Below, one piece after another: positions 1 through 35,393 of a DNA stretch of 35,393 nucleotides. This DNA is from a virus. How positions within the stretch are numbered: position 1 is the first letter of the stretch; the number at the start of each line of letters is the position of its first letter. The translations under genes were made by a program, and so were the position numbers. Where the stretch lies: positions 1 to 35,393 of the IMG/VR virus record IMGVR_UViG_3300034117_001895; one strand, written 5' to 3'. The notes below the pieces were generated by a model. The model was not told where the DNA came from. It made no database searches and was given only the letters and a program-made list of their open reading frames with translations.

Positions 1-204
1 ACTACGATTTGGATAGGGGCTGACAGAACCGAAAATAACCGTGGTTGGCGAGGAAAGATCGCAGAGGTGGTTATTACACTTTCTGAACCAACCTTGCGGG
101 ATCGCAGGACCATTGAAGGCTACTTTGCGTGGAAGTGGGGTCTTGATGCCAACCTTCCCGCCAACCATCCCTACCGCAACCGCCCGCCCCTGATCGGAGC
201 CTAA
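1..204 (+). CDS. C-terminal end of a LamG/ConA-like lectin-domain structural protein (5' truncated)
   Basis: The reading frame is open from the first base of the window and ends at TAA 202-204, giving the last 67 residues of a longer protein. The tail contains GYFAWKWGL followed by LPANHPY and a Pro-rich end. This is the usual closing segment of concanavalin A-like/LamG jelly-roll domains found repeatedly in phage fibre and baseplate-associated proteins. Family knowledge suggests carbohydrate binding at the virion surface. The next gene starts two bases after the stop, so both are probably one transcription unit of adhesion genes. The start and most of the protein lie outside the window, so total length and partner domains are unknown. 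Confidence 0.7.
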   Translation, partial: TTIWIGADRTENNRGWRGKIAEVVITLSEPTLRDRRTIEGYFAWKWGLDANLPANHPYRNRPPLIGA

Positions 205-205
205 C

Positions 206-3200
206 ATGGCGCTGCGCGGCCGCGTTCCACAGTTTGGCGGGGTATCGGGTGGTGGTAATCCAACCATTGCCGCCGCCACCATCACCGTTGCTGGGCCACA
301 AGTAGGGGCAACAGGCACAGTCACTCTTCCTACTATTATTGGCGCGTGGAGCGTTGCGGGAGCCTCCTATAGCGGAGTATCGCGCGCTGTCAATGACGTA
401 CCAATCATTCCAGCTGGTGTTACCTTCAGTGCCGATGGCACAAAGATGTATACTGTCGGCACTGATCTTGCCGGATTTGACGCGGTAGTACAACAATATT
501 CACTTTCCACAGCGTGGAATATTGGTTCAGCATCTCCAACCGCCTACTTTGAGACCTCCTTCCAAGACCTTTATCCGACAGATGTAGCTTTCAGTGCCGA
601 TGGCACAAAGATGTATGTTGTTGGCAGCGGAACGAGTAAAGTATACCAATACTCTCTTTCAACGGCATGGAATATCAGCTCAGCGTCTTATGGTGGCGTA
701 TTATCGTTCAGTGTCGCCGGGCAGGAAGCGCAACCCAATGCCCTTGCCTTCAGTGTCGATGGTACAAAGATGTACGTTGCTGGGGTTGGTAACGACACGA
801 TCTACCAATACTCTCTTTCAACGGCATGGAATGTATCTTCGGCATCTTTTGGTGGTGTATCGTTCAGTGTCGCCGGGCAGGAAGCGCAACCCAATGCCCT
901 TGCCTTCAAGCCGGACGGATCCCGCATGTATGTCGTTGGAAGCGCGGCGGATACAATCTACCAATACTCACTTTCAACGGCATGGAATGTTAGCTCAGCG
1001 TCTTATGATGGTGTATCGTTCAGTGTTGGGGCACAAGAGTCTTCCCCAACTGGGTTGGCCTTTAAGCCAGACGGCTTACGCATGTATGTTGTTGGAGGCG
1101 CGGCTACGACAGTATATCAATACGACCTCTCATTTAACGGAACTGCGACAATTGCTGTTTCAGGTCCTGTAGTAGGTGCGACTGGAACTGTCGGCGTTCC
1201 ACAAATTACTGGAAGTGCTGGTATTAGTTTAGGCGGCCCAAGAGTTGCGGCTACCGGAGTTATTAGCATTCCACAAATTACTGGAAGTGCTGGAATCACG
1301 GTTTCAGGCCCTGCAATAGGCGCTACCGGAGCTATTAGCATACCAGCAATCACTGGAAGTGCTGGTATTAGTTTAGGCGGCCCAAGAGTTGCGGCTACCG
1401 GAGTTATTAGCATTCCAGCTATTACTGGAAGTGCAGCAATTGCGGTTTCAGGCCCTACAATAGGCGCTACCGGAGCTATTAGCATACCAGCAATCACTGG
1501 AAGTGCTGGTATTAGTTTAGGCGGCCCAAGAGTTGCGGCTACTGGATTAGCAAGTACCCTGCCCGCGATTACCGGAAATGCGACCATTGGCTTAAACGGA
1601 CCCCAAGTAACTGCGATAGGCGTCATTAGCATTCCACCAATTACTGGAAGTGTTGGTGTTAGTTTAGGTGGTCCAATAGTTGCGGCTACTGGAACTATTA
1701 GCATTCCGCCAATTACTGGAAGTGCTGGTATTGTTATTAACGGGCCGAAGATTGAGGCAACTGGATTAGTCAGTGCATTACCAGCAATCACTGGAAGCGC
1801 TAATATTACAGTTCAGGGACCAGTGATAGGTGCGGCTGGAACTATTAGCATACCAGCAATCACTGGAAGTGTTGGCGTTAACGTAGGTGGCCCAAGAGTT
1901 GCGGCTGTTGGAACTATTAGCATTCCGGCAATCACTGGAAGTGTTGGCATTGGCTTAAGCGGACCCCAGGTAGCTGCGATAGGCATTATTAGCATTCCAG
2001 CTATTACTGGAAGTGCAGCAATTGCGGTTTCAGGCCCCACAATAGGCGCTACCGGAGCTATTAGCATACCAGCAATCACTGGAAGTGCTGGTATTGTTAT
2101 TAACGGATCGAAGGTAGAAGCCACTGGATTAGTAAGCACCATACCAGCAATTACTGGAAGTGTTGGCATTAGTTTAGGTGGCCCAAGAGTTGCGGCTGTT
2201 GGAACTGTTAGCATTCCAGCTATTACTGGAAGTGCAGCAATTGCGGTTTCAGGCCCTACAATAGGCGCTACCGGAGCTATTAGCGTTCCAGCGATTACTG
2301 GAAGCGCTACGATCGGCCTGAATGGGCCGAAGATTGAGGCAACTGGATTAGTAAGCACCATACCAGCAATTACTGGAAGTGTTGGCATTAGTTTAGGTGG
2401 CCCAAGAGTTGCGGCTGTTGGAACTGTTAGCATTCCGACTATTACTGGAAGTGTTGGTATTAGTTTAGGTGGTCCAAGAGTTACAGCTGACGGAACTATT
2501 AGCATTCCGCCAATTACTGGAAGTATTGCGATCGGCCTAAATGGGCCAAGGGTTACGGCCTCCGGATTAGTAAGTACCTTGCCTGCAATCACTGGAAGTG
2601 CAGCAATTGCGGTTTCAGGCCCTACAATAGGCGCAACTGGAACTATTAGCATTCCGGCAACAAGTGTTTTTTATCCTAGCAATTCCGCCATTATTAAGTC
2701 CCCATCTAACTGGCACTTTACTGGGATAGTCAATCAACAGGCTGCTGAAACCGTTTGGCCTGGTAGTTATATGCGATTACGATTCGACGGTGACGCTATT
2801 GCAATTAACGTCGATACATCTGGCCTTTCAGCATATCCTTGGGTTCTTTACCAAATTGATGCCGAATCACCGGTGGTTGTTAAACTTACCGCTGGTCAAA
2901 CCGTAATTAACATAACAGGTCTTTCAATTGGAGCCCATGAACTAAACATTATTTATCAAGCAAAAGATGATCATAATCAAGTTGATACATGGGGAGATGC
3001 GCAAAAGCTGCGCATCTTATCATTCTCGCCAAGTGGTGGAACCGGTTTGCTTGCTGCCCCAGTAACAAGACCAAAGAAGGCCATTATATATGGCGATGCA
3101 ATTGCCGCAGGTCTGAAAGTTACTGCTCCTCCCGGTGTAACTACTATGGTTGGTTTAAACGCCGCAACAGGTAGTTATGCTAATCATATTGGTATAGGAC

Positions 3201-4693
3201 TTGATGCTGAATTTGATCAATGCGGATCAGTAGATGATGGTTGGACTATTGGTGGTGTTGGTGGATTCCCATCATTACCGGCTAGTTGGAATCTTAAAAA
3301 ACCCGGTGTATCACGTAATATTAGTACCCATGATTATGTTGTAGTTATTCATGGGTACAACGACGGGGCACTAGATATTGCGTCGAGCGTTGTTACAAAT
3401 TGGTTAACTAGCATTCGTGCAGCAACAACTGCATGGATATTTTTATGTGTGCCATTCTCTGGACGTCAACGTGGTGCTATCACAACTGGAGTTGCTAACT
3501 ATATCTCTGCAAATCCAACAGAAACAAAAATCAAAGTAATTGATCTTGGTAGCACGTTCTATCAGAGTATTGCTAATGGATATTATACGACCGACTCAAT
3601 ACATCCAAATTCTTGGCAAGCAGGCAGACTCGCATCGGCCTACTTAGGACTTATGAATCGCGAGTTGTTAACTAACACAAGTGTTGGTACAATGCCAGCA
3701 ACAAATGACGTCAGATTCGGAGTCACTGTCGGAAGTAGCACTGGAACATTAAGAGTACCAACACCAAATCAAGTTTTAGCTGGAGTACAGGTTGATGCTA
3801 CGATCGGAACTGTAGTATTGCCAGTTATAGATGATGTTAGAGCTGGTGTTTCATTCGGCGCAGCAAATATTCTTTCTGGAACGTTAGAAGTATCACCTCA
3901 AGTAATTACTGCAGATGGCATTGGTTATTCTAAAGGAACTAAAGTGAATTTAGTTATTGATCAGGGCAGTGATTACTACTCAATACTCAAATTAGCAGAT
4001 GCAAATAACAATGTATTTAATTTAACCGGTTATACTGTATCTGCCCAAATACGTAAAAACTATTCTGCAAATACATCCTATAATTTTACGACTAGCCATA
4101 ATAACATAAACGGTGAAGTAACCCTGTTTATGAACAATGTTATAACAGAAGCTCTTGAACCGGGTAGATATGTTTACGATGTAGAAGTTACATCACCAGG
4201 AAACATTATTACACGTATAATGGAAGGCGTGGTAACAGTAACACCAGGTGTTACAAGAAACACTGGTGTTTCACTGGGTGCTAATAACACTATTTCTGGA
4301 ATAGTAAGTGAACCGCGTCCAAAGGTTATAACAACAGCTGACGATATTGGTTATTCTAAGGCAGCTAAATTGAATCTGATCATTAACCAGGGTAGTGACT
4401 ATCGTACGATAATCAAATTAGCAGATGCAAATAACGACATATTTGATTTAACTGGCTATACAATAACTGCTCAAATGAGAAAGAATTATTCGTCAGACAC
4501 GGTCTATAATTTTATGACTAGCCATAATAACGTAAACGGTGAAGTAACTCTATTTGTGAACAATACTACAACGGAAGCTCTTGAACCGGGTAGATATGTT
4601 TACGATGTAGAAGTTACATCACCAGTAAATATAATTACACGTGTTATTGAAGGTATTGTGACAATAACACCAGGAGTTACAAGAAGCATATGA
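206..4693 (+). CDS. Giant tail-fibre-like protein: propeller repeats, 24-residue repeat stalk, SGNH-like domain
   Basis: This 1495-aa protein starts at ATG 206, with GGAG six bases upstream. In order it shows: a short Gly-rich start; about five beta-propeller-like repeats (residues about 70-310) with FSADGTKMYVVG and YQYSLSTAWN motifs; 21 tandem repeats of about 24 residues (about 312-818); a beta-rich segment resembling the N-terminal domain of CE2 esterases (about 830-950); and an SGNH-hydrolase-like domain (about 958-1160). The SGNH domain has GDA at 963-965, GYND at 1050-1053 and DSIH at 1130-1133. Then come three divergent repeats and two copies (about 1240-1340 and 1390-1495) of an Ig-like module ending ITR..EG.VT.TPGVTR, common in marine T4-like structural proteins. 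The canonical nucleophile Ser is Ala965, so esterase activity is doubtful. A virion adhesion role is inferred from domains and position. Confidence 0.8.
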   Translation: MALRGRVPQFGGVSGGGNPTIAAATITVAGPQVGATGTVTLPTIIGAWSVAGASYSGVSRAVNDVPIIPAGVTFSADGTKMYTVGTDLAGFDAVVQQYSLSTAWNIGSASPTAYFETSFQDLYPTDVAFSADGTKMYVVGSGTSKVYQYSLSTAWNISSASYGGVLSFSVAGQEAQPNALAFSVDGTKMYVAGVGNDTIYQYSLSTAWNVSSASFGGVSFSVAGQEAQPNALAFKPDGSRMYVVGSAADTIYQYSLSTAWNVSSASYDGVSFSVGAQESSPTGLAFKPDGLRMYVVGGAATTVYQYDLSFNGTATIAVSGPVVGATGTVGVPQITGSAGISLGGPRVAATGVISIPQITGSAGITVSGPAIGATGAISIPAITGSAGISLGGPRVAATGVISIPAITGSAAIAVSGPTIGATGAISIPAITGSAGISLGGPRVAATGLASTLPAITGNATIGLNGPQVTAIGVISIPPITGSVGVSLGGPIVAATGTISIPPITGSAGIVINGPKIEATGLVSALPAITGSANITVQGPVIGAAGTISIPAITGSVGVNVGGPRVAAVGTISIPAITGSVGIGLSGPQVAAIGIISIPAITGSAAIAVSGPTIGATGAISIPAITGSAGIVINGSKVEATGLVSTIPAITGSVGISLGGPRVAAVGTVSIPAITGSAAIAVSGPTIGATGAISVPAITGSATIGLNGPKIEATGLVSTIPAITGSVGISLGGPRVAAVGTVSIPTITGSVGISLGGPRVTADGTISIPPITGSIAIGLNGPRVTASGLVSTLPAITGSAAIAVSGPTIGATGTISIPATSVFYPSNSAIIKSPSNWHFTGIVNQQAAETVWPGSYMRLRFDGDAIAINVDTSGLSAYPWVLYQIDAESPVVVKLTAGQTVINITGLSIGAHELNIIYQAKDDHNQVDTWGDAQKLRILSFSPSGGTGLLAAPVTRPKKAIIYGDAIAAGLKVTAPPGVTTMVGLNAATGSYANHIGIGLDAEFDQCGSVDDGWTIGGVGGFPSLPASWNLKKPGVSRNISTHDYVVVIHGYNDGALDIASSVVTNWLTSIRAATTAWIFLCVPFSGRQRGAITTGVANYISANPTETKIKVIDLGSTFYQSIANGYYTTDSIHPNSWQAGRLASAYLGLMNRELLTNTSVGTMPATNDVRFGVTVGSSTGTLRVPTPNQVLAGVQVDATIGTVVLPVIDDVRAGVSFGAANILSGTLEVSPQVITADGIGYSKGTKVNLVIDQGSDYYSILKLADANNNVFNLTGYTVSAQIRKNYSANTSYNFTTSHNNINGEVTLFMNNVITEALEPGRYVYDVEVTSPGNIITRIMEGVVTVTPGVTRNTGVSLGANNTISGIVSEPRPKVITTADDIGYSKAAKLNLIINQGSDYRTIIKLADANNDIFDLTGYTITAQMRKNYSSDTVYNFMTSHNNVNGEVTLFVNNTTTEALEPGRYVYDVEVTSPVNIITRVIEGIVTITPGVTRSI
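413..1132 (+). repeat. Beta-propeller-like repeats in the first fibre gene
   Basis: About five protein repeats of 50-60 residues, each with an F(S/K).DG..MYVVG strand and a YQYSLSTAWN strand. Two blocks are almost identical at DNA level over about 50 bases (near 705-755 and 860-910), which suggests recent unit duplication. The same repeat family recurs at the end of the next gene. Confidence 0.75.
1139..2659 (+). repeat. 21 tandem copies of a 72-75 bp (24-25 residue) repeat
   Basis: Twenty units beginning ITGS or ITGN plus one degenerate first unit follow each other without gaps. The consensus is ITGSxxIxxxGPxVxATGxISIPA; some units have a 25-residue variant ending LVSTLPA. Near-identical DNA between non-adjacent units points to unequal recombination or gene conversion. 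A single diverged unit also lies at the protein N-terminus (about residues 22-46), before the propeller repeats. A beta-rich extended stalk is the likely structure, by inference. Confidence 0.9.
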
Positions 4694-4777
4694 GCGATAT
4701 AAAACATATTCAATTAATTGGTTAATTTAGATAGACCCGGAATTTCTTGTGGATAAACCTATAACATATGATTATCA

Positions 4778-4785
4778 TATAAGTA
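4778..4785 (+). promoter_or_regulatory. Possible late promoter (TATAAGTA)
   Basis: TATAAGTA differs by one base from the T4 late consensus TATAAATA. It sits 39 bases before ATG 4825 in the only sizeable gap (131 bp) between the two fibre genes. Confidence 0.45.
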
Positions 4786-4824
4786 TTACAAGAAACCCAC
4801 AACGCCAATAGGGGATAGTGAACC

Positions 4825-7800
4825 ATGGCTAACGATAAGCGCTTTACAGCAAAAAACGGCTTACAAACTCAGAACATTAACTTTGAGTCTCTAGATAAGA
4901 CTAAAAACATCATTGTTAGTATTGCTAACAGTGGCGTCTTATCGCTTAATTCAAATAACAGTCAAATTTTTACTATTACCGATTCTGGAGTTATAACTTC
5001 AGGAACTTGGAATGGTTCTATTGTAAATAGTCAGTATGGCGGCACAGGCGTTAACAATAGTGGAAAAACAATTACTCTTGGCGGTGATATAAATACTGCG
5101 AATACTTTCAATACATCTGGAAATTTCCAAACAACACTTACTACAGTTGGAGAAACTAACGTTACACTGCCAACTAGTGGTACGCTGCTTACTTCAAACG
5201 GATCTGGTGCAACGGGTACATGGTCAATTAGTATTACTGGAAACGCTAATACTGCATCTAAACTTGAAACTCCAAGAACTATATCGTTGTCTGGAGGAGT
5301 TACTGGATCAGTAAGCTTTGATGGGTCAAGTAATGTTAATATTACAACAACTATTACTGGAAACGCTAATACTGCATCTAAACTTGAAACTCCAAGAACT
5401 ATATCGTTGTCTGGAGGAGTTACTGGATCAGTAAGCTTTGATGGGTCAAGTAATGTTAATATTACAACAACTATTACTGGCGGAGGAGGATCATCTGGAG
5501 GATCTGGAGGAAACCCGTTTAGTAGTCGTGAGGATCTAATCATTAATGGTGATTTTGGTATATGGCAAAGAGGAATAAGTTTCATTCAAGCGGGCTATAC
5601 GGCTGATCGCTGGAGAAATTCGTATTATGGTGGTAATAGTATTCATACCCAACAAAAAGCATTGCCTGGCGATACATTAGCTGGAAATAACATAAATTAT
5701 TTTCTTAGGCACTCCATTTCCGGACAAAACGGAATTGAAAACTTTGCAGTTACATCTCAGTATATTGAAGGTGTTCGGAGTTACGCTGGGCAAACCATCA
5801 CTGTACTTGGATGGGCCCGAAGAAGCTCCGGATCTGGAAATATGGCAATTGAATTAACACAGATATTTGGCACTGGAGGAATGCCTTCAACTCGTGTGAA
5901 TATATCTCCGGTTACTATATCTTTAACCGAATCTTTCGCGCCATTTGCTGCTACGTTTAGTGTCCCATCCATTTCAGGAAAAACTATAGGCGAGAATAGA
6001 GACGATTGTCTTGGAGTAAATTTCTGGATGTCATCAGGAAGTGGAACATCTTCTAGAACAAACTCGCTTGGGGCACAAGTGATCGGTGTAGATTTGTGGG
6101 GCATACATATTAGATATGGCGCTCTTACTACAGCTGCAGCTTCTGATTACAAACCGCGTGATCCAAATACAGAACTTATGTTATGTAAAAGATATTTTCA
6201 AAAGGTGGGTGCTGGACTTTCTGGGTACGAAGAAAGTCCAACTCAAACATCTATAGCCATACCAGTGCAAACACCATTATCACGTAAGCCAGTGGTAACT
6301 CTTCCAGATTCACGGTTAGTGTATCGTACTCCAACAGCGTTATCAGATAGAACGGTCCTTGTTCAACTTGATAAAACAAATAAAACTTCAATTGGACCAA
6401 ACGGTGGAATACTTTTTGTAAATCAATATCCTAGTATTAGTTCTCCCGGATTTTATGTTGGAGGATGGGACTTAACTTCCGTATCATATAGCTCTAAGAG
6501 TCTTTCATTAGCGTCTAATATAAACATAACAGATATTGCCTTTACTGGAGACGGAGTTATAGTATATCTTTTTGATTATAATCAAAGGAAAATATTACAA
6601 TATACATTGTTAACGCCTCAAGACATCTCAACCGCTGTATATAGTCGTGAGTATTCATTTAATACACAACCATCTGAATCTGGTCGATCTTTTGCCATTA
6701 ATCCAAACGGTACCACTATGTACTATGTTCATGCGGCTAAAAAAACTATTGACCAATATACGCTTTCTACTCCAGCTGATATATCAACCGCTTCATATAC
6801 TGGGAAAAGTTTCGGGTTTGCGAATCAAACAGCAGGGGCGATAGGAATTACATTTAGCGATGACGGGTCTAAGATGTATCTTGGGTCAAGCGTATCAGGT
6901 AATCAAAATTTTTATCAATATACGCTTTCTACTCCTTGGGAGATAAATACGGCCCAATTTACAACCAGTTTCAACACTCTTGCACAAGATTCTTTACCAG
7001 TAGATATAGAATTCAATGATACTGGCACTCGAATGTTTATTCTAGGCCAACAAGGCCAAAATCCACGGGTTTTGCAATATACACTTTCTACGCCATGGAA
7101 TATATCAACAGCTTCATATAATAAATCATTTAATATATCTGCACAAACTGGCGGCAGTCCATTTGGAATTACTTTTGCATATAGCGGATCAAAATTATTT
7201 GCTGTGGCTGCCAATTCAGTGTTTCAATACAACGTCGATACGGCAGAAGCAATTTCGTGGAATTTAGACCTATTTACGTATGCAAATATGTTCGATGCAA
7301 CACCACAAGTAACCCAAGGTGCACTAGCAGCTATATCATTTGATGATACTGGTTCTATTCTTTATATTTTAAATATAACAGATAACTCGCATGGTAAAAT
7401 TTTACAATATACGCTTTCTACACCATGGAATGTGAATTCAGCAACATATACAGGTGTTTCTTTTATTAATGTTACCACCAGATGCGGGATGTTTTTTAAG
7501 CCAGGTGGGAATACGATGTATACTCTTGATGCAAGTGGTGTTGTTTACGAGTATGATCTTTTTATACCGTGGAACATAGGATCTGTATCATACAGTTCGA
7601 GATCATTCAATGCGAATGTTATAACTGTAAGTAGACCAAATGGTGTGTTACAAGGATATCTGCAAAACATCACATTTAGTACAGGTGGCACAAAAATGTA
7701 TATAACTGATCAGCTCCGGATATACCAATACGATTTGTCAACGGCGTGGGACATAACTACTGCGTCATACATTTCATCATTTGTAACAGAAATTGGTTAT

Positions 7801-8223
7801 TCATTTGGTGGTGGCGCGACTACATTTAAATCTGATGGGACAAAAATGTATGTATGCGTTGGCGGTGACCCTGCAATTGTTGAATTCACACTTTCTACAC
7901 CTTGGGAGATAAATACAGTTTCATATAGTGAATTCTTTTATTTTGCCGGTGCGGGGAATTACGTCAGCTTCAGCGCGCAGGGTGTGTTTTTTAAGTCGAA
8001 TGGCAACAAAATGTATCTAGTAAATGGATATGGTAACCCTGGGCTAAGAACAATAGCACAATTTAATATTCCAAACGCTGAAGATCCAAATGAATCTAAT
8101 AATGATTATGTTGGAGGAGGCATTAGCGGGCGGCCAATAATAACAAAGGATGCTACTCCAATTTGGCTTAACGCAGAACCATTTAAACCAATAGAACCAG
8201 ATGTCCAATTCGTGTTATTCTAA
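4825..8223 (+). CDS. Tail-fibre-like protein with C-terminal beta-propeller repeats
   Basis: This 1132-aa protein begins MANDKRFTAKNGLQTQNI, the N-terminal style of fibre proteins in many marine T4-like phages. It continues with short beta repeats containing QYGGTG and GKTITLGG. A perfectly duplicated 40-residue unit follows at about 136-215, then a Gly/Ser-rich linker (about 219-230). A module opening LIINGDFGIWQRG (about 236-440) is often found in phage appendage proteins and predicted to be jelly-roll-like. About ten propeller-like repeats with QYTLSTPW and ISTASY motifs fill about 543-1082. No enzymatic motif was recognised. Position just before gp13 and the domain make-up suggest a receptor-binding or baseplate appendage. 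Exact attachment to the virion cannot be read from sequence. Confidence 0.75.
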   Translation: MANDKRFTAKNGLQTQNINFESLDKTKNIIVSIANSGVLSLNSNNSQIFTITDSGVITSGTWNGSIVNSQYGGTGVNNSGKTITLGGDINTANTFNTSGNFQTTLTTVGETNVTLPTSGTLLTSNGSGATGTWSISITGNANTASKLETPRTISLSGGVTGSVSFDGSSNVNITTTITGNANTASKLETPRTISLSGGVTGSVSFDGSSNVNITTTITGGGGSSGGSGGNPFSSREDLIINGDFGIWQRGISFIQAGYTADRWRNSYYGGNSIHTQQKALPGDTLAGNNINYFLRHSISGQNGIENFAVTSQYIEGVRSYAGQTITVLGWARRSSGSGNMAIELTQIFGTGGMPSTRVNISPVTISLTESFAPFAATFSVPSISGKTIGENRDDCLGVNFWMSSGSGTSSRTNSLGAQVIGVDLWGIHIRYGALTTAAASDYKPRDPNTELMLCKRYFQKVGAGLSGYEESPTQTSIAIPVQTPLSRKPVVTLPDSRLVYRTPTALSDRTVLVQLDKTNKTSIGPNGGILFVNQYPSISSPGFYVGGWDLTSVSYSSKSLSLASNINITDIAFTGDGVIVYLFDYNQRKILQYTLLTPQDISTAVYSREYSFNTQPSESGRSFAINPNGTTMYYVHAAKKTIDQYTLSTPADISTASYTGKSFGFANQTAGAIGITFSDDGSKMYLGSSVSGNQNFYQYTLSTPWEINTAQFTTSFNTLAQDSLPVDIEFNDTGTRMFILGQQGQNPRVLQYTLSTPWNISTASYNKSFNISAQTGGSPFGITFAYSGSKLFAVAANSVFQYNVDTAEAISWNLDLFTYANMFDATPQVTQGALAAISFDDTGSILYILNITDNSHGKILQYTLSTPWNVNSATYTGVSFINVTTRCGMFFKPGGNTMYTLDASGVVYEYDLFIPWNIGSVSYSSRSFNANVITVSRPNGVLQGYLQNITFSTGGTKMYITDQLRIYQYDLSTAWDITTASYISSFVTEIGYSFGGGATTFKSDGTKMYVCVGGDPAIVEFTLSTPWEINTVSYSEFFYFAGAGNYVSFSAQGVFFKSNGNKMYLVNGYGNPGLRTIAQFNIPNAEDPNESNNDYVGGGISGRPIITKDATPIWLNAEPFKPIEPDVQFVLF
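5232..5471 (+). repeat. Perfect 120-bp tandem duplication
   Basis: Bases 5232-5351 recur without a mismatch at 5352-5471, and the first nine bases start a third copy at 5472-5480. Each copy encodes the same 40 residues (ITGNANTASKLE through NVNITTT), so the duplication is in frame and has had no time to diverge. Confidence 0.95.
6457..8076 (+). repeat. Beta-propeller-like repeats in the second fibre gene
   Basis: About ten repeats, each with a FSxxGxKMYL-type strand and a QYTLSTPWxIxTASY-type strand. They are the same family as the repeats at 413-1132, but in this gene they are C-terminal rather than N-terminal. Confidence 0.8.
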
Positions 8224-8236
8224 TGAAATGATAATT

Positions 8237-8254
8237 ATCTTACTGAAGTAAGAT
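8237..8254 (+). other. Perfect inverted repeat abutting a late promoter
   Basis: ATCTTACT, GA, AGTAAGAT: two 8-base arms around two bases, beginning 14 bases after the fibre stop codon. Its last base is the first base of the following TATAAATA. There is no T-tract, so an intrinsic terminator is unlikely. Confidence 0.6.
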
Positions 8255-8261
8255 ATAAATA
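8254..8261 (+). promoter_or_regulatory. T4-type late promoter TATAAATA
   Basis: Exact match to the T4 late consensus, 24 bases before ATG 8286, followed by the binding site GGGGAGAG. It probably drives the neck-to-terminase genes and would be recognised by the gp55 encoded downstream. Confidence 0.8.
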
Positions 8262-8285
8262 TCTATATAGGGGAGAGATATAACA

Positions 8286-9026
8286 ATGGCACAACCTACG
8301 ACAAGAGCTCAGTTCAAAGAATATTGCTTACGTAAATTAGGTAAGCCGGTTATTGAAATTAACGTTGATGGCGATCAAGTTGAAGATCGTATTGACGAAG
8401 CCTTAAGTTATTACTGGGATTATCACTTTGATGGCACCGAAAAGATTTACGCCAAACGCCAGATGACCCAAGAAGATATAGATAATGGCTATATACCAGT
8501 GCCAGAAAACGTAATTGGGGTGGTGAATATATTCCCAATTAGTGGCAAACTAACCGGGTCTGGTATGTTTAGCGCGGAGTATCAGTTTGTTTTGAATAAC
8601 ATTCATGATTTTGTTAATTACGATTTAATAAATTACTACATGTCATTTCAACATCTAGAATTCATGAGAGAACTTTTAACCGGTGAACAGCCAATTCGCT
8701 ATAACAGGCACGTGAATAAGCTTTATATAGATGTTAATAAAAACAAGCTTAAGGTTGGAGAATTCCTAATATATGAATGCTATCAGATTGTAGATCCTAA
8801 TATCTATCAAGATGTTTGGAAAGATAGATGGCTTCAGAATTATGCAACTGCGCGAATACAGGAAAACTGGGGCCGAAATCTTACAAAATTCACCGGTATG
8901 AATTTGCCAGGCGGTGTTCAGTTTAATGGAGAAAAAATCCTTGACGACGCAAGAGAAGATATTCGTAGAATGGAAGAAGACATGATTATTTCTTTCTCTT
9001 TGCCGGTAACCGATATGATCGGCTGA
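8286..9026 (+). CDS. 13: Neck protein gp13
   Basis: This 246-aa protein opens MAQPTTRAQFKEYCLRKLGK and continues PVIEINVDGDQVEDRIDEAL, the conserved N-terminus of gp13 in non-enteric T4-like phages. gp13 forms the neck ring with gp14 that closes the filled head and joins it to the tail. The protein is somewhat shorter than the T4 protein (about 309 aa), as is normal for marine relatives. The start is supported by GGGGAGAG nine bases upstream and a late promoter before it. It is the first gene of the run gp13-gp17. The call rests on N-terminal sequence and on gene order. Confidence 0.85.
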   Translation: MAQPTTRAQFKEYCLRKLGKPVIEINVDGDQVEDRIDEALSYYWDYHFDGTEKIYAKRQMTQEDIDNGYIPVPENVIGVVNIFPISGKLTGSGMFSAEYQFVLNNIHDFVNYDLINYYMSFQHLEFMRELLTGEQPIRYNRHVNKLYIDVNKNKLKVGEFLIYECYQIVDPNIYQDVWKDRWLQNYATARIQENWGRNLTKFTGMNLPGGVQFNGEKILDDAREDIRRMEEDMIISFSLPVTDMIG

Positions 9027-9047
9027 GTGTATACATTTGTATACACT
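9026..9047 (+). other. Stem-loop between gp13 and gp14
   Basis: AGTGTATAC, ATTT, GTATACACT: perfect 9-base arms with a four-base loop, starting on the last base of the gp13 stop codon. There is no U-run after it. It could be an RNA processing or stability element, or a protein-binding palindrome. Confidence 0.55.
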
Positions 9048-9071
9048 ATGATATAACGAATAGGATATAAT

Positions 9072-9728
9072 ATGGCTGTTAACAACTACTTCGGAAATTT
9101 TTCAAATTCAACGGAGCAGACTCTTATTGAAGATCTGGTCATTGAATCGATCCGTATGTATGGAATGAATATATGGTATCTTCCAAGAAAGCTTGGAGCA
9201 CTCGATGATGTTCTTAATGAAGACGATCAGCCAGTATTCAAAGAAGCTTATATGATCGAAATGTATATTAAAAACGTAGAAGGATTTGAAGGAGATGGTC
9301 AATTCTTATCCAAGTTTGGACTACAAATCCGTGATTCAATTACGTTTTCTGTATCAATACGAAGATTTACTGAAAATGTTGGCTCCTATAACGATGAATT
9401 TCGACCAAAAGAAGGCGATTTAATATATTTTCCCCTTAACAATAAGATTTTTGAGGTGATGTTTGTTGATAATAAGCCAATCTTTTATCAGATGGGTGCC
9501 TTGCAAATGTATGATTTACGCTGTGAACTATTTGAATATTCTAACGAAGTGTTTAATACTGGTATAAGAGAAATTGATACTCTTCTCAATCCGCATAGAA
9601 CTAGTGCAAATAACACAATTGCTGGTATAGAAGCTATTGATCCTATTGCTGATAATCTTACATTTGAAACAACCGCCGATGCAATACTAGATTTTAGTGC
9701 TGATAACCCCTTTGGAGATAATATATAG
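9072..9728 (+). CDS. 14: Neck protein gp14
   Basis: This 218-aa protein starts MAVNNYFGNFSNSTEQTLIE. The segment with SIRMYGMNIWYLPRKL and LDDVLNEDD is characteristic of T4-like gp14 neck proteins. gp14 works with gp13 in the head-tail connector. The length is close to the family norm (T4 about 256 aa). AGGAT lies just upstream of ATG 9072, and the gene follows a stem-loop after gp13. Its stop overlaps the GTG start of the next gene by one base, so translation of the two is probably coupled. Confidence 0.85.
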   Translation: MAVNNYFGNFSNSTEQTLIEDLVIESIRMYGMNIWYLPRKLGALDDVLNEDDQPVFKEAYMIEMYIKNVEGFEGDGQFLSKFGLQIRDSITFSVSIRRFTENVGSYNDEFRPKEGDLIYFPLNNKIFEVMFVDNKPIFYQMGALQMYDLRCELFEYSNEVFNTGIREIDTLLNPHRTSANNTIAGIEAIDPIADNLTFETTADAILDFSADNPFGDNI

Positions 9729-10525
9729 TGTTCGGTCAAGATTTTTATCATCAGACTACTAGAAGATATGTTGCAATTCTAGGTACACTCTTCAATAATA
9801 TCTCAATTGGTAGAGCTGATAACTTAAATGTAGAAACTCAACGCTTCAAGGTTCCTATTAACTATGGACCAGTTCAAAAGTTTTTAACAAAGATACAACA
9901 AGATCCTGAGTTTAAAGCACAGGCCATTTCATTGCCAAGAATGTCTTTTGAGATTACATCAATTAGTTATGATGGCAGTAGAAATTTATCGCAAATTATT
10001 CGAAACACTAAATCAGTTTTAGCGAAGGATAGAGTACGTACTCAGTATACTCCAGCCCCATATAATATAGATTTTACTCTTAGTATTATGACAAAATATG
10101 CTGAAGATGGTACAAAGATCATTGAACAAATTTTGCCGTTTTTTAAACCGGAGTTTGTTGTTACTGCTAAGCTTATAGATACTATGGATTTGAATTTAGA
10201 TATACCAATCGTATTGAATTCAATAACTACAGAAGATACATACGAAGGATCATATGATGAAAGAAGAGCATTAATTTGGACTTTAAACTTCACACTAAAG
10301 GGATATTATTTCGGCCCAGTAGCTGAAAAGAAAATTATTAAGTTTGTAACAGCAAATGTATATGGTTCGATGACTGCAAATTCGCCATACCAATCAATTA
10401 CTGTTCAACCTGGATTAACGGCAAACGGACAACCTACGACAGATATAAGTCAAACAATATCATATGCAAATATTAGTATTGACGATGACTGGGCATATTT
10501 AGTGCAAATAGAAGATAATGACTGA
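9728..10525 (+). CDS. 15: Tail sheath stabiliser / tail completion protein gp15
   Basis: This 265-aa protein begins with GTG and the sequence MFGQDFYHQTTRRYVAILGT, followed by LFNNISIGR. That N-terminus is diagnostic for gp15, the hexameric tail terminator that caps the contractile sheath and connects to the neck. The length matches T4 gp15 (272 aa). The start overlaps the gp14 stop by one base and the stop overlaps the gp16 start by eight bases, so the cluster is tightly coupled. The GTG start is chosen because it gives the conserved N-terminus exactly. Confidence 0.88.
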   Translation: MFGQDFYHQTTRRYVAILGTLFNNISIGRADNLNVETQRFKVPINYGPVQKFLTKIQQDPEFKAQAISLPRMSFEITSISYDGSRNLSQIIRNTKSVLAKDRVRTQYTPAPYNIDFTLSIMTKYAEDGTKIIEQILPFFKPEFVVTAKLIDTMDLNLDIPIVLNSITTEDTYEGSYDERRALIWTLNFTLKGYYFGPVAEKKIIKFVTANVYGSMTANSPYQSITVQPGLTANGQPTTDISQTISYANISIDDDWAYLVQIEDND

Positions 10526-11033
10526 CAATATAGGAAAATACTTAGGGCTACCTCCAATTGGAAAGGTAGAAGAAGCAGAAATAGTAGAAGATACACCTAA
10601 AAAGTTATCTTCTAATGCAAAAATATTATCTAAGGCGCTATCAAGTAATATACCAGTTAGCGATTCTAATTCTTCATCTATGCCAAAAACAATCGAAACG
10701 CGACAAGATCAAGCAGATACTGATTTTGATTACGCTCGTAAAAACATGTATAACGTAATTGAAACTGGTACAGAAGCATTAAAAGATCTTCTTAATATTG
10801 CTGGACAGGCACAACGCCCAGATGTTTATGAAGCATTAGCAACAACGATGAAAACTTTAGTCAACGCAAATAAAGATTTAGTGAAGCTTTCAAAAACTAA
10901 AGCTCAAGAAGAGAGTAATGATGGTATACAACAAAACAACGTTGGTATAACTAACAATAATTTGTTTGTTGGTACTACACATGATTTACTTAAGGTATTG
11001 ACAGGAATGAAAAAAGATGGAATTAGCGACTGA
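10518..11033 (+). CDS. 16: Terminase small subunit gp16
   Basis: This 171-aa protein is mostly helical and charged. Its central part carries AR.NMYNVIETGTEALKDLL and later YEALATTMKTLVNANKDLV, the pattern of T4-like small terminase subunits. gp16 is a DNA-recognition and regulatory ring that stimulates the gp17 motor at the start of packaging. The length compares with 164 aa in T4. It overlaps gp15 by eight bases and gp17 by 17 bases. The low-complexity N-terminal 70 residues are typical of this family and not informative alone; order and central motif carry the call. Confidence 0.85.
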   Translation: MTDNIGKYLGLPPIGKVEEAEIVEDTPKKLSSNAKILSKALSSNIPVSDSNSSSMPKTIETRQDQADTDFDYARKNMYNVIETGTEALKDLLNIAGQAQRPDVYEALATTMKTLVNANKDLVKLSKTKAQEESNDGIQQNNVGITNNNLFVGTTHDLLKVLTGMKKDGISD

Positions 11034-12648
11034 AAGACAAAGGGGCGGTTATTTAGGCAATAATCTCCTTAAACGCACCGGACAAAGCCAAAATTGGACT
11101 TCAGAACAAATGACTGAAATGGCTAAATGCATGATGGACCCAATCTATTTTGCAGAAAACTATATCAAGATCGTACACGTTGATAGAGGTCTAATTCCGC
11201 TTAAAATGTACGATTATCAAAAGGATATTGCTCTAAAAATCTTTAATAATCGGCGTGTGGCAGTTCTGACCGCGAGACAAGCTGGTAAAACCACGACTGC
11301 TGTTGCAATCATTCTTCACTACATTATCTTTAATGAGTTTAAAACTGTTGGTATACTTTCAAATAAGGGTGATGGCGCAAAGGAAGTTTTGGAACGCATT
11401 AAGCTTGCGTATGAAAATTTACCAAAATGGATGCAACACGGAATTGACGAGTGGAATAAAAACTCAATTGAACTTGAAAACGGTTGTAAAATATATGCCG
11501 GTACTACTACTTCGAGCTCTATTCGAGGAAAGTCAATCGCCTTTTTGTATATTGACGAGTGTGCCTTCGTTGAGGGATATGATGAATTCTTTGCTTCTGT
11601 ATATCCTACTATTTCATCAGGTGAAGAAACCAAACTGCTAATGACTTCTACTCCAAATGGCCTTAATCACTTCTTTAAGGTCTGTGAAGGCGCCAAACAA
11701 GGTGTTAATGGATACAAATATGTTGAAGTAACGTGGGATCTTGTACCTGGTCGAGGTGATGCTTGGAAACAAGAAACACTTGAAGCTCTTAATTTTGATA
11801 TGCAAAAATTCTCTCAGGAATATTGTTGTGAATTTGTTGGTTCATCAGGTACGCTTATTGATGGTACTACACTTAAGCGTTTACAAGCGTCTTACCATGA
11901 TCCTATTCATGCTTCTCAAGGATTGTCTGTATATCACGTGCCAGAAAAAAACCGTACATATGTTTGTATAGTAGATGTATCAAGAGGCAAAGGCCTAGAC
12001 TACTCAGCGTTTCATATTATTGACGTAAGTCAGATGCCATATAAGCAAGTTGCAACGTATCGAAACAACATAATTACACCAGTTGATTACGCTGATATCA
12101 TATTCCGCACGACAAAGTCTTACAACGATGCGTTTATTCTTGTTGAAGTAAATGATATTGGTGCTCAAGTTTCTGACACATTACATTTTGACTTTGAAGT
12201 AGAGTCTCTGTTACATACTGAGTCAGCTGGAAGAAGCGGTAAAAGAATATCCGGTGGATATGGATCAAACGTTGATAAGGGTATTCGTACCACTAAGCAA
12301 GTGAAATCTATAGGCTGTTCAGTTTTAAAACTATTGTGTGAACAAAACCAATTAATATTGCATGATTTCCAAACAATCAATGAGCTGTCGACATTCTCTC
12401 GTAAAGGATCATCATATGAAGCAGAATCAGGACGCCATGACGATCTAGTAATGGGATTAGTGTTATTTGCATGGCTAACTACCCAGTCATTTTTTAAAGA
12501 AATAACAGATATAAACACAATGATGAAATTGCGCGAAAAAACTGATTCAGAAATTATGGATGAATTATTACCATTTGGATTAACATATGATGATATTGAA
12601 CCTGTTGAAGTGCCAATGATAAGATCTAATGATTGGCTAAATTGGTAA
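11017..12648 (+). CDS. 17: Terminase large subunit gp17 (packaging ATPase and nuclease)
   Basis: This 543-aa protein is the motor that drives DNA into the prohead and cuts the concatemer. The ATPase half has Walker A ARQAGKTT at 86-93, Walker B FLYIDE at 176-181 and a coupling motif MTSTPNG at 209-215. The C-terminal RNase H-like nuclease has the acidic triad in VDVSRG (D320), VEVND (E377) and GRHDD (D475/D476), matching the T4 D401, E458 and D542 layout. It is shorter than T4 gp17 (610 aa) but complete in motifs. It starts inside the end of gp16, and a late promoter for gp18 follows its stop. Confidence 0.97.
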   Translation: MELATERQRGGYLGNNLLKRTGQSQNWTSEQMTEMAKCMMDPIYFAENYIKIVHVDRGLIPLKMYDYQKDIALKIFNNRRVAVLTARQAGKTTTAVAIILHYIIFNEFKTVGILSNKGDGAKEVLERIKLAYENLPKWMQHGIDEWNKNSIELENGCKIYAGTTTSSSIRGKSIAFLYIDECAFVEGYDEFFASVYPTISSGEETKLLMTSTPNGLNHFFKVCEGAKQGVNGYKYVEVTWDLVPGRGDAWKQETLEALNFDMQKFSQEYCCEFVGSSGTLIDGTTLKRLQASYHDPIHASQGLSVYHVPEKNRTYVCIVDVSRGKGLDYSAFHIIDVSQMPYKQVATYRNNIITPVDYADIIFRTTKSYNDAFILVEVNDIGAQVSDTLHFDFEVESLLHTESAGRSGKRISGGYGSNVDKGIRTTKQVKSIGCSVLKLLCEQNQLILHDFQTINELSTFSRKGSSYEAESGRHDDLVMGLVLFAWLTTQSFFKEITDINTMMKLREKTDSEIMDELLPFGLTYDDIEPVEVPMIRSNDWLNW

Positions 12649-12658
12649 TCGCCCGTAT

Positions 12659-12666
12659 TATAAATA
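12659..12666 (+). promoter_or_regulatory. T4-type late promoter TATAAATA
   Basis: Exact consensus between gp17 and gp18, 47 bases before ATG 12714. The gp18 leader carries the strong binding site AAAGGAG. Confidence 0.8.
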
Positions 12667-12713
12667 AAAGGAATAGTAGACCTTAAAATAATGCTCACAA
12701 AAGGAGATATAAT

Positions 12714-14282
12714 ATGGCATTCCAACTAAGTCCAGGCATTAACGTTTCTGAGATCGATCTGACTACAGTTGTTCCTGCGGTGTCAACAACTACTGGCGCA
12801 ATTGCCGGTGTTTTCGCATGGGGCCCAGTGAATGAACCAATCCTTGTTTCATCTGAAGTAGATCTCGTAAATCGTTTTGGTAAGCCTGTTACAAGTTTCA
12901 ACATTGAAACTTTCTTTACAGCAGCAGACTTCCTTGCATACGGTAACTCTCTATATGTTACTCGTGTAAACAGCGGAAATACTGCTTCACCTGCAGCTAA
13001 CACTGTTGCGCAACAAGTTGGATTTTCTGCGAAGTATCCAGGTGAACTTGGAAACTCAATTAAAGTCATCATGGCGACAAACACCACTTACTCAAGTTCG
13101 AATACAGTTTTACAGTCTATAGTTTCATCTGTTCCGGCCGCTGGTGATGCCCACATCATCGTGCTCGATACCACCGGTGTTTTTGCTGGTGCTTCTAATG
13201 CTATTCTCGAAGTGTATGAAGATGTATCTCTTACTGTAGGTGCTAAAAAGCCAGATGGTACAAACAATTTCTACGCAGATGTAATCAATACAAAGTCAAA
13301 ATATGTAAAGCTAACAAACGCAAACAGCGCTCCACTTTCATCAGCACTAGATGGCGCGCTGACAAGTGGTACAAATGGTGCCGATGAAAACACCGTCGTT
13401 ATTGGGTCTTTACAAACAGCATATGATACTTTTGCAAACCCAGAAGAAATTGACATTTCTCTCCTTATGCAAGGGCCAGCACGCGGCACTAATGACGTTC
13501 AGCTCGCAAATTACTTAACAACCATTGTTGAATCAAGAAAAGATGCTATGTTATTTGTGTCTCCTGCTCGATCTGACGTTGTCGATGTATCAGGTAAGCT
13601 CGCTAATGTTACAGGCTTTTCTAATTCTCTTACACCTTCATCTTATACAGTAGTCGACTCTGGCTACAAGTATAGATATGACCGCTACAACGATAAGTAT
13701 GTGTATACTCCATTGAATGGCGATATTGCTGGCCTATGTGCTAAAACAGACGATCAAAGAGATCCATGGTTTTCTCCAGCCGGTTACAATCGAGGATCGA
13801 TCAAAAACGTAATTAAACTAGCGTATAATCCTGTAAAAGCTGATCGTAATGAACTATATAAAGCTGCAGTAAATCCAGTAATTGCTCAACCCGGTCAAGG
13901 CGTTCTTCTATTTGGCGATAAAACACACTTAATTAAGCCTTCGGCTTTCGATCGAATTAACGTTAGACGTTTATTTATCGTTCTTGAAAAGGCAATTACT
14001 CGTGCGTCAAATTCAACACTATTTGAGTTTAACGATGAATTCACCCGCGCCGGATTTAGAAATATTGTTGAACCATTTTTAAGAGATGTCCAAGGCCGTA
14101 GAGGTATTTACGACTTTAGAGTTGTATGTGATGAATCAAATAACACACCAGAAGTCATTGATCGTAATGAGTTTGTTGGTGATATTTACATTAAACCTGC
14201 TCGTGCAATTAACTTTATTCAATTGAATTTTGTAGCAGTTAGAACTGGTGTAGAATTTGAAGAAATCATTGGGCAACGCTAA
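12714..14282 (+). CDS. 18: Contractile tail sheath protein gp18
   Basis: This 522-aa protein begins MAFQLSPGINVSEIDLTTVV, the typical sheath N-terminus. Its C-terminal part has FDRINVRRLFIVLEKAI, FRNIVEPFLRDVQGRRGIYD and IKPARAINFIQLNFVAVRTG. These are the conserved strands and helices of the phage sheath handshake domain. Sheath subunits polymerise around the gp19 tube and contract on infection. It is shorter than T4 gp18 (659 aa), as expected for relatives lacking part of the exposed domains. It has its own late promoter and AAAGGAG site, which fits high-level late expression. Confidence 0.96.
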   Translation: MAFQLSPGINVSEIDLTTVVPAVSTTTGAIAGVFAWGPVNEPILVSSEVDLVNRFGKPVTSFNIETFFTAADFLAYGNSLYVTRVNSGNTASPAANTVAQQVGFSAKYPGELGNSIKVIMATNTTYSSSNTVLQSIVSSVPAAGDAHIIVLDTTGVFAGASNAILEVYEDVSLTVGAKKPDGTNNFYADVINTKSKYVKLTNANSAPLSSALDGALTSGTNGADENTVVIGSLQTAYDTFANPEEIDISLLMQGPARGTNDVQLANYLTTIVESRKDAMLFVSPARSDVVDVSGKLANVTGFSNSLTPSSYTVVDSGYKYRYDRYNDKYVYTPLNGDIAGLCAKTDDQRDPWFSPAGYNRGSIKNVIKLAYNPVKADRNELYKAAVNPVIAQPGQGVLLFGDKTHLIKPSAFDRINVRRLFIVLEKAITRASNSTLFEFNDEFTRAGFRNIVEPFLRDVQGRRGIYDFRVVCDESNNTPEVIDRNEFVGDIYIKPARAINFIQLNFVAVRTGVEFEEIIGQR

Positions 14283-14285
14283 GAG

Positions 14286-14293
14286 TATAAATA
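14286..14293 (+). promoter_or_regulatory. T4-type late promoter TATAAATA
   Basis: Exact consensus four bases after the gp18 stop and 24 bases before ATG 14318. It gives the tube gene a separate late start. Confidence 0.82.
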
Positions 14294-14317
14294 CTATAAA
14301 GATAAGGAGATAATACT

Positions 14318-14872
14318 ATGGCGTTCAATATCAATGATCTAAAAAGCCAATTAACATTTGGGGGAGCGAAGGGATCGCTCTTCCAAGTACAGATTACGAA
14401 TCCAGTAAACGGTGTTGCTGATATTAAAGTGCCATTTTTGGTAAAAGCAGCAACAATTCCAGCTTCTACTCTTGGTACAATTGAAGTTCCATATTTTGGT
14501 CGTAAAATTAAAATTCATGGTGATAGAACGTTTGAGCCGTGGACAGTTAATGTAATCAACGATGAAGATTTTCTTATTCGAAATGCTTTAGAAAATTGGA
14601 TGGCCGCAATCAACTCGCACCAAGGTAATATTACAGCTTTTAATAGTGCATCACCGTTGCAGTATAAGTCACAGGCACAAATTACTCAATTCTCGAAGAC
14701 TGGTGTTCCCCTAAGAGTGTATAACTTTAACGGATTGTTTCCAGTAGAAATTGCACCAATTGAAATGAATTGGGAAGCTACTGATCAGATCGAAGAGTTC
14801 AGTGTTACATTCCAGTACGACTGGTGGAATGTCTCTGGAGGTATTACCGGCGATGCAGGAACACGTGCGTAA
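14318..14872 (+). CDS. 19: Tail tube protein gp19
   Basis: This 184-aa protein starts MAFNINDLKSQLTFGGAKGS and contains FLVKAATIPASTLGTIEVPY, FGRKIKIHGDRTFEPWTVNV and DDWW-type C-terminal strands. This matches gp19, which forms the inner tail tube through which DNA passes. The length is close to T4 gp19 (163 aa). It follows the sheath gene, as in all T4-like phages, and is preceded by AAGGAG and a late promoter. The protein encoded at 23135-23641 shares the same kind of strand pattern and is probably a related tube-fold protein. Confidence 0.95.
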   Translation: MAFNINDLKSQLTFGGAKGSLFQVQITNPVNGVADIKVPFLVKAATIPASTLGTIEVPYFGRKIKIHGDRTFEPWTVNVINDEDFLIRNALENWMAAINSHQGNITAFNSASPLQYKSQAQITQFSKTGVPLRVYNFNGLFPVEIAPIEMNWEATDQIEEFSVTFQYDWWNVSGGITGDAGTRA

Positions 14873-14913
14873 CTTAATCTAGACTATGAATTAATGAAGT
14901 GGTAATTTAACGA

Positions 14914-16467
14914 ATGATGCTATTTGGCTTCGAAATAAAGCGAAAAGATTCTGCTAAAGAAGAGTTAAAGTCTTTTGTAGAACCCCAAAATGATGATAGT
15001 GCAATATCTATTGCAGCTGGAGGCGCGCAAAGTACATTTGTTGATTTAGACGGGACTGCAAAAACTGAAGCTGAATTGGTAAACCGTTATCGTTCAATGT
15101 TATTACAACCTGAAGTACAATCCGCAGTTGATGATATCATTAATGAAGCTGTTACAATATCAGATGATAAAAATGTAGTTGAGTGCGTAACAGACGATAT
15201 TTCTATGCCGGATACTATTAAAAAGAAGATACGTGAAGAATTTGAAACTGTTTTGAAATTATTAGACTTTTCGAATCAAGGATATGATATCTTTAGTAAG
15301 TGGTATGTTGATGGAAGATTAAACTATCATGTTATTATTGATGAGAATGCTCCAAAGAAGGGGATTCAGGAATTACGATATATTGATTCGCGAAAAATAC
15401 GCAAAGTTCGTGAGTATGAAAGACAACGAGTTGATAATACTCAGTTTTCTTTAAAGAAGTTGAAGAACGAATATTATGTTTTTACTGAAAGAGGATATGA
15501 TACAAATAACACACTTAGTTCTGTAGGTATTACCGATTCAATTCAAGGTTTAAGAATTGCAAATGATTCGATTGTAGCGTGTAATTCTGGGTTAATTAAT
15601 GATAAAAATACTGTAATCATTAGTCATTTACATAAAGCATTTAAGCCTCTGAATCAATTGCGTATGATGGAAGATGCATCAGTTATTTACAGAATTTCTC
15701 GAGCGCCTGAACGTAGAGTATTTTATATTGATGTCGGCAACCTCCCAAAGATTAAAGCTGAGCAATACCTTCGTGAGATGATGGTGAATCATAAAAATAA
15801 GTTAGTTTATGATGCATCTACCGGTGAAATGAAAGACGATCGTAAGTTTATGACTGTAACCGATGATTTTTGGTTACCGCGTAGAGAAGGAAACCGAGGA
15901 ACTGAAATTACGTCTTTACCAGGTGGTCAAAACTTAGGTGAAATGGAAGATATCTTATATTTTCAAAAGAAATTATATAAGTCACTTAATGTTCCAATTT
16001 CGCGGTTAGAGTCTGAGACGGGTTTTTCTTTAGGAAGAGCCTCTGAAATATCTCGTGATGAAGTGAAGTTCGCAAAATTTATTCGAAGACTTCGTAATAG
16101 ATTTTCTATTTTATTTGATAAAGTACTTGAAAAGCAACTTATTCTTAAAGGTATAATTAAACCAGAAGAATGGGATCTGATTAAGGATAAAATTCGTTAT
16201 AACTTTATGAATGATAACCATTTTGAAGAATTAATAGAAGCAGAAATTCTTCGTGATAGACTGAGTATACTTTCCGATATAAGTAATTATACAGGAGATT
16301 ATTTTTCAAAGGAATGGGTACGTAAAAATGTTCTTCGAATGTCTGAAGATGATATTGAAGAGATTAAGAAACAAATAGAAGCTGAAGTTGAGGAAGAGCC
16401 AGAACCGGTTGTGCCACCTCAGCAAATAGATTCTAACCCTAATCAGCAGAATACACAACCAAATTAA
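14914..16467 (+). CDS. 20: Portal vertex protein gp20
   Basis: This 517-aa protein has the portal hallmarks LLQPEVQSAVDDIINEAVT, GLINDKNTVIISHLHKAFKP and SVIYRISRAPERRVFYIDVG. It also has the conserved segment LPGGQNLGEMEDILYFQKKL followed by LNVPISRLE. gp20 forms the dodecameric ring at the head vertex used for prohead initiation, packaging and tail joining. The length agrees with T4 (524 aa). The start has a weak ribosome binding site, and ATG 14917 is an equally possible start. Downstream come the internal core genes, as in T4 (67, 68, 21, 22, 23). Confidence 0.97.
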   Translation: MMLFGFEIKRKDSAKEELKSFVEPQNDDSAISIAAGGAQSTFVDLDGTAKTEAELVNRYRSMLLQPEVQSAVDDIINEAVTISDDKNVVECVTDDISMPDTIKKKIREEFETVLKLLDFSNQGYDIFSKWYVDGRLNYHVIIDENAPKKGIQELRYIDSRKIRKVREYERQRVDNTQFSLKKLKNEYYVFTERGYDTNNTLSSVGITDSIQGLRIANDSIVACNSGLINDKNTVIISHLHKAFKPLNQLRMMEDASVIYRISRAPERRVFYIDVGNLPKIKAEQYLREMMVNHKNKLVYDASTGEMKDDRKFMTVTDDFWLPRREGNRGTEITSLPGGQNLGEMEDILYFQKKLYKSLNVPISRLESETGFSLGRASEISRDEVKFAKFIRRLRNRFSILFDKVLEKQLILKGIIKPEEWDLIKDKIRYNFMNDNHFEELIEAEILRDRLSILSDISNYTGDYFSKEWVRKNVLRMSEDDIEEIKKQIEAEVEEEPEPVVPPQQIDSNPNQQNTQPN

Positions 16468-16477
16468 GGAGAAACCT

Positions 16478-17044
16478 ATGTCAGTAAAAGAAATTATTTC
16501 AGCGATATTGAGCAAAAACGCATCAGCGTTTGAAGAAGCATTTGAAAATGCTATGAGAGAAAAAGTGTCAGATGCGATTGACTCTATTCATGAACAAGTC
16601 GATCTTGATGGCATGGATGAAGCCACATCTCGTGAGAAAGGTGATATGCCTGTTCTTTCGAAGAAACTATCTTATGCGGTTCATCAAAATGATCTAAAAA
16701 AGAAGAAGCCAGTTTCTTTGGCAAAGTCTCCGTGGGATAAAAACGAAGAAGTCGATCTTGAAGAAGCTGAAGATCTTGATGAACTTTCAAGAAAAACACT
16801 AGGGTCTTATATCAGTAAGGCTTCTGATAATGTTGCAAGTAAAGGTGTTGAAATTGGAAGACGCAGTGCCGATGCCGATGAAGTTGATCGTTTGACCAAT
16901 CGCAATATGCCTAACAAATATCAAGCTAGAGCAGACATGAAAAAAGCTCTCGGAGCTGATGATGAAACAATTTCTAAGGTTAGAAGATCTGCTGGAATGC
17001 GCCTTAAGGGAATTGATCGAGCTGTTAATAGACTTTCGAAATAA
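16478..17044 (+). CDS. Prohead core-like protein with L-D-E sites
   Basis: This 188-aa, highly charged protein begins 11 bases after gp20 with the site AAGGAG. It sits where T4 has core genes 67 and 68. The middle carries VDLEEAEDLDELSRKT followed by LGSYISKASDN, and the C-terminus ends RLKGIDRAVNRLSK. These same motifs recur several times in the next, larger protein, so the two are related. LEE and LDE fit the L/I-X-E cleavage rule of the T4 prohead protease gp21, so this looks like an internal scaffold protein cut during maturation. No catalytic motif is visible. The core assignment is from position and sites; exact equivalence to gp67 is unproven. Confidence 0.6.
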   Translation: MSVKEIISAILSKNASAFEEAFENAMREKVSDAIDSIHEQVDLDGMDEATSREKGDMPVLSKKLSYAVHQNDLKKKKPVSLAKSPWDKNEEVDLEEAEDLDELSRKTLGSYISKASDNVASKGVEIGRRSADADEVDRLTNRNMPNKYQARADMKKALGADDETISKVRRSAGMRLKGIDRAVNRLSK

Positions 17045-17052
17045 GGTGATAC

Positions 17053-19035
17053 ATGAAATCTTTTAAAAATCTAATAGAGACAGTTTATATACCAAAGGAT
17101 GGACCTGAAAGGGAGTTCTGGGATAAACATGCCGTGAATAAGCGCGATTATCCTAATGCCGCGACTGGTCAGTTCACTTCAGACAAAAAGAAAGCTAAGC
17201 GTTTAGCTGATCGTACAAAGGACGAAGAGGAAAGAGTTTATGAAGCTGCTACGTTGCACACAAAGCGCGCTGATAAAGAAGCTATTATTGTTCGTGCGGT
17301 TGATCCAAATACCGGAGAAAGCAAAGCAAGAGTAATTCAACGCAGAGCTGGAGAAATCAAAATCGGCGAAGAAGTTGATCTTGATGAAGCAAATAAAAAA
17401 AATCAATACATCGAAGTTACTAATAAATTCACTGGCTCAAAGTCTTATCATGAAGTACATCCAACTAAAGCATTTGATGCGCTAAATTATCATCGTGGTC
17501 TTTGGAGTACCGGTAAAGCACGTATCTTGGTTGGTAAAGATGCTGAAAATGCTAGGCTTAGAAATGAAGAAGTTGATGAGCCATACGCAGTTGGTATGGC
17601 TGCAGCTATGAAACAAACAGGTGATACTCCTCCTTTGAAAAAGTCAACAATCAATAAAGCCCATGAAATTGCAAAGAGCATCAAAAAAGAAGCAATGGAT
17701 CCAGTCGGTAAGCACGATGCCGATATTGATAACGATGGTGATACTGATAAATCTGACAAGTATCTCATCAAGCGTCGTAGAGCAATTGCACGTGCTATAG
17801 ATGAAGGTCATGGTGTTTTTCTTAAGAGTGGATCATTCGGTGAGAATCGTAGTAGTAAGCCAATTAAGGTCCATGCAAATATAGAAGATGCTGAAAAACA
17901 GGCTAAAAGACTTAATTCATATCTGTCAGCACGTGAAAAGGGGTACTACGGCCTTAAATATCACGTGAAACCAGTTGCAGAAGGTTTTGTTGTAGTTGAT
18001 CTTGATGAAGAAACAGATCTTGACGAAGTGTCGATGGACACTTTGAAGTCATATCATGGCGCTGCAAAGACCCAAACCCGTAGCATTGCCGACAGGTTGC
18101 AGAAGTTCAGGTCCAAAGATATCACCCCAGAGAAGGGCGAAGTGAAATCTATGTTAAAGACATACGCGAAGCGGCTCGGAGGAATGCATCTAGCTAAGCA
18201 TAAAGCAGGCAAAGGGGTGATGGGTGAAGAAGTTGAAGATCTAGACGAAGTCTCGAAGGAAAAACTTGGCTCATATATCAAGAAAGCTGCTATGAGCCAA
18301 ATAGGCAATACCGCAACGGCTATAGTTGGAAATAACGATGACACCTCTACTATTCGTGCTAAAAAAAGATTAGGCCAACGTCAAGCAGGTATTACAAGAG
18401 CAACTGATAGACTTACTAGAGAAGAAGTTGAAGATCTAGATGAGCAAATAGATCTTGCCGGCGAGGTGCACAAAGCAAAAACATTTAGAAGTAATAAATT
18501 CGACTTACTTAGAAGACCAAAGACTCCAATAAATAAAAAAACTGGTAAGGCATGGGACTTTCATGTGAGGGGTAAAAAGGAGTTTATTCAAGCAACTCTT
18601 GGAAAACATCCTAAGCCAAATCTTCCAGAAGAAGTCGAAGATCTAGATGAGCTTTCAAAGAAAACTTTAGGATCTTATGTAAGAAAGTCTGCTGATGACC
18701 TAGCAAGAAAACAAGGTGATATTAGTAGTATTGGTACTTTTCATCCGGATTACAAAGGTCTTAGTCGACTTCGTAAAAACAGAAGAGTCGGTATCGCTAA
18801 AGCAACTGACAGACTTACAAGAGAAGAAGTTGAAGATCTCGACGAAGTTTTCAAAGTTGGCGCAATGCATCTTGAAGACGGATCATCAGTTACTCTTAAT
18901 CGCGAAAATGTCGACTGTTTAAATAATCTATTCAATCAATTGAATTCTTCAAATAAAGCTAAAATGGAAGAACGACTTAAATCAAGTAAAAATGGATTTA
19001 ATGAAATCATGGGTTTTGCTAAGGAAATAGAATAA
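17053..19035 (+). CDS. Large repeat-containing prohead core-like protein
   Basis: This 660-aa, strongly charged, mostly helical protein starts eight bases after the previous gene, with AAGGTG upstream. It carries a modular repeat: EEVEDLDE, then (L/V)SK.(K/T)LGSY(I/V)(K/R)K, then a basic stretch ending AG(I/V).(R/K)ATDRLTRE. LDE occurs seven times (for example DLDEA, DLDEE, DLDEV, DLDEQ, DLDEL), each fitting the gp21 cleavage rule. An Asp-rich loop, DADIDNDGDTDKSD (about residues 219-232), resembles a calcium-binding EF-hand/dockerin loop and is common in T4-like core proteins. Position between portal and protease supports an internal core role. It overlaps the next gene by one base. Nucleic-acid or scaffold binding by the basic pieces is speculative. 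Confidence 0.6.
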   Translation: MKSFKNLIETVYIPKDGPEREFWDKHAVNKRDYPNAATGQFTSDKKKAKRLADRTKDEEERVYEAATLHTKRADKEAIIVRAVDPNTGESKARVIQRRAGEIKIGEEVDLDEANKKNQYIEVTNKFTGSKSYHEVHPTKAFDALNYHRGLWSTGKARILVGKDAENARLRNEEVDEPYAVGMAAAMKQTGDTPPLKKSTINKAHEIAKSIKKEAMDPVGKHDADIDNDGDTDKSDKYLIKRRRAIARAIDEGHGVFLKSGSFGENRSSKPIKVHANIEDAEKQAKRLNSYLSAREKGYYGLKYHVKPVAEGFVVVDLDEETDLDEVSMDTLKSYHGAAKTQTRSIADRLQKFRSKDITPEKGEVKSMLKTYAKRLGGMHLAKHKAGKGVMGEEVEDLDEVSKEKLGSYIKKAAMSQIGNTATAIVGNNDDTSTIRAKKRLGQRQAGITRATDRLTREEVEDLDEQIDLAGEVHKAKTFRSNKFDLLRRPKTPINKKTGKAWDFHVRGKKEFIQATLGKHPKPNLPEEVEDLDELSKKTLGSYVRKSADDLARKQGDISSIGTFHPDYKGLSRLRKNRRVGIAKATDRLTREEVEDLDEVFKVGAMHLEDGSSVTLNRENVDCLNNLFNQLNSSNKAKMEERLKSSKNGFNEIMGFAKEIE

Positions 19036-19280
19036 TGGTAGATTTTGTTAAAGTAAAGGGGCAAGAGATTGCCCTTACAACTGCTAATACTGTTGGTAAT
19101 TCTACAGTTGTACGTGTATATACACCAAGCATAGCACTTCTTACATTTACTTATGCAAATACAACGGTATATGGCACTTATACATTAGGTGCTGGTTTAG
19201 ATGAAGTCTTTATTAAAGATCCGACCGATACTATTACTGCTAATACCGCTGTTCGTGCAGTGTCTATTGCCTACAGATAA
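19035..19280 (+). CDS. Small beta-rich conserved structural-type protein
   Basis: This 81-aa protein starts at an ATG overlapping the previous stop by one base. It has alternating hydrophobic strands rich in Thr, Val and Tyr (VRVYTPSIALLTFTYANTTV), a conserved-looking VFIKDPTDTI and the end VRAVSIAYR. Similar short proteins lie between portal and protease genes in many marine T4-like phages and are usually listed as hypothetical or structural. No signal peptide, membrane helix or catalytic residue is visible. Its place in the head operon makes a virion or prohead role likely, but I cannot assign a T4 equivalent. Confidence 0.65.
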   Translation: MVDFVKVKGQEIALTTANTVGNSTVVRVYTPSIALLTFTYANTTVYGTYTLGAGLDEVFIKDPTDTITANTAVRAVSIAYR

Positions 19281-19294
19281 TAAAGGAATAAGAA

Positions 19295-19954
19295 ATGCTG
19301 CTAATTAAAGAAATACAAGAAGATGTTAATTTCATCACTGAAGCGAATGAAAACGGCGAAAAAAACGTTTACATTGAAGGTATCATCATGCAAGGTGATA
19401 TTAAGAACCGTAACGGTAGAATTTATCCGTCCAATGTTTTAGTACGTGAAATGAATAGATACAATGACAATTACGTTTCAAAGAATAGAGCATTCGGAGA
19501 ACTTGGACATCCTCAAGGACCAACTATCAACCTTGATCGTGTATCACATATCTTCACCGAATTAAAATCAAGTGGTTCAAATATTGTCGGTAAAGCGAAA
19601 ATAACTAAAACCCCTATGGGCGATGTGGTGAAAGGTCTTATTGAATCCGGAGCACAACTTGGCATTTCTTCTCGTGGAATGGGTTCGGTGAAGCCAAATA
19701 AACTTGGCATCATGGAAGTACAAGACGACTTTATGTTAGCGACTGCTGGTGATATTGTAGCAGACCCTTCAGCACCAGATGCCTTCGTAAAAGGCATCAT
19801 GGAAGGAGTTAGCTGGATTTATGACATTGCTTCTTCTTCATGGGTTATAGAAAAAATGCTAGATGAAGTTAAAGAAGAAGTTAAAACAAATTATAAGCAA
19901 TTTGATGAAGCAAAGGCAATTAATGTTTTTCATCGTTTTTTAAACAGCCTATAA
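19295..19954 (+). CDS. 21: Prohead core protease gp21
   Basis: This 219-aa protein is the serine protease that assembles in the scaffold and then cleaves core and capsid proteins at L/I-X-E sites. The herpes-assemblin-like fold is marked by NRNGRIYP, the His motif GELGHP (H72) and the Ser motif LGISSRGMGSV (S125/S126), followed by DFMLATAGDIVADPSAPDAF. The length matches T4 gp21 (212 aa). AAAGGAA precedes ATG 19295. It lies between its likely substrates: the LDE-rich proteins upstream, and gp22 and gp23 downstream. Confidence 0.95.
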   Translation: MLLIKEIQEDVNFITEANENGEKNVYIEGIIMQGDIKNRNGRIYPSNVLVREMNRYNDNYVSKNRAFGELGHPQGPTINLDRVSHIFTELKSSGSNIVGKAKITKTPMGDVVKGLIESGAQLGISSRGMGSVKPNKLGIMEVQDDFMLATAGDIVADPSAPDAFVKGIMEGVSWIYDIASSSWVIEKMLDEVKEEVKTNYKQFDEAKAINVFHRFLNSL

Positions 19955-19974
19955 TACTATCAAAATTGTAATAA

Positions 19975-19982
19975 TATAAATA
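19975..19982 (+). promoter_or_regulatory. T4-type late promoter TATAAATA
   Basis: Exact consensus in the 67-bp gap between gp21 and gp22, 39 bases before ATG 20022. The leader contains GAGGAGAG. Confidence 0.82.
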
Positions 19983-20021
19983 CTATTGAATTTCACGAAT
20001 CTTAATGAGGAGAGACCCTAA

Positions 20022-20912
20022 ATGGATAAAAATTTAGAAGAAGTAAAGGCGACTGGCGAGGATTCGTTCTCTAACGATCCAGTAACACCTGCTGGTGGAA
20101 GTGCTAAGAAAAACCGCAAAGGCGATAAATGGGATGCTAAAGACGAACCAAACATTGGTACAAAAGTAGTAACACCCCAAGGCACAAACAATGCTGGTAT
20201 TCATGAAGCGATCACAGCGCTTTTTGGTGATCATGATCTTTCAGAAGAATTTAAAGAAAAGACGATTACGATTTTTGAATCTGCTGTTCATGAAAGAGTT
20301 GAAGCTATCCGCGAAGAGCTTGAAGAAGAACTTAACACCGTGCTTGAAGAACAAACAGAAGCATTGATTGAAGAGTTCACTGATAAAATTGATTCTTATC
20401 TGGATTATGTTGTCGAAAAGTGGATGGAAGAAAACGAAGTAGCTTTGGAAACCGGTTATAAGGTTGCTGTAGCTGAATCACTTTTTGCCAATATCAAAAA
20501 TATTGTCGTCGAACATAATCTTGATATCAATGAGGATACAGTTGACGCAATTGCTGAAATGGAAGAAATGGTTGACAAAGCGTACGCTCGTTATAATGAA
20601 ATGTTTGAAGAACTCGCTACTGTTCGTAAAGATAAAGAACAACTAGAAAAGGATATGACATTCGCCAACTTTGTTGAAGGGATGATATCAACAGATATTG
20701 AACGTCTAAGAGTGTTGTCTGAAGGCGTATCTTACGAGTCAATTGGTGATTATACTAGAAAACTAGAGACACTTAAGGAATCATATTTTGATGGTGTTAC
20801 TCGTAGTGAAGATCAGGCTGAATATCTTGAAGAAGAGGCTGATGAACCTGCTGGTAAAATTGATCCTTCTGTAGCAGCGTATGTTGCTTCTTTAAACAAA
20901 TATAAATCTTAA
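20022..20912 (+). CDS. 22: Prohead scaffold protein gp22
   Basis: This 296-aa acidic protein is predicted to be largely coiled coil, with long Glu/Leu heptads around residues 85-130 (REELEEELNTVLEEQTEALI) and 185-220. The segment FKEKTITIFESAVHERVEAI and the Asp/Pro-rich C-terminus ending DPSVAAYVASLNKYKS are typical of T4-like gp22. This protein forms the main internal scaffold and is degraded by gp21 at maturation. Its place between gp21 and gp23 and the length (T4 269 aa) support the call. It has its own late promoter. Confidence 0.92.
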   Translation: MDKNLEEVKATGEDSFSNDPVTPAGGSAKKNRKGDKWDAKDEPNIGTKVVTPQGTNNAGIHEAITALFGDHDLSEEFKEKTITIFESAVHERVEAIREELEEELNTVLEEQTEALIEEFTDKIDSYLDYVVEKWMEENEVALETGYKVAVAESLFANIKNIVVEHNLDINEDTVDAIAEMEEMVDKAYARYNEMFEELATVRKDKEQLEKDMTFANFVEGMISTDIERLRVLSEGVSYESIGDYTRKLETLKESYFDGVTRSEDQAEYLEEEADEPAGKIDPSVAAYVASLNKYKS

Positions 20913-20916
20913 TTCG

Positions 20917-20924
20917 TATAAATA
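20917..20924 (+). promoter_or_regulatory. T4-type late promoter TATAAATA
   Basis: Exact consensus five bases after the gp22 stop and 38 bases before gp23, with AAGGAGAG as ribosome binding site. It gives the major capsid gene its own late promoter. Confidence 0.85.
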
Positions 20925-20962
20925 ATACTAATACAAATCCATTTTAAGGAGAGAGTAAAAAA

Positions 20963-22279
20963 ATGAAAATGCAAATTGATGAGCTACTAAAGAAGTGGGG
21001 CCCGGTTCTAGAACATGGCAACCTTCCAGGCATCAGAGACAATCACCGTAAAGCTGTTACTGCACAGCTTCTAGAAAATACAGAGATCGCTTTAAGAGAA
21101 GGTTCATCTTATTCGCCGCTTTCTTTACTATCTGAAGCTCCAGCTAACGCCGTTGGTGATATGGCTACTGGTAACGTAAAAGGATATGATCCAGTTCTTA
21201 TCACTCTTGTGCGCAGAGCTGCTCCTAACCTGATTGCATATGACGTTGCTGGTGTTCAGCCAATGACTGGTCCAACTGGACTTATCTTCGCAATGCGTTC
21301 AAGATACACGTCACAAACTGGTACAGAAGCATTCTATAACGAAGCAGACACTGACTTTACTGGTACTGGCACACACCTTGGATCACCAATTCCAGGTACT
21401 GGTAACATTGGTACTGACATTGCTAACACATCACTATTCAACACTGGTTCTGGTCTATCAACAACCGCTGCTGAAGCTTTAGGTGATGGTGGTGGTACTA
21501 ACTACCCAGAAATGGCATTCAGCCTTGAAAAGGTAACTGTGAGTGCAAAGAGCCGTGCTCTAAAAGCAGAATACACCACTGAACTTGCACAAGACTTGAA
21601 AGCAATTCATGGTCTAGACGCTGAGTCTGAACTTGCAACAATGCTTCAAACAGAACTTCTTGCAGAAATCAACCGCGAATTAATTCGTACTATTTACTCA
21701 ACTGCTGTTGTTGGTGCTGCATCTGGTACTACAGCAACTACTGGAACATTCGACCTCGATGTTGACGCAAATGGTCGCTGGGCTGTTGAAAAGTTTAAGG
21801 GTCTTCACTTCCAAATCGAACGCGAAGCTAACCAAATCGCAAAAGACACCAGACGTGGAAAAGGCAACATCGTTATCTGTTCTTCAGATGTTGCATCAGC
21901 TCTTCAAATGGCTGGCGTCCTTGATTATACTCCAGCTCTAAATACAAGCAATATGAATGTTGATGATACTGGTCAAACATTCGCTGGTGTTATTAGAGGT
22001 ATGAAGGTGTATATCGACCCATATGCTGGTTCGAACTATCTTATCGTTGGCTACAAGGGTGCTTCTGCCTTTGACGCTGGTCTGTTCTATTGCCCATACG
22101 TTCCTCTACAGATGGTTCGTGCTGTTGGTGAAAACAGCTTCCAGTCAAAACTGGGCTTCAAGACTCGTTATGGCATGGTTGCAAACCCATTCGCACAGGG
22201 TGCAACAGTTGGTAACGGTTCTCTTGCCAATAACGTTAACGTCTACTACAGAAAAATACGTGTAACAAACATTCTCTAA
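20963..22279 (+). CDS. 23: Major capsid protein gp23
   Basis: This 438-aa HK97-fold protein forms the capsid hexamers. It begins MKMQIDELLKKWGPVLEHG. It contains the family landmarks DVAGVQPMTGPTGLIFAMRS, RALKAEYTTELAQDLKAIHG, DAESELATMLQTELLAEINR and the end NVNVYYRKIRVTNIL. The propeptide site is visible as LLSEAPAN: Leu56-Ser57-Glu58 followed by Ala59 fits gp21 cleavage after L-X-E and resembles the T4 Glu65-Ala66 site. It is shorter than T4 gp23 (521 aa), as usual for marine relatives. Codon use looks more GC-rich and regular than in its neighbours, as expected for a very highly expressed gene. A terminator follows. Confidence 0.98.
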   Translation: MKMQIDELLKKWGPVLEHGNLPGIRDNHRKAVTAQLLENTEIALREGSSYSPLSLLSEAPANAVGDMATGNVKGYDPVLITLVRRAAPNLIAYDVAGVQPMTGPTGLIFAMRSRYTSQTGTEAFYNEADTDFTGTGTHLGSPIPGTGNIGTDIANTSLFNTGSGLSTTAAEALGDGGGTNYPEMAFSLEKVTVSAKSRALKAEYTTELAQDLKAIHGLDAESELATMLQTELLAEINRELIRTIYSTAVVGAASGTTATTGTFDLDVDANGRWAVEKFKGLHFQIEREANQIAKDTRRGKGNIVICSSDVASALQMAGVLDYTPALNTSNMNVDDTGQTFAGVIRGMKVYIDPYAGSNYLIVGYKGASAFDAGLFYCPYVPLQMVRAVGENSFQSKLGFKTRYGMVANPFAQGATVGNGSLANNVNVYYRKIRVTNIL

Positions 22280-22314
22280 TAAGAGAAGTCAGTCTAACTG
22301 AGCAAAAACAAACT

Positions 22315-22342
22315 GGGGCTCCTTGGGAGCCCCTTTCTTTTT
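22315..22342. terminator. Strong intrinsic terminator after gp23, possibly bidirectional
   Basis: GGGGCTCC, TTG, GGAGCCCC: perfect 8-base GC-rich arms followed by TTTCTTTTT on the plus strand. The opposite flank, read on the minus strand, is AGTTTGTTTTTG, so transcripts of the convergent cassette ending at 22346 could also stop here. Confidence 0.9.
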
Positions 22343-22345
22343 GTA

Positions 22346-22684
22346 TTACAATGGTTTCGCAATGAGGCGAAATACATCAATGTCGATTTCAAAGCCACCT
22401 TCAGCTGACCAAGAATCTCCAATCCACAGAGAATAAAATCCCGGTTCAACGCTGAATTCGACAGTATCGAAACCAATGTAACCTTGCAATGTTGCAAATT
22501 CACACATAGAATTTTGGCCACCGGTCAGTAACTCAACTACACGTTTAGAAGACAACACATTATGATAATCGGAATGATCACCTCTAATGATGATTTGTTT
22601 ATAATATTTCAGATTAGCAGTATCATGGACCCAATTAAATTCTACACTAGACTTTTGCTTGAATAATTTGTCAAGATTTTTCAA
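22346..22684 (-). CDS. Unknown protein, third gene of the reverse-strand cassette
   Basis: About 112 aa if translation begins at TTG 22684 (plus-strand CAA 22682-22684), 14 bases before the end of the preceding minus-strand gene and with AGGG upstream. ATG 22723 would give 126 aa but lacks a good binding site. I do not recognise the family. It is rich in Phe, Trp, Asp and Glu, with beta-like segments (FNWVHDTANLKYYKQIIIRG, FATLQGYIGFDTVEFSV, WIGDSWSAEGGFEIDIDVF). No membrane helix or catalytic motif is evident. It is last in a three-gene run ending at the shared terminator after gp23. Reality is supported by its tight packing with the other two genes. Confidence 0.6.
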   Translation of the reverse strand: MKNLDKLFKQKSSVEFNWVHDTANLKYYKQIIIRGDHSDYHNVLSSKRVVELLTGGQNSMCEFATLQGYIGFDTVEFSVEPGFYSLWIGDSWSAEGGFEIDIDVFRLIAKPL

Positions 22685-22916
22685 TGTTAAACACCCTAGG
22701 CTCCGTAGGCCAAATGTCTGCATATTCGAGCGTGTCTTGCTCAATGTCTGGTCGAATGACAGCACAAATTAGAGCCTGATCTAAGTTAAGAAGATTACAC
22801 ATTGACACAAATGCATCTTCTGCCCTATAGCCTCCTACAAGTGCACCTGGTTCTTGCCAAAGAAGAAACCTAGAAAGTACAAGAATGTCTTGAGCTCTGT
22901 CTTTATCAGATATCAT
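22671..22916 (-). CDS. Unknown small protein, second gene of the reverse-strand cassette
   Basis: This 81-aa protein starts at ATG 22916, six bases after the stop of the upstream 51-aa gene, whose end contains the probable site GGAG. The sequence opens MISDKDRAQDILVLSRFLLW and contains GGYRAEDAFVSMCNLLNLDQ. It looks like a small soluble, mostly helical protein with an acidic C-terminal half. I do not recognise it. Its 3' end overlaps the next gene by about 14 bases, so translation is probably coupled. The direction is opposite to the surrounding late genes, suggesting a separate, probably early, expression programme. Confidence 0.65.
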   Translation of the reverse strand: MISDKDRAQDILVLSRFLLWQEPGALVGGYRAEDAFVSMCNLLNLDQALICAVIRPDIEQDTLEYADIWPTEPRVFNIEKS

Positions 22917-22922
22917 TATGAT

Positions 22923-23078
22923 TTATTCTCCGCTGCGATCTAACCAAAAGACCGTTTCCCCAAGAGCTTCAGCTACGATTGCGGCGATTTGCTCTAGTTT
23001 GAGATCACCCTGTGTGACATCAATCGTTTCTTTACCCACCTCTATGGTGATTTTCCCGTCTCTATCATAGATGATCAT
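22923..23078 (-). CDS. 51-residue protein, first gene of the reverse-strand cassette
   Basis: A short minus-strand frame from ATG (plus CAT 23076-23078) to TAA (plus 22923-22925). The protein starts MIIYDRDGKITIEVGKETID and ends VFWLDRSGE. It has a beta hairpin followed by a helix (LKLEQIAAIVAEALGE) and then a final strand, a coherent small-domain pattern. It is the promoter-proximal gene: an early-type promoter on the minus strand (23114-23141) lies about 36 bases upstream. The family is unknown. Gene status is inferred from the promoter, packing with the next gene and sensible composition. Confidence 0.6.
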   Translation of the reverse strand: MIIYDRDGKITIEVGKETIDVTQGDLKLEQIAAIVAEALGETVFWLDRSGE

Positions 23079-23109
23079 TTGTTTACTCTGTTATTGCCTT
23101 TACTTACAT

Positions 23110-23117
23110 TATAAATA
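23110..23117 (+). promoter_or_regulatory. T4-type late promoter TATAAATA overlapping a minus-strand promoter
   Basis: Exact late consensus 17 bases before ATG 23135, or 32 before ATG 23150. It drives the tube-like gene rightward. It overlaps the -10 box of the leftward early-type promoter at 23114-23141. Confidence 0.8.
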
Positions 23118-23141
23118 TATCACCAAGCTAGTAAATGTCAA
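23114..23141 (-). promoter_or_regulatory. Leftward sigma70-type early promoter of the reverse cassette
   Basis: On the minus strand, TTGACA (plus 23136-23141), 16 bases, then TATATT (plus 23114-23119). It is followed by TTGACATTTACTA, the same core as the early promoter at 31121. The three-gene cassette begins about 36 bases downstream. Confidence 0.65.
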
Positions 23142-23641
23142 TAGGAAAAATGATGATTCAGCAAAATTTTCTGTCACCAACAGGATTTAGATTTTCTATC
23201 AAGAGACTACCAAACGTTTCCTTCTTCGTTCAAGCAGCTACTATTCCTGGCCTGTCAATGGGCGTTACAGATTCACATACACCATTCAAGACAATTCACT
23301 TTGCTGGTGACAAGCTTCAATATGAACAGTTCGATATTACTGTTCGAGTAGATGAATACATGGACAGCTATAACGAAATCTTCGACTGGATAGTTGGACT
23401 AAGCAAACCGCAATCGTTTGATCAGTATAAATCTCTTCAACAGAGCGATGATGGATTATACAGTGATGCAACATTGACTATACTTGATAGCAGAAAAAAT
23501 CCTGGTATTGAAGTAACATTTAAAGACATGTTTCCTATATCTTTAGGTTCGATTATACTCGATACAACAGAAACAGATGTTAATTACAAGACATGTGACA
23601 TTACATTTCAGCATAATGGTCACACGGTAAAAAAGATATGA
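23135..23641 (+). CDS. Tail-tube-fold structural protein (gp19/gp54/gp3-like)
   Basis: This protein of up to 168 aa contains LSPTGFRFSIKRLPNVSFFV, QAATIPGLSMG, FAGDKLQYEQFDITVRVDEY and EIFDWIVGLSKPQS. This is the strand-loop pattern of the tail tube superfamily, which includes T4 gp19, gp48, gp54 and gp3. In T4-like marine phages a gene of this type often lies between gp23 and uvsY and is labelled gp3 or tube-like. A tail completion or tube-initiation role is inferred. The first ATG (23135) has no clear ribosome site; ATG 23150 or 23153 follows AGGA and would lose five or six residues. It is transcribed from an overlapping late promoter. Confidence 0.7.
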   Translation: MSIGKMMIQQNFLSPTGFRFSIKRLPNVSFFVQAATIPGLSMGVTDSHTPFKTIHFAGDKLQYEQFDITVRVDEYMDSYNEIFDWIVGLSKPQSFDQYKSLQQSDDGLYSDATLTILDSRKNPGIEVTFKDMFPISLGSIILDTTETDVNYKTCDITFQHNGHTVKKI

Positions 23642-23670
23642 TTGACATTTTCATCTAACTGTGATAAAAT
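23642..23670 (+). promoter_or_regulatory. Sigma70-type early promoter for uvsY
   Basis: TTGACA, 17 bases, TAAAAT, placed directly after the stop of the tube-like gene and 19 bases before ATG 23690. It shares the TTGACATTT core with the other early promoters in the window. Confidence 0.75.
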
Positions 23671-23689
23671 ATCATGTATTTGTGGGGAG

Positions 23690-24130
23690 ATGACTGTGGA
23701 TATTGCTAAAATTTTTGAAGAGTGGGAAAAAGACGGGGCTATTGATCAATCAGACATATCAAGAGCCGCGACAAACATACCAAAAATTCATAATAAGTAC
23801 TTTAGACATTATGTTGAAGAAGGTCTTAAATTGAAGAAACTCAAAGCTGAGTATAAAATTCTAGTTCGAAACAAAACTGAATGGTATAAAGGCGACCTAG
23901 ATGAAGAAGAATTAAAAGAACATGGGTGGAAACCACAACCTCTCAAAATTCTTCGAGCAGACATACCTCAATATTTAGAATCAGATTCAGATATTATCAG
24001 AAAGACTTTAGTTATAGGCCTTCAAGAAGAAGTTGTCAGTTATTTAGAGTCTATTGTGAAACAAATCAATAATAGAAATTTCATTTTGAAGACTATTGTT
24101 GATTTTGAAAGATTTAAAGGTGGCGGGTGA
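23690..24130 (+). CDS. uvsY: UvsY recombination mediator
   Basis: This protein of about 146 aa loads the UvsX recombinase onto ssDNA covered by gp32. The hallmark is the C-terminal half: YLESDSDIIRKTLVIGLQEE, VVSYLESIVKQINNRNF and TIVDFERFKGG, which match the T4 UvsY hexamerisation region. The N-terminal half has EYKILVRNKTEWYKGDLDEE. ATG 23690, six bases after GGGGAG, is chosen over a TTG at 23642, which would be inside the promoter. The length agrees with T4 (137 aa). Its stop overlaps the GTG of uvsW (GTGA). Confidence 0.93.
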   Translation: MTVDIAKIFEEWEKDGAIDQSDISRAATNIPKIHNKYFRHYVEEGLKLKKLKAEYKILVRNKTEWYKGDLDEEELKEHGWKPQPLKILRADIPQYLESDSDIIRKTLVIGLQEEVVSYLESIVKQINNRNFILKTIVDFERFKGGG

Positions 24131-25476
24131 TATCAGCGGATAAAGTATACTTAGAAAAGATTAACGAAGTATTTGTAAAGGTAATAGCTGAACCATCAAT
24201 TAAGATGGAAATGAGTTCGCATTTTATGTTTGAAGTACCAGGCGCTAAATTCATGCCTGCTGTACGCAATAGAATGTGGGATGGTAAAGTAAGATTGCTG
24301 AATACGATGACCGGATATATATACGCTGGTTTAGTTCCGCACATTCAGAGGTTTTGCGCGCAGCGCGAGTACGAATGTGAATTGTCTAAAGATCTTCAAA
24401 GCACTGAGCCTGTGCCAGAAGATTATGGGTATGAATTAGCGAAGCAACTTAAGGTTCCAAATCAGTTCGAACTGCGTGACTATCAGAACACTGCAGTTAT
24501 TCACGCGATAAGACATAATCGCTCCCTTTTCCTTTCGCCAACAGCATCAGGAAAATCGTTCATAATTTACTTGATCATGGCTCATCATCTGTTGCTTGAT
24601 CGAAAAATACTTATTGTAGTACCAACAACTTCTCTTGTTGATCAGATGGCATCTGATTTTGTTGAATACAACAATGGCGAGAAGATGAATATTCACAAGA
24701 TCAGAGGAGGAGTTGATAAGACTGTTGATGCAGAGATTACTATAAGTACTTGGCAGTCTTTATATAAAATGCCGAAGCAATTTTTCGAAAAATACGATGT
24801 TGTTTTTGGTGATGAAGCACATCTTTTTAAGGCAAAATCTCTCACTTCTATACTCGAAAAGATGCCGCATGTAAAATATCGTTATGGTTTAACTGGAACT
24901 ATTGATGATGCGCTTGCTCATAAATTAATACTAGAAGGATTGTTTGGTGAATTATTTCGAGTAACAAAAACTAAAACACTTATAGATAACAATGTGTTAT
25001 CTCAATTCAATATAAAGGCCCTGGTTCTTAAATATCCCGATGATATTCGGAAAGAGAATAAGGGTAAAACTTATCAAGAAGAAATTGATTGGATAGTGCG
25101 TAATGAATTCAGGAATAGGTTTATTCGAAATCTCGCATGGAATTTAAAGGGTAACACCCTCATTCTATTTCAATATGTAGATAAGCACGGTCAAGCTTTA
25201 TATGATATGTTAAAGAAATCAGATGATCACAATGTGCATTTTGTTCATGGTGGTGTAAAAACAGATGATCGTGAAAACATTAGACATGAAGTACGTAATT
25301 CAAGAGGTGAACTTATTGAATTAACATTTGAAAAAGACACAATAAAGCTAAAGGCAGAAGATAAAGTTTTATTGAGCTCTGGTGAAATTATCTTTGCTAA
25401 AGATGTTACACTCGAACATGATGTATCTAACAATTGGATAAAAACAAACTTAAAGAATAATAGAAAAGAAAAATGA
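24127..25476 (+). CDS. uvsW: UvsW helicase, N-terminal part of a split gene
   Basis: This 449-aa protein covers most of the SF2 helicase UvsW, which unwinds branched DNA and R-loops and helps end origin-dependent replication. The N-terminal domain (1-110) has NRMWDGKVRLLNTMTGYIYA. The helicase core shows motif I PTASGKS 138-144, motif II DEAH 229-232, motif III LTGTI, motif IV LILFQY 345-350 and VHGGVKTDDRENIRHEV ending at V389. T4 UvsW (503 aa) continues at this point into motif V; here the frame runs instead through 60 foreign residues (390-449) and stops. Motifs V and VI are encoded separately at 25504-25803. The GTG start overlaps the uvsY stop. The two products may assemble, as known for some split phage enzymes, or the gene may be inactive. 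Confidence 0.9.
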   Translation: MISADKVYLEKINEVFVKVIAEPSIKMEMSSHFMFEVPGAKFMPAVRNRMWDGKVRLLNTMTGYIYAGLVPHIQRFCAQREYECELSKDLQSTEPVPEDYGYELAKQLKVPNQFELRDYQNTAVIHAIRHNRSLFLSPTASGKSFIIYLIMAHHLLLDRKILIVVPTTSLVDQMASDFVEYNNGEKMNIHKIRGGVDKTVDAEITISTWQSLYKMPKQFFEKYDVVFGDEAHLFKAKSLTSILEKMPHVKYRYGLTGTIDDALAHKLILEGLFGELFRVTKTKTLIDNNVLSQFNIKALVLKYPDDIRKENKGKTYQEEIDWIVRNEFRNRFIRNLAWNLKGNTLILFQYVDKHGQALYDMLKKSDDHNVHFVHGGVKTDDRENIRHEVRNSRGELIELTFEKDTIKLKAEDKVLLSSGEIIFAKDVTLEHDVSNNWIKTNLKNNRKEK

Positions 25477-25502
25477 AACCAACAAACATAAAGAAGGAGG
25501 TG
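25294..25502 (+). other. About 209-bp insertion splitting uvsW before motif V
   Basis: UvsW-like sequence stops after HEV (to base 25293) and resumes in the DNA as tat gaa cgc aac (from 25503). The intervening 209 bases are not a multiple of three. They encode a 60-residue tail in the upstream frame, including GELIELTFEKDTIKLKAEDK and LLSSGEIIFAKDVTLEHDV. That pattern recalls block B of Hint/intein domains but lacks the T-x-x-H signature. The insert ends with a consensus ribosome site AAGGAGGT (25494-25501). No homing endonuclease is present. Boundaries are estimated to within a few bases. Confidence 0.65.
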
Positions 25503-25503
25503 T

Positions 25504-25803
25504 ATGAACGCAACATTATTTGTGCTTCATACGGTACCTTTCTCGACTGGTATAAATATTCCAGAACTTGATAATTTGATATTTGCGTCGCCTTCAAAGG
25601 GTAAGATTCGCAATCTTCAATCAATTGGCAGAGTCTTGCGAAAAGGTAAAGACAAGTCGCATGCCGTATTATACGACATTGTCGATGATCTTCAATGGAA
25701 AAATTCTCAAAATTTTGCAATAAAACATTTTATAGAGCGCGTTAAAATATACGGAGATGAGGGATTTCAATTCAAAATCCTAAGCATTGATATAGGAGGC
25801 TAA
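25504..25803 (+). CDS. uvsW: UvsW helicase, C-terminal part of a split gene
   Basis: This 99-aa protein begins at ATG 25504, three bases after AAGGAGGT. From FSTGINIPELDNLIFASPSK on, it is the end of UvsW: motif V (FSTGINI), motif VI (QSIGRVLRKG) and VLYDIVDDLQW, ending like T4 UvsW with RVKIYGDEGFQFK. The first eleven residues (MNATLFVLHTV) are the conserved stretch before motif V read in the wrong frame. In another frame the same DNA encodes YERNIICASYGTF, the expected helicase sequence, so skipping one T near 25539 would restore it. An alternative ATG at 25473, overlapping the upstream TGA, opens that other frame. Separate translation, a frameshift or a sequencing error are all possible. 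Confidence 0.85.
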   Translation: MNATLFVLHTVPFSTGINIPELDNLIFASPSKGKIRNLQSIGRVLRKGKDKSHAVLYDIVDDLQWKNSQNFAIKHFIERVKIYGDEGFQFKILSIDIGG

Positions 25804-25805
25804 TA

Positions 25806-26168
25806 ATGGAACTCTATCATATTAAGTTTAAAAACGGAGAAGATCTTTTAGGCTATATAGATGATATTGCCACAAATCTAATAGAAATCAAATCACCGAT
25901 TACAGTATCAATTGATCCACATTTAGGATTATTTGCTAAAAGCTGGTTGTTATTCGCAGATACAAATTCTGCGGTGATCGATAAGTCTAACATAATCTTG
26001 CTTAGCAAGGCATCGAATACGGCAGCAGAATATTATGATGAATTCATCCATAAGCAGCAGGAACATGCTAGTCGTAAGACAATGACAGAGGATTCATCGA
26101 TGAATCAAGAGTTTGAAGATATCTTCACAGCTATGATAGAATCCAAAAATACTGTTAGAAAACATTAG
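25806..26168 (+). CDS. LSm/Hfq-like small protein, conserved near uvsW
   Basis: This 120-aa protein starts two bases after the uvsW C-part, with AGGAGG upstream. The first 75 residues look like an Sm fold: strand pattern YHIKFKNGEDLLGYIDDIAT, then LIEIKSPITVSIDP and NIILLSKAS. A helical tail rich in Glu, Gln and Lys follows. Similar Sm-like proteins are seen after uvsW in T4-like marine phages and are normally left without function. RNA binding would be a reasonable guess but no direct evidence exists here. A leftward promoter just downstream would produce RNA antisense to this gene. Confidence 0.6.
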   Translation: MELYHIKFKNGEDLLGYIDDIATNLIEIKSPITVSIDPHLGLFAKSWLLFADTNSAVIDKSNIILLSKASNTAAEYYDEFIHKQQEHASRKTMTEDSSMNQEFEDIFTAMIESKNTVRKH

Positions 26169-26191
26169 AGTTATATGATAACCATAAAGGT

Positions 26192-26219
26192 ATTATACCA
26201 TACCTAGAAAAGATGTCAA
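26192..26219 (-). promoter_or_regulatory. Leftward consensus promoter, antisense to upstream genes
   Basis: On the minus strand, TTGACA (plus 26214-26219), 16 bases, TATAAT (plus 26192-26197): both boxes match consensus. No credible minus-strand gene lies downstream, so the product would be antisense to the LSm-like gene and possibly to the end of uvsW. It mirrors the rightward promoter 24 bases away. Confidence 0.55.
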
Positions 26220-26243
26220 CAACTATTTTCGATAATTTTATGG

Positions 26244-26272
26244 TTGACATTTGCCTCTTAGTATGGTATTTT
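26244..26272 (+). promoter_or_regulatory. Rightward early promoter for gp55
   Basis: TTGACA, 17 bases, TATTTT, about 20 bases before ATG 26293. The extended -35 TGGTTGACATTTGC is shared with the promoter at 30896. GTATGG precedes the -10, as it does in the divergent partner. Confidence 0.75.
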
Positions 26273-26292
26273 AAAAGTAAACAGAGGTGAAC

Positions 26293-26856
26293 ATGGCGAA
26301 AGCAGTTAAGGCAAAGCGAAATTATGTGAATAACGCAGAATTTCTAGAAGCAATGGTAAAATACAAAAAGGCAGTTCGTGAAGCCGAAGACAGTGGTGAA
26401 GAACTACCAAGAATTCCAAACTACATTGGAGAGTGTATCTATCAGATAGCAAACAGATTGGCGTTTAGGCCAAACTTTATAAATTACTCTTATAGAGATG
26501 ACATGGTTGCTGATGGATTAGAAAATGCTATCATGTGTATTAATAACTTTGATCCAGAAAAATCAAATAATCCATTTGCTTATTTCACTCAAGTAATATA
26601 TTTTGCGTTCATTAGGCGCATTCACAAAGAAAAAAAACAAACATACATTCGACATAAAGTGTTAGAAAATTCTATTCTGACAAACACTGTATTTGAGAAA
26701 GGCGAAAACAGCGATTTTGGTAGTTCTTCATTATCAGAAACGAACAATGATTATATGAACAATTTTGTTGAAAAATATGAAGCGTCGATGGAAAGCAAAA
26801 AGAAAACTTCGGTGAAAAAGAAAGGTGTTGAGGTTTTCTATGGTGACGAAGCGTGA
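26293..26856 (+). CDS. 55: Late sigma factor gp55
   Basis: This 187-aa protein is the phage sigma factor that directs host RNA polymerase to TATAAATA late promoters. Family features are FLEAMVKYKKAVREAE near the start, then IPNYIGECIYQIANRLAFRP, and the sigma region 2-like block SYRDDMVADGLENAIMCINN, with FDPEKSNNPFAYFTQVIYFA and FIRRIHKEKKQ. The C-terminus (VEVFYGDEA) is acidic-hydrophobic, consistent with a sliding-clamp contact as in T4. The length equals T4 gp55 (185 aa). ATG 26293, five bases after AGAGG, is preferred to GTG 26287. It overlaps gp47 by four bases. Confidence 0.93.
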   Translation: MAKAVKAKRNYVNNAEFLEAMVKYKKAVREAEDSGEELPRIPNYIGECIYQIANRLAFRPNFINYSYRDDMVADGLENAIMCINNFDPEKSNNPFAYFTQVIYFAFIRRIHKEKKQTYIRHKVLENSILTNTVFEKGENSDFGSSSLSETNNDYMNNFVEKYEASMESKKKTSVKKKGVEVFYGDEA

Positions 26857-27914
26857 AAATAGCAATCATTAATGATACACATTTTGGTACTAGAGGTGAT
26901 TCAAAAATTTTCCTAGATTATCAAGAAAAGTTCTATTCAAATGTTTTCTTTCCAGAGCTTGAACGTAGAGGAATTCAAACACTTTTACATCTCGGCGATC
27001 TTTTCGATCGAAGAAAATATGTGAATTTTGTTACGCTTAAGCGTACAAAAGAGATGTTTCTTAATCCTCTAAAAGATAGAAATATTACGGTTCATGGTGT
27101 AGTTGGCAATCACGATACATCTTTTAAGAACACAAATGAAGTAAATACAATAGACTTACTACTGAAAGAGTATGAAAACTATAACGTGTATGTTAATGAA
27201 CCAGTTACTCTTAACTTTGGAAACTGCAATATTATGCTATCGCCATGGATTTGTTCGAGCAACTCAGAAGTATCGTTCAAAGCTTTCAAGGAAACCAAAG
27301 CAAAGGTGTTAATGGGACACTTTGAATTTGCTGGGTTCGAAATGATGAAAGGACAATTGTCAGATCATGGACTAGATCGATCAGAGTTTAAAAAATTCTC
27401 ATCTGTGTATTCTGGCCATTACCATCACCCATCCTCTCATGAAAATATCACTTATCTTGGTGCACCATATGAAATGACGTGGACAGATTACAGGGGAAAG
27501 CGTGGCTTTCATATCTTCGATACAGAAACATGCGAAATAGAATTTGTTCAAAATCAATTTTCAATATTTCATAAACTTGATTACGATGATGAAGATCTCA
27601 GCGTAGAAGATATTGCTGAAATTGATGTTTCGCCATTGACACAGGCCTATGTTAAGGTTATAGTAAAAAAGAAGAACAATCCGTACGTGTTTGACTTATT
27701 CATAGATAAGTTACAATCAGCTGGATGTGCAGATATTAAGGTCGTAGAAGATCACTTAAACTTCGACATTATTAGTGAAGGCGAGCTTGTAGACGAAGCT
27801 CAAGATACCTTATCTCTTCTTAAGACTTATGTGGAAGGTCTGGAAGTGAAGGCTGACAAGGCTCGAATTAACGAGTTTCTTCGTGATCTATATCAGGAAG
27901 CCCTCAGTCTATAA
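26853..27914 (+). CDS. 47: Recombination nuclease subunit gp47 (SbcD/Mre11-like)
   Basis: This 353-aa metallophosphoesterase partners gp46 to resect DNA ends and degrade host DNA. The phosphoesterase motifs are NDTHFGTR (D8, H10), HLGDLFDRR (about 46-54), GVVGNHD (82-88), GHFEF and YSGHYHHPS. The C-terminal half carries the capping and ATPase-binding domain. The length is close to T4 gp47 (339 aa). The start is GTG, overlapping the gp55 stop (GTGA). Its stop overlaps the ATG of a 37-aa frame, followed by gp46, as in many T4-like phages. Confidence 0.96.
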   Translation: MKIAIINDTHFGTRGDSKIFLDYQEKFYSNVFFPELERRGIQTLLHLGDLFDRRKYVNFVTLKRTKEMFLNPLKDRNITVHGVVGNHDTSFKNTNEVNTIDLLLKEYENYNVYVNEPVTLNFGNCNIMLSPWICSSNSEVSFKAFKETKAKVLMGHFEFAGFEMMKGQLSDHGLDRSEFKKFSSVYSGHYHHPSSHENITYLGAPYEMTWTDYRGKRGFHIFDTETCEIEFVQNQFSIFHKLDYDDEDLSVEDIAEIDVSPLTQAYVKVIVKKKNNPYVFDLFIDKLQSAGCADIKVVEDHLNFDIISEGELVDEAQDTLSLLKTYVEGLEVKADKARINEFLRDLYQEALSL

Positions 27915-28027
27915 TGCAGGCAAAGATAGTAGAGCGCAAACTCAACTCGGGAGAAACTGAGTATGGAGTTCAATATTCTGATGGACATATTACTTGGTTT
28001 AGTTCATTACCTAGATTACCTAGGTGA
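27914..28027 (+). CDS. 37-residue protein between gp47 and gp46
   Basis: A short frame beginning at ATG 27914, which shares one base with the gp47 stop, and ending at TGA 28025-28027. The product begins MQAKIVERKLNSGETEYGVQ and contains YSDGHITW. Small genes at this position are common in T4-like phages and often share a YGV.Y.DG..TW pattern. Nothing else is known. It fills most of the 152-bp gap between gp47 and gp46, which supports it as a real gene. Confidence 0.55.
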   Translation: MQAKIVERKLNSGETEYGVQYSDGHITWFSSLPRLPR

Positions 28028-28066
28028 GAACACCGCCAAAGAACAAAATAGAAAGAAGCAAATATA

Positions 28067-29776
28067 GTGTTAACGTTCACTAGCGTTAAGTATAAAAACA
28101 TCCTTTCAACGGGTAATTCCTGGACATCGATTGATCTCAATCGTAACAAAAGTACATTGATAGTCGGAGAAAACGGGTGTGGAAAAAGCACGTTGCTGGA
28201 CGCAATTACGTTTGCGTTATACGGCAAAGCATTTCGCAAGATCAACAAGCCTCAGTTAATGAATTCTATCAATCAACGCGACCTCGTTGTTGAGGTAAAA
28301 TTCAATTCAAATGGCGCTGAATATCTCATTAAACGAGGAATGAAACCAAATATATTCGAAATTTGGAAAGACAATATTCTTCTAAATCAGGATGCATCTT
28401 CTCGTGATTACCAAGCATATCTTGAAGAAAATATTCTCAAAATGAACTATAAGTCATTTGGACAAGTTGTAGTGCTTGGTAGTTCAACATTTGTTCCATT
28501 TATGCAATTACCTTCATTCCACAGGCGCGAAGTTATCGAAGATCTTCTTGATATTCAGATTTTTAGTACTATGAACAACCTACTGAAAGAAAAAACCAAC
28601 ACAAATAAGTCAGATATATCAGATGTTAAATATCAACTAGATTTGATCAAGAGCAAAATAGAAGCAGCTAAAGAACATAATGAATCTATACGAAAATTAA
28701 AAGAAAACGAAGTTACACGTATTAAAGAAAAAATGCGTGAACAAATATCTCTCATTGAATCCAAAGATATTCTAATAGAAGAGATAGATAATAAAATTAC
28801 AGAAACTATAAAGACGATTGAAGATAAACCAGATGCTAAATCTCAACTAGATCAATTGAAGGCCCTTCAGGTCGACTTGAATGTTAAACTATCGAGTCTT
28901 CAAAAAGACGTGAAGTTTTATCATACATATGATAACTGCCCAACATGTAAACAGGGTATTGAACACGATTTTAAGTCACTTACTATTACAGAAAAAACTA
29001 ATAAAATGGGAGATATCGAAGCGGCTATAGATGATCTTAATGTTAAAATTATAGATATATCGACACGTTTAGAGGATATATCTATAATAGAATCTAAGCT
29101 TCATGTTATGAGTTTGTCACGAAACGATCATGCCACGAATATTCGCATTGCTCGATCTTCGCTAATAGCGCTAAAAACAGAACTTGAAACTGCTGAACGT
29201 GGTGCTGCAGACGTCGATACAGCAAAAATTGATGCGTATCAAAAAGAACATAGGACTGCAACAAACAAACAAAAGGCTTTACATGCAGAAAAGGAAGTAC
29301 TGGCCGTAGTAGCTTCAATGCTGAAAGATGGTGGAATTAAGACTCGCATCATCAAACAGTATGTTCCAATTATGAACAAGCTTATCAACAAGTACTTAGC
29401 TGCAATGGACTTTTTTGTTGACTTTCAACTTGACGAAAACTTCAACGAAAAGATATTGAGCAGATTTCGAGACGAATTCTCGTATTCTTCGTTTTCAGAA
29501 GGAGAAAAGTTGCGCATCGATTTATCCCTAATGTTCACATGGAGAGCAGTGTCAAAGTTACGTAATTCAGTGACGACAAATCTATTGATCATGGATGAAG
29601 TACTCGACGGCTCACTTGATCAAGCTGGAACTGATGAATTCTTAAAAATCATTAATGAACTTACGGTCGACTCAAACGTTTTTATCATCAGTCATAAAGG
29701 TGATACGTTGTACGATAAATTTGATCATGTAATCAAGTTTGAAAAGAAGAAAAACTTTAGTCAAATCGCAGCATAG
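28067..29776 (+). CDS. 46: Recombination nuclease subunit gp46 (SbcC/Rad50-like)
   Basis: This 569-aa ABC-type ATPase forms the gp46/gp47 end-processing complex. The N-terminal lobe has Walker A GENGCGKST (34-42) and a Q-loop near VVVLGSSTFVPFMQL. A coiled coil follows (about 170-400) with the zinc hook CPTCKQG (291-297) at its tip. The C-terminal lobe has signature SFSEGEKLR (475-483), Walker B LLIMDE (506-511) and D-loop DGSLD. All key residues are present and the length matches T4 (560 aa). The start is GTG 28067 with a weak purine-rich leader, chosen because it gives the conserved beginning LTFTSVKYKNILSTG. Confidence 0.96.
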   Translation: MLTFTSVKYKNILSTGNSWTSIDLNRNKSTLIVGENGCGKSTLLDAITFALYGKAFRKINKPQLMNSINQRDLVVEVKFNSNGAEYLIKRGMKPNIFEIWKDNILLNQDASSRDYQAYLEENILKMNYKSFGQVVVLGSSTFVPFMQLPSFHRREVIEDLLDIQIFSTMNNLLKEKTNTNKSDISDVKYQLDLIKSKIEAAKEHNESIRKLKENEVTRIKEKMREQISLIESKDILIEEIDNKITETIKTIEDKPDAKSQLDQLKALQVDLNVKLSSLQKDVKFYHTYDNCPTCKQGIEHDFKSLTITEKTNKMGDIEAAIDDLNVKIIDISTRLEDISIIESKLHVMSLSRNDHATNIRIARSSLIALKTELETAERGAADVDTAKIDAYQKEHRTATNKQKALHAEKEVLAVVASMLKDGGIKTRIIKQYVPIMNKLINKYLAAMDFFVDFQLDENFNEKILSRFRDEFSYSSFSEGEKLRIDLSLMFTWRAVSKLRNSVTTNLLIMDEVLDGSLDQAGTDEFLKIINELTVDSNVFIISHKGDTLYDKFDHVIKFEKKKNFSQIAA

Positions 29777-29786
29777 GAGAATACGA

Positions 29787-30017
29787 ATGGCCAAATGGAA
29801 TAGTAGTGCACAAAATTTTGCAAAATTACAAACTGATAGTCCAGTGTTATATCGGCATGTTCGAACAGGCGATATGTATGTAGTATTGTGTGATGCATAT
29901 GAAGTAACCACTGATGTAGCTACTCTTGTTACAGTGTATCGAAACGTTGAACAAGGTACTGTTTACGTCCAAGAACGTGAAAGATTTTATGACGGTAGAT
30001 TTGAAAAGATATCATGA
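29787..30017 (+). CDS. DUF1653-like small protein
   Basis: This 76-aa protein starts at ATG 29787, six bases after AGGAGA. The motif YRHVRTGDMYVVL near the start, then TLVTVYRNVEQGTVYVQ and ERFYDG, fits the DUF1653 pattern (YRH-KG..Y.VL, VVYR, W/YVRP..MF). DUF1653 proteins are short and beta-rich, widespread in bacteria and phages, and of unknown biochemical role. The gene lies ten bases after gp46 and overlaps the next gene by four bases. A longer frame from base 29739 would overlap gp46 heavily and lacks a ribosome site. Confidence 0.7.
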   Translation: MAKWNSSAQNFAKLQTDSPVLYRHVRTGDMYVVLCDAYEVTTDVATLVTVYRNVEQGTVYVQERERFYDGRFEKIS

Positions 30018-30448
30018 CAAACACCCGAATAGGCATCACATTTAGTACCTTTGATCTTCTTCACGCCGGACATATTTCAATGTTACGCGAAGCAAAGGAT
30101 CATTGTGATTACCTTATATGTGGATTACAGGTCGATCCATCTGTTGATCGCCCAGAAAAGAACAAACCAGTTCAAACATTAGTAGAAAGATACGTACAGC
30201 TTTCTGCGGTAAAGTATGTCGATGAAATAGTTCCGTATTCTACAGAAGAAGACGTAGTTGATATTCTAGGAATGTATGATATATCTGTAATAATACTTGG
30301 AGAAGAATATAAGGATCGCGACTTCAGTGGTAAAGATTTATGTCAGAAGCGCGGAATAGACTTATACTTTAATAAAAGAGATCATCGATTTAGTACTAGC
30401 GACTTGCGAAAGCGAGTGAATTCAATAGAAAATTTGAAAATAAAATAA
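30014..30448 (+). CDS. Glycerol-3-phosphate cytidylyltransferase-like nucleotidyltransferase
   Basis: This 144-aa protein has the nucleotidyltransferase fold. ITFSTFDLLHAGH (H17, H20) is the CTP-binding HxGH motif, LICGLQVDPSV and VERYVQLSAVKYVDE are the following elements, and RFSTSDLRKRV corresponds to the RTxGISTT motif in relaxed form. Family members (TagD-like) make CDP-glycerol or similar activated compounds. Comparable genes occur in other T4-like marine phages, with unproven roles in surface or nucleotide metabolism. The length equals the single-domain enzymes (about 130 aa). It overlaps the DUF1653-like gene by four bases. Confidence 0.8.
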   Translation: MTNTRIGITFSTFDLLHAGHISMLREAKDHCDYLICGLQVDPSVDRPEKNKPVQTLVERYVQLSAVKYVDEIVPYSTEEDVVDILGMYDISVIILGEEYKDRDFSGKDLCQKRGIDLYFNKRDHRFSTSDLRKRVNSIENLKIK

Positions 30449-30459
30449 AAGGATATATA

Positions 30460-30879
30460 ATGTCAAATGATTGGGTAAAGGATATAGGTGCGTTGCACAC
30501 TAAGTTCGGTGTTAATGATTGGGTTTCTGGAAAATTAGAAACTGATGATGTGAGCACTCTTCGCGAGTTTCTTAAGTTTAGAATCAGCTTTCTGAAAGAA
30601 GAACTTCAAGAAACAGAAACAGCAGTCGAATCCTACAATCCAGAAGAAATCGTCGATGGTCTTATAGATCTGTGTGTTGTAGCTATCGGTACTCTTAACG
30701 CATTCAACGTCGACGCCTACCAAGCTTGGAACGCAATTCATACAGCGAATATGACGAAGGAGCCCGGGGTAAAACCTTCGCGACCAAACAAGTTTGGTCT
30801 TCCAGACCTGATCAAACCTCACGACTGGGTTGGTCCTAGTCATGAAAAAAATCACGGAATTTTGGACAAATTGCAGTAA
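30460..30879 (+). CDS. MazG-like all-alpha NTP pyrophosphohydrolase
   Basis: This 139-aa protein has the metal-binding pattern of the all-alpha NTP-PPase family: ELQE (E48, E51) and EIVD (E63, D66), followed by GLIDLCVVAIGTLNAF. The C-terminal half (AWNAIHTANMTKEPG and the Pro-rich segment KPSRPNKFGLPD) is typical of phage MazG-like and phosphoribosyl-ATP pyrophosphohydrolase-like proteins. These enzymes cleave NTPs or dNTPs to monophosphates. With a gp42-type enzyme in the same region, a dCTPase role like T4 gp56 is possible but only inferred. AAAGGA precedes the start. The early promoter at 30896 follows its stop. Confidence 0.75.
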   Translation: MSNDWVKDIGALHTKFGVNDWVSGKLETDDVSTLREFLKFRISFLKEELQETETAVESYNPEEIVDGLIDLCVVAIGTLNAFNVDAYQAWNAIHTANMTKEPGVKPSRPNKFGLPDLIKPHDWVGPSHEKNHGILDKLQ

Positions 30880-30895
30880 TTTTACACATAGCTGG

Positions 30896-30924
30896 TTGAC
30901 ATTTGCTACAGGATTGCTTATATT
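30896..30924 (+). promoter_or_regulatory. Early promoter (leader family A)
   Basis: TTGACA, 17 bases, TATATT, 62 bases before ATG 30958. The 50 bases from TTGACA match the promoter at 31121 at about 41 positions, including ATAGTAAAGAAAAA in the leader. Confidence 0.75.
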
Positions 30925-30957
30925 CATATAGTAAAGAAAAAACAAGAAGGTGTAGAA

Positions 30958-31116
30958 ATGGATACTAGCAAAGAAGCTGTTAACCTTGAGGCCTACATGC
31001 TCCGTGAGAAAGGTGATCCTGAGAGCCTGGCCATGGCTCTCTTGCTTGAGCAGATGATCGATGAACTTGAGATTCATCGCAACGCTGCTCCTCGTGCAGA
31101 AATTATTGCCGCATAG
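30958..31116 (+). CDS. 52-residue unknown protein
   Basis: A short frame from ATG 30958 to TAG 31114-31116, with AAGGTG seven bases upstream and a dedicated early promoter. The product (starting MDTSKEAVNLEAYMLREKGD) is acidic and almost entirely helical, with LAMALLLEQMIDELEIH as a likely amphipathic helix. Codon use is more GC-rich and regular than in its neighbours. No family is recognised. The own-promoter arrangement resembles small host-takeover genes of T4-like phages, but that function is a guess. Confidence 0.65.
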   Translation: MDTSKEAVNLEAYMLREKGDPESLAMALLLEQMIDELEIHRNAAPRAEIIAA

Positions 31117-31120
31117 CCAG

Positions 31121-31149
31121 TTGACATTTACTATAGGATTGATTAGATC
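31121..31149 (+). promoter_or_regulatory. Early promoter (leader family A, second copy)
   Basis: TTGACA, then a weak -10 (TAGATC at 17 bases or TTAGAT at 16), exactly 62 bases before ATG 31183, as in the first copy. The leader ATAGTAAAGAAAAA is conserved. The poorer -10 suggests lower activity. Confidence 0.6.
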
Positions 31150-31182
31150 TGAATAGTAAAGAAAAACCAAGCAAGGTGTAAA

Positions 31183-31542
31183 ATGACAAAGTTTGCTCAG
31201 TTTGACAAAACATCTCTCAAATCTCTCCGCGATGAGATGCAATCCCTCTTGAACAAATACGGTGTTGACTCAAATGTTTCATTCGAAGTCGGAAATATGA
31301 GGTTTTCCTCAGCCGAGGTTGAGATTAAGATTTCGGCAAAAATTGTAGGTGCAAAAACCCGTACTGACACAATGCTTGAGCGTCAAATTTCTATGCTCGG
31401 GTTGAAGATGAAAAACCATAACGGTGATGAGCTTGTCGAGTATAACACTCGTGCCCCGAAAATGCCGTTCGTGTATCTTTCTGCTCGGGATGGCCGCAGG
31501 TATAAGTGCACCAAAGAAATGGCACAATTGAGGTTTGCTTAA
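31183..31542 (+). CDS. Unknown early protein, 119 aa
   Basis: AAGGTG lies upstream of ATG 31183, with an early promoter 62 bases before it. The protein has an N-terminal helix (LKSLRDEMQSLLNKYG), a beta segment (VSFEVGNMRFSSAEVEIKIS) and a C-terminal part ending FVYLSARDGRRYKCTKEMAQ. It is basic overall. Similar helix-plus-strand proteins are frequent among phage early genes and remain uncharacterised. I recognise no catalytic motif. A nucleic-acid-related role would be a guess. Confidence 0.65.
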   Translation: MTKFAQFDKTSLKSLRDEMQSLLNKYGVDSNVSFEVGNMRFSSAEVEIKISAKIVGAKTRTDTMLERQISMLGLKMKNHNGDELVEYNTRAPKMPFVYLSARDGRRYKCTKEMAQLRFA

Positions 31543-31557
31543 GTTTGGCAAAAACGG

Positions 31558-31586
31558 TTGACAACCGAATGTTAACCGTTTATTAC
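31558..31586 (+). promoter_or_regulatory. Early promoter with palindrome over the -35 (leader family B)
   Basis: TTGACA, 17 bases, TATTAC, 32 bases before ATG 31618. The -35 lies in the perfect palindrome CGGTTGACAACCG (31555-31567). The leader AATGAAAGTGAATCA resembles that at 33246. Confidence 0.65.
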
Positions 31587-31617
31587 TATATAGTAATCTA
31601 ATGAAAGTGAATCAGAT

Positions 31618-32388
31618 ATGCTAATCGTGACTGACAAACCAGCAATCGATGCAGCCTTCACGGCTAAGACTCCACGCCCAATACGTGAAGTAATGCTCGA
31701 AATTTATCCTGACGCCACTGAAGACCGTAATGGTCGGTTCCATGCACCATACGATGGGTATGAATGCGCTATGACCGGTAAAGTATTTCGCGCCGGGGAG
31801 TTTCTCCCGATGGAAGAAGATGAAGAAAATTACAGGATTATGGGTACCGTTCGTAAAATACCGACTGGTCGGGATGCCGTGACCGGTGAGATCTATACGT
31901 GGAATGGGTCATTTGCTCAGAACCGCGAAGTTTGGGGACTTCTAATTGCACAGTCGAAAGCCTTTGACGCCGCAAACTCTGCACACCTTGGATCAGTTGG
32001 CGCAAAACTTACTGTTAATGTTGTTGTTTCTTATATCCACACGTATTCTGGGTTTTATGGACAACAGTTTATCCATATTATGAAGGCTGGTAACGATGTG
32101 ATAATTTATAAGGGAGCGAAGAAGTTGGCTGGCATTGGTGATGAAATCACTGTAACTGCGTCGGTCAAGGAGCATGGGATGCGGGAAGGCGTAAAGCAGA
32201 CCGTAATTCAGCGTCCGAAGGTTTCTCCCATTACAGTTCAAGGGCAAGTCGAAGTAGAAAAAAATATGACTTTGCGTGAAAGAATGGTTGAAAGTCTTGA
32301 TAAATTGATCGCTATGGGTCGAATGTGCGAAGATGAAGCAGCCGTAATTATGAAAGATTGGGACGCTCTTCCTAAGCCTACTGTATAA
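31618..32388 (+). CDS. Unknown protein with possible OB-fold segment, 256 aa
   Basis: The protein starts at ATG 31618, behind the leader GAAAGTGAATCAG. The N-terminal half includes HAPYDGYECAMTGKVFRAGE, and EWGLL-type segments follow. Residues about 125-205 show an OB-like strand pattern: LTVNVVVSYIHTYSGFYGQQ, then DVIIYKGAKKLAGIGDEITV and EHGMREGVKQTVIQRPKV. That pattern recurs in phage proteins thought to bind nucleic acid. The C-terminus (LRERMVESLDKLIAMGRMCE) is helical. No catalytic residues are clear. It is transcribed from its own promoter. Function is unknown; the OB suggestion is low confidence. Confidence 0.65.
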   Translation: MLIVTDKPAIDAAFTAKTPRPIREVMLEIYPDATEDRNGRFHAPYDGYECAMTGKVFRAGEFLPMEEDEENYRIMGTVRKIPTGRDAVTGEIYTWNGSFAQNREVWGLLIAQSKAFDAANSAHLGSVGAKLTVNVVVSYIHTYSGFYGQQFIHIMKAGNDVIIYKGAKKLAGIGDEITVTASVKEHGMREGVKQTVIQRPKVSPITVQGQVEVEKNMTLRERMVESLDKLIAMGRMCEDEAAVIMKDWDALPKPTV

Positions 32389-32444
32389 TGAAGAATCCGG
32401 AAATACAAATATATTCATGAAGTTGAAATAGAAGGAATAACAAT

Positions 32445-32948
32445 ATGATGAAAATTGAAGAAGGTAAGTTCTATCGCAATCGCTTGGGTGAGAAGATTGG
32501 CCCCATGAAACCCGTCAATGGCGTAACTAGTTACGCCTGGTTCTGTAAAAGGAACGCCGGACCGTTTTATACTACTTCGTATTATACAGACGAAGGTTTC
32601 TATGATGTAGCAATGGCGGATGAAGAAGACCTAATCGAAGAATGGGAGGAACCTGCGGCTCTCCCCCCTGCCACAGAAGCTGACGAGGGATGGGGACCTT
32701 GGAATGAGGGGAAACTACTCTTCCCAACCTGCCAAAGAAGCTCCCGTCCCACGAAGAATGACTATCGTGAAGAGTGCATCAATGGGGTGTGGCGTTGGCA
32801 AAGCAGACCTCATAAGCCTGTAGAAGAATTAATTGAGATATATGTTGCGGGTTCGCAAAACCCAAGAGAAGAACACACACACAAAATCTCCTATAAGAAG
32901 GTTAATGGGGTAGTTGATTGTTCCTCAGTTAAAATGGAGCCACTGTAA
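32445..32948 (+). CDS. Unknown protein, 167 aa
   Basis: ATG 32445 follows AAGGAAT; ATG 32448 is an alternative start. The opening KIEEGKFYRNRLGEKIGPMK is a motif seen at the start of many phage and prophage hypothetical proteins: a short beta domain with a GPM-type turn. An acidic middle (about 50-80, EEDLIEEWEEPAALPPATEA) and the segment WNEGKLLFPTCQRSSRP follow. No enzymatic motif is recognised. Its stop shares one base with the ATG of the next gene, so the two are co-translated. It has no obvious promoter of its own. Confidence 0.65.
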   Translation: MMKIEEGKFYRNRLGEKIGPMKPVNGVTSYAWFCKRNAGPFYTTSYYTDEGFYDVAMADEEDLIEEWEEPAALPPATEADEGWGPWNEGKLLFPTCQRSSRPTKNDYREECINGVWRWQSRPHKPVEELIEIYVAGSQNPREEHTHKISYKKVNGVVDCSSVKMEPL

Positions 32949-33187
32949 TGACCGACCTTGTGCTAGAAGAATTTCTACACTTAGATGGCCCGTGGACATT
33001 TCCGGAGGTTATTAAGGGTTTGCCCCTTGAGGCTAATGAATTGCGACTGCCAGATCAAGGCGCTCCAACAATGAATTATGTGCGGGGAGATGTTGTCGAT
33101 AAGTTAAGAGACAAAATAAGACACTTAGAACAAACATTAGAGTTCATGGAGTATGACGCAGCGGAGTTTAAAGCAAAATATAGCTGA
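32948..33187 (+). CDS. Unknown small protein, 79 aa
   Basis: It starts at an ATG sharing one base with the preceding stop. It is acidic at the N-terminus (MTDLVLEEFLHLDGPW), and the C-terminal 30 residues (VDKLRDKIRHLEQTLEFMEY) form a probable coiled-coil helix. That suggests dimerisation. No known family is recognised. The early promoter of the next gene follows its stop. Confidence 0.6.
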   Translation: MTDLVLEEFLHLDGPWTFPEVIKGLPLEANELRLPDQGAPTMNYVRGDVVDKLRDKIRHLEQTLEFMEYDAAEFKAKYS

Positions 33188-33202
33188 AATTTACATATAA
33201 CT

Positions 33203-33233
33203 GGTTGACATTTCGTCAACCATAGCATAATAT
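33203..33233 (+). promoter_or_regulatory. Early promoter with inverted repeat over the -35 (leader family B)
   Basis: TTGACA 33205-33210 and an AT-rich -10 (TAATAT at 17 bases, with CATAAT and TATAAA nearby). GGTTGAC, five bases, GTCAACC (33203-33221) is a perfect inverted repeat covering the -35. The leader AATGAAAGGGAATCA resembles that before 31618. Confidence 0.6.
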
Positions 33234-33261
33234 AAACTATGATCCAATGAAAGGGAATCAA

Positions 33262-33492
33262 ATGTCACGTACGCCAAACTATGTTATGACTGTTGATGTG
33301 AAAGATGGGAAAACAGACGATGAAGTTCTCAATCTTGTACGGATGCTAGTACGGCTTGGAAACAAATATTCTGGGACGAAGAAATACGTAAAACTGCATG
33401 GCCGCGGATCTCGTCTCGGTGTTGCAAAGTATCATCAATCACTTCCTCTTCCTTTTGCAACAAGTGCCGATGTATACATTTACGACCGATGA
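33262..33492 (+). CDS. Unknown small basic protein, 76 aa
   Basis: ATG 33262 follows AAAGGGAA at a good distance; ATG 33247 would add five residues and overlaps that site. The product begins MSRTPNYVMTVDVKDGKTDD, has a helix (EVLNLVRMLVRLGNKYSG) and the basic segment KKYVKLHGRGSRLGVAKYH. The alternation of strand and helix suggests a compact fold, and the basic loop could bind nucleic acid, by inference only. Its 3' end overlaps the nuclease-like gene by 23 bases. Confidence 0.6.
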   Translation: MSRTPNYVMTVDVKDGKTDDEVLNLVRMLVRLGNKYSGTKKYVKLHGRGSRLGVAKYHQSLPLPFATSADVYIYDR

Positions 33493-33922
33493 TTGCCGAC
33501 AATCAGTAGGAAAAATTGGTGAACAGGCCGTCCTCGAATTTTTCGAGGACGCAGTTCGTACTGATGATTGGTACGATAGTGAAAAAGACGGAACGATTAA
33601 TGGTATGACGTATGAGGTGAAAACATCTCGTCTCAACTTAAGTACAAAATCGTTTTGGATAGATAAGAAACAGTGGCACAAATGCGATAATGTTGATCTT
33701 CTCTTTTTTGTAAAGATTCCAGAAAAGGAATGTGATGGCATTATATTGTATCTAAGCGTGAACCATAAAGAAAAGAAGGCACTTACATATGTAAGTGATG
33801 GCCGCGTTTGTCGCAAATATCCATTGACAGAATGTCTTCCCTTGTATATAATCAAAGATAGTAGAGTAAATGCCATTTTAGAGCATTCAAAATTAATTTC
33901 AAAACATGAAAGATTTAAATGA
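33470..33922 (+). CDS. PD-(D/E)XK nuclease-like protein
   Basis: About 150 aa from ATG 33470 (MYTFTTDDCRQSVGKIGEQA); a longer frame from 33398 would overlap the previous gene by 95 bases. The order GKIGEQAVLEFF (E18), SEKDGTING (D40) and YEVKTSR (E49, K51), followed by FWIDKKQW, fits the PD-(D/E)XK fold: helix, Asp strand, E-x-K strand. Such proteins in phages include Holliday-junction resolvases, restriction-type enzymes and repair nucleases; I cannot tell which. It overlaps the downstream kinase by four bases. A consensus promoter lies inside its 3' end. Confidence 0.6.
   Translation: MYTFTTDDCRQSVGKIGEQAVLEFFEDAVRTDDWYDSEKDGTINGMTYEVKTSRLNLSTKSFWIDKKQWHKCDNVDLLFFVKIPEKECDGIILYLSVNHKEKKALTYVSDGRVCRKYPLTECLPLYIIKDSRVNAILEHSKLISKHERFK
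33824..33852 (+). promoter_or_regulatory. Perfect-consensus sigma70 promoter inside the nuclease-like gene
   Basis: TTGACA, exactly 17 bases, TATAAT, 67 bases before the kinase start at 33919. It is fully inside coding sequence (YPLTECLPLYII), so it must serve the downstream kinase and gp42-type genes if active. Confidence 0.6.
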
Positions 33923-34485
33923 TAGTCATTATTGAAGGCCCAGATCGATGCGGAAAAACTACACTTATTCAACAGCTTCGTAAGAACTATTTCAGCGATC
34001 CAAGAATTCTTGTTCATCATTCTACATCCCCGCCAAATGTAGATAACCAAAGTGTTTGGGAAATACAGCACTACCTATTGCTTCTAGATGCTAGCTATCA
34101 ACTTAACTATACTAATGATTTTAATATCATATTTGATAGGTTCCATCTCGGTGCAGTGGTGTATGGAAAAAAATATCGCAACGTTGACCCAGAAGATATT
34201 TTTTCGATTGAGAATATGTATATCCATAGAGATGATGAAATAGCTCTTATTCTACTTACAGATACTGCAAAAGCAATAGCCGAACGCAATGACGAAAAGT
34301 CATTTGAATCTTCTGAAGAAGAGTTTAATGAAACACTCACTGCGTTTGAAGCAGCGTTCAGTCGTTCTATTATTCCAAATAAACTTCGTATCAATGTTAC
34401 AGAGAACGGTGGGTTTGTTAATACATATGACACAGTGACCAGCTTTTTAGACGGAGTAAAACCCACATATGCAAAGAGTAGCTGA
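33919..34485 (+). CDS. Thymidylate kinase-like P-loop nucleotide kinase
   Basis: This 188-aa protein has IIEGPDRCGKTTLIQQL at the N-terminus; the P-loop GPDRCGKT (7-14) is of the thymidylate kinase type. FDRFHLGAVVYGKK (about 72-85) corresponds to the DR(Y/F) nucleoside-monophosphate site. A lid-like segment AIAERNDEKSFESSEEEF and the usual helices follow. It probably phosphorylates a (deoxy)nucleoside monophosphate. It overlaps the following gp42-type gene by 17 bases, so phosphorylation of hydroxymethyl-dCMP (the role of T4 gp1) is an attractive inference, though T4 gp1 itself is a different kinase. Substrate cannot be read from sequence. Confidence 0.72.
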   Translation: MIVIIEGPDRCGKTTLIQQLRKNYFSDPRILVHHSTSPPNVDNQSVWEIQHYLLLLDASYQLNYTNDFNIIFDRFHLGAVVYGKKYRNVDPEDIFSIENMYIHRDDEIALILLTDTAKAIAERNDEKSFESSEEEFNETLTAFEAAFSRSIIPNKLRINVTENGGFVNTYDTVTSFLDGVKPTYAKSS

Positions 34486-35146
34486 TATTCGAGCTAAGCT
34501 CATTCAAAAATATAAAGACAAAGATTTCATCATCGATAAAACTGGGGTGAAAACCATCGAACTCATTGGTGAGTCATTCATTGCTGATGAAGATTGGATT
34601 ATTCGTAAACCAAATTACGAATACATTGAACGTGAACTCGAGTGGTATAGGTCACAATCCCTTTATGTACAAGACATTCCAGGTGAAACTCCGGTCATCT
34701 GGAAGCAAGTCGCATCATCTAGCGGCCGTATCAACTCCAATTATGGCTATCTTATTTTTTCAGAAGAAAATCATAATCAATATGAAAATGTAATGGTTGA
34801 GCTTTTGAAAAATCGTAATAGCAGACGAGCTGTTATGATCTATAATCGTCCTTCTATGCATCGCGATTATAAAGACGATGGAATGTCTGATTTCGTTTGT
34901 ACGTATGCAAATACATTTCTCATTCGTAACGACAAACTCATCAGTCATTATCTGATGAGAAGTAACGATTGTGTTTTTGGTTATACGGCCGACGTACATT
35001 GGTCGAGATATGTGCAGAAAATGCTTGCTGAAGATCTAGATGTAGAAGTCGGTGATATCATCTGGACAGCAACGAATTTACACACGTACGAAAGACATTT
35101 TTCACATATTGAAAAGCTGATAGAAATAGAAAATAATGGCCAATAA
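34469..35146 (+). CDS. 42: dCMP hydroxymethylase (T4 gp42 type)
   Basis: This 225-aa thymidylate-synthase-fold enzyme closely follows T4 gp42: DFIIDKTGVKTIELIGESF, YIERELEWYRSQSLYVQDIP, GRINSNYGYLIFSEENHNQY and MIYNRPSMHRDYKDDGMSDF. The catalytic Cys is C144 in DGMSDFVCT. The motif RSNDCVFGYTAD puts Asp175 where thymidylate synthases have Asn. That change marks dCMP rather than dUMP specificity (T4 Asp179). The enzyme converts dCMP to 5-hydroxymethyl-dCMP using methylene-tetrahydrofolate. It is slightly shorter than T4 (246 aa) at the C-terminus. It overlaps the kinase before it by 17 bases and the methyltransferase after it by 11. Confidence 0.93.
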   Translation: MQRVADIRAKLIQKYKDKDFIIDKTGVKTIELIGESFIADEDWIIRKPNYEYIERELEWYRSQSLYVQDIPGETPVIWKQVASSSGRINSNYGYLIFSEENHNQYENVMVELLKNRNSRRAVMIYNRPSMHRDYKDDGMSDFVCTYANTFLIRNDKLISHYLMRSNDCVFGYTADVHWSRYVQKMLAEDLDVEVGDIIWTATNLHTYERHFSHIEKLIEIENNGQ

Positions 35147-35393
35147 TTTAACAGACATATACGTCGGCGTAAAGAAGAATGATCCAAACAGAAATGTTAA
35201 TGATCTATATCCTACTCCTCCTCTAGCTACGTATGTTCTTCATAAATACGGCAACTTGCCTCATCATATCGTTGAACCTTGTGCTGGTCGAGGAAACATT
35301 TCTATCGAACTGATTCGGAATGGATATTCTGTTGAGTCATATGACAAGTTCAAATACGATAACTCTTTGTGTGATATTACAACAGACCAAGAC
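35136..35393 (+). CDS. SAM-dependent methyltransferase-like protein (3' truncated by window end)
   Basis: The frame opens at ATG 35136, overlapping the gp42-type gene by 11 bases, and runs to the window edge without a stop (86 codons). NDLYPTPPLATYVLHKYG followed by IVEPCAGRGNISIELIRNGY and VESYDKF is the motif I region of class I SAM methyltransferases (E-P-x-x-G-x-G). The YPTPP lead is typical of phage DNA or small-molecule methyltransferases. The catalytic motif (such as NPPY) lies beyond the window, so the target is unknown. Overlap with gp42 links it to DNA base metabolism by context only. Confidence 0.7.
   Translation, partial: MANNLTDIYVGVKKNDPNRNVNDLYPTPPLATYVLHKYGNLPHHIVEPCAGRGNISIELIRNGYSVESYDKFKYDNSLCDITTDQD

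Follow-up and report, generated by a model that had tools for sequence, protein, structure and literature searches.

The window, a viral DNA stretch of 35,393 nucleotides (positions 1-35,393 of IMG/VR record IMGVR_UViG_3300034117_001895), carries uvsW in the gene order uvsY-uvsW-small gene-gp55, which matches that of Sinorhizobium phage phiN3 and Methylophilales phage Melnitz. Two open reading frames cover the gene on the + strand, as given in a preliminary description of this DNA. The first, at 24127-25476, encodes 449 aa, comprising 394 T4-type UvsW residues and 55 foreign residues; the second, at 25504-25803, encodes 99 aa and overlaps the remainder of UvsW. Pfam analysis divided Helicase_C between the two frames, with profile positions 12-65 in the first, together with UvsW_N and ResIII, and the rest (profile positions 68-110) in the second. 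Contigs from three other metagenomes (L007, L008 and L009) were identical to the window over 25100-25860. As four contigs from different metagenomes agree, assembly or sequencing error was ruled out as the cause, and the split of uvsW is genuine. Elsewhere in the window, positions 28001-28041 showed several differences and small insertions relative to the otherwise near-identical contig L007. In phiN3, a MobE endonuclease gene lies on the opposite strand directly before an intact uvsW (L005 784-1449). A promoter and terminator scan found nothing useful.

To define the insertion, 80 related uvsW loci were fetched from viral contigs, 78 of which were long enough to check. In all 78, uvsW was unbroken at the insertion point and carried no insert, so the foreign segment is not ordinary UvsW sequence, the possibility against which the preliminary description had set its claim. 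The closest relative, L041 (79% identical), presents the empty site in a single frame, RHDVRKTKG followed by NIICASYGTFSTGIN (NIICASYGTF STGIN...), where the window reads RHEVRNSRG, 203 nt, NIICASYGTF, an additional C and STGIN. The native N-terminal part (24127-25308; UvsW_N, ResIII/DEAD and the start of Helicase_C by Pfam), delimited by alignment with 26 relatives and with L041, ends in ...RHEVRNSRG. Homology thus does break off as first described, though at G394 (25308) and not at V389, and the insert, first put at about 209 bp, is real with boundaries at 25309-25511 (203 nt), exactly between ...RNSRG and NIICASYGTF.

The insert supplies three elements. An element-derived C-terminal tail of 55 aa with its TGA stop (25309-25476, ELIELTFEKD...DVSNNWIKTNLKNNRKEK) is absent from intact relatives. 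Its stop overlaps the start codon of the next frame in the sequence ATGA (25473-25476), an overlap also present in L139 and in Vibrio phages D506 and K476. From this ATG runs a 13-aa lead, MKPTNIKKEVYER (25473-25511, frame 0), of the conserved MKPxxI.K type. The native motif V strand NIICASYGTF follows in frame 0 (25512-25541), with three differences from L041 that are all silent in that frame. The C-terminal piece, STGINIPELDN... to the stop (25543-25803), retains an intact motif VI and the end of Helicase_C, as found by Pfam and by comparison with L041.

Related split-uvsW cassettes

In Dickeya and Vibrio phages, and in about 35 viral contigs, uvsW is interrupted at this very position by a tail and MKPx lead of the same kind. 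Further cassette loci, collected by repeated profile scans of viral contigs, all lay in uvsW at the identical point. The window matches the LIMEstone/Vibrio-type mobile cassette in its insertion point before motif V, in its upstream tail (..DDV.D.WI) and in its downstream MKPx lead. Its tail is 41-45% identical to that of the Dickeya phage split UvsW (45% over 51 aa), and the MKPxxI.K lead is kept in LIMEstone, the Vibrio phages, L018, L126-L130, L147 and L150-L159. A split uvsW with an endonuclease is already known from LIMEstone. In the Dickeya phage LIMEstone1, UvsW-N is followed by an HNH endonuclease (I-LimI) and then by a UvsW-C beginning MKPTKINK; with the same site and a homologous tail and lead, this is a true relative of the window. 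It differs in keeping its endonuclease, in its intact downstream frame and in having no hairpin of the kind described below, and its 2012 description did not note the tails.

Homing endonuclease genes often lie between the uvsW halves in these relatives (L018, L126-L130, L140, L145, L150, L151, L159 and LIMEstone). They belong to two unrelated families, HNH and SegE-like GIY-YIG (L018), that occupy the same place; SegE of T4 itself targets uvsW (PMC2988022). This optional feature is absent from the window, where stop and start overlap, and is missing from at least four other lineages: L139, L156/L158, L019, and Vibrio D506/K476, in which tail and lead overlap directly. Because relatives with the same tail, lead and site recurrently carry an endonuclease, the window cassette is taken to have lost its own, in agreement with the original proposal of a homing element minus its endonuclease. 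In Vibrio phage 1.244.A (L122 1304-3049), tail and lead are fused in one open reading frame, forming a 50-aa insertion before motif V (...KKRISLDFGSDFIEVDFDDIFTTKSGDKRAIDLKVGDVTEEHGKVCKTKELRG...). This insertion contains a motif, RAIDLKVGDV, like that of inteins.

Removal of the insert at the RNA or protein level, as a group I intron or a split intein, would yield one continuous UvsW. In their 2012 description, the LIMEstone authors termed the endonuclease a uvsW intron (PMC3296691). In the window, however, the insert is only 203 nt, no Rfam intron was found at threshold and no group I core was recognisable, so that a group I intron was rejected; NIICASYGTF, moreover, is located after the insert and differs from L041 silently only. 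The tail does weakly resemble the middle of an intein (2/2500 shuffles for the L019 intein and 0/2500 for gp41-1 IntN), but the Npu and Lbab1 inteins gave no signal, the hhalign probability was 23% and no Pfam Hint match was obtained. Tail and lead show no block A, no Cys, Ser or Ala at intein position 1 and no HN-C/S/T end. A split intein or intein remnant was rejected on the weakness of the similarity and the absence of catalytic residues, and removal by either route is considered highly improbable.

Fractured genes with split inteins of the gp41-1 type are similar in having two halves with a free endonuclease between them, and the window tail is weakly like the second half of IntN, as its basic lead is weakly like the start of IntC. 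The difference lies in the catalytic residues, which the window tail and lead have at neither end and without which they cannot splice. Derivation from a split intein's docking half is conceivable, with weak support.

Such tails were also sought in other genes. A degenerate DNA search for DVDDNWI returned 15 loci, among which only three, already-known uvsW cases, were real, and the LIMEstone split DNA polymerase carried no such tail. The C-ends of PHROG 13169 (DNA polymerase family, E 0.002) and PHROG 16259 (helicase family, E 0.097) weakly match the L019 tail and are perhaps other split genes of this kind. The uvsW genes annotated as split in P-HM1 (L003 1489-2968) and ACG-2014d US94 (L004 1486-3041) break elsewhere, look unrelated and were set aside.

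A second frame break within motif V

The window carries two lesions relative to L041, the 203-nt insertion and one extra base 30 nt downstream of it, which the earlier picture of one insertion had overlooked. After NIICASYGTF in frame 0 the window reads TTT C TCG (25539-25545; extra base C 25542 or equivalent), where L041 has ACA TTT TCT ACA, and STGIN... then continues in the +1 frame. The ribosome binding site and start codon of the preliminary description, AAGGAGGT (25494-25501) and ATG 25504, are both real. Together (AAGGAGGTGTATG, 25494-25506) they open the frame of the C-terminal piece, not that of NIICASYGTF, and fall within or beside the 5′ arm of the hairpin described below. A restart at ATG 25504, in the frame of STGIN, would read the NIICASYGTF codons as NATLFVLHTVPF. 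ATG 25504 thus cannot encode NIICASYGTF, and a restart there as the source of a normal second half, as had been proposed, is not supported. Motif VI does lie in the separate 99-aa frame, but motif V, NIICASYGTF, is encoded in frame 0. Judged from its reading frames, the conserved second half begins at ATG 25473, and a switch of frame is required at 25539-25543.

With the native motif V written as IIVAS-X-GTF-STG, eight independent cassettes, among them the window, proved to have the frame broken within the same few codons. The break is a +1 after TTT in the window, L018, L150/L154-L158 (L157 being in frame) and L159, and a +1 after GGA in L153. Other insertions fall exactly between X and G, with 11 nt in L126-L130, 11 nt in L019, 6 nt in L147/L148 and 4 nt in L151, and each starts with an in-frame stop (TGA, TGA, TAG and TGA, respectively). 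The take-off and landing codons are identical in L126 (TCG TGAATGAT TCG) and both encode Leu in L019 (CTG/CTC). They are unlike in L147 (TAT/AAC), L151 (TAT/GAC) and also L153, so that one cognate-slip mechanism does not fit every case. Either the details must vary among these three or the recoding model set out below would be incomplete.

The frame is intact in LIMEstone, the Vibrio phages, L139, L140, L142, L145 and L157. In-frame copies among L140-L157 have the site changed by substitutions instead (ASSGCF, ASSNCF or ASSATF; ASSNCF in L145). All variants alter the same few bases, which is what concealment of a cut site would predict. Where the endonuclease frame is intact, the type of break followed the endonuclease family, GIY-YIG occurring with +1 (L018, L150, L153, L154 and L159) and HNH with a stop-type insertion (L126-L130 and L151), an indirect hint that the indel may protect against self-cleavage. 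LIMEstone and L145, which have an HNH endonuclease and no frame break, are counter-cases. No recurrent, endonuclease-specific and hairpin-linked frame break was found in the open-access literature searched.

The junction hairpin and the second reading frame

An RNA hairpin was predicted at the junction in the window (25496-25538, + strand; core 25501-25533; -14.1 kcal/mol, z -3.1), with the end of the lead as its 5′ arm and motif V codons as its 3′ arm. In disrupted copies, the lead end pairs with the native IIVAS-X codons and the 3′ arm ends at codon X. The hairpin occurred in every one of the 12 copies with a broken frame, at z -2.1 to -5.4 over 8 distinct sequences, that of the window being weaker than those of the stop class, and in none of eight frame-intact copies (z -0.7 to +1.2). 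Intact uvsW relatives were also without it. Counted by lineage, it was present in 8/8 disrupted versus 0/7 frame-intact cassettes (p about 1.6e-4, Fisher). The arms diverge greatly in sequence among lineages, with pairing kept. The hairpin is tied to the frame break and not to the endonuclease, because it persists in the window and L156/L158, whose endonuclease is gone, and is absent from LIMEstone and L145, which possess one.

This distribution bears on whether the cassette simply inactivated uvsW, with the frame breaks as pseudogene damage. A decaying gene would fit the observation that no disrupted copy has a conventional continuous second open reading frame from the lead. It does not fit breaks that cluster in a stretch of about 10 nt across eight lineages whose roughly 500 codons are otherwise free of stops and frameshifts, or hairpins that go with the breaks and only with the breaks. 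Changes in the C-part are, in addition, mostly silent. Of 86 codons compared there between the window and L041, 50 differ silently and 14 by replacement, and copies of the L150 group, with and without endonuclease, differ by 0-1 replacements versus 2-5 silent changes. L126 and L130 are different phages, with N-part DNA 84.5% identical, and beyond the landing codon their C-parts show 32 silent and 6 replacement changes in 88 codons. This predominance of silent changes indicates that the frame beyond the break codes for a protein under selection and that the C-part downstream is, on these codon counts, under purifying selection; decay is very unlikely. In the same pair of phages, the tails differ at 3/165 positions (98% identical) and the leads are identical at 65/65 nt up to the landing codon. 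Set against the N-part identity, these values indicate that the cassette moved as one block, ending on the right at the landing codon, at the proposed cut site.

Separate initiation of the C-terminal piece is the main rival to recoding. The gene would then be in three pieces, the lead frame serving as a short leader, and the relative frame of lead and C-terminal piece would be irrelevant. This is possible because a GTG or TTG occurs in the C-frame about 21 nt before STG in most disrupted copies, and ATG 25504, further upstream and preceded by AAGGAGGT within 25494-25506, in the window. The TTG at -21, however, arises automatically from the native I/V-A codons read out of frame, in L147 neither ATG nor GTG or TTG is available ahead of STG in the C-frame, and the Shine-Dalgarno sequence and ATG 25504 are a short 2-5 nt apart. 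Such initiation would, on the other side, suit the GTGA overlaps of L126 and L019. The hairpin can be read either way: T4 genes 38 and 25 make use of one that separates the Shine-Dalgarno sequence from the start codon (PMC3014915), but in the window and L018 it would hide the start codon. Finally, initiation inside motif V would swap NIICASYGTF for unrelated residues, whereas its frame-0 codons differ from those of L041 silently only. We regard separate initiation as possible but doubtful.

A candidate recoding cassette

Recoding at the break is the reading we prefer. The window probably holds what remains of a mobile cassette that splits uvsW at a fixed site, a reading that we hold jointly with target protection, recoding and docking. 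By analogy with T4 mobA and gene 60, frameshifting or bypass would restore the protein and the tails would dock its halves. A full cassette would consist of the upstream-piece tail and stop, a homing endonuclease gene, the MKPx lead, the hairpin and an altered target in motif V. The endonuclease would cut unsplit uvsW in motif V (AS-Y|GTF or GTF|STG), the small indel would shield the cassette's own copy from cleavage, and recoding would repair the cost of the indel. In the window, ribosomes starting at ATG 25473 would pass the indel by programmed +1 frameshifting, with tRNA-Phe slipping from UUU to UUC. In stop-type cassettes they would pass by a short bypass, which in L126 would be a hop from TCG to TCG over the stop. 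The hairpin, ending at the take-off region, would help ribosomes across. The +1 type predicts that the lost endonuclease of the window was of the GIY-YIG (SegE-like) kind.

Docking of tail and lead would make the two UvsW pieces one working helicase. The C-end of the tail was acidic in 7/7 tested (-3 to -6 over the last 12 residues) and the lead was basic in 6/7. AlphaFold2 modelled the tail as four short strands with a helix at the C-end, at moderate confidence (pLDDT about 70-84). Tail and lead probably dock, and it is plausible that activity needs assembly of both pieces, given that tail and lead are conserved and that a natural fused version exists. The tail/lead pair could be a compact natural docking module.

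In T4, mobA splits gene 39/60; early in the downstream gene lies a 50-nt bypass, opened by a stop and running from GGA to GGA, whose proposed role is protection from the endonuclease (PMC5009743, PMC3014915). The uvsW cassettes resemble this system in having a conserved T4 gene interrupted by that of an endonuclease, in a small second insertion that begins with a stop early in the downstream piece (stop class), in the stem-loop at take-off, in the matched codons of L126 and in the proposed protection from self-cleavage. They differ in the host gene, uvsW, and the endonuclease, HNH or GIY-YIG; in insertions of 1, 4, 6 or 11 nt versus 50; in a hairpin upstream of the gap, where that of T4 lies within it; and in conserved docking-like tails, in many phages versus one, with bypass here a prediction. 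The window itself has the frame-breaking second insertion near the downstream start (+1 at 25542) and the stem-loop at the shift site. Being of the +1 type, it has no stop after take-off and no matched landing codon. Such a stop is present in L126, L019, L147 and L151, with codons matched in L126 and, by amino acid, in L019.

Among T4-type phages, gene 60 has been regarded as the sole case (PMC3014915), so that the question of why bypassing arises and persists rested on this one example. We somewhat favour the broader reading that uvsW hosts a widespread family of endonuclease-linked recoding cassettes. Each endonuclease family would leave its own frame-breaking protection (+1 after GTF for GIY-YIG, a stop-led 4-11 nt for HNH), with a 5′ hairpin driving the crossing. 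Several would be independent counterparts in kind of gene 60, some outlasting their endonuclease. The eight cassettes offer natural variation in shift size (+1, +4, +6 and +11), hairpin sequence and endonuclease family, with the frame-intact cassettes as controls. The idea that recoding evolves as self-immunity of homing endonucleases becomes directly testable.

The earlier comparison with Aeh1 nrdA-a/mobE/nrdA-b was right in kind, in that an endonuclease splits a T4-like enzyme gene whose pieces carry C- and N-terminal tails and are presumed to assemble. The Aeh1 NrdA tails reportedly work in assembly of the split enzyme pieces. They differ in sequence from the uvsW tails, no homology being seen on comparison by eye, and in Aeh1 the endonuclease is still present and no frame break is reported.

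Two helicase genes carried a true or an apparent intein in motif II. A single uvsW in L019 (1863-4588; IMGVR_UViG_3300031631_000074) has two tail-type splits and a true mini-intein (Pfam PT-HINT 2.7e-16, Intein_splicing 1.9e-13), and the UvsW-like helicase of Lactobacillus phage Lbab1 (L123 1496-4306) has an apparent full, endonuclease-bearing intein (DEC...HNCHHS).
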